Assembly (NCBI RefSeq): GCF_002965065.1
Contig: NZ_PTRE01000079.1
Coordinates: 1 to 53,554 of the forward strand
Direction: 5' to 3'
DNA from: Escherichia sp. MOD1-EC7003
GTDB lineage: Bacteria > Pseudomonadota > Gammaproteobacteria > Enterobacterales > Enterobacteriaceae
DNA length: 53,554 bases
Shown here: in pieces, positions 1-53,554 of the stretch
Layout: the number at the start of each line of letters is the position of its first letter
Numbering within the stretch: the stretch's first letter is position 1
Notes under the pieces: model-generated
The model's database searches: none
Seen by the model: only the letters and a program-made list of their open reading frames with translations
Told to the model about the DNA's origin: nothing
Translations under genes and position numbers: made by a program

Positions 1-72
1 TACTTACTCATGCAAGCTCCTGGGGATTCACTCGCTTGCCGCCTTCCTGCAACTCGAATTATTTAGACTATA
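1..72 (-). repeat. Partial ERIC element, cut by the window edge
   Basis: This stretch is the reverse complement of one half of an ERIC (enterobacterial repetitive intergenic consensus) element. It holds the diagnostic core GCTCCTGGGGATTCACTCGC and then the left arm ending ATTATTTAGACTATA at 72. It matches the complete copy at 28237-28363 over most of its length. The outer end reads ACTATA where the complete copy has AGTATA, so the terminal repeat carries a change. It lies downstream of treA. The rest of the element lies left of the window. Confidence 0.85.
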
Positions 73-177
73 GAAGCGTAATAATTAACAAATTGATAAA
101 ACAAAATTAAAATAGTTTCTGATAAAAGAAAATAAAGACATAGACCGTATAATGAGTGGTGTTTGGTATTTCGTGGC

Positions 178-219
178 GAAAAAAGAGCAATGCCAATTTT
201 ATGCACGTAATGGCATTGC
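178..219 (-). terminator. Probable intrinsic terminator of treA
   Basis: GCAATGCCA (187-195) and TGGCATTGC (211-219) form a perfect 9-bp stem. On the minus strand the stem is followed by TCTTTTTTCG, a U-run, just past the treA stop codon. That is the layout of a Rho-independent terminator, though the 15-nt loop is long. Confidence 0.65.
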
Positions 220-235
220 CCGATGTACAGCAAAG

Positions 236-1933
236 TTAAGGCGTAGGTTCCACCTCTTTTTGTTTTACCGGCTGTGTTGTTGATTCGCTGAGTGGACGCG
301 TCGCCGGAACATTGTCACACGGTTGCTCTTTCGGGCAGATCAAATCCAGCATTTTCAGCGTGACGCCATTGGTCCAGCCAAAGCCATCCTGCAATGGATA
401 TTCGCCACCGCCGCCCCCCGTTCCGGTGGTGCTGACATCATATTTCTCCACCAGCTTTTTCTCCCGGTCATAGGTGTGCTGAACATTGGTCAGGAAGTGC
501 CAGCTAATGTCCATCGCCACCTCTTTTTGCCCGTAGTTTTGTAATCCTTCTGTCGCGACCCACTGCAACGGTGCCCAACCATTTGGCGCATCCCATTGTT
601 GACCACTTTTCACCGATGTGGTGTTCAGGCCGCCTGGTTGCAGCAGATGTGTTTTCGTCGCCGTCGCCATTTTGCTGGCGCGATCTTTCGCTGCCACATT
701 GACGTACAGCGGGAACAGGGCGGCTGCGGTTAACTGATTGCGCACTTTATGACTTTTCAGGTCGTAATCGGCATACCAGCCTTGTTGATCGTTCCACAGG
801 TATTTTTCGATCCCTTTTTGACGGGCATTCGCCAGCGTATCGTACTGGTTTGCCATCGCGTTATCTCCGGCAGCTTTGCTGGCGCGGGCGAGGATTTTTT
901 CCATTTTAAACATCAGGCTGTTCAGATCGACCGGTACGATGCTGGTGGTGCGTAAGGTATTTAACTGCTGCGGATTGTCCATCCAGCGCGAACTGAAATC
1001 CCAGCCAGAAGCAGCGGCAGAGCGCAGGTCGCGGTAAATTTCAGTGGCAGGCCGGTTCGGATTGCTTTTGGCTGTGGCAATATCTTCCACCCATGCCTCC
1101 GGTCGTGGCGTATCGCGATCGTCCCAGTAGCGGTTGAGAAGGGTTCCATCCTGAAGTTTTACAACGCGTTTTTCCTGTTGTCCGGCTTGCAGGTTTTCAA
1201 CACCGTCCATCCAGTAAGCATATTCTTTTTGCATTTGCGGCAGGTATTGCTTCAACGCGGCATCGCCTTCATGCTGCGCCAGTAACTCTACCATCAGGGC
1301 AAAGAAAGGGGGTTGTGAGCGACTTAAATAGTAACTGCGGTTGCCGTTGGGAATATGACCGTAGGTGTCTATTTCATGAGCAAAATTGGTCACCATATCC
1401 GCGACTTTATCCCAGTGACCGCTTTCGGCAAGTCCTGACATGGTGAAGTAACTGTCCCAGTAATATACCTCGCGAAAACGTCCACCCGGCACGACATAAG
1501 GTTCTGGCAGCGGCAACAGAGAATCCCATTTTTCGGTGTTTTCGGTAGAACGCGTTAATACTGGCCAAAGTCCGTCAATATGTTCGCGCAGCGACTGCCC
1601 TTCTGGTGGAACATATTTCTCTCCCTCTTTCGGCAGGGTGAAATTGACGTCAACGAAATGGCGCAGATCAAAACCGCTCTGATTTTGCTGCATCCGATAA
1701 TCAGCAAGGATCATCAGTGGATCGCTGTTCGGTACGGCATCGGCAAAGGTTTTTTGGTCCGGAAAAAGTTTGGCGTTTTGCACATCATTAAACAGCGGCC
1801 CTAACAAAATATCAGGCGGCTGTGGCGTTACTGGTGTTTCTTCTGCCTGCACCGATAGCGCAGCGAAACACAACAAAACGCAGGCTGGAATTGACGCCAT
1901 TTTTTGCGGGCGAGAAGGGGCGGGGGCTTTCAT
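236..1933 (-). CDS. treA: Periplasmic trehalase
   Basis: This 565-residue enzyme hydrolyses trehalose to two glucose molecules in the periplasm, so external trehalose can be used at high osmolarity. It is a glycoside hydrolase of family 37. An N-terminal signal peptide ends around VQA/EE. The two trehalase signatures are visible as [15 protein letters not shown] and [10 protein letters not shown], and GWDFSSRW is the segment expected to carry the catalytic aspartate. A glycine-rich [10 protein letters not shown] loop lies near the C-terminus. The ATG at 1933 follows a GGAGA ribosome site and gives the E. coli length; an extra TTG codon upstream is not needed. The last 25 or so residues after the glycine-rich region are the most diverged from K-12 as I remember it. 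It is a single-gene unit. Confidence 0.97.
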
Positions 1934-2296
1934 CAATCATTCTCCTTTAGCGAAACCGAATAAAACGGTATTCAAGTATCAGAAAACCTTAGTTCAGGAT
2001 CGCACTAACTGCATGATCGAAATCTCATTCTGCGAACTGTCAGGCATTTTAGAAAAGGGAATTAAAGGGATAAATCACGGCGAAATAGAGTGATCAAATA
2101 ACATCTGTTTCTTAGCCAGTCAGCGACGTTAGGTTCGCGATTAGCGAAGAAAAAATCATCATAATTTGGTGAAAAATATTACAGGCAGTTAAAAAACATC
2201 CGTGCAGAATTGCACCGGTAAACGTGTTTCTCGGAGCAAATTTATAGCTAAGTAAATTGCCGGATGGCATCAGAACGATGCCATCTTAACGGAGGT
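1934..2296. other. Intergenic region, treA upstream and dhaM downstream
   Basis: No credible gene lies in these 363 bases. They hold the treA leader and promoter region and the 3' end of the dha operon. I see an 8-bp hairpin, GATGGCAT (2263-2270) with ATGCCATC (2278-2285), just beyond the dhaM stop. It has no good U-run on the minus strand, so it is at best a weak terminator or a 3' stabilising structure. Confidence 0.5.
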
Positions 2297-3715
2297 TTAA
2301 CTCTGACGGCTGAAACGTTGCGTTTTAACGTCCAGCGTTAGCGTTTCTTCAGGTTGTATCGCATACAGTTTCTCACCTTGCTGGCAAATCCAGCCAATCC
2401 CCAATTCACGGGCGATTAGGGCGCTGTGGGATACCGGACTTCCGGCGCTAAGGCAGATACCTTTTACAACCGCCGGATCCAGTTGCAGTACAGTGGAGGG
2501 ATAAATGTTCTCTGCTAGTAAAATGGTTGGCGAGTTAAATTGCGGGAGTTCTTCTTTCGTTTGGGTCAGGTGGATCAGGGTGCGATGCAGAAGATCGTCC
2601 ACATCAATATAGCGAGCCTGTAGATATTCATCATCCAGTTGCTGGTATTGCTGGCTAAGTTCTTTAAGAACGTGCTGCCAGGCATATTCTGCCGTGCAAT
2701 GTTCATGCTGAAGAAGTTCGCTTGCCGCCGCCAGCAGTTCCTGATCATCTAACAGTGTATGGTGACCGGAAAAGATCGCGGCAATATCGTCAAGCCCACT
2801 GGCTTCAGCTTTCGCTGTTAACGTCATCAGATCTAATAACGTGAAATCAATGGCCTGACGTAATCGTTCTTGTTCTTCTTCCACGGTCAGGGTTGATTTT
2901 GCCTGTACCGTACATAAAACCGGTTGATAATAAAAAACTTTACCCGAAACAGGAGGAACGGGACGCAGAGTAAGTGGAGCAATTTCCTCCGTTTCACCAA
3001 AGTTGTCTTCAGCCAGCTGACGGAAAGCGACCAGCGCCTCTTCAGCCTCTGGCCCTTTCGCAATCAGGCGCAGCGTATCGTTATAGCGAACTTGTAGTAG
3101 CGCGATCTGGTTAATACTCTCCGGTGTGACGCATTTGCCGTTTTTCTCCAGCAACATATCGGCATTAAATGTCGATAAGGTATAAACCAACCGGGAGGCC
3201 GGACGTACGTGAAGGCCGTTGCGGTTTTTAATTACTATAGCCAGAGAACGGGCTTCTTCATCGTACGGTGAACATGTATTAGAGATTCCAGTGTCGGAGG
3301 ACGGTAAACCCAGTTGTTCACGTTTGGCTTCCAGCGCATGCATGGCGTCATAGATAACTTTGTCGATATCTGCCCCTGAGGCCGCGCTGACCGTTGCTGC
3401 CAGTGTACCTTCGACCAAGGGTGCAGCACACAAACGTACTTTTGTGGCGATCTCGGGAGCCAGCAATTCCAGCGCAGTTTCAGCACTCAATAATGCGCTA
3501 CCCATATCCATCATGACCAGCACATGGTCGGCATCGGCCACAGACTTGATGGCCTCCATCACTTTGACGGCATCTGTACCAATGGGATTTTGTGGATCGT
3601 CAATTCCCGCGGCAATGGCGATTTTACAACTATCACTCATTAACATCTGACGGGCTAATTCACCGACACCTTCTCCCAGTCGGCTGCTATGTGAAACTAT
3701 GACCAGGTTTACCAT
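2297..3715 (-). CDS. dhaM: Dihydroxyacetone kinase phosphotransferase subunit DhaM
   Basis: DhaM passes phosphate from the PTS (phosphoenolpyruvate, EI, HPr) to the ADP held by DhaL. It is a three-domain fusion of about 472 residues. An EIIA-mannose-like domain (about 1-130) has its histidine in IVSHSS (His9). An HPr-like domain (about 155-240) has NGLHVRPAS. A truncated EI-like domain (about 265-472) has AGSPVSHSALIAREL. All three phospho-histidines are present. I chose the ATG at 3715 after AAGGAA rather than the GTG one codon upstream. It is the last gene of dhaKLM, 10 bp after dhaL. Confidence 0.97.
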   Translation of the reverse strand: MVNLVIVSHSSRLGEGVGELARQMLMSDSCKIAIAAGIDDPQNPIGTDAVKVMEAIKSVADADHVLVMMDMGSALLSAETALELLAPEIATKVRLCAAPLVEGTLAATVSAASGADIDKVIYDAMHALEAKREQLGLPSSDTGISNTCSPYDEEARSLAIVIKNRNGLHVRPASRLVYTLSTFNADMLLEKNGKCVTPESINQIALLQVRYNDTLRLIAKGPEAEEALVAFRQLAEDNFGETEEIAPLTLRPVPPVSGKVFYYQPVLCTVQAKSTLTVEEEQERLRQAIDFTLLDLMTLTAKAEASGLDDIAAIFSGHHTLLDDQELLAAASELLQHEHCTAEYAWQHVLKELSQQYQQLDDEYLQARYIDVDDLLHRTLIHLTQTKEELPQFNSPTILLAENIYPSTVLQLDPAVVKGICLSAGSPVSHSALIARELGIGWICQQGEKLYAIQPEETLTLDVKTQRFSRQS

Positions 3716-3725
3716 CACCAGTTCC

Positions 3726-4358
3726 TTACTCTTTTGCGGCTAACGCCAGCATTTGCATCATAAACATCACCGAGGTCGCGCCGGGATCCTGGTGACCAAT
3801 ACTGCGTTCACCGAGATAACTGGCGCGGCCTTTGCGGGCTTGCATCGTAATCGTACTTTGTGCAGCGGATTCGGCGACGCTACTGGCAGCTTCGAGGGCT
3901 GCCGGAACAGAGAGATTTTGCTCGCTGGACTGACGTAACGATTCCACCACCGGCACCCAGACATCACACATGGTTTTATCGCCAGGTTCGGCTTTCCCAC
4001 GACTGATTACGCCGTCCGCACCATCGCGGAACATCAGATAAAGCTCTTCCAGCGTCAGGCTTTGCCGTGCCTGGGTCGCCTGTGCGGCGCGGATAAAAAA
4101 AGTGCCGAACAGTGGACCACTGGCACCACCAACGCTGGAAAGCAGCGTCATGCCGGTATTCTTGAGAATGAAACCGATATCTTTATCTGCGATAGCTGGT
4201 AGTTTTTCTACCACCTTGCTAAAGCCACGGTTCATATTTAGTCCATGGTCAGCGTCGCCAATTTCGCGATCCAGTCCAGTAAGATACTCGCTCTCTGTGC
4301 TGAAAATATCGCCACAACGAGTGAGCCAGTTAACAATTTGAGTTCTGCTCAGTGACAT
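3726..4358 (-). CDS. dhaL: Dihydroxyacetone kinase ADP-binding subunit DhaL
   Basis: DhaL (210 residues) holds a permanently bound ADP that is phosphorylated by DhaM and gives its phosphate to the dihydroxyacetone on DhaK. The metal-binding aspartates sit in DREIGDADHG near residue 30, and SSVGGASGPLFG and HQDPGATS are further nucleotide-site motifs. The ATG at 4358 after GGAG is the E. coli start; an open frame continues 26 codons upstream into dhaK without a ribosome site. In E. coli, DhaL-ADP also binds DhaR and activates it, so the subunit reports kinase state to transcription. Confidence 0.97.
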   Translation of the reverse strand: MSLSRTQIVNWLTRCGDIFSTESEYLTGLDREIGDADHGLNMNRGFSKVVEKLPAIADKDIGFILKNTGMTLLSSVGGASGPLFGTFFIRAAQATQARQSLTLEELYLMFRDGADGVISRGKAEPGDKTMCDVWVPVVESLRQSSEQNLSVPAALEAASSVAESAAQSTITMQARKGRASYLGERSIGHQDPGATSVMFMMQMLALAAKE

Positions 4359-4368
4359 TGTTATCTCC

Positions 4369-5439
4369 TTATTTACCCCAGTTAAGGGCCGGGGTGTGGA
4401 CCGGGGCGTCCCAGAGTGCCAGCGTTTCGTCATCAACTTTCAGTAAGGTGATAGAGAAACCGGTCATATCCAGTGAAGTGCAGTACGCGCCAATTAAATT
4501 ACGCTCGATAGTTAATCCCGCTTGCTGGCAACGTGTGGTCAGGCGGTTATAGACGCCGTACAGCTCAGAAAGCGGCGTTGCGCCAAGATTGTTAACCAGC
4601 GCAATCACCCGATCGCCAGACTGGAGTGGTTGTTTGGTTTGTGATTCTTCCTGCCAGCTGCCTTGTTGATAATCCCAGAAACGCAAAATGCGATGGTATG
4701 AGCCATTTTCCAGCAGGGTGTTGAACATTTCATCGACGGTTTGATCAAGGGAAGAGAAGGGGCGGCGGTCAATACCCGGTTCACCATGAATGCCGACGCC
4801 AAACTCCATCTCATTATCTGCCAGGGTAAAAGAAGGTTTGCCCGCGGCAGGAACGGTACAGGCACCGAGGGCGATACCTATTGAGTGGCCTTGATTATTC
4901 AACTTACGCCCCAGCTCCGCACAGGCGTCCAGTGAGTCGCCACGCTCTGCTGCTGCGCCTACGAGTTTTTCAATTAATACGGTGTTGGCAACGCCGCGCC
5001 GCCCGGCGGTATAAAGACTGTCTTTTACTGCAACGTCGTCATCAATGACCACAGTGGTCACTTTTACGCCGCTATCGTGCAGTAACTCGGTCGCTGTTTC
5101 GAAGTTAAGAATATCGCCGGTGTAATTTTTGATAATCAACAGAACACCTTCGCCGCCATCAATTTGCATGGCGCATTCAAAGATTTTATCGGGCGTCGGT
5201 GAGGTGAAAATTTCGCCCGGACAGGCCCCCGAAAGCATCCCCTGACCGATATAACCGCAGTGCATCGGCTCGTGCCCGCTGCCGCCACCCGACAGCAGGG
5301 CGACTTTTCCTGCAACCGGGGCATCAGCTCGGGTGACATACACCGGGTCCTGATGCAGTGTCAGCGATGGATGCGCTTTCGCGAGTCCTGCCAGTTGTTC
5401 GTTCAGTACGTCTTGCACATCATTGATCAATTTTTTCAT
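4369..5439 (-). CDS. dhaK: Dihydroxyacetone kinase substrate-binding subunit DhaK
   Basis: DhaK (356 residues) binds dihydroxyacetone covalently as a hemiaminal on a histidine and presents it for phosphorylation to dihydroxyacetone phosphate, which feeds glycolysis. The substrate histidine is in GVGIHGEPG and the glycine-rich loop is LLSGGGSGHEPMHCG near residue 50. The start at 5439 (MKKLIND) gives the E. coli length; ten further codons upstream are open but lack support. It is the first gene of dhaKLM, divergent from dhaR. Free DhaK acts as a co-repressor of DhaR in E. coli. Confidence 0.97.
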   Translation of the reverse strand: MKKLINDVQDVLNEQLAGLAKAHPSLTLHQDPVYVTRADAPVAGKVALLSGGGSGHEPMHCGYIGQGMLSGACPGEIFTSPTPDKIFECAMQIDGGEGVLLIIKNYTGDILNFETATELLHDSGVKVTTVVIDDDVAVKDSLYTAGRRGVANTVLIEKLVGAAAERGDSLDACAELGRKLNNQGHSIGIALGACTVPAAGKPSFTLADNEMEFGVGIHGEPGIDRRPFSSLDQTVDEMFNTLLENGSYHRILRFWDYQQGSWQEESQTKQPLQSGDRVIALVNNLGATPLSELYGVYNRLTTRCQQAGLTIERNLIGAYCTSLDMTGFSITLLKVDDETLALWDAPVHTPALNWGK

Positions 5440-5552
5440 TATTTTGCTCCAGCAATTATGGTAGGGCATGGATGATGTTCAACGACACGGCGACCACTGA
5501 CTGCCGATGAATCCATTGTGCATCAGGCAAGGGAAAAGAAAATTAGCCCAAA

Positions 5553-5602
5553 ATATGTTTCATAGTGAAACATATTCTTTAATGAATGTTCCATATTGAA
5601 AC
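5553..5602. promoter_or_regulatory. Paired palindromes, probable DhaR operator
   Basis: The dhaK-dhaR divergent promoter region contains a perfect palindrome, ATATGTTTCA-TAG-TGAAACATAT (5553-5575). A degraded second copy, GTTCCA-TAT-TGAAAC (5588-5602), has its centre 31 bp away, about three helical turns. The core TGTTTCA-N3-TGAAACA looks like the operators of AcoR/DhaR-type activators. Its position between dhaK and dhaR makes DhaR the likely binder; binding is inferred. Confidence 0.7.
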
Positions 5603-5666
5603 TTTTACGTGTATTAATACTAAAAATTGCGAGCCGGAACACCTTTTGTCATAAAGGATGCGGGAT

Positions 5667-7586
5667 ATGAGTGGCGCTTTTAACAACGATGATCGGGTCA
5701 TCTCTCCCTTAATTGCAGCCTCCTGGGAGCGATGCAATAAGCTGATGAAACGGGAGACATGGAGCGTACCGCACCAGGCGCAGGGCATGACATTTGCTTC
5801 TATTTATCGGCGTAAGAAAGCGATGCTGACGCTCGGGCAGGCGGCACTGGAAGATGCGTGGGAATATATGGCACCGCGAGCGTGTGCGCTGCTTATTCTC
5901 GATGAAACCGCCTGTATTCTCAGCCGTAATGGCGATCCGCAAACGTTGCAGCAACTGGGGGCGCTGGGATTCAATGACGGTACGTATTGCGCCGAGGGAA
6001 TTATTGGTACTTGTGCGCTATCGTTAGCTGCTATCTCTGGTCAGGCCGTGAAAACGATGTCCGATCAACATTTCAAACAGGCGCTCTGGAACTGGGCCTT
6101 TTGTGCAACGCCGCTGTTTGACAGCAAGGGCCGATTGACAGGAACAATAGCGCTGGCGTGTCCGGTTGAGCAAACTACCGCAGCTGATTTGCCGTTGACG
6201 TTGGCAATCGCACGCGAGGTCGGAAATTTACTGCTGACGGACAGTCTGCTCGCTGAAACTAACCGTCATTTAAATCAACTTAATGCCCTGTTAGAAAGTA
6301 TGGATGATGGCGTCATTAGCTGGGACGAGCAGGGTAATTTGCAATTTATCAATGCCCAGGCGGCGCGGGTCTTGCGCCTTGACGCGACGGCAAGTCAGGG
6401 AAGGGCGATCACTGAACTCTTAACGTTACCTGCCGTATTGCAACAAGCAATAAAACAAGCACATCCGCTCAAACACGTAGAAGCAACCTTTGAAAGTCAG
6501 CACCAGTTTATTGATGCGGTGGTCACCCTTAAACCGATAATAGAAACGCAGGGAACCAGCTTTATTTTGTTGCTCCATCCCGTAGAACAGATGCGGCAGT
6601 TGATGACCAGTCAATTAGGAAAAGTCAGCCATACCTTCGCTCATATGTCACAGGACGATCCGCAAACCCGCCGCTTGATTCATTTTGGCCGCCAGGCAGC
6701 GCGCAGTAGCTTTCCTGTCCTGCTTTGTGGAGAAGAGGGCGTGGGCAAGGCATTGCTAAGTGAGGCTATTCATAATGAAAGCGAGCGTGCAGCAGGTCCT
6801 TATATCGCCGTCAATTGTGAGTTATATGGTGATGCGGCGCTGGTGGAAGAATTTATTGGCGGCGATCGCGTGGACAATGAAAATGGCCGTCTGAGTCGGC
6901 TGGAACTGGCGCACGGCGGCACGCTATTTCTTGAAAAGATTGAATATCTGGCGGTGGAGCTACAGTCTGCTTTGCTTCAGGTTATCAAGCAGGGTGTTAT
7001 CACGCGATTGGATGCGCGGCGTTTAATACCGGTTGATGTCAAAGTGATTGCCACAACGACCGCGGACCTGGCAATGCTGGTGGAACAAAATCGTTTTAGT
7101 CGCCAGTTGTATTACGCGCTGCATGCGTTTGAAATTACCATCCCGCCTCTGCGTATGCGGCGCGGCAGCATTCCGGCGCTGGTGAATAACAAATTACGCA
7201 GTCTTGAAAAACGCTTCTCTACGCGTCTGAAAATTGATGACGATGCCCTCGCTCGCCTGGTTTCTTGTGCATGGCCAGGCAACGATTTTGAACTTTACAG
7301 CGTCATCGAGAATCTTGCACTGAGTAGCGATAACGGGCGCATTCGCGTCAGTGATTTACCTGAACATCTGTTTACCGAGCAGGCAACAGATGATGTGAGC
7401 GCTACGCGCCTTTCCACCAGTCTGTCATTTGCTGAAGTTGAAAAAGAGGCAATTATTAACGCAGCTCAGGTCACAGGCGGTCGTATGCAGGAAATGTCAG
7501 CTTTACTTGGGATTGGCCGCACCACACTGTGGAGAAAAATGAAGCAATATGGCATTGATGCGAGTCAGTTCAGGCGGCGGGGCTGA
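5667..7586 (+). CDS. dhaR: Transcriptional activator of the dha operon
   Basis: DhaR activates dhaKLM when dihydroxyacetone is available, by sensing the balance of DhaK and DhaL-ADP. The 639-residue protein has an N-terminal GAF-like region (about 60-200), a PAS-like segment (about 205-310, SMDDGVISWDEQGN), an AAA+ domain with Walker A GEEGVGKALL, and a C-terminal Fis-type helix-turn-helix (MSALLGIGRTTLWRKMKQ). The GAFTGA loop that contacts sigma-54 is absent; the region reads GGDRVDNENG, in line with the known sigma-70 dependence of E. coli DhaR. I chose ATG 5667, eight bases after AAGGA, over the ATG at 5658. Confidence 0.96.
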   Translation: MSGAFNNDDRVISPLIAASWERCNKLMKRETWSVPHQAQGMTFASIYRRKKAMLTLGQAALEDAWEYMAPRACALLILDETACILSRNGDPQTLQQLGALGFNDGTYCAEGIIGTCALSLAAISGQAVKTMSDQHFKQALWNWAFCATPLFDSKGRLTGTIALACPVEQTTAADLPLTLAIAREVGNLLLTDSLLAETNRHLNQLNALLESMDDGVISWDEQGNLQFINAQAARVLRLDATASQGRAITELLTLPAVLQQAIKQAHPLKHVEATFESQHQFIDAVVTLKPIIETQGTSFILLLHPVEQMRQLMTSQLGKVSHTFAHMSQDDPQTRRLIHFGRQAARSSFPVLLCGEEGVGKALLSEAIHNESERAAGPYIAVNCELYGDAALVEEFIGGDRVDNENGRLSRLELAHGGTLFLEKIEYLAVELQSALLQVIKQGVITRLDARRLIPVDVKVIATTTADLAMLVEQNRFSRQLYYALHAFEITIPPLRMRRGSIPALVNNKLRSLEKRFSTRLKIDDDALARLVSCAWPGNDFELYSVIENLALSSDNGRIRVSDLPEHLFTEQATDDVSATRLSTSLSFAEVEKEAIINAAQVTGGRMQEMSALLGIGRTTLWRKMKQYGIDASQFRRRG

Positions 7587-7597
7587 TCGGCAGAAAC

Positions 7598-7635
7598 AAA
7601 TAAGCCATTATGTGACGCTACATAATGGCTTATTT
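7598..7635. terminator. Bidirectional terminator between dhaR and ychF
   Basis: AAATAAGCCATTATGT (7598-7613) and its exact complement (7620-7635) form a 16-bp perfect stem with a 6-nt loop. It is flanked by A-rich bases on one side and T-rich bases on the other, so it can terminate both dhaR (plus) and ychF (minus), which converge here. Confidence 0.9.
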
Positions 7636-7684
7636 TAGCGCCAGCTTTAAGACGCAAATGCTGGTCGTTGCGGGGCTTAACGTA

Positions 7685-8776
7685 TTAAACGTTGAACAGG
7701 AAGTTCATCACATCGCCATCTTTAACGATGTAATCTTTACCTTCTGCACGCATTCTACCGGCTTCTTTCGCACCTTGTTCACCTTTGTAAGTGATGAAAT
7801 CTTCAAACGCGATGGTTTGTGCACGGATAAAGCCTTTTTCAAAATCAGTGTGGATTTTACCAGCTGCCTGCGGCGCGGTTGCACCAACCGGAATGGTCCA
7901 TGCGCGCACTTCTTTCACCCCAGCGGTGAAGTAAGTTTGCAGATTCAGCAGTTTATAACCAGCACGGATCACTCGGTTCAGGCCTGGCTCTTCTAGCCCA
8001 AGTTCTTGCATGAACTCGTCACGTTCTTCGTCGTCCAGTTCGGCAATGTCTGCTTCAACAGCCGCACAAACCGGAACCACAACAGAACCTTCTTTCGCCG
8101 CAATTTCACGCACCTGGTCAAGATACGGGTTGTTTTCAAAACCGTCTTCGTTGACGTTGGCGATGTACATTGTTGGTTTCAGCGTCAGGAAACTCAGGTA
8201 ACGAATGGCCGCTTTCTCTTCAGCACTTAAATCCAGCGCGCGCAGCATACCTGCGTTTTCCAGTTGTGGCAGGCATTTTTCCAGTACCGCCAGCTCGGCT
8301 TTTGCGTCTTTATCGCCACCTTTGGCTTTCTTCTGTACGCGATGAATCGCACGTTCGCAGGTGTCGAGGTCTGCCAACGCCAGTTCGGTGTTGATAACTT
8401 CAATATCGTCTGCCGGGTTAACTTTACCGGAAACGTGAATAATGTTGTCATTTTCAAAGCAGCGAACAACGTGACCGATCGCTTCGGTTTCACGGATGTT
8501 GGTCAGGAACTGGTTACCCAGACCTTCGCCTTTCGATGCACCTTTTACCAGACCGGCGATATCGACAAATTCCATGGTCGTGGGAAGCGTACGCTGCGGT
8601 TTTACGATTTCAGCCAGTTGATCCAGGCGAGGGTCAGGCATTGGAACAACGCCTGTGTTCGGCTCGATGGTGCAGAATGGAAAATTGGCCGCTTCAATAC
8701 CGGCTTTGGTCAGCGCGTTGAACAGGGTAGATTTCCCGACGTTGGGCAAACCGACGATACCGCATTTGAATCCCAT
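7685..8776 (-). CDS. ychF: Ribosome-associated ATPase YchF (OLA1 family)
   Basis: YchF is a universally conserved P-loop protein that binds ATP rather than GTP, associates with ribosomes and affects leaderless translation and oxidative-stress responses. The 363-residue length is normal. G1 is [11 protein letters not shown] near residue 10 and G3 is DIAGL. The position of the usual NKxD specificity motif reads NVNE, which explains the preference for ATP. A TGS domain forms the C-terminus (about 280-363). It lies 116 bp after pth on the same strand, the usual E. coli arrangement. Confidence 0.97.
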
Positions 8777-8892
8777 GATTTAAATCACCTTAATATCTTA
8801 ATAATCAACCTGTTATTGCTAACAGATTGCAGAAATGGAAATAACTTTGCCTATTATACACGGCACTCGGCAAAAATGCCGCAGACAACGAC

Positions 8893-9477
8893 TTATTGTG
8901 CTTTAAAGGCGTGCAATCGGTTCGTTGCTTTGGTCAAGCCATCTGTAAACCACATTTCAGTACAACGTGCCGCTTCGTCGATGGCTTCATCAATTAACTT
9001 CTGTTCACTAACAGGTGGTTTGCCTAACACAAAACCGACAACTTTATTTTTATCGCCCGGATGACCGATTCCGATGCGTAAACGGTGAAAGTTAGGGTTA
9101 TTACCCAATTTACTGATGATGTCTTTCAATCCATTGTGACCACCATGGCCACCGCCCAACTTAAATTTGGCGACGCCAGGAGGCAGATCCAGTTCGTCGT
9201 GGGCCACCAGAATTTCGTCCGGATTAATACGGAAAAAACTGGCCATCGCCGCAACGGCTTTGCCGCTGAGATTCATAAATGTGGTCGGGACTAACAGACG
9301 GACATCTTCGCTTGCGAGGGTAACTCGCGAGGTATAACCAAAGAATTTAGCCTCTTCGCGCAGGGGCGCGCGTAAACGCTCCGCCAATAAGTCAACGAAC
9401 CAGGCGCCAGCATTATGTCGCGTTGCGGCGTATTCAGCGCCGGGGTTCGCCAGGCCGACAATCAATTTAATCGTCAC
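8893..9477 (-). CDS. pth: Peptidyl-tRNA hydrolase
   Basis: Pth cleaves the ester of peptidyl-tRNAs that drop off ribosomes, recycling tRNA; it is essential in E. coli. The 194-residue protein has the family motifs [17 protein letters not shown] (substrate asparagine and catalytic histidine), FMNLSG and HDELDLPPG, and GGHNGLKD. The start is a GTG at 9477, as in K-12. It is the first gene of pth-ychF and is divergent from ychH. Confidence 0.97.
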
Positions 9478-9652
9478 GTTTTTTTGTCCTGAGTGAGTAC
9501 ATAACTGGCGCGTAGTTTACTGGTTGCGGCCCCGCTTGACAAAAAACAGCGTCTCAAACGCCGATAACGTAATAATTGCCTGTATGGACTATTAGATAGT
9601 CAAGGTGTTCAGGCGTTTATTTGTAAAGTTTTGTTGAAATAAGGGTTGTAAT

Positions 9653-9695
9653 TGTGAGCACGCCCGCACATAACCTACAGGGTGTTGTCTATACT
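9653..9695 (+). promoter_or_regulatory. Probable CRP-dependent ychH promoter
   Basis: TGTGA-N6-CCGCA (9653-9668) resembles a CRP half-conserved site, and TATACT (9690-9695) is a good -10. With a start near 9702 the CRP site is centred near -41.5, the class II position. This fits the known CRP control of ychH in E. coli. The downstream half-site is poor (CCGCA for TCACA). Confidence 0.5.
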
Positions 9696-9754
9696 TTACA
9701 CATAAGGAAGAGGGGGATTCCCTGTTACAACCCAGAAAGTTCCGGAGGTGACAT

Positions 9755-10033
9755 ATGAAACGCAAAAACGCTTCGTTACTCGGTAACGTGCTTATGGGGT
9801 TGGGTCTGGTGGTGATGGTGGTCGGTGTGGGGTATTCAATCCTCAACCAGTTACCACAGTTTTCTATGCCCCAGTATTTCGCACATGGTGCAGTGCTAAG
9901 TATTTTCGTCGGGGCCATTCTCTGGCTGGCGGGTGCTCGTGTTGGCGGGCATGAACAGGTGTGCGACCGTTACTGGTGGGTTCGCCACTATGACAAACGT
10001 TGCCGCCGTAGCGATAATCGCCGTCATAGCTAA
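9755..10033 (+). CDS. ychH: Stress-induced inner membrane protein YchH
   Basis: YchH is a 92-residue inner-membrane protein with two hydrophobic helices (about 9-29 and 44-62) and an arginine-rich, highly charged tail (WWVRHYDKRCRRSDNRRHS). In E. coli it is induced by stress and linked to resistance to cadmium, acid and peroxide and to biofilm formation; its molecular activity is unknown. A strong GGAGGT ribosome site precedes the ATG. It stands alone between pth and dauA. Confidence 0.93.
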   Translation: MKRKNASLLGNVLMGLGLVVMVVGVGYSILNQLPQFSMPQYFAHGAVLSIFVGAILWLAGARVGGHEQVCDRYWWVRHYDKRCRRSDNRRHS

Positions 10034-10087
10034 CAAATAATGCAGTTTGCTGACCAGTCAGTTTGCGCTGACTGGTCAATTTTGTAC

Positions 10088-11767
10088 TTATAAATCTGCC
10101 ATCGCCGCGCGACGATTCGGGAAGAACGCAAGGCGTCCCGGGATCGGTTGAATGCCTGCGCGAGCCATAGTGCGCAGTGGCTGGAATTCCACGTTGCACA
10201 CGCGCAGTTCACATCCTTCGGGGAGACGCTTCACAAAGCGCTGGAACGCATCAAGACCACCAGCATCCAGTACCGGAACGGCATCCCACTTGAGAATAAC
10301 AATCCGTTTGCCTTCAATGCGTGACTCGAGGTCCGTGAACAAGCCTTCTGCGGCAGCAAAAAACAGCGGGCCAATAACGCGTAGAACCAGGACATCGCCT
10401 GGAACGTCTGCGACTACCGGCGCCAGGCGAGTCATGCGCGCAATACGACGCATAAACAGCAGCGATGCCAGCACGATCCCCACGCTGATAGCAATAACCA
10501 TATCAAACAGCACGGTCAGCGACATACACAGCAGCATGACGATGATGTCATCTTTCGGCGCATGACGCAGTAAGTCGACCACTTTGTGCGCTTCACTCAT
10601 GTTCCATGCCACCATCAACAGCAGGGCTGCCATGGCAGAAAGCGGCAGCCAGGAGAGCAGCGGTGCCAGTACCAGTAGGGCAAGAATAACCAGAATAGAG
10701 TGGATCACCGCCGAGATAGGGGACGTTGCCCCGGCACGGACGTTAGCGGCAGAACGCGCGATGGCAGCTGTAGCGGTGATCCCCCCAAAGAACGGAGCGA
10801 TAATATTCCCCAGTCCCTGTCCAACCAGTTCGCTGTTTGCTTTGTGTTTAGTCCCGGTCATACCATCCAGTACCACGGCGCAAAGCAAAGATTCGATTGC
10901 GCCAAGCATTGCCATTGAGAATGCCGCAGGAAGCAGGGTGCGAATAGAATCCCAGGTTAGCGTGAATTCTGAATTAGGCAGGTCCCACGGCAGTACCAGT
11001 TGCGGCAGCAGTTGTGGAATACCGTTACCCTGAGAACCATCGGCCAGGACGTAGTGGAATTGCGAACCGATGGTAGCAACATGTCCACCGAGCAGGTTAA
11101 CAATCCCCATCACTGCACAACCTGCCAGCAAGGCCGGAAGGTGGCCGGGTAAACGAATACCCAAACGAGGCCAGAAAATCAGAATACCAAGCGTCACGAT
11201 ACCAATTGCGGCATCGCCTACGTTAATGGTCGGCAGCGCCATAAATAATGCGCCGACTTTTTGTAGATAATGTTCCGGGACATGGGCCATTTGCAGACCG
11301 AGAAAGTCTTTAATCTGCATAGTACCGATGGTGATCCCAATACCTGAGGTGAATCCTAAGGTAACGGAAACCGGAATATACTCAATCAGGCGACCAAAGC
11401 GTGCCAGCCCCATCAGGATCAAAAAGATCCCCGACAGCAACGTCGCAACCAGCAGCCCTGCCAGCCCAAACTGTTGCGAGACGGGATAGAGAATTACCAC
11501 AAATGCCGCAGTCGGACCGGAAACGCTAAAACGCGATCCCCCCGTCAGAGCAATGACAATCCCTGCAACAGCGGCGGTATATAAACCGTACTGTGGCGCC
11601 ACACCACTACCAATAGCTAACGCCATTGCCAGCGGGATAGCGATAATCCCGACGGTTATCCCGGCAATCAGGTCACGGGTAAACCGTGCGGCAGTATATT
11701 TTTCTTTCCAGCAAGCGTCGATCAGAGCGCGGAAAGGCATCACATGTGAGGAAAATATTTTGTTCAC
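10088..11767 (-). CDS. dauA: C4-dicarboxylate transporter DauA (SLC26/SulP family)
   Basis: DauA (older name YchM) imports succinate and other C4-dicarboxylates aerobically at acidic pH. The 559-residue protein has the SulP plan: a long membrane domain with [16 protein letters not shown] and [16 protein letters not shown] near the N-terminus, then a cytoplasmic STAS domain (about 440-550) with [17 protein letters not shown]. The STAS domain of the E. coli protein is reported to bind acyl carrier protein. The start is the GTG at 11767; a Met at codon 10 is a possible alternative because neither has a strong ribosome site. Confidence 0.95.
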
Positions 11768-11852
11768 AATAATGTTTCATCCGTGAGCGCATCATCTGTC
11801 AACTAAATGGCAGGTGAAGGAGGCATAGGTCATACAAATGGATATTACAGAC

Positions 11853-11874
11853 AAAAAAACCCGCCGCAGCGGGT
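11853..11874 (-). terminator. Intrinsic terminator of prs
   Basis: ACCCGC (11859-11864), loop CGCA and GCGGGT (11869-11874) form a GC-rich stem. On the minus strand the stem is followed by a run of U (A-run 11853-11858 on the plus strand), 18 bp past the prs stop. Confidence 0.9.
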
Positions 11875-11891
11875 CTTTGAGCCGGGTTCGA

Positions 11892-12965
<1,074 letters not shown>

Positions 12966-12989
12966 TCACCGAAACTCAGCTTGCCCGGC

Positions 12990-13840
12990 TTAAAGCATGG
13001 CTCTGTGCAATGGGGAAAGATTGACACCTTTCGCCACAAAGCCATTGAGCCATTCCGGGGCTTGCTCTAGCACCTGGCGGGCTTCAGACTCTGTATCAAA
13101 TTCAGCAAAGACACAGGCCCCTGTCCCAGTCAGGCGCGACGGGGCGTATTCTAACAGCCAGGAAAGCACCGCATCAACCTCGCGAAAACGTTTTCTTGCG
13201 ATAACCTCGCAATCATTGCTGAATTCACATTTTAGCAACGTTTTTATTGACCTTTTTGGCGTATTGCGCGGGAGTTCAGGATCTTTAAAAATCACCGGAG
13301 TCGGAATACTTACACCAGGGTGCGCCACCAGATACCATTTCTCTGGTGGATTCGCCGGCGTTAATATTTCACCAACGCCTTCGGCAAAAGCGGCATGACC
13401 CCGTACAAAGACAGGAACATCTGCACCCAGCGTCAAACCTATTTCTGCCAGTTCATCAATGCTTAGTTCGCATTGCCAAAGATGATTTAACGCCACCAGC
13501 ACAGTTGCTGCGTTGGACGAGCCTCCACCCAGACCGCCGCCCATTGGCAAACGCTTGTCAATGCTGATATTCGCACCGCTTCTGGTCGGAAGTCGCCCGC
13601 GGGTGGCTGCTGTTTTCATCAGCAACCGAGCGGCGCGAACGATCAGGTTATCTTCATGTTCCACGCCTTCAACTGGGGTTAACAGCCGAATATCTCCGTC
13701 GTCACGAAGCTCAATGCTGATGGTGTCGCCGTAATCAAGAAACTGAAACAGTGTTTGCAGCGTGTGGTAACCATCCTCACGCTGACCGGTAATGTATAAA
13801 AACAGATTAAGTTTTGCCGGAGAGGGCCACTGTGTCCGCA

Positions 13841-13841
<1 letters not shown>
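12990..13841 (-). CDS. ispE: 4-diphosphocytidyl-2-C-methyl-D-erythritol kinase
   Basis: IspE phosphorylates CDP-methylerythritol in the MEP route to isoprenoids. The 283-residue GHMP kinase has the substrate motif [19 protein letters not shown] at the N-terminus and the ATP loop [15 protein letters not shown] at about residue 95. Its ATG overlaps the lolB stop by one base, so the pair is translationally coupled. Confidence 0.97.
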
Positions 13842-14533
<692 letters not shown>

Positions 14534-14677
14534 CTATGTTCACGTTGTCTTAATTGCCAGAATCTAACGGCTTTTGACAATTACTCCAAAAGGGGGCGCT
14601 CTCTTTTATTGATCTCCCGCATCCTGTATGATGCGAGCAGACTAACCTTATCAACGTTGGTATTATTTCCCGCAGAC

Positions 14678-15934
14678 ATGACCCTTTTAGCACTCGGTAT
14701 CAACCATAAAACGGCACCTGTATCGCTGCGAGAGCGTGTATCGTTTTCGCCGGATAAGCTCGATCAGGCGCTTGACAGCCTGCTTGCGCAGCCGATGGTG
14801 CAGGGTGGTGTGGTGTTGTCGACGTGTAACCGCACGGAACTTTATCTTAGTGTTGAAGAGCAGGCTAACCTGCAAGAGGCGTTAATCCGCTGGCTTTGCG
14901 ATTATCACAATCTTAATGAAGAAGATCTGCGTAAAAGCCTCTACTGGCATCAGGATAACGACGCGGTTAGCCATTTAATGCGTGTTGCCAGCGGCCTGGA
15001 TTCACTGGTTCTGGGGGAGCCGCAGATCCTCGGTCAGGTTAAAAAAGCGTTTGCCGATTCGCAAAAAGGTCATATGAAGGCCAGCGAACTGGAACGCATG
15101 TTTCAGAAATCTTTCTCTGTAGCGAAACGCGTTCGCACTGAAACAGATATCGGCACCAGTGCTGTGTCTGTCGCTTTTGCGGCTTGTACGCTGGCGCGGC
15201 AGATCTTTGAATCGCTCTCTACGGTGACGGTTCTGCTGGTTGGCGCGGGCGAAACCATCGAGCTGGTAGCGCGTCATCTGCGCGAACACAAAGTACAGAA
15301 GATGATTATCGCCAACCGTACTCGTGAACGTGCTCAAATTCTGGCCGATGAAGTCGGCGCTGAAGTGATTGCCCTGAGCGATATTGACGAACGGCTGCGC
15401 GAAGCCGATATCATCATCAGTTCCACCGCCAGCCCGTTACCGATTATCGGTAAAGGCATGGTGGAACGCGCATTAAAAAGCCGTCGCAACCAACCAATGC
15501 TGTTGGTGGATATTGCCGTTCCGCGCGATGTTGAGCCGGAAGTTGGCAAACTGGCGAATGCTTATCTTTATAGCGTTGATGATCTGCAAAGCATCATCTC
15601 GCATAACCTGGCGCAGCGTAAAGCTGCAGCTGTGGAAGCTGAAACGATTGTTGCTCAGGAAACCAGCGAATTTATGGCGTGGCTGCGCGCGCAAAGCGCC
15701 AGCGAAACCATTCGCGAGTATCGCAGCCAGGCAGAGCACGTTCGCGATGAGTTAACTGCCAAAGCGTTAGCGGCTCTTGAGCAGGGCGGCGACGCGCAAG
15801 CCATTATGCAGGATCTGGCATGGAAACTGACTAACCGCCTGATCCATGCGCCAACGAAATCACTTCAACAGGCTGCCCGTGACGGGGATAACGAACGCCT
15901 GAATATTCTGCGCGACAGCCTCGGGCTGGAGTAG
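14678..15934 (+). CDS. hemA: Glutamyl-tRNA reductase
   Basis: HemA reduces glutamyl-tRNA to glutamate-1-semialdehyde with NADPH, the first committed step of heme synthesis by the C5 route. The 418-residue protein has the catalytic cysteine at position 50 in [10 protein letters not shown], the motif [20 protein letters not shown], an NADPH-binding domain with [15 protein letters not shown], and a C-terminal dimerisation helix. The N-terminal [13 protein letters not shown] carries the degradation signal used by Lon/ClpAP in E. coli. I placed the start at 14678; 81 further open codons upstream overlap the divergent promoter region. It leads hemA-prfA-prmC-sirB2-sirB1-kdsA. Confidence 0.97.
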
Positions 15935-15974
15935 CAGTACATCATTTTCTTTTTTACAGGGTGCATTTACGCCT

Positions 15975-17057
15975 ATGAAGCCTTCTATCGTTGCCAAACT
16001 GGAAGCCCTGCATGACCGCCATGAAGAAGTTCAGGCTCTGCTGGGTGACGCGCAAACTATCGCCGACCAGGAACGTTTTCGTGCATTATCACGCGAATAT
16101 GCGCAGTTAAGTGATGTTTCGCGCTGTTTTACCGACTGGCAACAGGTTCAGGAAGATATCGAAACCGCACAGATGATGCTCGACGATCCTGAAATGCGTG
16201 AGATGGCGCAGGATGAACTGCGCGAAGCGAAAGAAAAAAGCGAACAACTGGAACAACAATTACAGGTTCTGTTACTACCCAAAGATCCTGATGACGAACG
16301 TAACGCCTTCCTCGAAGTCCGTGCCGGAACCGGCGGCGACGAAGCGGCGCTGTTCGCTGGCGATCTGTTCCGTATGTACAGTCGTTACGCCGAAGGTCGC
16401 CGCTGGCGTGTAGAAATCATGAGCGCCAGCGAAGGTGAACATGGCGGTTATAAAGAAATCATCGCAAAAATTAGCGGTGATGGCGTGTATGGTCGTTTGA
16501 AATTTGAATCTGGCGGTCATCGCGTGCAGCGTGTTCCTGCCACGGAATCACAAGGTCGTATTCATACTTCTGCTTGTACCGTTGCGGTAATGCCAGAACT
16601 GCCTGACGCAGAACTGCCGGACATCAACCCGGCAGATTTGCGTATTGATACTTTCCGCTCTTCAGGGGCGGGTGGCCAGCACGTTAACACCACCGATTCG
16701 GCAATCCGTATTACTCACTTGCCGACCGGTATTGTTGTTGAGTGCCAGGACGAACGTTCGCAGCATAAAAACAAAGCGAAGGCGCTTTCAGTGCTCGGTG
16801 CTCGCATCCACGCTGCAGAAATGGCAAAACGTCAACAGGCCGAAGCGTCTACCCGTCGTAACCTGCTGGGGAGCGGCGATCGCAGCGACCGTAACCGTAC
16901 TTACAACTTCCCGCAGGGGCGTGTTACCGATCACCGCATCAACCTGACGCTCTACCGTCTGGATGAAGTGATGGAAGGTAAGCTGGATATGCTGATTGAA
17001 CCGATTATCCAGGAACATCAGGCCGACCAACTGGCGGCGTTGTCCGAGCAGGAATAA
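15975..17057 (+). CDS. prfA: Peptide chain release factor 1
   Basis: RF1 ends translation at UAA and UAG. The 360-residue protein has the codon-recognising tripeptide PAT (in [10 protein letters not shown], about 188-190) and the catalytic GGQ motif in [10 protein letters not shown] (about 233-235), whose glutamine is methylated by PrmC, the next gene. The stop codon overlaps the prmC start by one base. Confidence 0.98.
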
Positions 17058-17890
17058 TGGAATATCAACACTGGTTACGTGAAGCAATAAGCCAGCTTCA
17101 GGCGAGCGAAAGCCCACGGCGGGATGCTGAAATCCTGCTGGGGCATGTTACCGGCAAAGGGCGTACTTTTATTCTCGCCTTTGGCGAAACGCAGCTGACT
17201 GACGAACAATGTCAGCAACTTGATGTGCTACTGACGCGTCGTCGCGATGGTGAACCCATTGCTCATTTAACTGGAGTGCGAGAATTCTGGTCGTTGCCGT
17301 TATTTGTTTCGCCAGCGACCTTAATTCCGCGCCCGGATACGGAATGTCTGGTGGAACAGACACTGGCAAGGTTACCTGAACAACCTTGTCGCATTCTCGA
17401 TCTCGGGACGGGCACCGGAGCAATCGCTCTGGCGCTGGCCAGCGAACGCCCGGATTGTGAGGTTACGGCGGTTGACCGCATTCCCGATGCTGTCGAACTT
17501 GCGAAGCGCAATGCCCGGCATCTGGCGATCAAAAATATCCACATTCTGCAAAGCGACTGGTTTAGCGCGCTTGCCGGGCAGCAGTTTGCAATGATTGTCA
17601 GTAATCCACCGTATATTGACGAGCAGGACCCACATCTTCAACAAGGCGATGTTCGCTTTGAGCCGCTGACTGCGCTGGTTGCGGCAGACAGTGGAATGGC
17701 AGACATCGTGTATATCATCGAACAGTCGCGTAACGTGCTGGTATCCGGCGGCTTTCTGCTTCTGGAACATGGCTGGCAGCAGGGCGAAGCGGTGCGACAG
17801 GCATTTATCCACGCGGGATATCATGAAGTTGAAACCTGTCGGGACTATGGTGATAACGAGCGCATAACGCTTGGCCGCTATTATCAATGA
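17057..17890 (+). CDS. prmC: Release factor glutamine methyltransferase
   Basis: PrmC (HemK) methylates the GGQ glutamine of RF1 and RF2, which raises termination efficiency. The 277-residue protein has a small N-terminal helical domain, the SAM-binding motif ILDLGTGTGAIALALA and the catalytic NPPY (IVSNPPYIDEQDP). It overlaps prfA by one base and sirB2 by four (ATGA). Confidence 0.98.
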   Translation: MEYQHWLREAISQLQASESPRRDAEILLGHVTGKGRTFILAFGETQLTDEQCQQLDVLLTRRRDGEPIAHLTGVREFWSLPLFVSPATLIPRPDTECLVEQTLARLPEQPCRILDLGTGTGAIALALASERPDCEVTAVDRIPDAVELAKRNARHLAIKNIHILQSDWFSALAGQQFAMIVSNPPYIDEQDPHLQQGDVRFEPLTALVAADSGMADIVYIIEQSRNVLVSGGFLLLEHGWQQGEAVRQAFIHAGYHEVETCRDYGDNERITLGRYYQ

Positions 17891-18279
17891 CAAGTTTTTC
17901 TACGCTGCTTAGCGTTCATCTCATTAGCATCGCGCTTTCTGTTGGACTATTAACCTTACGTTTCTGGCTACGTTATCAGAAGTATCCACAGGCATTTGCT
18001 CGCTGGACGCGCATTGTGCCGCCGGTTGTCGATACGATGTTATTGTTAAGCGGTATTGCGTTGATGGCTAAAGCGCACATCCTGCCATTTTCCGGGCAGG
18101 CTGAATGGCTGACTGAAAAGCTGTTTGGAGTTATCATTTATATCGTTTTGGGTTTTATTGCACTCGATTACCGTCGTATGCACAGTCAGCAGGCGCGCAT
18201 TGTTGCCCTCCCGCTGGCGTTGGTGGTGCTGTACATCATCATTAAACTCGCCACCACAAAAGTACCGTTACTGGGGTAA
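17887..18279 (+). CDS. sirB2: SirB2/YchQ family inner membrane protein
   Basis: A 130-residue membrane protein with about four hydrophobic helices. Its function is not established; the SirB name came from a Salmonella screen for invasion-gene regulators and may be indirect. It overlaps prmC by 4 bp and is followed after 3 bp by sirB1, so it belongs to the hemA-kdsA unit. Confidence 0.9.
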   Translation: MTSFSTLLSVHLISIALSVGLLTLRFWLRYQKYPQAFARWTRIVPPVVDTMLLLSGIALMAKAHILPFSGQAEWLTEKLFGVIIYIVLGFIALDYRRMHSQQARIVALPLALVVLYIIIKLATTKVPLLG

Positions 18280-18282
18280 GTC

Positions 18283-19092
18283 ATGAGATCGTTAGCTGAT
18301 TTCGAATTTAATAAAGCGCCATTGTGCGAAGGCATGATCCTGGCTTGCGAAGCAATCCGCCACGATTTTCCCTCGCAAGATGTTTACGACGAACTGGAGC
18401 GTCCCGTTAGTCTGGCGAAGGAAGAAATCAGCCAGCTTCTGCCTTTAGAAGAGCAGTTGGAAAAACTGCTCGCGCTGTTTTACGGCGACTGGGGATTTAA
18501 AGCCTCACGCGGTGTTTATCGTCTTTCCGATGCATTATGGCTGGATCAGGTGTTAAAGAATCGGCAGGGCAGTGCGGTATCGTTAGGTGCCGTTTTATTA
18601 TGGGTCGCGAATCGTCTCGATTTGCCGCTGCTGCCGGTCATTTTCCCGACGCAGCTGATATTGCGCATTGAATGTCCGGATGGCGAAATTTGGCTGATTA
18701 ACCCTTTTAACGGTGAATCGTTAAGCGAACATATGCTGGACGTATGGTTAAAGGGAAATATCGGCCCGTCTGCGGAACTGTTTTATGAAGACCTTGATGA
18801 AGCTGATAACATTGAGGTAATCCGCAAATTGCTGGATACACTCAAAGCCTCGTTGATGGAAGAAAATCAGATGGAGCTGGCGTTACGCACCAGCGAAGCT
18901 TTATTACAATTTAACCCGGAAGATCCCTATGAAATTCGCGATCGCGGGTTGATTTATGCGCAACTGGATTGTGAACACGTTGCGTTGAACGATTTAAGTT
19001 ATTTCGTTGAACAGTGTCCGGAAGACCCGATCAGCGAAATGATACGTGCGCAAATAAATAACATCGCGCATAAACATATTGTGCTGCATTAA
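18283..19092 (+). CDS. sirB1: SirB1/YchA, transglutaminase-like and TPR protein
   Basis: A 269-residue soluble protein. The N-terminal two thirds is a transglutaminase-like fold of the SirB1 family, including SRGVYRLSDALWLDQVLKNR and GAVLLWVANRLDLPLLPV. The C-terminal part (about 185-265) has TPR-like helices (ALRTSEALLQFNPEDPYEIR). No enzymatic role is established. The position next to sirB2 and kdsA is conserved in enterobacteria. Confidence 0.9.
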   Translation: MRSLADFEFNKAPLCEGMILACEAIRHDFPSQDVYDELERPVSLAKEEISQLLPLEEQLEKLLALFYGDWGFKASRGVYRLSDALWLDQVLKNRQGSAVSLGAVLLWVANRLDLPLLPVIFPTQLILRIECPDGEIWLINPFNGESLSEHMLDVWLKGNIGPSAELFYEDLDEADNIEVIRKLLDTLKASLMEENQMELALRTSEALLQFNPEDPYEIRDRGLIYAQLDCEHVALNDLSYFVEQCPEDPISEMIRAQINNIAHKHIVLH

Positions 19093-19118
19093 TTAATCGA
19101 CATTTTACTCAAGATTAA

Positions 19119-19982
<864 letters not shown>

Positions 19983-20000
19983 TTTTTTGTTTTGAAATCA

Positions 20001-20032
20001 AAAGCCTTACCGCTATTTGGTAGGGCTTTTTT
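20001..20032 (+). terminator. Intrinsic terminator after kdsA
   Basis: AAAGCCTTACC (20001-20011) pairs with GGTAGGGCTTT across a short loop, with one mismatch or wobble, and runs into a six-T tract ending at 20032. It marks the boundary between the conserved operon and the accessory block. Confidence 0.9.
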
Positions 20033-20145
20033 ATGTCTGTCAGATACAGAAAGGCCGTAAGTTGTCATTACGGTAGCCTGATGTTCGTTTTCGCGTTACA
20101 CGAACGTAGATCGGGGCCTTATTGCAGAGGAGATTAAGGCGAATA

Positions 20146-20925
20146 TTAATGACCAGAAGTCGTTGCTGTAAGTTTACTGTTGTAACTCTGTACCAGGGAA
20201 AACAGTATTTGCGTTACATGCCCTGCAGATAATTGAGCGTTGTGGGTAAGCGCTGTTTGCATCGTGTGGATAAAGCGTCTGCTGGCTGCTAAAGAGACCG
20301 CACTTCCATACTGAATTTCATCGAACTGACTGCGGTTTAGAAATTGCGTATTGCGCATATCAACGCGTTGTACGATGTCACTATGATGCAAATCAGGCTC
20401 AACATGTCCTTTCCAGCAATAACGCAACGTTTCCCCGATCGGATGCTGAGTAAAATTAGTGGAGAGGTGAAGAATATTACCTCGCGCGGTATCAAAGGTG
20501 AGCAGAACATACAGTTTCTGGCCCGCGCTCTCTCCTTGAAAAGGCACAATAAGAGGAACCGTTTCAATTCGTTCTGGTGGTGCTATTTCTCTTTGTAAAA
20601 GCTGTTTGGGTGTCCAGACTTTTTTGCAGACGCGACACTGAACGCGCTGTGTTCCCTGTGGATTATGACCATAGCAAATAATTTCTTTGCTGTAACAGAC
20701 GGGACAAAAAAGACCGATTTTACAAGCATATGCAGTTAAGTATGCCGATAGCCAGTCACGAAATTGTTGCCCATCAAACAGGGGAGGGTAACTTCCACAT
20801 GCCTGGCAGTGCAATGCTGGATATCCCAGCCTGTAGTCTGGCCAACTGTAATCAGCAGATGTTGGTAACCCTAAATTGCGACAACCAAACGTTTTGCAGG
20901 TATTAATTGTAAATAGTGTCGACAT
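20146..20925 (-). CDS. Uncharacterised double zinc-ribbon protein, InsA-like
   Basis: I do not recognise this 259-residue protein. It has two candidate zinc ribbons: Cys10/Cys15 with Cys40/Cys43, and Cys74/Cys77 with Cys97/Cys100. The second (FCPVCYSKEIICYGHNPQGT then QCRVCKKVW) looks like the zinc ribbon of IS1 InsA and related transposase helper proteins, but no transposase domain, terminal repeats or partner ORF is seen. The rest has no motif I can name. It is divergent from the first nucleotidase gene and shares its 130-bp promoter region, so a DNA-binding regulator of that block is one possibility; a domesticated transposase fragment is another. The ribosome site is weak. Confidence 0.7.
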   Translation of the reverse strand: MSTLFTINTCKTFGCRNLGLPTSADYSWPDYRLGYPALHCQACGSYPPLFDGQQFRDWLSAYLTAYACKIGLFCPVCYSKEIICYGHNPQGTQRVQCRVCKKVWTPKQLLQREIAPPERIETVPLIVPFQGESAGQKLYVLLTFDTARGNILHLSTNFTQHPIGETLRYCWKGHVEPDLHHSDIVQRVDMRNTQFLNRSQFDEIQYGSAVSLAASRRFIHTMQTALTHNAQLSAGHVTQILFSLVQSYNSKLTATTSGH

Positions 20926-20982
20926 AAGCCACCAACGATTTCAAGAGGTCGTTGATTCTGCCCTGTAACTCTTGATAGGTAG

Positions 20983-20998
20983 TGTGAGCAGACTCACA
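20983..20998. promoter_or_regulatory. Perfect CRP core site before the nucleotidase block
   Basis: TGTGA-GCAGAC-TCACA matches the CRP core consensus at all ten conserved positions. It lies 60 bp before the first nucleotidase ATG and 58 bp from the divergent zinc-ribbon gene. A weak -10 (TAAAGT, 21019-21024) would put the site near -41.5 for the plus-strand gene. Occupancy is inferred. Confidence 0.75.
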
Positions 20999-21057
20999 TA
21001 AAGAAACTTTTCAAAACGTAAAGTAACAAATCTTTATATAACTGAAAGGAACGGGTT

Positions 21058-22614
21058 ATGAAGATAAAAATAATTACTGTGGGTATTCTGTTGGCATTAC
21101 CATTTTGGGCCTGTGCAAAGGATGTCACAATTATTTATAGCAATGATCTCCATGCGCATGTGGAACCTTATAAAGTGCCATGGATTGCTGATGGCAAACG
21201 GGATATTGGTGGTTGGGCAAACATCACTACTCTGGTAAAACAGGAAAAAGCAAAAAATAAGGCAACATGGTTTTTGGATGCCGGGGATTATTTTACCGGA
21301 CCGTATATTAGTAGCCTCACTAAGGGCAAAGCAATTATTGATATCATGAATACCATGCCATTTGATGCTGTGACAATGGGAAATCATGAATTCGATCATG
21401 GCTGGGACAATACGTTATTACAGCTTAGCCAGGCGAAATTCCCAATTGTGCAGGGAAATATATTTTATCAGAACAGCAGCAAAACATTGTGGGATAAACC
21501 TTATACCATTATTGAGAAAGATGGTGTGAAAATCGGTGTAATAGGTTTACACGGCGTATTTGCATTTAATGATACTGTTTCCGCCGCGACACGCGTAGGT
21601 ATTGAAGCCAGGGATGAAATTAAATGGCTGCAACATTATATCGACGAACTAAAAGGTAAAGTTGATTTGACCGTGCTGCTGGTCCATGAGGGCGTGCCAG
21701 CTCGTCAATCCAGTATGGGGAGTACTGATGTACGTCGTGCGCTGGATAAAGATATTCAGACTGCAGGACAGGTAAAAGGATTGGATATTCTGATTACCGG
21801 ACATGCGCACGTTGGTACACCGGAACCGATTAAAGTCGGTAATACACTAATTCTGTCAACCGACAGTGGTGGTATTGATGTTGGAAAACTGGTTCTGGAT
21901 TACAAAGATAAACCGCATCACTTTACGGTGAAAAATTTTGAGCTGAAAACCATTTATGCTGATGAGTGGAAACCTGACCCACAAACGAAGTCAGTCATTG
22001 ATGGCTGGAATAAGAAACTTGATGAAATTGTGCAACAAACCGTAGCGCAGTCGCCGGTTGAATTAACGCGCGCTTATGGTGAATCCGCGTCACTGGGGAA
22101 CCTGGCAGCGGATGCTTTGCTGGCAGCAGCAGGTAAAGATACACAATTAGCGTTAACCAACTCTGGCGGTATCCGCAATGAGATCCCGGCGGGGGCAATT
22201 ACGATGGGAGGCGTCATCAGTACGTTTCCGTTCCCTAATGAACTGACTACGATGGATCTCACTGGTAAACAATTACGTAGTTTGATGGAGCACGGAGCCA
22301 GCCTGAGTAATGGGATTTTGCAAGTATCTAAAGGCATGGAAATGAAGTACGACAGCAGTAAACCAATCGGTCAACGTGTTGTCGAGCTTACGCTTAATAA
22401 TAAGCCGATTGAGGATGCAACGATTTACCATATTGCTACCCAAAGCTTCCTTGCTGATGGCGGCGATGGTTTTACCACGTTTACTGAGGGTAAAGCGCGC
22501 AACACAACGGGCGGTTATTATGTCTACCATGCAGTGGTTGATTATTTCAAGGCGGGTAATGCCATTACGGACGAACAACTTAACGGTATGCGTGTTGCTG
22601 ATGTGAAGAAATAA
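21058..22614 (+). CDS. Secreted 5'-nucleotidase / UDP-sugar hydrolase-like, copy 1
   Basis: A 518-residue UshA-like enzyme that should dephosphorylate nucleotides in the periplasm. The signal peptide is [20 protein letters not shown]. The metallophosphatase motifs follow in order: [20 protein letters not shown] (with the His-Asp dyad) and GHAH, in residues 20-250. The C-terminal nucleotide-binding domain (about 330-515) has NSGGIR and GGDGF. It is a paralogue, not the housekeeping ushA, which lies elsewhere in E. coli and is about 550 residues. FWAC could be read as a poor lipobox, so a lipoprotein is not excluded. A GAAAGGA site precedes the ATG. Copy 2 lies at 23988-25598. Confidence 0.92.
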
Positions 22615-22724
22615 ATACGCTTGATGTACTGCGTTCTGTATTACAGTAATTTATTAATAGATAGGGTTCACAGGATATTTATTATCTTTAGAGATGATTT
22701 TTAAATAAATTTATTATTATCCCT

Positions 22725-22748
22725 TCACCACCTCCAGGGAGGTGGTGA
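22725..22748. repeat. 11-bp perfect inverted repeat, possible terminator
   Basis: TCACCACCTCC and GGAGGTGGTGA flank a 2-base centre (AG). The hairpin lies 110 bp after the first nucleotidase and just before the remnant of the third. It is followed by GTTTTAAAT about 10 bases on, so it may be a weak terminator. It could also be a recombination scar. Confidence 0.6.
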
Positions 22749-22770
22749 CAGGTATTGTTTTAAATAAAAA

Positions 22771-22935
22771 GGTATCTATGGTGGTGATGGATTTGAGACC
22801 TTCCTAAAAGGAACGAATGTCAAAACTATTAACAGCACCACTTCTGCAGAATCGATCATTGATTATATTAAGGCACATAGCCCATTAAAACATGATCTTG
22901 AAATGAGGGTAGTTGATGTAAGCGCAGCTAAATAG
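22771..22935 (+). pseudogene. C-terminal remnant of a third 5'-nucleotidase
   Basis: Reading from 22771 gives 54 codons and a TAG: GIYGGDGFETFLKG at the start and DLEMRVVDVSAAK at the end. This aligns with the last 54 or so residues of both intact copies, including the diagnostic GGDGF, the IDY segment and the final xMRV motif. No start codon or N-terminal part remains upstream. It appears to be what is left after deletion or recombination within a tandem array of nucleotidase genes. Confidence 0.85.
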
Positions 22936-22967
22936 GCACAATGAATTAGCAGTAACATCAGTTATGG

Positions 22968-22998
22968 TTGAGATATTAATATATCTCAATCATATAAT
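22968..22998 (+). promoter_or_regulatory. Promoter with overlapping palindromic operator for the tsx-like gene
   Basis: TTGAGATAT-TAAT-ATATCTCAA (22968-22989) is a 9-bp perfect palindrome. A consensus -10, TATAAT, follows at 22993-22998, so the palindrome covers the expected -35 region. This is a typical repressor layout, but no cognate regulator is identified. The gene starts 85 bp downstream. Confidence 0.5.
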
Positions 22999-23083
22999 AG
23001 CAAAGTATTAAAGAACGTGATGTGTATTATTTATTACAGGAATAGTATTATTTTAATAAGCCTCAGTGGAAGGAGTTATATTT

Positions 23084-23965
23084 ATGCAAAAAATAAAATA
23101 TCTTTTATCAGGAGTATTTATATTGTTGCCCGTGGTAACGTTTGCTGATTCTGGAGATAATGAATATTTATCTGGCTGGTGGCATCAAAGTATTAATATA
23201 GTAGGAAGTAATTCTACTCGCTTTGGGCCACAGAAAAGATCAGATCTATATCCAGAATATCGCGCATGGGCTCATGTGGATTGGTTTGATTTCTATGGTT
23301 ATGCGGATTTACCTAAATTTTTTGGTTTAGGAAATGATAATGACATTGGCATTTGGGATAACGGCTCACCATTTTTTATGGAAATAGAGCCGCGTTTTAG
23401 TATCGACAAATTAACGGGATTAGACTTAAGTTTTGGTCCATTTAAAGAATGGTATTTTGCTAATAATTATATCTACGATGCGGGAACGAATGAAGGGCAG
23501 CGTCAGAGTACCTGGTATATGGGGTTAGGGACTGATATCGATACAGGGCTACCGATGATGTTGTCTGCAAACATCTATGCTAAATATCAAGGAAACAATT
23601 ATAATGCTGCTAATGCGAATGAATGGGATGGTTATCGTTTCAAAGTAAAATATGTTGTTCCGATTACTACCGTTTGGGGTGGTAAATTAAATTATGTCGG
23701 TTTTACTAACTTCGATTTTGGTTCGGACTTAAAGGAAGAATCAGGTGGTAAGCAACAGTTTTATTCTCGTACAAATAACTCAATAGTTTCCACTCATGTA
23801 CTCAGTCTGGTTTATTCTCACTGGAGTTATGGCGCAACTCTTCGCTATTTTTATCATGGCGGGCAATTTGATGAGGGGAGTAACGCATTTAATAGTAAAG
23901 GAGAAATGACCACGATAGATTCAACAGGATGGGCTTATTATTTAACTGTCGGGTATACTTTTTAA
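23084..23965 (+). CDS. Tsx-like nucleoside channel, outer membrane
   Basis: A 293-residue outer membrane protein closely similar to E. coli Tsx, the nucleoside-specific channel and receptor for phage T6 and colicin K. A signal peptide ends at VTFA/DSG. Conserved Tsx blocks include [35 protein letters not shown] and [17 protein letters not shown]. The C-terminal residue is phenylalanine (VGYTF), as needed for outer-membrane assembly. The first 30 residues and the loop near residues 210-260 differ most from Tsx as I recall it, the kind of surface where phage and colicins bind. The ATG at 23084 follows AAGGAG; six open codons upstream are not used. The nucleotidase copy 2 follows after 22 bp. 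Confidence 0.93.
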
Positions 23966-23987
23966 ATAACTTTGAAAGGAATTATTT

Positions 23988-25598
23988 ATGAAAATAAAAA
24001 ATATTGCTGCGGGTATCCTGCTGACACTACCGCTCTGGGCTTGTGCAAAAGAGGTTACTATTATTTATACTAACGATCTCCATGCTCATGTTGATACATA
24101 CAAACTCCCGTATGTTGCAGACGGTAAACGAGCAATCGGTGGATTCGCTAATATAACAACATTAGTAAAACAAGAAAAAGTAAAAAATAAAGCTACCTTT
24201 TATTTTGATGCGGGTGACTATTTTACCGGTCCATATATCAGTAGTCTGACAAAGGGGCAGGCAATAATCGATATTATGAATACCATGCCCTTTGATGTGG
24301 TATCCATTGGTAATCATGAATTCGACCATGGTTGGGATAACCTTCTCCGACAGTTAAGTAAGGCAAATTTCCCCGTTTTATTGGGAAATGTCTTCCATAA
24401 GGACAGTGAAATACCGTTCTGGAATAAACCATACACCATTCTGGAAAAGGACGGTGTAAAGATTGGCGTTATTGGACTACACGGTGTGTTTGCATTTAAT
24501 GACACAATTTCAGAGCTCTCAATCCAGGGACTCGATAATGATAACAACAATCGCTTTGATAAATCAGCGGCCAGTCTCAAGAATCAGGGGATTGAGGCTC
24601 GCGATGAGGTGAAATATCTGCAGCATTATCTGGATGAACTACGAGGGAAAGTTGACATTACGGTCGCTCTCATCCACGAAGGTGTTCCGGCGCGTCAGTC
24701 CAGTATCGGTAACACCGATGTCAGGCGTGCGCTGGATACAGATATTCAGACTGCAAGTAAGGTCAAAGGCCTTGATATTCTCATTACCGGGCATGCCCAT
24801 GTAGGAACACCTGAACCTATCAAAGTGGGAAATACATTAATCCTTTCGACCGACAGCGGCGGTATTGATGTAGGGAAACTGGTGCTCAATGTAGATCCTG
24901 CCGCCCATACCCATAAAGTGAAAAGCTTTGAGTTGAAAACACTTTATGCGGATGAATGGAAACCTGATCCGACAACTCAGAAAGTTATTGATGGCTGGAA
25001 TAAAAAACTGGCAGATATCGTGCGCCAGCCGGTCGGTGAATCACCTGTCACGTTAACGCGTGCCTATGGTGAATCATCACAACTTGGCAACCTGTTTACG
25101 GATGCAATGCTTGTTGCTGCACCGAATGCGCAGATTGCACTGATCAATTCCGGTAGTTTACGTGCGGATATCAATGCTGGCCCCATTACCTTTGGTGATA
25201 TTACCAGCACATTTCCCTTTAAGAATGAACTTACGGAAATGGATCTCAGCGGCAAAGATCTGCGTAACCTGATGGAACATGGTGCATCGCTCACTAACGG
25301 CATATTACAGATGTCAAAGGGAGCTGAAATGCATTATATCCCGCAAAAACCAGTAGGCCAGAGAATAGAATCTTTCACAATCAACGGTAAAGCGGTTGTG
25401 GATACAGAGACTTATCATGTTGCAACAACGACGTTTCTTGCACTGGGTGGCGATGGTTTTCTGGCATTTAAGGAAGGAAAAAATGTACAAGTTCGTGCTG
25501 GACATAATATGTCCGATGTTGTGATTGATTATTTGAAATCAGGACACAAAATAGTTCCGGCACAGATTAATGAAATGCGAGTTAACGCCAGTAAATAA
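23988..25598 (+). CDS. Secreted 5'-nucleotidase / UDP-sugar hydrolase-like, copy 2
   Basis: A 536-residue paralogue of the enzyme at 21058-22614, with the same motif order: [24 protein letters not shown], and a C-terminal domain with NSGSLR and GGDGF. The signal peptide is MKIKNIAAGILLTLPLWACA. Copy 2 carries about 18 extra residues that copy 1 lacks, including GLDNDNNNRFD, which resembles a calcium-binding DxDxNxxxD loop. It is in an operon with the tsx-like gene (22 bp gap, AAAGGA site), which supports a nucleotide-scavenging role: dephosphorylation outside, nucleoside passing through the channel. LWAC is a marginal lipobox. Confidence 0.92.
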   Translation: MKIKNIAAGILLTLPLWACAKEVTIIYTNDLHAHVDTYKLPYVADGKRAIGGFANITTLVKQEKVKNKATFYFDAGDYFTGPYISSLTKGQAIIDIMNTMPFDVVSIGNHEFDHGWDNLLRQLSKANFPVLLGNVFHKDSEIPFWNKPYTILEKDGVKIGVIGLHGVFAFNDTISELSIQGLDNDNNNRFDKSAASLKNQGIEARDEVKYLQHYLDELRGKVDITVALIHEGVPARQSSIGNTDVRRALDTDIQTASKVKGLDILITGHAHVGTPEPIKVGNTLILSTDSGGIDVGKLVLNVDPAAHTHKVKSFELKTLYADEWKPDPTTQKVIDGWNKKLADIVRQPVGESPVTLTRAYGESSQLGNLFTDAMLVAAPNAQIALINSGSLRADINAGPITFGDITSTFPFKNELTEMDLSGKDLRNLMEHGASLTNGILQMSKGAEMHYIPQKPVGQRIESFTINGKAVVDTETYHVATTTFLALGGDGFLAFKEGKNVQVRAGHNMSDVVIDYLKSGHKIVPAQINEMRVNASK

Positions 25599-25685
25599 TA
25601 AAATTAATATTGATGATGCAATTCATTCTATGGATTGCATCATTCCCTTACGCATTATAAAACAAACAGAAACAGGACCATAAGA

Positions 25686-26723
25686 ATGATAATGAAATGT
25701 GCCAGTACATCCTGTAATTTACGTTGTTCGTATTGCTATTTCGATAAGGTCCAGTCCTGCTCTGAATGTACAACGTGCAATTCAGATGATGAGACGTTAC
25801 AGTTATTTATTCGTCAGAAAATCAATGCTCATAAAACGGGTAATGTGATATTTTTCTGGCAAATTCAGGAACTAACACCTGACAAGCTTAACTTCTTTAA
25901 GCGAGTTATTAAGTTACAACAGCAAGTTGTACAAGGTAATAAAATTATTAATACCGTACTGATCAATGGTGTTCTGTTGGATGACAGTTGGTGCGAATTT
26001 TTCAAAAGATATCAGTTTATTATTAGCATTTCAGTGAATGTTAATACTTCGTTGCATAATAATCTCTGCGACACGATTTCTGATAAACCAACGGCTCGCC
26101 AGATTGAAGCGGCGGTGAGATTGCTGCGAAAACATGATGTTGAATTTAGCACTCTGACCGTTATTAACGCTATAAATAGCCAGCAACCTCTGCAGATATA
26201 TCACTATCTTAAAAATCTGGGCAGTCGCCATATGCAGTTTATCCCTCTGCTTGAACCGCTTGCTCAAGAAGGGGGAGATACGCACAGCCTTGCGCCAGCA
26301 GCATTAGGGATCTTTTTGAAAACGATTTTTTACACCTGGGTTCGTCTGGATATTGGAACGATAAAAATCCCTGTTTTTGAGCACGCTTTTGCGTCGTGGT
26401 GTGGATTACCTGCGCCGAATTGTGTTTTCGCATCATTTGATGTTAGTGCGTTCACGACGCGGAAAAACACAAAGAATCAAATAGTCGAACAGTGTAAACC
26501 GCTACTGGCAGCGGAGTGTATGAGTTGTAATATAGAATTCGCCTGTCACGGCGGTTGTCCAAAACAGCGTATCGCGTTTTCCCGAAACGGCCTTCCAGCC
26601 CTCAATTATTTTTGCGAAAGCTATCAGTCTTTTTTCTCTTATGTTGAACCTTATATGTTGATGATGAAGGCCCTGTGGGAACAAAATTATGCGCCTTCCG
26701 ATATTCGCCAGTATTTGGCCTGA
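25686..26723 (+). CDS. Radical SAM/SPASM protein, sulfatase-maturase-like, atypical
   Basis: A 345-residue protein with the radical SAM cluster motif CNLRCSYC (Cys10, Cys14, Cys17) and a C-terminal cysteine-rich SPASM-like region (C..AAECMSC...FACHGGCPKQR...NYFC). This is the plan of anaerobic sulfatase-maturating enzymes (anSME). The segment that in anSME reads like FxWHGGEP is FFWQIQELTP here, so the GGE motif that holds SAM is not conserved. No sulfatase gene is nearby. A second cysteine cluster, CSECTTC, follows the first motif. I chose ATG 25686, nine bases after AGGA; the open frame extends to 25635. It follows nucleotidase copy 2 by 87 bp. Function is unknown; it may modify a protein of this block or be decaying. 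Confidence 0.8.
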   Translation: MIMKCASTSCNLRCSYCYFDKVQSCSECTTCNSDDETLQLFIRQKINAHKTGNVIFFWQIQELTPDKLNFFKRVIKLQQQVVQGNKIINTVLINGVLLDDSWCEFFKRYQFIISISVNVNTSLHNNLCDTISDKPTARQIEAAVRLLRKHDVEFSTLTVINAINSQQPLQIYHYLKNLGSRHMQFIPLLEPLAQEGGDTHSLAPAALGIFLKTIFYTWVRLDIGTIKIPVFEHAFASWCGLPAPNCVFASFDVSAFTTRKNTKNQIVEQCKPLLAAECMSCNIEFACHGGCPKQRIAFSRNGLPALNYFCESYQSFFSYVEPYMLMMKALWEQNYAPSDIRQYLA

Positions 26724-26753
26724 TACAGCTCTCTGTATGAGGGGGAAGGGAGA

Positions 26754-26785
26754 AAAACTTCCCCCGATTTTCGTCATCGGGGGAA
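26754..26785 (-). terminator. Intrinsic terminator of chaA
   Basis: TTCCCCCGAT (26759-26768) and ATCGGGGGAA (26776-26785) form a 10-bp perfect stem. On the minus strand it is followed by GTTTTTC. It lies 10 bp past the chaA stop, between chaA and the converging radical SAM gene. Confidence 0.85.
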
Positions 26786-26794
26786 AGGCCGTCG

Positions 26795-27895
26795 TCAGGC
26801 AAATATCGTCATCAAATAGGCGGCAAACAGCGCCAGATGCGCTGCGCCATTGAGCACGTTAGTACGTCCGGTGGAGAAGGAGATATGGCACAGCACTAAA
26901 GAAGCGACCATCACCACCATTTCTGGCGCACCAAGTGCAAACTGCAATTCGTTACCCGTCATAAAGGCAATTAGCGTGACAACAGGTACGGTAAGCGAAA
27001 TGGTTGCTAACACTGAACCAAAGAACAGATTCATCGCGCGCTGCACCTGGTTGTTCAACACTGTTTTTAACGCACCTAAACCTTCCGGCGACAGAATCAA
27101 CAGTGCCACCAGGAAGCCAGTAAAGGCGACAGGGGCATTCATGCTGTCGAGCAATGTCTCCAGCGGGTTGGCGTTCATTTTGGTGACCGCAATAACAGCA
27201 ATCAGATGGACAATCAACCAGATGGCATGCCACAGGCTGCTGTGGGCAGACGGTTTACCGTGGTGCGGGTCGTCATCATCGCTGTCATCTTCGTGTTCGT
27301 AGACAAACAAACTTTGATGCGTTTTGGTCTGGATCAGCAAAAATACGCCATACATTGCCGCAGAAATTAATGCGACCAGTAACGCCTGGCCGGTTGAAAA
27401 ATTCGCCACAGGCAGAGCCATTGGGAATACTAATACAATTATCGCCAGGGGGAACAGTGCAATTAAATACTGCTTGATACCAAACAGATTCATATATTGG
27501 GTGGCAAACTTACGTCCACCCAACAATAATGCAAAACCAACCAGCCCACCGGTAACAATCATAATGATTGAATAGAGTGTATCACGCATTAGCGTCGGCG
27601 CCGCGTCGCCGGTTGCCATTAGAGCTGAAATCAAACTGACTTCAAGAATAACCACTGAAAGGCTAAGAATTAGCGAACCGTAAGGTTCTCCCAGGCGATG
27701 GGCTAATACGTCCGCATGACGGACAACACTAAAGGCGCTACTTAAAATACCAATGAGCGCAAGAAGATTGATGGCAATGACTACTGGTAGTGTCTGGCTG
27801 CTTCCCCACAGGAATAGCACTACCAGCGCCAGAACCGGGAAAATAAGCGAAGTCTCCTTGTGGCGGGTTTTTACCGCCTCTTGAGCATTTGACAT
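26795..27895 (-). CDS. chaA: Sodium-potassium/proton antiporter ChaA
   Basis: ChaA exchanges sodium, calcium or potassium for protons across the inner membrane and works best at alkaline pH. The 366-residue protein has about eleven helices in two CaCA-like halves (GEPYGSLILSLSVVILEVSLI and LSPEGLGALKTVLNNQVQRA). A loop holds an acidic stretch, EHEDDSDDDDPHHG, typical of the family. The start at 27895 (MSNAQEAV) is the E. coli one; 29 open codons upstream are not needed. Confidence 0.97.
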   Translation of the reverse strand: MSNAQEAVKTRHKETSLIFPVLALVVLFLWGSSQTLPVVIAINLLALIGILSSAFSVVRHADVLAHRLGEPYGSLILSLSVVILEVSLISALMATGDAAPTLMRDTLYSIIMIVTGGLVGFALLLGGRKFATQYMNLFGIKQYLIALFPLAIIVLVFPMALPVANFSTGQALLVALISAAMYGVFLLIQTKTHQSLFVYEHEDDSDDDDPHHGKPSAHSSLWHAIWLIVHLIAVIAVTKMNANPLETLLDSMNAPVAFTGFLVALLILSPEGLGALKTVLNNQVQRAMNLFFGSVLATISLTVPVVTLIAFMTGNELQFALGAPEMVVMVASLVLCHISFSTGRTNVLNGAAHLALFAAYLMTIFA

Positions 27896-28164
27896 TATGG
27901 TTATCCCTTTGCAGATGAATTTATCGGAAATGTAAAAAATAGGCAGGAAAAATAACAGAAAGTGTCTGGATATCGGTAACATTTTACGAATTTTTACCCC
28001 GCTGTCGATTTTTTACTCATTGGGGTATAAAAATAAGCAATGCGTTTAGACAATGTTTGTTTTAGCGTTTATTGAGAAGAGTCTGACACGAAAATTCTTA
28101 TGTTTTGGCAAGAGTGGATATTGTTGACCACACTTAATATTCAACTTTGTAAAAGGAGTCAACA

Positions 28165-28520
28165 ATGCCGTATAAAACGAAAAGCGATCTGCCGGAAAGC
28201 GTAAAGCACGTGCTACCGTCTAATGCCCAGGATATCTATACTCTAAATAATTCGAGTTGCAGGAAGGCGGCAAGCGAGTGAATCCCCAGTCACTTACATA
28301 AGTAAGTGACTGGGGTGAGCGAACGCAGTCGCAGCACATGCAACTTGAAGTATGACGAGTATATAAAGAAGCGTTCAACAGCGCATGGGATCAATATAAA
28401 AATAAAGAAGATCGGCGTGATGACGCCAGTCGCGAAGAAACGGCGCATAAAGTGGCCTGGGCTGCTGTGAAGCATGAATATGCCAAAGGGGATGATGATA
28501 AATGGCATAAAAAATCGTAA
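28165..28520 (+). pseudogene. chaB: chaB, interrupted by an ERIC element
   Basis: ChaB is a 76-residue cytoplasmic protein of unknown role beside the cation transporter chaA. Here codons 1-24 are intact (MPYKTKSDLPESVKHVLPSN and so on) after an AAAGGAG site, and then an ERIC repeat enters at a TA within codons 25-26. The reading frame now ends at a TGA inside the repeat (28279-28281), giving a 38-residue product whose last 13 residues come from ERIC. The other 51 codons (KEAFNSAWDQYK to HKKS) follow the repeat unbroken, ending at 28520. Removing 28239-28363 restores exactly 77 codons, so the insertion is the only lesion. Confidence 0.95.
28237..28363 (+). repeat. Complete ERIC element inside chaB
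   Basis: This is a full 127-bp ERIC element. It starts TATACTC and ends GAGTATA, perfect 7-bp inverted ends, and contains the central AAGTAAGTGACTGGGGTGAG used in ERIC-PCR. The left half reads CCCCAGTCACTTACATAAGT where the common form has CCCCAGGAGCTTACATAAGT, making the central palindrome more perfect. The flanking chaB sequence shows a TA target duplicated on insertion (28237-28238 and 28362-28363). Confidence 0.95.
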
Positions 28521-28677
28521 AACCGGTAGCTGAGTTAAAGCTATTCGTGCGGTGTTGCCTTGCAAGTGGTCTGTTGATTGCATATTGTCCCGTTAGTGGT
28601 TTCAAAATGAGCAGTAAAAATGTCCGGAAGACACCAAAAAGTTGTCGCAGGGAAGTATGCAGTGGTGGAGGTGTAAG

Positions 28678-29373
28678 GTGATAACGCGTGATTTCTTGAT
28701 GAATGCCGATTGTAAAACGGCATTTGGTACTATTGAAGAATCACTCTTATGGTCAGCAGAACAACGGGCAGCTTCGCTGGCGGCGACGCTGGCTTGTCGA
28801 CCTGATGAGGGACCGGTGTGGATCTTCGGCTATGGATCGTTGATGTGGAATCCGGCGCTGGAGTTTACCGAGTCGTGCGCCGGTACACTGGTTGGATGGC
28901 ATCGCGCGTTCTGCCTGCGCCTGACTGCCGGACGCGGGACTGCGCACCAGCCGGGACGGATGCTTGCACTGAAAGAAGGGGGACGCACCACAGGCGTCGC
29001 CTATCGACTGCCAGAAGAGACGCTGGAGCAGGAACTAACCCTGTTGTGGAAGCGCGAGATGATTACCGGCTGTTATCTGCCAACCTGGTGTCAGCTTGAT
29101 CTTGATGATGGGCGCACAGTCAACGCCATTGTGTTTATTATGGACCCGCGACATCCAGAATATGAATCTGATACTCGCGCTCAGGTCATAGCGCCGTTGA
29201 TTGCGGCGGCGAGCGGCCCGCTGGGAACTAACGCACAGTACCTGTTTTCACTGGAACAAGAGCTTATCAAACTGGGAATGCAGGACGATGGGCTGAATGA
29301 TTTGCTGGTATCGGTAAAAAAACTGCTGGTGGAGAATTTTCCGGATGGTGTGTTACGGCCTGGATTCGCCTGA
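28678..29373 (+). CDS. chaC: Glutathione-specific gamma-glutamylcyclotransferase ChaC
   Basis: ChaC degrades glutathione to 5-oxoproline and cysteinylglycine. The 231-residue protein has the substrate-binding YGSL motif (WIFGYGSLMWNP, near residue 50) and further family blocks RAFCLRLTAGRGTAHQPGR and GRTTGVAYRL. The GTG at 28678, six bases after GGAGG, gives the E. coli length; a Met eight codons in is an alternative. It lies 157 bp after the broken chaB. Confidence 0.95.
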   Translation: MITRDFLMNADCKTAFGTIEESLLWSAEQRAASLAATLACRPDEGPVWIFGYGSLMWNPALEFTESCAGTLVGWHRAFCLRLTAGRGTAHQPGRMLALKEGGRTTGVAYRLPEETLEQELTLLWKREMITGCYLPTWCQLDLDDGRTVNAIVFIMDPRHPEYESDTRAQVIAPLIAAASGPLGTNAQYLFSLEQELIKLGMQDDGLNDLLVSVKKLLVENFPDGVLRPGFA

Positions 29374-29391
29374 GTAAACTTCCCTCATAGT

Positions 29392-29408
29392 GGGGCGTCA
29401 GACGCCCC
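29392..29408. terminator. Hairpin between chaC and ychN
   Basis: GGGGCGT (29392-29398) and ACGCCCC (29402-29408) form a 7-bp GC-rich stem with a 3-nt loop between two converging genes. There is no good U-run on either side, so it may act only as a weak terminator. Confidence 0.5.
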
Positions 29409-29416
29409 CTCAAACA

Positions 29417-29770
29417 TTAAAATGTAAGCACTTTATCGGCTGACAGCGTCCATTGCGCCAGTTCCACAAGAGTACCGATTTCCACCCCATCAATCAGAGG
29501 AAGTGTGCTAATCCCGCGCCCGTCAGTACAGGTTTTGCACAATTTTACCGGTACATTCTGAGCGGTAAGGATCTCCAGCATTTGCTGAATGTTGTAGCCT
29601 TCCCCTGGTTTTTGCCCGCGTAACCCGGCGGTGACCGCATCAGACATCAGGAACAGACGCAAATCCAGATTGCTCTCCTGCTCTCGTAGCGCAATGGCCA
29701 GCCGCAAGCTGTTAAACAAGGATTCGCTCCCGTAAGGTGCGCCATTGGCAACGATTACGATTTTTTGCAT
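29417..29770 (-). CDS. ychN: DsrE/F-like family protein YchN
   Basis: A 117-residue protein of the DsrE fold, which forms a homohexamer in E. coli. Related proteins carry sulfur in tRNA thiolation or sulfur oxidation, but the activity of YchN is not established. The conserved cysteine region reads VKLCKTCTDGRG. A GGAG site precedes the ATG at 29770. It is a single-gene unit converging with chaC. Confidence 0.93.
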   Translation of the reverse strand: MQKIVIVANGAPYGSESLFNSLRLAIALREQESNLDLRLFLMSDAVTAGLRGQKPGEGYNIQQMLEILTAQNVPVKLCKTCTDGRGISTLPLIDGVEIGTLVELAQWTLSADKVLTF

Positions 29771-29940
29771 TATTTACTCCTGTATTCAGGGAATTAGACA
29801 CTTATCCTCTATCTTACTGCTTCTCTACTGTATGACCAATCGGTCACCTTTTTAAGGACTTGTCTGAAAGCTGAAGAGAGTACGACAAAAATGATCTGTC
29901 ACCACGTTGCTTTAACACTGCGGTTATTCATTTTTTGGGA

Positions 29941-30084
29941 GGGGAAGGGGCGAGCAATCACTGGCGATTGTCGGTGGTGGTGGAAGATAACCAGGGGCAG
30001 CGTGTCTCCTCCAATGAGATCACGCTAACGCTTGTCGAACCATTTGATGCATTGTCGAACGATGAACCGCGCCGGGAACCGTAA
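29941..30084 (+). pseudogene. ychO: C-terminal remnant of ychO (invasin-like)
   Basis: In K-12 an invasin/intimin-like gene, ychO, of about 1.4 kb lies between ychN and narL on this strand. Here only its last codons remain: from about 29941 the frame reads GEGASNHWRLSVVVEDNQGQ and ends SNDEPRREP at a TAA (30082-30084), right at the narL stop. The upstream junction is uncertain; the sequence before 29930 does not look like the beta-barrel region. The identification rests on my memory of YchO and on position. Confidence 0.7.
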
Positions 30085-30735
30085 TCAGAAAATGCGCTCC
30101 TGATGCACCCATACCGCTGCTTCCACGCGAGACTTGAGCTTCATTTTCTTCAGCATGTGCTTGACGTGCACTTTTACTGTGCTTTCGGTGATATCCAGGC
30201 GGCGGGCAATCATCTTGTTCGGCAAACCTTGGGCAATCAGCTTGAGAATATCGCGCTCGCGTGGGGTTAACTGGTTAACATCGCGTTCAGTAGTGGCACG
30301 GTTAGCGCGCAAGCTGGCGGCCAGAACAGGTGTTAATGCTTCGCTTAATACCATTTCGCCAGCAGCTGCCTGATGCAACGCTTTCAGCAGATCTTCCGGT
30401 TCCATATCTTTTAACAGATAGCCATCCGCGCCGCGTTTCAGGGCTGTGACCACATCTTCTTCATGGTTAGAGACGCTGAATACCACAATGCGCCCGGAGA
30501 GGGACTTTTCACGCAGTTTATCCAGCGTTTCCAGACCGTTCATGCCGGGCATATTGAGATCTAACAGGATCAGATCGGGATCAAGAGATTCTGCCAGTTC
30601 AATACCCTGTTCGCCATTACTTGCTTCGCCAACCACGGTGATATCTGGTGCCATACTGATAAGCTGTTTTACGCCAGTTCGCAGCATCGGGTGATCGTCG
30701 ATCAGCAGGATAGTGGCCGGTTCCTGATTACTCAT
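30085..30735 (-). CDS. narL: Nitrate/nitrite response regulator NarL
   Basis: NarL, phosphorylated by NarX or NarQ, activates nitrate respiration genes (narG, narK) and represses alternative anaerobic pathways. The 216-residue protein has a receiver domain (LLIDDHP; phospho-acceptor Asp59 in [10 protein letters not shown]) and a LuxR-type helix-turn-helix ([20 protein letters not shown] ...). The ATG at 30735 overlaps the end of narX by 8 bp; an open extension upstream lies inside narX and is not used. Confidence 0.98.
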
Positions 30736-32524
30736 GGGTATCTCCTTGGACGTCTGTGAAAGTTTTTTCGGGAATAAAGGTGACCACCACTTCGGTGCCA
30801 CCTGATTCACGACGGTGGACGCGGCAATCGCCTCGTAAACTTTGCGTACGGTCGCGCATTATTATCATGCCGTAATGATTGCTGCGGATGGCATTTTCAG
30901 GCACACCGCAGCCGTTATCCTGGACGGTCAGTTTGACCTGATTGTCGTTTTGCGCCACTGTCACCGCCACCTCACTCGCTTGCGAATGTTTGAGGGCGTT
31001 ACTTAATGCCTCACGGGCAATTTGCAACAAGTGGATTGCCTGATGCGAAGGCACCAGACGAGGCGGCAATTGATAATCCAGCTTCACCGGGAAGCCAAAT
31101 TTGGCGCTGTACTCTTCGCAACTCGCCTCCAGCGCCGGACGTAATCCAGGCTCGGTGAGCTGCAAACGGAATGTGGTGAGCAATTCACGCAACTGCGCCC
31201 AGGACGCATTCAGTTCGTTACGGATCTGACTTAACAGTTCGCGGCTGCTTTCTGGCAGCGCATCGCCCTGCATCTGTAAACAACTCACCTGCATCTTCAT
31301 GCAAGAGAGAGATTGGGCAATCGAATCATGCAGTTCGCGCGCAATGGTTGCACGCTCTTCCATCACGATCAACTGTTGCTGACGTTCCTGATGGCGATCC
31401 AGCGCCAGCGTGGCGGTGAGTTGTTCAACCAGGGTATCCACCAGTTGTTGTTGGTCATGGCTAAGATGACGCCCCTGCGGCAGGGTCGCCAGCAAAATAC
31501 CGTACTGCGTATGAGAGTCAGCCAGCCGCCACTTCAGGGTAGTGCCGCGATCGCCAACGGGTAATACGCCGCGCGGGCAGAGCTGGCAGCCTTTATCATC
31601 GCAAGTCATATCTGGCTGGCAGGTAAACTCCTGATGATTCTCTTCATCATCAGTGTCATACACCCGCAGTTCGATATCACGTAGCAGAGTTAAGTTCTGT
31701 AAGCCGTTGAGTACAGGTGACAGGCGTTCACACAGCGGGGCGTGGGAATGCAAACGGCGGTTGGCCTGCCATAAAAAAGAGAGGATTTGATTTTTATGCT
31801 CCAGTCCGGCGGTTTTCTCCTGAACCCGCTGCTCAAGTACGGCGTAACTTTCTGCCAGTTCTGCAGACATATTGTTCAACGCAGTTCCAAGCATCGCCAT
31901 TTCGTTGCGCCCGCTGATGTTCGCGCGTTGGGTAAAATCGCGATGGCTGACGGCACTCGCCATTGCCAACAGCTGCCGCCACGGTTGTAGCAGTCGCGCC
32001 CGCAACCAGATAATAGTGAACACCAGTAAAAGTGCCATAAATACCGCCATTACCCGATGGACCAGCACCACTGTCTCAATGCGCATTTCCGTGGTGCGGT
32101 CAAAACCAGACACCAGCTGATCAAGCCCGGCAACAAACTGGCTGACGTCTGCTGACACCGTTTCACGATTTTGTGCACGAACCAGAGCAGGGATCAGTTC
32201 ATTACGCCAGTAATCTTGTAAACCCTGTAATTGCGCCAGTTGTCCGTCTCGTTCTGCTGCTCGAGTCAACTCGGCGCTAAATGCTGTTTGTTCCATCTCT
32301 TTAATTAAGGGCTTGTCTTTCTCGCTTAATGGCACTGCCGCCAACAGACGGTAACTTTGCATGCGCAGCGATCCCGCTTTGTTTATCGCATGGGCGCTGC
32401 CCTGAACGCCTTGCACCAGCCAGCCAGAAACCGCCATCCCCGCCATTCCAATCGCAGTAGAAAGCAACACAATAAGCGCAACCTGATTAACCAGGGTAAG
32501 CGGAGAGAGACAACGTTTAAGCAT
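30728..32524 (-). CDS. narX: Nitrate/nitrite sensor kinase NarX
   Basis: NarX senses nitrate in the periplasm and phosphorylates NarL. The 598-residue protein has a first membrane helix (about 15-37), a periplasmic ligand domain with the P-box ([16 protein letters not shown]), a second helix (about 152-174), HAMP, a cysteine cluster ([15 protein letters not shown]) in the central module, and a HisKA_3/HATPase pair with the phospho-histidine in [11 protein letters not shown]. Gene order narXL, divergent from narK, is the E. coli order. Confidence 0.98.
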
Positions 32525-32620
32525 GTAAACCTCTTCCTTCAGGCTTTAAATGAACAATAACCTTAATGAATGTGACGATACATTCTGGAATGGCCGTATT
32601 CTCGGCTATTGGCTGAAGTA

Positions 32621-32803
32621 TACCCATACCCGGAAAGAGTTACTCCTTATTTTCCGTGTGGTTAGTTGCTTTACATCAGCAAGGATAGGGATTTTACAGT
32701 ACCGTGAAAAATCTCATAATTTTTATGAAATCGCAGTACTCACTATGGATAATAATAAATATTCATGATGGATAAAGTTATCTTATCGTTTGATTTACAT
32801 CAA
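32621..32803 (+). promoter_or_regulatory. narK regulatory region: NarL heptamers and FNR site
   Basis: An ideal FNR site, TTGAT-TTAC-ATCAA, lies at 32790-32803; a start at +41.5 would be near 32838. Upstream are NarL-type heptamers TACCCAT (32621-32627) and TACTCCT (32641-32647), and a TACTCAC-TA-TGGATAA pair (32737-32752) in the 7-2-7 layout near -93. This matches anaerobic, nitrate-induced control of narK. The 338 bases between narX and narK hold no gene. Confidence 0.85.
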
Positions 32804-32862
32804 ATTACCTTTAGCTACAAACAATAAGGTGGCAGACATCGAAACGAGTATCAGAGGTGTCT

Positions 32863-34254
32863 ATGAGTCACTCATCAGCCCCCGAAAGGGCTACCGGAGC
32901 CGTCATTACAGATTGGCGACCGGAAGATCCTGCGTTCTGGCAACAACGCGGTCAGCGTATTGCCAGCCGCAACCTGTGGATTTCCGTTCCCTGTCTGCTG
33001 TTGGCGTTTTGCGTATGGATGTTGTTCAGCGCTGTCGCGGTGAACTTACCGAAAGTCGGTTTTAATTTTACGACAGATCAGCTATTTATGTTGACTGCGC
33101 TGCCTTCGGTTTCTGGCGCATTGTTACGTGTTCCATACTCCTTTATGGTTCCTGTCTTCGGTGGTCGTCGCTGGACGGCATTCAGCACCGGTATTCTGAT
33201 TATTCCTTGCGTCTGGCTGGGTTTTGCCGTGCAGGATACCTCCACGCCTTATAGCGTCTTCATCATCATCTCTCTGCTGTGCGGCTTTGCTGGCGCGAAC
33301 TTCGCATCCAGTATGGCAAACATCAGCTTCTTCTTTCCGAAACAGAAGCAGGGGGGCGCGCTGGGCCTGAATGGTGGGCTGGGTAACATGGGCGTCAGCG
33401 TCATGCAGCTGGTTGCTCCGCTGGTGGTATCACTGTCGATTTTCGCAGTATTTGGTAGCCAGGGCGTCAAACAGCCTGATGGGACTGAGCTGTATCTGGC
33501 AAATGCGTCCTGGGTATGGGTGCCGTTTCTTGCCATCTTCACCATTGCGGCGTGGTTTGGCATGAACGACCTTGCTACCTCAAAAGCCTCCATCAAGGAG
33601 CAGTTGCCGGTACTTAAACGGGGTCATCTGTGGATTATGAGTCTGCTGTATCTGGCAACTTTCGGCTCCTTCATTGGCTTCTCTGCGGGCTTCGCGATGC
33701 TCTCAAAAACGCAGTTCCCGGATGTCCAAATTCTGCAATACGCTTTCTTCGGGCCGTTTATTGGTGCGCTGGCGCGTTCTGCAGGTGGTGCATTATCTGA
33801 CCGTCTGGGCGGTACCCGTGTCACGCTGGTGAACTTTATCCTGATGGCGATTTTCAGCGGCCTGCTGCTCCTGACCTTACCGACTGACGGGCAGGGCGGA
33901 AGCTTCATGGCATTCTTCGCAGTCTTCCTGGCCCTGTTCCTGACCGCGGGACTGGGTAGTGGTTCCACTTTCCAGATGATTTCCGTGATCTTCCGTAAAC
34001 TGACGATGGATCGCGTGAAAGCAGAAGGCGGCTCTGACGAACGAGCTATGCGTGAAGCGGCAACCGACACTGCGGCAGCACTGGGCTTCATCTCCGCGAT
34101 TGGCGCGATTGGTGGCTTTTTTATTCCGAAAGCGTTCGGTAGCTCGCTGGCATTAACGGGGTCGCCAGTTGGTGCAATGAAAGTATTTTTGATTTTCTAT
34201 ATCGCCTGCGTGGTGATTACCTGGGCGGTATACGGTCGGCATTCTAAAAAATAA
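32863..34254 (+). CDS. narK: Nitrate/nitrite antiporter NarK
   Basis: NarK exchanges external nitrate for internal nitrite across the inner membrane, supplying NarGHI. The 463-residue MFS protein has twelve helices and two nitrate signature stretches, GFAGANFASSMANISFFFPK and GLGSGSTFQMISVIF, plus the arginine in LRVPYSF. The ATG at 32863 is the E. coli start; the upstream GTG two codons earlier is less likely. Confidence 0.98.
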   Translation: MSHSSAPERATGAVITDWRPEDPAFWQQRGQRIASRNLWISVPCLLLAFCVWMLFSAVAVNLPKVGFNFTTDQLFMLTALPSVSGALLRVPYSFMVPVFGGRRWTAFSTGILIIPCVWLGFAVQDTSTPYSVFIIISLLCGFAGANFASSMANISFFFPKQKQGGALGLNGGLGNMGVSVMQLVAPLVVSLSIFAVFGSQGVKQPDGTELYLANASWVWVPFLAIFTIAAWFGMNDLATSKASIKEQLPVLKRGHLWIMSLLYLATFGSFIGFSAGFAMLSKTQFPDVQILQYAFFGPFIGALARSAGGALSDRLGGTRVTLVNFILMAIFSGLLLLTLPTDGQGGSFMAFFAVFLALFLTAGLGSGSTFQMISVIFRKLTMDRVKAEGGSDERAMREAATDTAAALGFISAIGAIGGFFIPKAFGSSLALTGSPVGAMKVFLIFYIACVVITWAVYGRHSKK

Positions 34255-34277
34255 AGCGTAATATTTGATTATCCTTT

Positions 34278-34303
34278 GCGCGGCATGATGTCGCGCTTTT
34301 TTT
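34278..34303 (+). terminator. Intrinsic terminator after narK
   Basis: GCGCGGCAT pairs with ATGTCGCGC (one G-U pair) and is followed by seven T, 23 bp after the narK stop. Confidence 0.9.
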
Positions 34304-34391
34304 ATTTGCCATTTAGTTACAACATACTCTAAATCTGATGATTATTTCTTTAACATCACTTAAACATTATTAATGTGTCATCCATGAGAGA

Positions 34392-34555
34392 TACTCCTTA
34401 ATACCCACCTGTCTAAAAATCCGAAGTGTTTACATGTGCTCATGTATAAAATCTATTGCTTTACAGTTGGTTAGATAAATATCATTGATCACCCTAAAGG
34501 GGTATCTTAGGAATTTGCTTTATTTTTCATCCCTGTCACTCTTGATCATTATCAA
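34392..34555 (+). promoter_or_regulatory. narG regulatory region: NarL and FNR sites
   Basis: FNR site TTGAT-CATT-ATCAA lies at 34542-34555, which sets the start near 34590. From that start, the NarL heptamer TACTCCT (34392-34398) is centred near -195 and the inverted heptamer AGGGGTA (34498-34504) near -89, the two key NarL positions known for E. coli narG. An IHF site is expected between them; I could not place it firmly. The 392 bases between narK and narG hold no gene. Confidence 0.88.
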
Positions 34556-34646
34556 TTTCCACGCTGTTTCAGAGCGTTACCTTGCCCTTAAACATTAGCA
34601 ATGTCGATTTATCAGAGGGCCGACAGGCTCCCACAGGAGAAAACCG

Positions 34647-37600
34647 ATGAGTAAATTCCTGGACCGGTTTCGCTACTTCAAACAGAAGGGTGAAACCTTT
34701 GCCGATGGGCATGGCCAGCTTCTCAATACCAACCGTGACTGGGAGGATGGATATCGCCAGCGTTGGCAGCATGACAAAATCGTCCGCTCTACCCACGGGG
34801 TAAACTGCACCGGCTCCTGCAGCTGGAAAATCTACGTCAAAAACGGTCTGGTGACCTGGGAAACTCAGCAGACTGACTATCCGCGTACTCGTCCGGACCT
34901 GCCAAACCATGAACCTCGCGGCTGCCCGCGTGGTGCCAGCTACTCCTGGTATCTTTACAGCGCCAACCGCCTGAAATACCCAATGATGCGTAAACGCCTG
35001 ATGAAAATGTGGCGTGAAGCGAAGACGCAGCATAGCGATCCAGTTGAGGCATGGGCTTCTATCATTGAAGACGCCGATAAAGCGAAAAGCTTTAAGCAGG
35101 CGCGTGGACGTGGTGGTTTTGTTCGTTCTTCCTGGCAGGAAGTGAACGAACTGATCGCCGCATCTAACGTTTACACCATCAAAAACTACGGCCCGGACCG
35201 TGTCGCTGGCTTCTCGCCGATTCCGGCAATGTCGATGGTTTCTTACGCATCGGGAGCGCGCTATCTCTCGCTGATTGGCGGTACTTGCTTAAGCTTCTAC
35301 GACTGGTACTGTGATCTGCCTCCGGCGTCTCCGCAAACCTGGGGCGAGCAAACTGACGTACCGGAATCCGCTGACTGGTACAACTCCAGCTACATCATCG
35401 CCTGGGGGTCAAACGTGCCGCAGACGCGTACCCCGGATGCTCACTTCTTTACTGAAGTGCGTTACAAAGGCACTAAAACTGTTGCTGTCACGCCGGACTA
35501 CGCTGAAATCGCCAAACTGTGCGATCTGTGGCTGGCACCGAAACAGGGCACCGATGCGGCAATGGCGCTGGCAATGGGTCACGTGATGCTGCGTGAATTC
35601 CATCTCGACAACCCAAGCCAGTATTTCACCGACTATGTGCGTCGCTACACCGACATGCCGATGCTGGTGATGCTGGAAGCGCGCGACGGTTACTACGCCG
35701 CGGGGCGTATGCTGCGCGCTGCCGATCTGGTTGATGCGCTGGGCCAGGAAAACAATCCGGAATGGAAAACAGTCGCCTTTAATACCAACGGCGAAATGAT
35801 TGCACCGAACGGCTCTATTGGCTTTCGTTGGGGCGAGAAGGGCAAATGGAATCTTGAACAGCGCGACGGCAAAACTGGCGAAGAAACCGAGCTACAACTG
35901 AGCCTGCTGGGTAGCCAGGATGAGATCGCTGAAGTGGGCTTCCCGTACTTTGGTGGCGACGGAACTGAACACTTCAACAAAGTGGAGCTGGAAAACGTTC
36001 TGCTGCACAAACTACCGGTAAAACGCCTGCAACTGGCTGATGGCAGTACCGCCCTGGTGACCACCGTTTATGATTTGACGCTGGCAAACTACGGTCTGGA
36101 ACGTGGCCTGAACGACGTTAACTGCGCGACCAGCTATGACGACGTGAAAGCCTACACCCCGGCCTGGGCCGAGCAGATTACTGGCGTTTCTCGCAGTCAG
36201 ATTATTCGCATCGCCCGTGAATTTGCCGATAACGCTGATAAAACGCACGGTCGTTCGATGATTATCGTTGGTGCGGGGCTGAACCACTGGTATCACCTCG
36301 ATATGAACTATCGTGGTCTGATCAACATGCTGATTTTCTGCGGCTGTGTCGGTCAGAGCGGTGGCGGCTGGGCACACTATGTAGGTCAGGAAAAACTGCG
36401 TCCGCAAACCGGCTGGCAGCCGCTGGCGTTTGCTCTTGACTGGCAGCGTCCGGCGCGTCACATGAACAGCACCTCTTATTTCTATAACCACTCCAGCCAG
36501 TGGCGTTATGAAACCGTGACTGCGGAAGAGCTGCTGTCGCCGATGGCAGATAAATCCCGCTATACCGGACATCTTATCGACTTTAACGTTCGTGCAGAAC
36601 GCATGGGCTGGCTGCCGTCTGCGCCACAGTTAGGCACTAACCCGCTGACTATCGCTCGCGAAGCAGAAAAAGCGGGGATGAATCCGGTGGATTACACGGT
36701 GAAATCCCTGAAAGAGGGGTCCATCCGTTTTGCGGCTGAACAACCAGAAAACGGTAAAAACCACCCACGTAACCTGTTCATCTGGCGTTCTAACCTGCTC
36801 GGTTCTTCCGGTAAAGGTCATGAGTTTATGCTCAAGTACCTGCTGGGGACAGAGCACGGCATCCAGGGTAAAGATCTGGGGCAGCAGGGCGGCGTGAAGC
36901 CGGAAGACGTGGAGTGGCAGGACAACGGTCTGGAAGGCAAGCTGGATTTGGTGGTGACTCTGGACTTCCGTCTGTCGAGCACTTGTCTCTACTCAGACAT
37001 CATTTTGCCGACGGCGACCTGGTACGAAAAAGACGACATGAATACTTCGGATATGCATCCGTTTATTCACCCACTGTCTGCGGCGGTTGATCCGGCCTGG
37101 GAAGCGAAAAGCGATTGGGAAATCTACAAAGCCATCGCCAGGAAATTCTCCGAAGTGTGCGTCGGTCATCTGGGTAAAGAAACCGACATCGTTACGCTGC
37201 CGATCCAGCACGACTCTGCCGCTGAACTGGCGCAGCCGCTGGAGGTGAAAGACTGGAAAAAAGGCGAATGCGACCTGATCCCTGGTAAAACCGCACCGCA
37301 CATTCTGGCCGTAGAGCGCGATTACCCGGCAACTTACGAACGCTTTACCTCTATCGGCCCGCTGATGGAGAAAATCGGTAACGGCGGTAAAGGGATTGCC
37401 TGGAACACCCAGAGCGAAATGGATCTGCTGCGTAAGCTCAACTACACCAAGGCTGAAGGTCCGGCGAAAGGCCAACCGATGCTCAACACCGCAATTGATG
37501 CGGCAGAGATGATCCTGACGCTGGCACCAGAAACCAACGGTCAGGTAGCCGTGAAAGCCTGGGCTGCCCTGAGCGAGTTTACTGGTCGTGACCATACGCA

Positions 37601-38390
37601 TCTGGCGCTGAATAAAGAAGACGAGAAGATCCGCTTCCGCGATATTCAGGCACAGCCGCGCAAAATCATTTCCAGCCCGACCTGGTCTGGCCTTGAAGAT
37701 GAACACGTTTCTTACAACGCCGGCTACACCAACGTTCACGAGCTGATCCCATGGCGCACGCTCTCTGGTCGTCAGCAGCTGTATCAGGATCATCAGTGGA
37801 TGCGTGATTTCGGTGAAAGCCTGCTGGTTTATCGTCCACCGATCGACACCCGTTCGGTGAAAGAAGTGATGGGGCAGAAATCTAACGGTAATCCGGAAAA
37901 AGCCCTCAACTTCCTGACGCCGCACCAGAAGTGGGGGATCCACTCCACTTACAGCGATAACCTGCTGATGTTGACTTTGGGGCGCGGTGGTCCGGTGGTC
38001 TGGCTGAGCGAAGCCGATGCCAAAGAGCTGGGTATTGCCGACAACGACTGGATTGAAGTTTTCAACAGCAACGGTGCGCTGACTGCCCGTGCGGTTGTCA
38101 GCCAACGTGTTCCGGCAGGAATGACCATGATGTACCACGCTCAGGAACGTATCATTAACCTGCCTGGTTCAGAAATCACCAGCCAGCGCGGCGGTATTCA
38201 TAACTCGGTCACTCGTATCACGCCGAAACCGACGCATATGATCGGCGGCTATGCTCATCTGGCATACGGCTTTAACTACTACGGCACCGTAGGTTCTAAC
38301 CGCGATGAGTTTGTTGTAGTGCGTAAGATGAAGAACATTGACTGGTTAGATGGCGAAGGCAATGACCAGGTACAGGAGAGCGTAAAATGA
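34647..38390 (+). CDS. narG: Respiratory nitrate reductase A, alpha subunit
   Basis: NarG holds the molybdenum bis-MGD cofactor and the FS0 iron-sulfur cluster and reduces nitrate to nitrite on the cytoplasmic side of the inner membrane. It has the E. coli length of 1247 residues. The FS0 region (STHGVNCTGSCSWKIYVKNG and EPRGCPRGASYSWY) lies within the first 100 residues. The DMSO-reductase-type molybdopterin domains follow, and NLPGSEITSQRGG lies near the end. The ATG follows GGAGAAAACCG. It overlaps narH by 4 bp. Confidence 0.99.
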   Translation: MSKFLDRFRYFKQKGETFADGHGQLLNTNRDWEDGYRQRWQHDKIVRSTHGVNCTGSCSWKIYVKNGLVTWETQQTDYPRTRPDLPNHEPRGCPRGASYSWYLYSANRLKYPMMRKRLMKMWREAKTQHSDPVEAWASIIEDADKAKSFKQARGRGGFVRSSWQEVNELIAASNVYTIKNYGPDRVAGFSPIPAMSMVSYASGARYLSLIGGTCLSFYDWYCDLPPASPQTWGEQTDVPESADWYNSSYIIAWGSNVPQTRTPDAHFFTEVRYKGTKTVAVTPDYAEIAKLCDLWLAPKQGTDAAMALAMGHVMLREFHLDNPSQYFTDYVRRYTDMPMLVMLEARDGYYAAGRMLRAADLVDALGQENNPEWKTVAFNTNGEMIAPNGSIGFRWGEKGKWNLEQRDGKTGEETELQLSLLGSQDEIAEVGFPYFGGDGTEHFNKVELENVLLHKLPVKRLQLADGSTALVTTVYDLTLANYGLERGLNDVNCATSYDDVKAYTPAWAEQITGVSRSQIIRIAREFADNADKTHGRSMIIVGAGLNHWYHLDMNYRGLINMLIFCGCVGQSGGGWAHYVGQEKLRPQTGWQPLAFALDWQRPARHMNSTSYFYNHSSQWRYETVTAEELLSPMADKSRYTGHLIDFNVRAERMGWLPSAPQLGTNPLTIAREAEKAGMNPVDYTVKSLKEGSIRFAAEQPENGKNHPRNLFIWRSNLLGSSGKGHEFMLKYLLGTEHGIQGKDLGQQGGVKPEDVEWQDNGLEGKLDLVVTLDFRLSSTCLYSDIILPTATWYEKDDMNTSDMHPFIHPLSAAVDPAWEAKSDWEIYKAIARKFSEVCVGHLGKETDIVTLPIQHDSAAELAQPLEVKDWKKGECDLIPGKTAPHILAVERDYPATYERFTSIGPLMEKIGNGGKGIAWNTQSEMDLLRKLNYTKAEGPAKGQPMLNTAIDAAEMILTLAPETNGQVAVKAWAALSEFTGRDHTHLALNKEDEKIRFRDIQAQPRKIISSPTWSGLEDEHVSYNAGYTNVHELIPWRTLSGRQQLYQDHQWMRDFGESLLVYRPPIDTRSVKEVMGQKSNGNPEKALNFLTPHQKWGIHSTYSDNLLMLTLGRGGPVVWLSEADAKELGIADNDWIEVFNSNGALTARAVVSQRVPAGMTMMYHAQERIINLPGSEITSQRGGIHNSVTRITPKPTHMIGGYAHLAYGFNYYGTVGSNRDEFVVVRKMKNIDWLDGEGNDQVQESVK

Positions 38391-39925
38391 AAATTCGTTC
38401 ACAAGTCGGCATGGTGCTGAATCTCGATAAATGCATCGGCTGCCACACCTGTTCAGTTACCTGTAAAAACGTCTGGACCAGCCGCGAAGGCGTGGAATAC
38501 GCGTGGTTCAACAACGTGGAAACCAAACCAGGCCAGGGCTTCCCGACTGACTGGGAAAACCAGGAAAAATACAAAGGCGGCTGGATCCGTAAAATCAATG
38601 GCAAACTGCAACCGCGCATGGGTAACCGTGCCATGCTGCTGGGTAAAATTTTCGCTAACCCGCATCTGCCGGGGATCGACGATTATTACGAGCCGTTCGA
38701 TTTTGACTACCAGAGCCTGCATACCGCGCCGGAAGGCAGCAAATCGCAGCCGATTGCCCGTCCGCGTTCGCTGATTACTGGCGAACGGATGGCGAAAATC
38801 GAAAAAGGGCCGAACTGGGAAGATGACCTGGGCGGTGAGTTTGACAAACTGGCGAAAGACAAGAACTTCGACAACATCCAGAAGGCGATGTATAGCCAGT
38901 TTGAAAACACCTTCATGATGTATTTGCCGCGCCTGTGCGAACACTGCCTGAATCCGGCATGTGTGGCGACCTGCCCGAGCGGTGCGATTTACAAGCGTGA
39001 AGAAGATGGCATCGTATTGATCGACCAGGATAAATGCCGTGGCTGGCGTATGTGCATCACCGGATGCCCATACAAAAAAATCTACTTCAACTGGAAGAGC
39101 GGTAAGTCTGAGAAATGCATCTTCTGCTATCCGCGTATTGAAGCCGGTCAGCCGACGGTGTGTTCAGAAACCTGTGTCGGTCGTATCCGTTATCTTGGCG
39201 TGCTGCTGTACGATGCCGACGCTATTGAACGTGCAGCCAGCACCGAGAACGAGAAAGATCTCTATCAGCGTCAGCTGGAAGTGTTCCTCGATCCGAGCGA
39301 TCCGACGGTTATCGAGCAGGCGATTACAGACGGTATTCCGCTGAGCGTTATTGAAGCCGCACAGCAGTCGCCGGTTTATAAAATGGCGATGGAATGGAAA
39401 CTGGCGCTGCCGCTGCATCCGGAATATCGCACTCTGCCGATGGTCTGGTACGTGCCGCCTCTGTCTCCGATTCAGTCTGCGGCAGACGCAGGGGAGTTGG
39501 GCAGCAACGGCATTCTGCCAGACGTCGAAAGCCTGCGTATTCCGGTACAGTATCTGGCGAATCTGCTGACCGCCGGTGATACCAGACCGGTACTGCGCGC
39601 GCTGAAACGTATGCTGGCGATGCGTCATTACAAACGCGCTGAAACCGTTGACGGTAAAGTCGATACCCGTGCACTGGAAGAGGTCGGCCTGACCGAAGCC
39701 CAGGCACAGGAGATGTACCGTTATCTGGCGATTGCTAACTACGAAGATCGCTTTGTGGTGCCGGGCAGTCATCGTGAACTGGCACGGGAAGCCTTCCCGG
39801 AGAAAAATGGCTGCGGCTTTACCTTTGGTGATGGCTGCCACGGTTCAGATACCAAATTCAATCTGTTCAACAGCCGCCGTATTGATGCCATCGATGTAAC
39901 CAGTAAAACGGAGCCGCACCCATGA
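38387..39925 (+). CDS. narH: Respiratory nitrate reductase A, beta subunit
   Basis: NarH (512 residues) relays electrons from the NarI hemes to NarG through four iron-sulfur clusters. The cysteine groups are CIGCHTCSVTC, CEHCLNPACVATCPSG, CRGWRMCITGCPYKK and CIFCYPR...CSETC. In the third group a tryptophan replaces a cysteine, which gives the [3Fe-4S] cluster typical of this enzyme. It overlaps narG and narJ by 4 bp each. Confidence 0.99.
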   Translation: MKIRSQVGMVLNLDKCIGCHTCSVTCKNVWTSREGVEYAWFNNVETKPGQGFPTDWENQEKYKGGWIRKINGKLQPRMGNRAMLLGKIFANPHLPGIDDYYEPFDFDYQSLHTAPEGSKSQPIARPRSLITGERMAKIEKGPNWEDDLGGEFDKLAKDKNFDNIQKAMYSQFENTFMMYLPRLCEHCLNPACVATCPSGAIYKREEDGIVLIDQDKCRGWRMCITGCPYKKIYFNWKSGKSEKCIFCYPRIEAGQPTVCSETCVGRIRYLGVLLYDADAIERAASTENEKDLYQRQLEVFLDPSDPTVIEQAITDGIPLSVIEAAQQSPVYKMAMEWKLALPLHPEYRTLPMVWYVPPLSPIQSAADAGELGSNGILPDVESLRIPVQYLANLLTAGDTRPVLRALKRMLAMRHYKRAETVDGKVDTRALEEVGLTEAQAQEMYRYLAIANYEDRFVVPGSHRELAREAFPEKNGCGFTFGDGCHGSDTKFNLFNSRRIDAIDVTSKTEPHP

Positions 39926-40632
39926 TTGAACTCGTCATTGTATCGCGTCTCCTTGAATATCCGGATGCTGCCTTATGGCAGCATCAACAAGAGATGTTTG
40001 AGGCTATTGCCGCGTCGAAAAATCTGTCGAAAGAAGATGCCCATGTGCTGGGCATTTTCCTGCGCGATTTAACGGCGATGGATCCGCTGGATGCCCAGGC
40101 GCAGTACAGCGAACTGTTTGACCGTGGTCGCGCCACGTCACTGTTGCTATTCGAACATGTTCACGGTGAATCCCGCGACCGCGGTCAGGCGATGGTGGAC
40201 CTGCTGGCGCAGTATGAGCAGCATGGTTTGCAGTTAAACAGCCGTGAATTGCCGGACCATCTGCCGCTGTATCTGGAGTATCTGGCACAGCTGCCGCAAA
40301 GCGAAGCCGTGGAGGGGTTGAAAGATATCGCGCCGATTCTGGCATTGCTGAACGCGCGTTTGCAACAGCGTGCAAGCCGTTATGCCGTGCTGTTTGATCT
40401 GCTGCTGAAACTGGCGAATACCGCTATCGACAGCGACAAAGTGGTGGAAAAAATTGCCGACGAAGCGCGCGACGATACGCCGCAAGCGCTGGATGCCGTC
40501 TGGGAAGAAGTGCAGGTTAAATTCTTTGCTGACAAAGGCTGCGGTGATTCGGCAATCACTGCTCATCAGCGGCGTTTTGCCGGTACTGTCGCGCCGCAAT
40601 ATCTGAATATTACCACTGGAGGACAGTACTAA
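39922..40632 (+). CDS. narJ: Nitrate reductase A chaperone NarJ
   Basis: NarJ (236 residues) is a system-specific chaperone of the TorD/DmsD/NarJ family. It binds the NarG N-terminus and allows cofactor insertion and membrane docking, and is not part of the final enzyme. It is all-helical, with the family stretch [13 protein letters not shown]. It overlaps narH by 4 bp and narI by one (TAATG). Confidence 0.98.
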
Positions 40633-41309
40633 TGCAATTCCTGAATATGTTCTTCTTTGATATCTACCCGTACATAGCCGGGGCGGTCTTCCTGATTGGT
40701 AGCTGGCTTCGTTATGACTATGGGCAGTACACCTGGCGCGCGGCGTCCAGTCAGATGCTGGATCGTAAAGGGATGAACCTGGCGTCGAATCTGTTCCATA
40801 TCGGTATTCTGGGGATTTTTGTCGGTCACTTCTTCGGTATGCTGACGCCGCACTGGATGTATGAAGCCTGGCTGCCGATTGACGTGAAACAGAAAATGGC
40901 GATGATTGCTGGTGGTGCCAGCGGCGTGCTGTGTCTGATTGGCGGTGTGCTGTTGCTGAAACGCCGCCTGTTCAGCCCACGCGTGCGTGCAACGACTACC
41001 GGAGCGGATATTTTGATCTTGTCGCTGCTCGTTATTCAGTGTGCGCTGGGCCTGCTGACCATTCCGTTCTCTGCTCAGCATATGGACGGTAGTGAGATGA
41101 TGAAACTGGTTGGCTGGGCGCAGTCGGTGGTGACCTTCCAGGGGGGGGCTTCTCAATATCTCGAGGGTGTTGCGTTTATCTTTCGTCTACACCTGGTGCT
41201 GGGGATGACGTTATTCCTGCTGTTTCCGTTCTCGCGTCTGGTGCACATCTGGAGCGTACCGGTGGAATATCTGACACGTAAGTATCAGTTGGTGCGCGCT
41301 CGTCACTAA
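40632..41309 (+). CDS. narI: Respiratory nitrate reductase A, gamma subunit
   Basis: NarI (225 residues) is the membrane anchor and cytochrome b subunit. It oxidises quinol at the periplasmic face and passes electrons through two b hemes to NarH. Five helices carry the heme histidines, visible in [18 protein letters not shown] and [21 protein letters not shown]. It is the last gene of narGHJI. Confidence 0.98.
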
Positions 41310-41320
41310 GCGCAATAAAG

Positions 41321-41420
41321 TGCCTGATGCGCTGCGCTTATCAGGCCTACAGAGTCATACAATTTATTGATATTACGTGATATGTAGGCCGGATAAGGCG
41401 TTCACGCCGCATCCGGCATA
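41321..41420. repeat. BIME with two REP palindromes after narI
   Basis: GCCTGATGCGCTGCGCTTATCAGGCCTAC (about 41321-41350) and TGTAGGCCGGATAAGGCGTTCACGCCGCATCCGGC (about 41383-41418) are REP units in opposite orientation, separated by 32 AT-rich bases. This is a usual BIME. It lies between narI and the accessory lipid operon and may stabilise the nar mRNA 3' end. Confidence 0.92.
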
Positions 41421-41479
41421 ACGCAAAGCACGTTGTCAGTCTTCTGAAATCACCAGTTACACAGTGCCGATTTTTCGGA

Positions 41480-41509
41480 TTGTAGGGAAACGTACTTCAT
41501 CTATATGAT
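41480..41509 (+). promoter_or_regulatory. Possible promoter of the lipid operon
   Basis: TTGTAG (41480-41485), an 18-bp spacer and TATGAT (41504-41509) form a fair sigma-70 candidate, with a start near 41516, about 30 bp before the first gene. I see no FNR, CRP or other known operator in the 120 bases between the BIME and the gene. Confidence 0.35.
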
Positions 41510-41544
41510 TGGTCCACCTATGGAGCAGTGAAGGAGCACTGACC

Positions 41545-42552
41545 GTGGCTCGACCGAATCAACCGACGATCTCCGCGGCGTTAAAAATAATCGCCACGGG
41601 GATCGCTTTACCCCCTGATAAAATCACTTCTCAACAACTGGATGTTCAGTTAAATAAGCCAGTTGGCTACGTGGAGCGACGTTCCGGTATTTGCTGGCGT
41701 TATTTCGCCCGTAACGATGCCAGCCAGGCCGAACTGGCGGCAAAGGCTTTGCATAATGCGCTATCGGCTGCTTCGTTAAAACCGTGTGATATTGACCTGC
41801 TAATTTGTGCCTCGGCTATTGCCGTACAGGCATTACCCTGTAGCGCAATTCATATTCTTAAAGCCGCAGCCATGCCCGTAGGCGTTGCCGGGTTTGATAT
41901 CAACAGTAGCTGTGTGAGCTTTATTTCTGCTCTGGAAGTTGCTGCTGGATTATTAAACTGTGGAGCATACCAGCGAATTGCCATCGTCTCGGCAGATATT
42001 GCTTCACGCGGTATCGACTGGGATCATGAAGAGTCTTCATTAATTTTTGGTGATGGTGCGGCGTGTGCGATTGTCGAGCGGGGCGATGGGCACAGCGGGA
42101 TTATCGCCAGCCTGATCGAAATGTATCCCGAAGGCAGCGAACTGTGTGAAATACGCGCCGGCGGTACGCGGCGTAATCCTCGTTCTGGTGTGAGTGACAG
42201 CGACTTTCTTTTTCATATGCAGGGGAAACCGCTGTTTCGTTTTGCTTCTTCGCTTATTGAAGATTATTTTTCTCGGTTGCTGCAAAAAAGCAGCCTGCAA
42301 CTGGATGATATCGGCACGGTCGTTCCACATCAGGCCAGTCATCTTTCCCTTGAGCATATGCGTAAACGGCTGCGAGTGCCGGAATCTGCGCTCATCGATG
42401 TGTATCGTTTTTACGGCAATCAGGTCGCGGCCTCTATCCCCACGGCGCTGCATGAAGCAGTGATTAGCGGTCGTTTCACAGCGGATAAACCTGTAATGTT
42501 GATTGGCACGGCAGCGGGACTAACGCTGGCTGGCATGGTGCTTTTACCGTGA
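41545..42552 (+). CDS. 3-oxoacyl-ACP synthase III-like enzyme
   Basis: A 335-residue thiolase-fold enzyme of the KASIII class, expected to condense an acyl-CoA or acyl-ACP with a second thioester. The full catalytic triad is present: Cys123 in INSSCVSF, His262 in VVPHQASH and Asn292 in FYGNQVAAS. ERRSGICWRYFA (44-55) is the usual KASIII arginine-rich motif and FGDGAAC a structural loop. It is not the housekeeping fabH: the sequence differs throughout and the neighbours are wrong. OleA, PqsD and similar enzymes belong to the same superfamily. I chose the GTG at 41545, after GAAGGAG; an upstream extension to 41509 covers the ribosome site. Its stop overlaps the next GTG start (GTGA). Confidence 0.88.
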   Translation: MARPNQPTISAALKIIATGIALPPDKITSQQLDVQLNKPVGYVERRSGICWRYFARNDASQAELAAKALHNALSAASLKPCDIDLLICASAIAVQALPCSAIHILKAAAMPVGVAGFDINSSCVSFISALEVAAGLLNCGAYQRIAIVSADIASRGIDWDHEESSLIFGDGAACAIVERGDGHSGIIASLIEMYPEGSELCEIRAGGTRRNPRSGVSDSDFLFHMQGKPLFRFASSLIEDYFSRLLQKSSLQLDDIGTVVPHQASHLSLEHMRKRLRVPESALIDVYRFYGNQVAASIPTALHEAVISGRFTADKPVMLIGTAAGLTLAGMVLLP

Positions 42553-43565
42553 AGATCCTCGTAACAGGGGCGACCAGCGGCCTTGGGCGAAATGCCGTGC
42601 AATATTTGTTGCAATCGGGTGAGTCGGTTGTGGCAACAGGGCGAAATTGTGAGGTTGGCAGAAGCCTGACAAACGCAGGCGCACAGTTTGTGGCTCTCGA
42701 TTTAACCGAGGCAACCGAGGATGACTGCGCCCGCCTGATGGACGGCTGCGATGCCGTCTGGCACTGTGCGGCAAAGTCCTCGCCCTGGGGCGACAAAACG
42801 GTGTTCTGGCTTGCCAATGTCAAAGTGACCCACACTCTGGCACAGGCGGCAGGCAGGCTGAATATTCCCCAGTTTATCCATATCTCCACGCCTGCGGTTT
42901 ACTTTGATTTTCAACATCACTATGACCTGCCAGAAACTTATCTTGCGCGAGCATTCTCCAGCCATTATGCCAGCAGTAAATATGCCGCTGAGCAGGTTAT
43001 TGCTGGCGCTGTTTCTCGATATTCTGCCACGAGATTTATTCTTTTGCGTCCCCGTGGTTTGTTTGGCCCCCATGACCAGGTAATTGTTCCTCGTCTGATG
43101 CAGCAATTGCAACAGGGTGGCGGTTGCTTACGTTTGCCGCGCGGGGGCGACGCGTTATTGGATCTCACGTTCGTGCAAAACGTGGTGTATGCCATGCGGC
43201 TGGCAACGAACGTTGAAGGTTTACGCTCGGGCAGTATTTACAACATCAGCAATCACCAGCCGCAGCAGCTATCGGTGATGCTTGACGCCTTGCTGCACCA
43301 GCAACTGGGCTTGAGTTACCGCATTGCTGCTGTTCCCTGGTCGCTGCTTTCTCTGGTCGCGCGTGGCCTGGAACTGTACGGGAAGTGCGTTAATCAGGAA
43401 CCTGTTATCACACGATACAGCGCCGGAACACTCTGTTTCGATATGACGCTGAGTGCGCAAAAGGCCATTACAGAGCTGGGATATCGCCCGCGCTTTTCGA
43501 TGGAACAAGGTATTGCAATCACGGGACAATGGCTGAGGGAACATGGCAAAAATAACCGCATTTGA
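42549..43565 (+). CDS. NAD(P)-dependent extended SDR, OleD-like
   Basis: A 338-residue extended short-chain dehydrogenase of the 3-beta-hydroxysteroid dehydrogenase type. The cofactor loop is GATSGLG (7-13), the catalytic pair is Tyr140 and Lys144 (HYASSKYA), and AAKSSPWGD (74-82) matches the AAK.G.WG segment of OleD, the reductase that turns the beta-ketoacid made by OleA into a beta-hydroxyacid. With the KASIII-like gene just upstream this suggests condensation followed by ketone reduction. The start is a GTG overlapping the previous stop by 4 bp, and the 3' end overlaps the next gene by 23 bp. Confidence 0.88.
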   Translation: MKILVTGATSGLGRNAVQYLLQSGESVVATGRNCEVGRSLTNAGAQFVALDLTEATEDDCARLMDGCDAVWHCAAKSSPWGDKTVFWLANVKVTHTLAQAAGRLNIPQFIHISTPAVYFDFQHHYDLPETYLARAFSSHYASSKYAAEQVIAGAVSRYSATRFILLRPRGLFGPHDQVIVPRLMQQLQQGGGCLRLPRGGDALLDLTFVQNVVYAMRLATNVEGLRSGSIYNISNHQPQQLSVMLDALLHQQLGLSYRIAAVPWSLLSLVARGLELYGKCVNQEPVITRYSAGTLCFDMTLSAQKAITELGYRPRFSMEQGIAITGQWLREHGKNNRI

Positions 43566-44349
43566 AACGGGCTGGTGTACCCATATTAGCTGTATTGCGC
43601 TGAAAGGGGCAGGGCTGAAAGTGTGCAAATTCCCCTCCCGTGCCTGGCTGCTGGAGGTGGGCGACAAACGGTGGCTGTGGGACACAGGCTATTCATCGTG
43701 GTTCGAACACTACACGCAATCTGGTGTGTTTCGTCTTTATCGCCAGGTCACGCCGGTTTATTTCGATCCGCAACAGGCGCTGGTGCGGCAACTTTCTGCC
43801 ACCGGCCTCGCAGCGAAAGATGTTGATGCGATTATTCTGTCGCATTTTCACGCTGATCATATTGCTGGTTTGCGTGATTTCCCTGATGTTTCCTGCATCT
43901 GTTCTGGTGAAGGCTGGCGGCAAGTAAGAACTCTGCGTGGTGTCACTGCGCTGCGCCAGGCCTTTGTGCCAGGGCTAATCCCGGAGAATTTTGACTCCTC
44001 ACTGCGCTTTATTGAAAGTTTCGCATCGGTGAATTTGCCCGCGCAACTGGCACCGTTTGAGTGCGGCTATTTGCTGCCAGAAAGCAATGGCGAAATTATT
44101 CTCGTGCCGCTTCCCGGACATGCTGCCGGACATATTGGCGCGTTTGTGTTAACCGACAACGGCTGGACTTTACTGGCTGGCGATGCGGCATGGGCGCCAG
44201 CTAACTACCGGGATCTGCGAGGGCCTTCACCACTGGCGCATCTGGTTATGTCCGACAGCCACGCCTACTACCACACGCTTGGGCAACTCCATCAGCTTTG
44301 GCAAAACGGTGTAGTGGAGATTCGTTTGTGCCATGAGGGGGATTTATGA
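43543..44349 (+). CDS. Metallo-beta-lactamase-fold hydrolase
   Basis: A 268-residue cytoplasmic MBL-fold protein with the two-metal site motifs HFHADH (101-106), GHAAGH (192-197), GDAAW and a C-terminal CHEGDL. It is closest in style to the AHL-lactonase/thioesterase branch rather than to glyoxalases or antibiotic-cleaving enzymes. In this operon it could release a product from its thioester or open a lactone. It has no signal peptide. It overlaps the gene before by 23 bp and the one after by 4 bp. Confidence 0.85.
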   Translation: MAKITAFETGWCTHISCIALKGAGLKVCKFPSRAWLLEVGDKRWLWDTGYSSWFEHYTQSGVFRLYRQVTPVYFDPQQALVRQLSATGLAAKDVDAIILSHFHADHIAGLRDFPDVSCICSGEGWRQVRTLRGVTALRQAFVPGLIPENFDSSLRFIESFASVNLPAQLAPFECGYLLPESNGEIILVPLPGHAAGHIGAFVLTDNGWTLLAGDAAWAPANYRDLRGPSPLAHLVMSDSHAYYHTLGQLHQLWQNGVVEIRLCHEGDL

Positions 44350-45632
44350 TCCCGTTGATGTTGATCTGGCGCTACTTTCGTACCCGCAAGCTGCATTTCA
44401 CCGATCGCGAGGCACTGGAAAACTGGCAGGCAAAAAGGCTGCATCAGTTCCGGCAAAATGTCTTATCTCATAGCACGTGGTTTCAGCGTTATCTGACGTT
44501 GCCCTTTAATCAGTGGCCAATGATGGATAAGGCGTTAATGATGACGCACTTCGATGAGATGAATACCGCAGGTTTAAAGCGCGACGAACTTCTCGATTGT
44601 GCAATGCGCAGTGAGCAGAGTCGTGATTTCAAACCCTGCGTTGGTAAGTTCAGCGTTGGGCTTTCATCAGGTACATCCGGGCGTCGTGGACTTTTTGTTG
44701 TTAGCCCGCACGAGCAACAGATGTGGGCCGCCGGTGTGCTGGCAAAAGTGTTGCCCGACGGTTTATTTGCCAAAGAGCGGGTGGCGCTGTTTCTGCGCGC
44801 GGACAATAACCTGTATCAAAGCGTGAATAATCGCTGGTTAAGTCTCGATTTTTACGATCTGCTAGCGTCATTTCAGGCGCAACTCAAACTTCTCCAACAG
44901 CGAGCGCCCACGATTATTGTCGCGCCAGCTCAGGTATTACGCGCACTGGCGCTGGAGGTAATGGCCGGCGAATTGACGCTAAAGGTCAAAAAAGTGATTT
45001 CGGTGGCGGAAGTTCTGGAGCCGCAGGATCGGGAATTACTGCGCAACGTGTTCCACAATGTGGGGGAAATTTATCAGGCGACAGAAGGCTTTCTCGCTTC
45101 CACCTGCCGGTGTGGAACGTTACATCTCAACGAAGAGTTTGTTCACATTGAACCGCAATGGCTGGATGAGCACCGTTTCGTGCCGATCGTCACAGACTTT
45201 ACCCGCACCACACAGCCGATAGTGCGTTATCGACTGGATGATGTGCTGGTGGCAAGCGAACAACCATGCCCCTGTGGCAGTGCAACAATGGCGATTGCGC
45301 GTATCGAAGGGCGGCAGGATGACCAACTGCAACTACCAACAAGATCCGGCGATATTCAGACCGTTTTTGCCGATGCCTGTAGTCGTGTGCTGGCAATGGT
45401 ACTGCCGCTAACAGTCGATTATCGCCTGCTACAAACCGGGTCAGCACAATTGACGTTAATCGCCGATTGCGAGCTGTGGATGCTGGAGCATTGCCGGGAG
45501 GCTTTGAATGCCTTGTTTATACGCCAGGATATCGCTGTCGGGCAATTAATTTGGTCGCTGGAACCGCAAACTGTGCCAGTCTCTTTTACAGCCAAGCGGC
45601 GGCGCATTGTGCGTCAGTGGGGGCGGGAATGA
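44346..45632 (+). CDS. Adenylate-forming enzyme, F390 synthetase/PaaK-like
   Basis: A 428-residue member of the adenylate-forming superfamily in the branch annotated as F390-synthetase-related. The phosphate-binding loop is GLSSGTSGRRGLF (about residues 105-117), and YQATEGFLASTCRCGTLHLN contains the A5-like motif. Cysteine pairs CRC and CPC suggest a structural metal, as in PaaK relatives. It is shorter than fatty-acyl-CoA ligases of the OleC/FadD type and has only a small C-terminal lid. It probably activates a carboxylic acid as an adenylate; whether CoA, a hydroxyl or an amine is the acceptor is unknown. It has 4-bp overlaps on both sides. Confidence 0.82.
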   Translation: MIPLMLIWRYFRTRKLHFTDREALENWQAKRLHQFRQNVLSHSTWFQRYLTLPFNQWPMMDKALMMTHFDEMNTAGLKRDELLDCAMRSEQSRDFKPCVGKFSVGLSSGTSGRRGLFVVSPHEQQMWAAGVLAKVLPDGLFAKERVALFLRADNNLYQSVNNRWLSLDFYDLLASFQAQLKLLQQRAPTIIVAPAQVLRALALEVMAGELTLKVKKVISVAEVLEPQDRELLRNVFHNVGEIYQATEGFLASTCRCGTLHLNEEFVHIEPQWLDEHRFVPIVTDFTRTTQPIVRYRLDDVLVASEQPCPCGSATMAIARIEGRQDDQLQLPTRSGDIQTVFADACSRVLAMVLPLTVDYRLLQTGSAQLTLIADCELWMLEHCREALNALFIRQDIAVGQLIWSLEPQTVPVSFTAKRRRIVRQWGRE

Positions 45633-46231
45633 GCAATTCACTGCTACGCCTGAAACAGATGCTGCTGGGCTGGGGAACCGTTGGGGTTATCTACAACTTT
45701 AGCGACTACCTGCAAGGTGAGGGATATCAATTAACACCGTCAATAATTGATAATTTGATTGCGTTTTCCCCCTCCGCTGTGTGGCTGTATCTCTCGTTTT
45801 TTTTCATTGTGCCGTTAGGTTATTTATCCACGCCACTTTGCCACCTGCGCTGGCTGGCCCGTTCAATGCAAATTTCCGCACTGGTGGCAGGCGTATTTTA
45901 TCTTCTCTGGCCCACAACCATGCATTATCCCTCGTTTGATCAGATGGGGATATCCGCGGGCGCACTCAACAGGCTGATCGCCATTGACTCAAGCCAGAAC
46001 TGTTTTCCCTCCTTACACGCCGCGCTAACGCTGTTGGCGGTATGGGCGATTGCCAAAAAGGGGAACCGTTGGCTGACGCTAATGAGCGTGGTCTGGGCGA
46101 TAGCAATCGCCTTTTCGATTCTGCAATTACGCAGACATTTATTTATCGATTTAGTAGGCGGCGCGTTGCTGGCGTCGATTTGCGGTTGGATATGCGCAAC
46201 ATGCGAGAAAAGGAAGACACAATATGAGTGA
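45629..46231 (+). CDS. PAP2-family membrane phosphatase or transferase
   Basis: A 200-residue membrane protein with about five helices. The phosphatase motif that is usually PSGH reads PSLH (Cys-Phe-Pro127-Ser-Leu-His130), and the final motif is LQLRRHLFID with His170 and Asp174. PSLH and this spacing are features of the PAP2_3 or AUR1-like branch, some members of which are phospho-base transferases, not simple phosphatases. It could dephosphorylate a lipid phosphate or transfer a headgroup. I chose ATG 45629 (ATGA overlap with the ligase stop); the long open frame upstream is a shadow. It overlaps the next gene by 8 bp. Confidence 0.8.
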   Translation: MSNSLLRLKQMLLGWGTVGVIYNFSDYLQGEGYQLTPSIIDNLIAFSPSAVWLYLSFFFIVPLGYLSTPLCHLRWLARSMQISALVAGVFYLLWPTTMHYPSFDQMGISAGALNRLIAIDSSQNCFPSLHAALTLLAVWAIAKKGNRWLTLMSVVWAIAIAFSILQLRRHLFIDLVGGALLASICGWICATCEKRKTQYE

Positions 46232-47348
46232 TTTATTATTCCCCATCATATCGATGGTGCTGTTGGTGTTAGCCGAAGCAGGCGTGTTGCAATTCACCGG
46301 GCGGCAAAAAGTGGACTGGCTGGACGTTATTTTTAATATCAACTCCGGTCATATGATGCTGTGGTTATTTCGCTGCCTGGAAGTGCTCTGCTATGGCCTG
46401 GTGGTCAATCACTTCAGCCTTGGACTGTTTGATAATGCGCCGGTGATCCTGCTGTGGTTGTTTACTATCCTGGCATGGGATTTCGGCTTTTACTGGCTGC
46501 ATCGCTGGCATCACGAAATGCGCCCGCTGTGGGCGGTACATGTGGTGCATCATCAGGGGGAACACTACAACCTGTCATTAGGCGTGCGGAACTCGTGGTA
46601 CTCCTCGTTAACCTCAATCCCGTTTTTTATGCTGCTGGCGATGCTTGGTGTGCCGTTGCAGATCTTTTTGGCGGTTTCTATTATTCACTATAGTTGGCAA
46701 TTTTTTAACCATAACGCACTAACGCCGAAACTGGGCTGGCTGGAAAAAGTGCTGATCACGCCTTCGCATCATCGCGTCCATCATCTGAATCAAAAGCAAT
46801 ATGCCGATACCAATTACGGTGGCACCTTTTTGTTGTGGGATAAACTTTTCGGTTCGTATAGTGCCGGGCCGGAATACGACGTAGGCTACGGCGTAAAAAA
46901 TAGTCGCTTGTCCTGTAACCCGATGCGCGAGAGTAATCTGCCGTTTTTACGCTTGATGGGCTTTCGCTCATTTGGCAAAGCGATTGAAGGTCGCTACCAG
47001 AGTTCTCCATGGGCGGTAGGGGCAGGGGTGATCCTGCTGTTTATGCTGGTGCTTGGCTACATTCAACAATATGGCTATGGCATTGAGTTTATTACCAGCG
47101 AGCAAGCCGTATTATTTGTTCTGCTGGCGGCAGGCTCCGTTGCGCTGGGGGGCATGAGCGACGGGCAGCATTGGGGTATGATTTTGTGGTGCTCTGTGAC
47201 GTTGTCACTGCTCTATTTTATTGTCTATATGTGTTCATGGAGTACTCTGCTCTGGAAGGGATTAGTGGGTATTCTGCTGGCCCATTGCCTGTTATTTGTA
47301 ATCGGCGTAGGACGTAAATCGCTAAGGAAACAGTATGAACCTGTTTAA
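46224..47348 (+). CDS. Fatty acid/sterol hydroxylase-family di-iron membrane protein
   Basis: A 374-residue integral membrane protein of the fatty acid hydroxylase superfamily. The three histidine boxes that bind the two irons are HRWHH (93-97), HVVHH (106-110) and HHRVHH (about 188-193). It should use O2 to hydroxylate or otherwise oxidise an acyl or alkyl chain. After the catalytic domain come about 100 further residues with three or four more helices (from about 260), a plan reminiscent of alkylglycerol monooxygenase and longer than the minimal hydroxylases. It overlaps neighbours by 8 and 14 bp. Confidence 0.87.
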   Translation: MSDLLFPIISMVLLVLAEAGVLQFTGRQKVDWLDVIFNINSGHMMLWLFRCLEVLCYGLVVNHFSLGLFDNAPVILLWLFTILAWDFGFYWLHRWHHEMRPLWAVHVVHHQGEHYNLSLGVRNSWYSSLTSIPFFMLLAMLGVPLQIFLAVSIIHYSWQFFNHNALTPKLGWLEKVLITPSHHRVHHLNQKQYADTNYGGTFLLWDKLFGSYSAGPEYDVGYGVKNSRLSCNPMRESNLPFLRLMGFRSFGKAIEGRYQSSPWAVGAGVILLFMLVLGYIQQYGYGIEFITSEQAVLFVLLAAGSVALGGMSDGQHWGMILWCSVTLSLLYFIVYMCSWSTLLWKGLVGILLAHCLLFVIGVGRKSLRKQYEPV

Positions 47349-48426
47349 TCCCGACAGGTTAATCACTTTTCCTGCCGATGATCCACAACTGGTGAAACAA
47401 CTGCAAAGCGGTACGAAAGTTTATCTGGCGAAATCAGGCGATCACCGGTATGCCGACGGATGGGCATTCGTCAAAATGGCGGTGTTGATTATTGCTTGTT
47501 TCTCCTGTTACTTACTGGCGTTGTTTCAACGTCAATGGGGACTGTATCTGTTGTGGTATCTCGCGATGATGTTTTGCGCCATGTTGTTAGCGGTCAATGT
47601 GGTGCATGACGCTTCGCATGATGCGTTTTTGCGTGGTAAAAAGACCAATGCCCGGCTTAACCGGTGGGTTGCTTTTCCTATGGGGCTAGATCCGGACTGC
47701 TGGCGAGTGCGCCACGTTCGCTTTCATCACGGTTTTACCAATATTGAATTTTACGATCCAGACACAGCAGAAAATGGCATTCTTCGCCAGACGCCGTGGC
47801 AACGGTGGCGACCTTTTATGCGCCAGCAACATCGCTATTGGCCACTGGTCGCCGCGCTCACCTTTCCCTGGTATATCTGGGTAGTGGACTGGCTCGATCG
47901 CGCAGGGTTTACGCCGGTCACGCGACATCTGGCCCTGCGAGGCTTTGCTGGCTGGGGATATTTCTTAGCCGGGAAACTGGCGCATTGTGCGCTGTGTCTG
48001 ATACTTCCCTGGCTTTTGTCTGATTTTAGTTTTATGACCATCCTGCTGACTTATCTGCTCAGCCAGCTGCTGGCGTCATTGATTTTTGTGACGTTGATTA
48101 TTGGAACGCACTGGGCGAAGGGATATACGCAGTTACCACCAGAAGAGGGCAAAATGCCCGTGGGCAGACTGGCGCATACCTTTGCTACCACCTTTGACTG
48201 GACGCCGCAACCTGCATGGCTTGGCTACTGGCTGGGCGGGATTAATCTGCACCTTACCCATCATCTGTTTCCTCACTGGCATCATCGCCATTATCCGGCG
48301 CTAAGCCGCATTATTGCACAAATTGCCAGCCAGCAAGGTCTGGATTATCAGTTGTTGACGTTAGCGGATTTGTTGAGGCTACAGCAGCAGTTTTTACGGC
48401 GAATGGGGGAGAAGGTGAAGGCTTGA
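47335..48426 (+). CDS. Membrane fatty acid desaturase
   Basis: A 363-residue acyl-lipid or acyl-CoA desaturase. Histidine boxes are HDASHD (91-96), HVRFHHGFTN (about 123-132) and HLTHHLFPHWHH (about 305-316). About four membrane helices are arranged as in the FA_desaturase family. It needs O2 and an electron donor such as ferredoxin or cytochrome b5; none is encoded in the operon. E. coli makes its normal unsaturated acids anaerobically through FabA/FabB, so a desaturase here points to a special lipid. It is the last gene, and its stop is only 16 bp from the 3' end of a tyrosine tRNA gene on the other strand. Confidence 0.9.
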   Translation: MNLFNPDRLITFPADDPQLVKQLQSGTKVYLAKSGDHRYADGWAFVKMAVLIIACFSCYLLALFQRQWGLYLLWYLAMMFCAMLLAVNVVHDASHDAFLRGKKTNARLNRWVAFPMGLDPDCWRVRHVRFHHGFTNIEFYDPDTAENGILRQTPWQRWRPFMRQQHRYWPLVAALTFPWYIWVVDWLDRAGFTPVTRHLALRGFAGWGYFLAGKLAHCALCLILPWLLSDFSFMTILLTYLLSQLLASLIFVTLIIGTHWAKGYTQLPPEEGKMPVGRLAHTFATTFDWTPQPAWLGYWLGGINLHLTHHLFPHWHHRHYPALSRIIAQIASQQGLDYQLLTLADLLRLQQQFLRRMGEKVKA

Positions 48427-48442
48427 TAATGGAATCAAGTGA

Positions 48443-48527
<85 letters not shown>

Positions 48528-48560
48528 AGGGGTAATTCATATTGTAGGTAATGCTTAAGA

Positions 48561-48645
<85 letters not shown>

Positions 48646-48695
48646 ACGGGGTAATGCTTTTTACTGGCCTGCTCCCTCACTGGGAAGCGGGACGC

Positions 48696-48723
48696 ATCAT
48701 ATCAAATGATGCGCCGCTGTAAA
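48696..48723 (-). promoter_or_regulatory. tyrT promoter
   Basis: On the minus strand the sequence is TTTACA (48723-48718), a 16-bp spacer, TATGAT (48701-48696) and a GC-rich discriminator GCGTCCCGC. It matches the well-known E. coli tyrT promoter, which is under stringent and growth-rate control through that discriminator. The start should be near 48689. Confidence 0.92.
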
Positions 48724-48803
48724 GGGTTACGTTCAGAAAAATGAACTGGTTGCGTAATTTTCATCCGTAACGGATTAAAGCTAACCAGTTATTTTGCGGG
48801 CGA

Positions 48804-49646
48804 TTAAAGAATAATCGTCCGGTTACCGTAAACAAATACACGCTGCGCCAGTACTTTGTAGAGCGCGCGGCTTAATACGTTCTTCTCGACGTCACGACCT
48901 GCGCGCATCATATCTTCAGCGGTGTAGGTATGATCGACATGAATAACATCCTGCATAATGATGGGACCTTCATCCAGATTATCATTCACATAGTGAGCAG
49001 TTGCGCCAATAATCTTCACGCCACGCTCATAGGCCTGGTGATACGGACGTGCACCGATAAACGCTGGCAGGAATGAATGGTGAATATTGATAATTTTATT
49101 CGGGAAGCGCGCCACGAACTCCGGCGTCAATACCCGCATATACTTCGCCAGCACCACATAGTCAGGCTGATAAGCATCAATGGCATCAGCCATCTTTTGA
49201 TCGTGCTCATTACGGCTTAACCCTTCATGACTTACCAGCTCAAATGGAATATCAAAACGCTCGACCAGGGAACGTAAAGTCTCGTGGTTACCAATAACCG
49301 CCGCGATTTCGACATCCAGGCCACCATAGTTGGCCTTCATCAGCAGATCGCCAAGGCAATGCGCTTCTTTAGTCACCAGAATCACTATCCGGCGACGACC
49401 GGCGGGATTCAGCTCACGCACGGAGCCTTCTGGCAATGCGCTATCGAGATCTGCCAGTAGGGTGGAATCATTAAAAATGCCTTCCAGTTCCGTGCGCATA
49501 AAAAAGCGCCCGGTACGGTGATCAACAAATTCATTGTTCTGCACGATATTTAACTCGTGCTTGTAGCAAATATTGGTAATACGCGCGATCAGACCTTTTT
49601 GGTCCGGACAAATAGTACGCAGAACTTTACGTTGGAGTGAATGCAT
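48804..49646 (-). CDS. purU: Formyltetrahydrofolate deformylase
   Basis: PurU hydrolyses 10-formyltetrahydrofolate to tetrahydrofolate and formate. It balances one-carbon units and supplies formate for PurT. The 280-residue protein has an N-terminal ACT domain (about 8-85, RTICPDQKGLIARITNICYK) and a formyltransferase-like domain with NIHHSFLPAFIGARPYHQAY and ATAHYVNDNLDEGPII. Confidence 0.97.
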   Translation of the reverse strand: MHSLQRKVLRTICPDQKGLIARITNICYKHELNIVQNNEFVDHRTGRFFMRTELEGIFNDSTLLADLDSALPEGSVRELNPAGRRRIVILVTKEAHCLGDLLMKANYGGLDVEIAAVIGNHETLRSLVERFDIPFELVSHEGLSRNEHDQKMADAIDAYQPDYVVLAKYMRVLTPEFVARFPNKIINIHHSFLPAFIGARPYHQAYERGVKIIGATAHYVNDNLDEGPIIMQDVIHVDHTYTAEDMMRAGRDVEKNVLSRALYKVLAQRVFVYGNRTIIL

Positions 49647-49695
49647 TGCTGGAAAAACCTTGTTGAGAGTGTTTGCTAAACCGTACCGTCAACCA

Positions 49696-50154
49696 TTATT
49701 GGCCGCAGCACTTTTTAAATTTTTTACCTGAACCACAAGGGCAGGGATCGTTGCGGCCAAACTGCGGACGTGTACCGTCAATATAGTACCATTGACCGTT
49801 TTCTTTCAAAAATCGCGAACGTTCAATTATTGCACCTGTTTTACTACCTTCGGTAAATCGAGCAACAAAACTGACAAATCCGATATTGTCGCCGTCCTGC
49901 CAGCAGTGTTCAAATACCGTCAATCCCAACCATTCAGTATGCGCAAATCCGGCAATTAATTCGGCACGTAACGCCGCCGCACCACAAGATGGATGCCCGG
50001 TGTTTATTAAATAATCTGCGTCTTGCATCACAAAAGCGCAGTAACGCGAACGCATGAGATGTTCTGGATCAGGTGCAACCTTTTCACCAGACACATAAGG
50101 GTGGCAACATAGGCTATACTCGACAGCACTACCACAGGGACAAAGCTGAGACAC
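49696..50154 (-). CDS. ychJ: YchJ family protein with two SEC-C motifs
   Basis: A 152-residue protein of unknown function (UPF0225). It has a SEC-C zinc-binding motif at each end: [17 protein letters not shown] and [13 protein letters not shown]. The middle has an NTF2-like fold ([20 protein letters not shown]). The GTG at 50154, after GGGAGA, gives the E. coli length; seven codons upstream are open but overlap the ribosome site. K-12 reads KTWHPS where this protein has NTGHPS. Confidence 0.92.
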
Positions 50155-50266
50155 AAATAATCTCCCTGGAAACAATAACGGCGTATTAACCGCCTGAGTA
50201 GCACTATGTTAACCGAGCAGTAGCGATGTGGCTACGATTGCATTCCAGGGGAATCTTGCGGGAATA

Positions 50267-51172
50267 ATGAGAAAGATAAAAATAGGGCTGGCGCTGGGAT
50301 CTGGCGCGGCGAGAGGTTGGTCGCATATTGGTGTGATTAATGCGCTAAAAAAAGTGGGTATTGAAATTGATATCGTTGCAGGATGTTCAATTGGTTCACT
50401 GGTGGGCGCTGCCTATGCATGCGATCGATTATCCGCGCGGGAAGATTGGGTGACCTCTTTCAGTTATTGGGACGTTTTACGCCTGATGGATCTCTCCTGG
50501 CAGCGTGGTGGATTACTGCGCGGCGAGCGTGTCTTCAATCAATATCGCGAAATAATGCCGGAAACAGAGATCGAAAATTGTTCCCGTCGCTTCGCGGCTG
50601 TTGCCACCAATTTAAGTACAGGGCGCGAATTATGGTTTACTGAAGGCGATCTCCATCTTGCTATTCGCGCATCATGCAGTATTCCAGGACTAATGGCTCC
50701 CGTTGCGCATAACGGCTACTGGCTGGTGGATGGCGCAGTCGTTAACCCAATTCCGATTTCCCTCACGCGTGCATTGGGGGCTGATATTGTGATAGCGGTC
50801 GACCTGCAGCACGATGCTCATTTGATGCAACAAGATCTGCTCTCCTTTAATGTCAGTGAAGAAAATAGCGAGCATGACGATCCTCTGCCGTGGCATGCGC
50901 GTCTGAAAGAAAGGTTAGGTAGCATAACGACACGTCGGGCGGTGACAGCGCCAACGGCAACAGAGATTATGACCACTTCTATCCAGGTGCTGGAGAACCG
51001 CCTTAAAAGGAACCGAATGGCAGGGGATCCACCCGATATTCTGATTCAACCTGTCTGCCCGCAAATATCCACGCTGGATTTTCATCGCGCCCACGCCGCC
51101 ATTGTGGCCGGGCAGCTGGCGGTGGAAAAGAAAATGGACGAGCTTTTGCCGTTGGTACGCACCAACATTTGA
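50267..51172 (+). CDS. rssA: Patatin-like protein RssA
   Basis: A 301-residue patatin-like phospholipase homologue. The oxyanion loop is GSGAARGWSHIG (11-22), the nucleophile Ser41 lies in GCSIGS and the dyad aspartate in DGAVVNP. No substrate is established. It is next to rssB but is not required for RpoS control. I chose ATG 50267; thirteen open codons upstream lack a ribosome site. Confidence 0.95.
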   Translation: MRKIKIGLALGSGAARGWSHIGVINALKKVGIEIDIVAGCSIGSLVGAAYACDRLSAREDWVTSFSYWDVLRLMDLSWQRGGLLRGERVFNQYREIMPETEIENCSRRFAAVATNLSTGRELWFTEGDLHLAIRASCSIPGLMAPVAHNGYWLVDGAVVNPIPISLTRALGADIVIAVDLQHDAHLMQQDLLSFNVSEENSEHDDPLPWHARLKERLGSITTRRAVTAPTATEIMTTSIQVLENRLKRNRMAGDPPDILIQPVCPQISTLDFHRAHAAIVAGQLAVEKKMDELLPLVRTNI

Positions 51173-51263
51173 CCAGAATTTTTATCTACACTTAAGTTAA
51201 TTCTGACAGGCGCGGGGGGCAATAGCATGCCACTATTGAGTAAAGTCAGTCAGGGGAGAGAAC

Positions 51264-52277
51264 ATGACGCAGCCATTGGTCGGAAAACAGATTCTCATTG
51301 TTGAAGATGAGCCGGTATTTCGCTCGCTTCTGGATTCATGGTTTTCCTCATTGGGAGCAACAACGGTACTGGCGGCTGATGGGGTGGATGCTCTTGAGTT
51401 GCTGGGAGGTTTCACTCCAGACCTGATGATATGTGATATCGCGATGCCACGAATGAACGGGCTTAAACTGCTGGAACATATACGTAACAAAGGAGACCAG
51501 ACTCCAGTTCTGGTGATATCTGCCACTGAAAATATGGCCGATATTGCCAAAGCGTTACGTCTGGGCGTTGAAGATGTTCTGCTGAAACCGGTTAAAGATC
51601 TGAATCGCTTGCGCGAGATGGTTTTTGCCTGCCTCTATCCCAGCATGTTTAATTCCCGCGTTGAGGAAGAGGAAAGGCTTTTCCGCGACTGGGATGCAAT
51701 GGTTGATAACCCTGCCGCAGCGGCGAAATTATTACAGGAATTACAACCGCCGGTTCAGCAGGTGATTTCCCATTGCCGGGTTAATTATCGCCAATTGGTT
51801 GCCGCGGACAAACCCGGCCTGGTGCTTGATATTGCCGCACTTTCGGAAAACGATCTGGCATTTTATTGCCTTGATGTCACCCGAGCTGGACATAATGGTG
51901 TACTTGCTGCCTTGTTATTACGCGCATTGTTTAACGGATTATTACAGGAACAGCTTGCACACCAAAATCAACGCTTGCCAGAGTTGGGTGCTTTATTGAA
52001 GCAGGTAAACCATTTACTCCGTCAGGCCAATCTACCGGGGCAGTTTCCGCTATTAGTTGGCTATTATCATCGCGAACTGAAAAATCTCATTCTGGTTTCT
52101 GCGGGTCTGAATGCGACGTTAAATACCGGCGAACACCAGGTGCAAATCAGTAATGGTGTTCCGTTAGGCACTTTAGGTAACACTTATTTGAATCAATTGA
52201 GCCAGCGATGCGATGCCTGGCAATGCCAAGTTTGGGGAACAGGTGGTCGGTTGCGCTTGATGTTGTCTGCAGAATGA
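51264..52277 (+). CDS. rssB: RpoS adaptor and response regulator RssB
   Basis: RssB delivers the stationary-phase sigma factor RpoS to the ClpXP protease during growth. The 337-residue protein has a receiver domain with Asp58 in LMICDIAMPR and a C-terminal domain related to PP2C-type phosphatases that lacks catalytic residues. GGGAGAG precedes the ATG. Anti-adaptors (IraP, IraM, IraD) are not in this window. Confidence 0.97.
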   Translation: MTQPLVGKQILIVEDEPVFRSLLDSWFSSLGATTVLAADGVDALELLGGFTPDLMICDIAMPRMNGLKLLEHIRNKGDQTPVLVISATENMADIAKALRLGVEDVLLKPVKDLNRLREMVFACLYPSMFNSRVEEEERLFRDWDAMVDNPAAAAKLLQELQPPVQQVISHCRVNYRQLVAADKPGLVLDIAALSENDLAFYCLDVTRAGHNGVLAALLLRALFNGLLQEQLAHQNQRLPELGALLKQVNHLLRQANLPGQFPLLVGYYHRELKNLILVSAGLNATLNTGEHQVQISNGVPLGTLGNTYLNQLSQRCDAWQCQVWGTGGRLRLMLSAE

Positions 52278-52478
52278 GCAAACGATAACGCGGGCTAAAA
52301 TTGCATTACCTGCTAATGTCGGCTGGTGGTACTATCGTCGCCATTCGTATAAGTAATTGTCTTAATTATGCTAACGCGCCTCCTTTTCAGAACTTAGCCC
52401 CTCCAGGGTGCTGATATACTGGGATGCGATACAGAAATATGAACACGTTCAAAACACGAACAGTCCAGGAGAATTTAA

Positions 52479-53387
52479 ATGGCTGCCATTAATACGAAAG
52501 TCAAAAAAGCCGTTATCCCTGTTGCGGGATTAGGAACCAGGATGTTGCCGGCAACGAAAGCCATCCCGAAAGAGATGCTGCCACTTGTCGATAAGCCATT
52601 AATTCAATACGTCGTGAATGAATGTATTGCAGCAGGCATTACTGAAATTGTGCTGGTTACTCACTCATCTAAAAACTCTATTGAAAACCACTTTGATACC
52701 AGTTTTGAACTGGAAGCAATGCTGGAAAAACGTGTAAAACGTCAACTGCTTGATGAAGTGCAGTCTATTTGCCCACCGCACGTGACTATTATGCAAGTTC
52801 GTCAGGGCTTGGCGAAAGGCCTGGGACACGCGGTATTGTGTGCTCACCCGGTAGTGGGTGATGAACCTGTGGCGGTTATTTTGCCTGACGTTATTCTGGA
52901 TGAATATGAATCCGATCTGTCACAGGATAACCTGGCAGAGATGATCCACCGCTTTGATGAAACTGGTCATAGCCAGATTATGGTTGAACCGGTTGCTGAT
53001 GTGACCGCATATGGCGTTGTGGATTGCAAAGGCGTTGAATTAGCGCCGGGTGAAAGCGTACCGATGGTCGGCGTGGTAGAAAAACCGAAAGCGGATGTTG
53101 CGCCGTCTAATCTCGCTATTGTGGGGCGTTACGTACTTAGTGCGGATATTTGGCCGTTGCTGGCGAAAACCCCTCCGGGAGCTGGTGATGAAATTCAGCT
53201 CACCGATGCAATTGATATGCTGATCGAAAAAGAAACGGTTGAAGCCTATCATATGAAAGGGAAAAGCCATGACTGCGGTAATAAATTAGGTTACATGCAG
53301 GCCTTCGTTGAATACGGTATTCGTCATAACACCCTTGGTACGGAATTTAAAGCCTGGCTTGAAGAAGAGATGGGCATTAAGAAGTAA
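52479..53387 (+). CDS. galU: UTP-glucose-1-phosphate uridylyltransferase
   Basis: GalU makes UDP-glucose, used for LPS core, trehalose, galactose metabolism and osmoregulated glucans. The 302-residue nucleotidyltransferase has the signature [18 protein letters not shown] at the N-terminus, VEKPKAD and the C-terminal [26 protein letters not shown] site precedes the ATG. The 200-bp leader has no other gene. Confidence 0.98.
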
Positions 53388-53408
53388 CACCATACAGGTG
53401 TTCCACGA

Positions 53409-53438
53409 AACGGCGTTGAGTAATCGACGCCGTTTTTT
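53409..53438 (+). terminator. Intrinsic terminator of galU
   Basis: AACGGCGT (53409-53416) and ACGCCGTT (from 53426) form an 8-bp stem followed by a run of T, 20 bp after the galU stop. Confidence 0.92.
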
Positions 53439-53482
53439 TATCTTATTCTTATTAAATTGTCTTAAATCGGACAATAAAAAAT

Positions 53483-53521
53483 CCCGCCGATGGCGCTGAG
53501 GAATCCCCAGTAATGGGCGGG
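53483..53521 (-). terminator. Probable terminator of a minus-strand gene beyond the window
   Basis: On the minus strand CCCGCCC pairs with GGCGGG across a 26-nt interior that may fold further, followed by ATTTTTTATTG. In E. coli the next gene is hns on this strand, so this is probably its terminator. The coding region itself is outside the window. Confidence 0.65.
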
Positions 53522-53554
53522 TAAAAAAAGACAGGCATAGAGTTTTGTGATCTA

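Follow-up and report, generated by a model that had tools for sequence, protein, structure and literature searches.

A seven-gene operon next to narI in Escherichia, predicted to encode a lipid pathway with a conserved core and exchangeable finishing genes

The window analysed here, a 53,554-nucleotide stretch of DNA from Escherichia sp. MOD1-EC7003, carries what appears to be a complete, functional lipid-modifying operon. As judged from gene content in related bacteria, it is composed of two modules, a conserved core (genes A–D) and an exchangeable finishing part (E–G in this genome). The seven intact open frames lie on the plus strand at 41545–48426 and overlap successively by 4, 23, 4, 4, 8 and 14 bp (A/B, B/C, C/D, D/E, E/F and F/G, respectively), so that the ORF coordinates bear out the single-strand arrangement with overlaps of 4–23 bp described in the initial annotation; the same seven CDS are annotated by RefSeq in E. 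coli. The families assigned there to A–G were upheld by Pfam and NCBIfam profile scores, and the catalytic motifs it had called intact are kept across the alignment rows of relatives for all seven products. Since the order A-B-C-D-E-F-G recurs in 49 of the best 80 related loci, where the suggested gene-neighbourhood check finds the seven families together, and dN/dS is 0.05–0.18 over 41 gene-by-gene comparisons to six further Escherichia genomes, a chance origin is excluded. On these substitution rates, the operon is under purifying selection. The reading we favour, with chances we judge to be evenly balanced, is that A–D build a hydroxylated fatty-acid-derived backbone, to which downstream modules add head groups and which they oxidise.

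Gene A (41545..42552, GTG start) encodes a KASIII-like condensing enzyme of 335 aa (Pfam ACP_syn_III/ACP_syn_III_C), which would form the carbon–carbon bond. Its Cys-His-Asn triad (C123, H262 and N292, each in 75/75 rows) places it in the FabH/KASIII superfamily, while its scores lie below the cut-offs of FabH (TIGR00747, 194.1 vs 292.1 bits) and of NF005541 (335 bits, cut-off 402). The solved chains nearest to A are the MxnB/CorB interconnecting ketosynthases (4v2p, E 1.4e-47; CorB 4yuc, E 3.2e-44), in both of which QAVP aligns with the invariant Q-A-L-P loop of A; unlike these systems, the operon has no modular PKS, and FabH-type chains are nearly as close (2ebd, E 3.3e-42). Against our main reading, A may therefore do no more than initiate or elongate one chain. 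We take 4v2p and CorB to be stand-alone ketosynthases of the myxopyronin and corallopyronin pathways, making alpha-pyrones. Their proximity to A would suit a small lipid that diffuses as a signal or antibiotic, such as an alkyl lactone or alpha-pyrone, and that A makes, C turns over and the membrane enzymes decorate, as would the placement of C in the quorum-quenching lactonase group. We nevertheless consider such a product quite improbable, as a receptor or transporter is absent from the seven genes, and head groups are suggested both by the fold of E and by the GT21 and DUF3419 genes that accompany the core in other genomes. From the initial proposal of a long-chain lipid or a small lipid signal we accordingly keep the lipid pathway, the signal being weakened by this fold and these neighbours; its remark that a dedicated carrier, transporter or regulator is missing proved right within the seven genes, according to domain searches.

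The extended SDR oxidoreductase encoded by B (42549..43565, 338 aa; Pfam Epimerase/3Beta_HSD) would reduce the keto group made by A. It retains Y140 and K144 in 79/79 rows, had no match among PDB sequences at the limits used, and its nearest curated models are OleD-type (NF042423, 151.3 bits; NF042422, 143.3 bits), neither reaching the cut-off of 580. Gene C (43543..44349, 268 aa) encodes a metallo-beta-lactamase-fold hydrolase of the AHL-lactonase/4-pyridoxolactonase group (Pfam and PDB profile) that may hydrolyse an ester, thioester or lactone intermediate. Its profile matches AiiA, GcL and 4-pyridoxolactonase over nearly the full length and shares their metal-ligand pattern (HxHxDH as H101, H103, D105 and H106 in 31/31 rows; H193, D214 and H264 in 32/32, counting rows with letters at those positions). 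It differs from them in scoring far under each curated lactonase equivalog cut-off (best 55.6 vs 325 bits) and in its conserved N-terminal C12, H14 and C17 (31/31) and C28 (30/31). A search of the seven proteins with PADLOC defence models matched only C, to LmuA (17.1 bits, E 5.7e-4), and none of the other six, giving no support for an anti-phage defence system.

Gene D (44346..45632, 428 aa) encodes a PaaK-type acid-adenylating enzyme of the 'F390 synthetase-related' family TIGR02304 (NCBIfam, 747.4 bits, cut-off 251.9), predicted to adenylate a free carboxylate so that it can be joined to CoA, an alcohol or an amine. The predicted model (pLDDT 89.3) has the PaaK-type ANL fold and lies nearest to BT_0428, AjiA1, NatL2, PaaK and 2-hydroxyisobutyryl-CoA ligase (Foldseek, VIA), the absence of other families from the structural matches of D, and likewise of E, being no evidence against those families. 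D shares the C...H...CxC residues and the motif lysine (K417, 80/80 rows) of PaaK, AjiA1, NatL2 and BT_0428; it is unlike PaaK-type ligases in its identity of 16–20%, its score far below the PaaK equivalog (TIGR02155, 15.6 vs 646.3 bits) and its membership of a family of its own.

The combination, within a single operon, of a KASIII-like enzyme with an OleD-type reductase and an adenylating enzyme recalls the OleABCD and lipstatin-type beta-lactone pathways, by analogy with which two acyl chains would be condensed, B would reduce the product, D would close a beta-lactone and C would open or process it to an olefin, a lactone or a 2-alkyl-3-hydroxy acid. The nearest curated families of B, the profile grouping of C with lactonases and the adenylating nature of D all fit, as does an NRPS-like adenylation protein of 1002–1037 aa that lies 3' of the core in two loci and presumably recalls lipstatin; partial NRPS matches of 23–25% identity in loci L111, L117 and L120 were left out of this count. 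We still regard such a pathway as unlikely. B attains only 143–151 of 580 bits, and D is PaaK-like and matches no Pfam family at E 0.01, hence not PF00501, the family to which OleC belongs, so that it differs from OleC. The Pfam search found no alpha/beta-hydrolase (OleB) among the seven genes, the lactonase-fold C standing in its place, and olefin formation would leave the membrane module E-F-G no role. The signal and beta-lactone readings, both possible, are weaker than that of a lipid bearing a head group.

The PAP2_3 membrane protein encoded by E (45629..46231, 200 aa; PAP2/PAP2_3 by Pfam) carries PSLH and RHxxxD motifs, with H130, H170 and D174 in 35/35 rows. Over almost its full length, its model (pLDDT 94.9) is nearest to the ceramide phosphotransferases SMSr and AUR1, slightly ahead of PAP2 phosphatases, by 1 to 1.6 Z units. 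E is unlike them in its 14% identity, in a sequence profile that ranks LpxE (E 0.021) slightly above AUR1 (0.051, 0.062), and in an operon that lacks sphingolipid synthesis genes, no serine palmitoyltransferase or aminotransferase-type domain being found by Pfam among the seven. With so small a structural lead a phosphatase is possible, which speaks against our main reading; we infer that E may be a head-group transferase rather than a hydrolase, and that like SMSr and AUR1 it would take the phospho-head group of a phospholipid and attach it to a backbone hydroxyl. F (46224..47348, 374 aa) is a di-iron membrane enzyme of the fatty-acid-hydroxylase/sterol-desaturase family (Pfam FA_hydroxylase, 99.4 bits) with H93, H97, H106, H109, H110, H183, H186 and H187 in 57/57 rows and no match to PDB sequences at the limits used. 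G (47335..48426, 363 aa) is a fatty acid desaturase (Pfam FA_desaturase, 88.3 bits) with H91, H95, H127, H131, H132, H306, H309 and H310 in 55/55 rows. In the membrane, F would hydroxylate and G would desaturate chains, using oxygen.

These finishing enzymes could also be imagined to modify ordinary phospholipids or lipid A, with F and G acting on existing chains, E serving as a PAP2 phosphatase and A–D only tuning precursor supply. The weak match of F to the ornithine-lipid hydroxylase OlsE (66.9 vs 475 bits) and the first rank of LpxE in the E profile point that way, and E-F-G might, contrary to our main reading, work on ordinary phospholipids and not on the product of the core. We hold this to be very doubtful for the operon as a whole, because A-B-C-D occur without E-F-G at some related loci, which argues that the core has its own product, whereas E-F-G were found at a D gene without the core only at a contig edge (L126).

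The operon is no local oddity of this genome, as the initial annotation had implied. It is matched in 672/5426 complete E. coli genomes, including Nissle 1917, CFT073, ATCC 25922, LF82 and ST131 strains, and TIGR02304 (gene D) is present in 7/12 Escherichia genomes, the source genome counted. Related loci occur in Enterobacterales, Pseudomonas, Burkholderiales and Neisseriaceae, and the core is found in both beta- and gammaproteobacteria, among them genera associated with the bee gut, with insects and with plants. All four core genes are present in 77 of the best 80 related loci and in 13/13 additional genomes above the D cut-off, while the genes around them differ: E-F-G, a GT21 glycosyltransferase set, the NRPS-like protein, ATP-grasp, Rieske or DUF3419 genes, as well as neighbours of 190 aa and 363 aa without a Pfam match. 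The E-F-G change count on the tree is 8, with 10/72 tree rows (contig-edge or partial loci) omitted. In other bacteria, glycosyltransferases or other finishing enzymes would be swapped in for E-F-G.

The fold of E near ceramide phosphotransferases, together with the GT21 set and the DUF3419 gene near the core elsewhere, speaks for a lipid that carries a head group. The order of reactions and every substrate in the A–G scheme are inferred, and a two-chain, ceramide-shaped backbone is a guess. Against this reading stand the lack, among the seven genes, of any source of an amine or glycerol-like head (Pfam, NCBIfam) and the absence of an NCBIfam match for the DUF3419 protein. More tentatively, and with the chances against it, A–D may define a new backbone class that is not glycerol-, sphingoid- or hopanoid-based, in which a KASIII-SDR-lactonase-PaaK route yields a two-chain, ceramide-shaped acceptor. 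Different bacteria would then add head groups of different kinds: a phospho group through E, a glycosyl group through GT21/MGT or an aminocarboxypropyl group through the DUF3419 protein.

In 300-bp identity windows, a tract at ~42001..48550 resembles E. coli far more than the flanking sequence does, and dS is 0.01–0.04 for B–G and 0.22–0.29 in narJ, narI and purU, which indicates recent operon exchange, by recombination, between the source lineage and E. coli. The operon sits beside narI in the window, and the same holds for 10 of the best 80 loci (Escherichia, Citrobacter gillenii, Leclercia and seven Serratia); a strain-specific island or recent foreign insertion was accordingly rejected. 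On the A–D tree, built by FastTree only, this location needs 4 changes (shuffled mean 10.4, 0/500 as low), and it may reflect one ancient insertion with losses or repeated insertion. No match to the operon was found in 50,697 phage records, and a phage origin was rejected. Two plasmid records match; in the one examined, narGHJI and purU-hns lie on either side, so it is a chromosomal segment and gives plasmid spread no support. The narI-to-A gap (41310..41544, plus strand) holds REP-like repeats and the remnant of a terminator-like hairpin, decayed in the window; operon-bearing E. coli have a hairpin and T-run there, so co-transcription with narGHJI is not to be assumed. By eye, TTGTAG-18-TATGAT at 41480–41509 (plus strand) is a tentative candidate promoter; a consensus promoter scan of 41200–48830 listed none on the plus strand. 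At the same site, K-12 has tpr/rttR, as first described, and also ychS, so tpr and the rtT repeats are not alone there. Its 718-bp gap shows no coding remnant of the operon (best blastx E 0.54), and the sole match is 27 bp of REP-like repeat.

No description of the operon or its product was found in the open-access (PMC) literature, in line with the initial impression that no known enterobacterial lipid pathway has this composition. In a kiwifruit pathogen, an insertion in the 'Coenzyme F390 synthetase' gene IYO_RS29540 is listed as reducing virulence (PMC9823363); this gene is probably not a D orthologue, the nearby IYO_RS29530 being an anthranilate-synthase-type gene. Nissle 1917, ATCC 25922, CFT073, LF82 and ST131 strains carry an intact, selected seven-gene lipid pathway for which no product was found. 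E. coli lipids are regarded as well catalogued. If A–D do define a new backbone class, probiotic and extraintestinal E. coli would make an overlooked membrane or host-interacting lipid, and a ceramide-like product, if real, would bear on how the host recognises E. coli of the gut and urinary tract.

The operon (41545-48426, + strand) lies between narI and two tRNA-Tyr genes and consists of seven genes: a KASIII-like enzyme (A), an extended SDR (B), a metallo-beta-lactamase/lactonase-fold hydrolase (C), a PaaK-type adenylating enzyme of family TIGR02304 (D), a PAP2_3 membrane protein (E), an FA_hydroxylase-family di-iron enzyme (F) and a fatty acid desaturase (G). Pfam and NCBIfam searches bore out these families as proposed in the initial annotation, and its one-strand arrangement with overlaps of 4 to 23 bp was recovered (4, 23, 4, 4, 8 and 14 bp, all +). 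Gene A starts with GTG at 41545, as in RefSeq for E. coli, and its frame could alternatively open with TTG at 41509. G+C content (0.49–0.55 per kilobase) is similar to the surroundings. Besides the metal-lactonase ligands, the C family conserves N-terminal C12, H14, C17 and C28 (43576-43630, residues 12-28), possibly a second metal site or a disulfide. The adjoining tRNA-Tyr array differs in number, with two genes in the window (48443-48645) and one in JJ1886 (compared: L131, L134); that of K-12 has two genes with longer rtT-type repeats.

A scan of named bacterial genomes yielded at least 540 relatives of D, and the best 80 of these loci range over Enterobacterales, Pseudomonas, Burkholderiales, Neisseriaceae and Gilliamella. 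The gene-neighbourhood search suggested by the initial annotation found A to G in the same order in 49 of these best 80 loci, and all of A-D in 77, the exceptions being L092 and L105 (A not found) and L126 (D at the contig edge). From the order and phylum samples, 14 of 17 further listed loci were fetched, own genome aside; A, B and C adjoin D in all 13 above the D cut-off; in L145 an ATP-grasp gene separates A from B. The remaining fetched locus (L143) is a disrupted copy, with D below cut-off and in two frames, which keeps pieces of A, C and D linked to a GT21 glycosyltransferase set whose second SDR is the sole reductase match. A-D are also present in the more distant L039 and L040, the latter with B split over two frames and D below cut-off. 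Where the D-like match was weaker (three loci, L041-L043), A, B and C were not found; core and D family therefore go together.

The genes that follow this core are exchangeable. Besides E-F-G, often with two desaturases, a second set comprises a second SDR, a GT21 glycosyltransferase (PF13506, 124.6 bits; GT21 is the ceramide glucosyltransferase family), an MGT-like glycosyltransferase and a protein of ~190 aa that no Pfam family matches. It occurs in 11 of the best 80 loci, seven of them without E-F-G; L052 has GT21 and lacks MGT. L121 and L125 carry an adenylation protein of 1002–1037 aa, labelled NRPS-like from its length and motifs seen by eye, AMP-binding being the only domains Pfam reports in L121. 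ATP-grasp proteins exceed the Pfam cut-off in L040, L140, L144 and L145 and fall below it in L138 (20.9 vs. 23.2), and Rieske proteins occur in L040, L136 and L141. In L141 (4649-7010) the core, a Rieske gene, a DUF3419 gene (PF11899, 229.7 bits; no match in NCBIfam) and two small genes form one run, the latter four being a candidate further finishing set. PMC10685587 gives DUF3419 as annotation for a putative betaine lipid synthase. Nine loci have no E-F-G, GT21 or NRPS-like protein, or just a partial AMP-binding match: L079, L088, L089, L094, L095, L101, L111 and L123 (A-D), and L092 (B-D only); L094 and L095 end shortly past D. On a FastTree A-D tree, GT21 requires two changes and E-F-G eight, the latter counted with 10 rows dropped.

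The evidence covers enzyme families with their motifs and folds, and the association of the genes; substrates and reaction order are inferred. A would condense acyl units, B reduce the keto group, C hydrolyze and D activate the acid; E may add a phospho-head group, and F and G would oxidize. A hydrocarbon or a signal would be alternative products; we prefer a head-group lipid because E, GT21 and DUF3419 share the theme of decorating a lipid hydroxyl with a polar group. A head-group lipid could also accommodate the ATP-grasp, Rieske and NRPS-like neighbours, which by themselves are no argument for it.

Megablast against 5426 complete E. coli genomes matched the operon in 672, and in 671 of these over at least 80% of its length. 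Carriers among the matches listed include Nissle 1917, CFT073, ATCC 25922, LF82, NRG 857C, ABU 83972, JJ1886 and O25b:H4-ST131 strains, all of which we take to be phylogroup B2. One of the E. coli matches H17 (NZ_CM135823.1) and H82 (NZ_CP107128.1) overlaps an ISApl1 (IS30-type) transposase, and the other is split over two places. Two records filed as plasmids, L135 (NZ_CP141085.1) and CP054248.1, also bear the operon; L135, in which narGHJI and purU-hns surround it, is therefore a chromosomal segment filed as plasmid. TIGR02304 exceeded its cut-off in 7/12 genomes of the genus, 15/295 of the order, 2/369 of the class and 7/398 of the phylum, own genome counted, the counts beyond the genus being lower because those samples were drawn evenly.

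Against six other Escherichia genomes, operon dN/dS was 0.05–0.18 (41 gene comparisons, G missing from truncated L049), with stronger constraint on the flanking narJ, narI and purU (0.01–0.08); against E. coli itself operon values of 0 to 0.5 reflect very few changes and are little informative. Relative to two E. coli genomes, dS was 0.01–0.04 for B-G and 0.14–0.17 for A vs. 0.22–0.29 for narJ, narI and purU. The stretch is a mosaic, with a tract closer to E. coli at roughly 42001-48550 (compared: L133, L130 and L038). In 300-bp windows, identity to E. coli is 97–100% over ~42.3–48.3 kb, except for one window at 94.0% vs. ABU 83972, and 91–97% in the nar genes and 93–94% in purU. The operon has therefore been exchanged by recombination, with one break within A and another near the tRNA-Tyr genes. 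Leminorella groups with Escherichia/Leclercia on the A-D tree. Among Enterobacterales, the tree also places Snodgrassella (L079), Pseudomonas and an Azoarcus bin; the operon thus also moves between families.

The narI-A gap of E. coli relatives contains a hairpin with T-run (−12.1 to −14.7 kcal/mol); in the window this hairpin is decayed, with REP-like sequence in between. A candidate promoter (TTGTAG-18-TATGAT, 41480-41509) was seen by eye only, and a promoter scan listed none on the + strand around the operon. The F and G enzyme families require oxygen, which would make co-expression with the anaerobic nitrate reductase odd.

In the open-access literature searched, we found no description of an operon of such content; the initial annotation knew of no enterobacterial lipid pathway so composed. 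The operon does not show those hallmarks of the OleABCD pathway that were tested, and it fails every curated equivalog except TIGR02304, a family without assigned function. A new backbone class would be the stronger claim and hinges on the product; we regard the operon as a novel variation on established lipid/polyketide logic.
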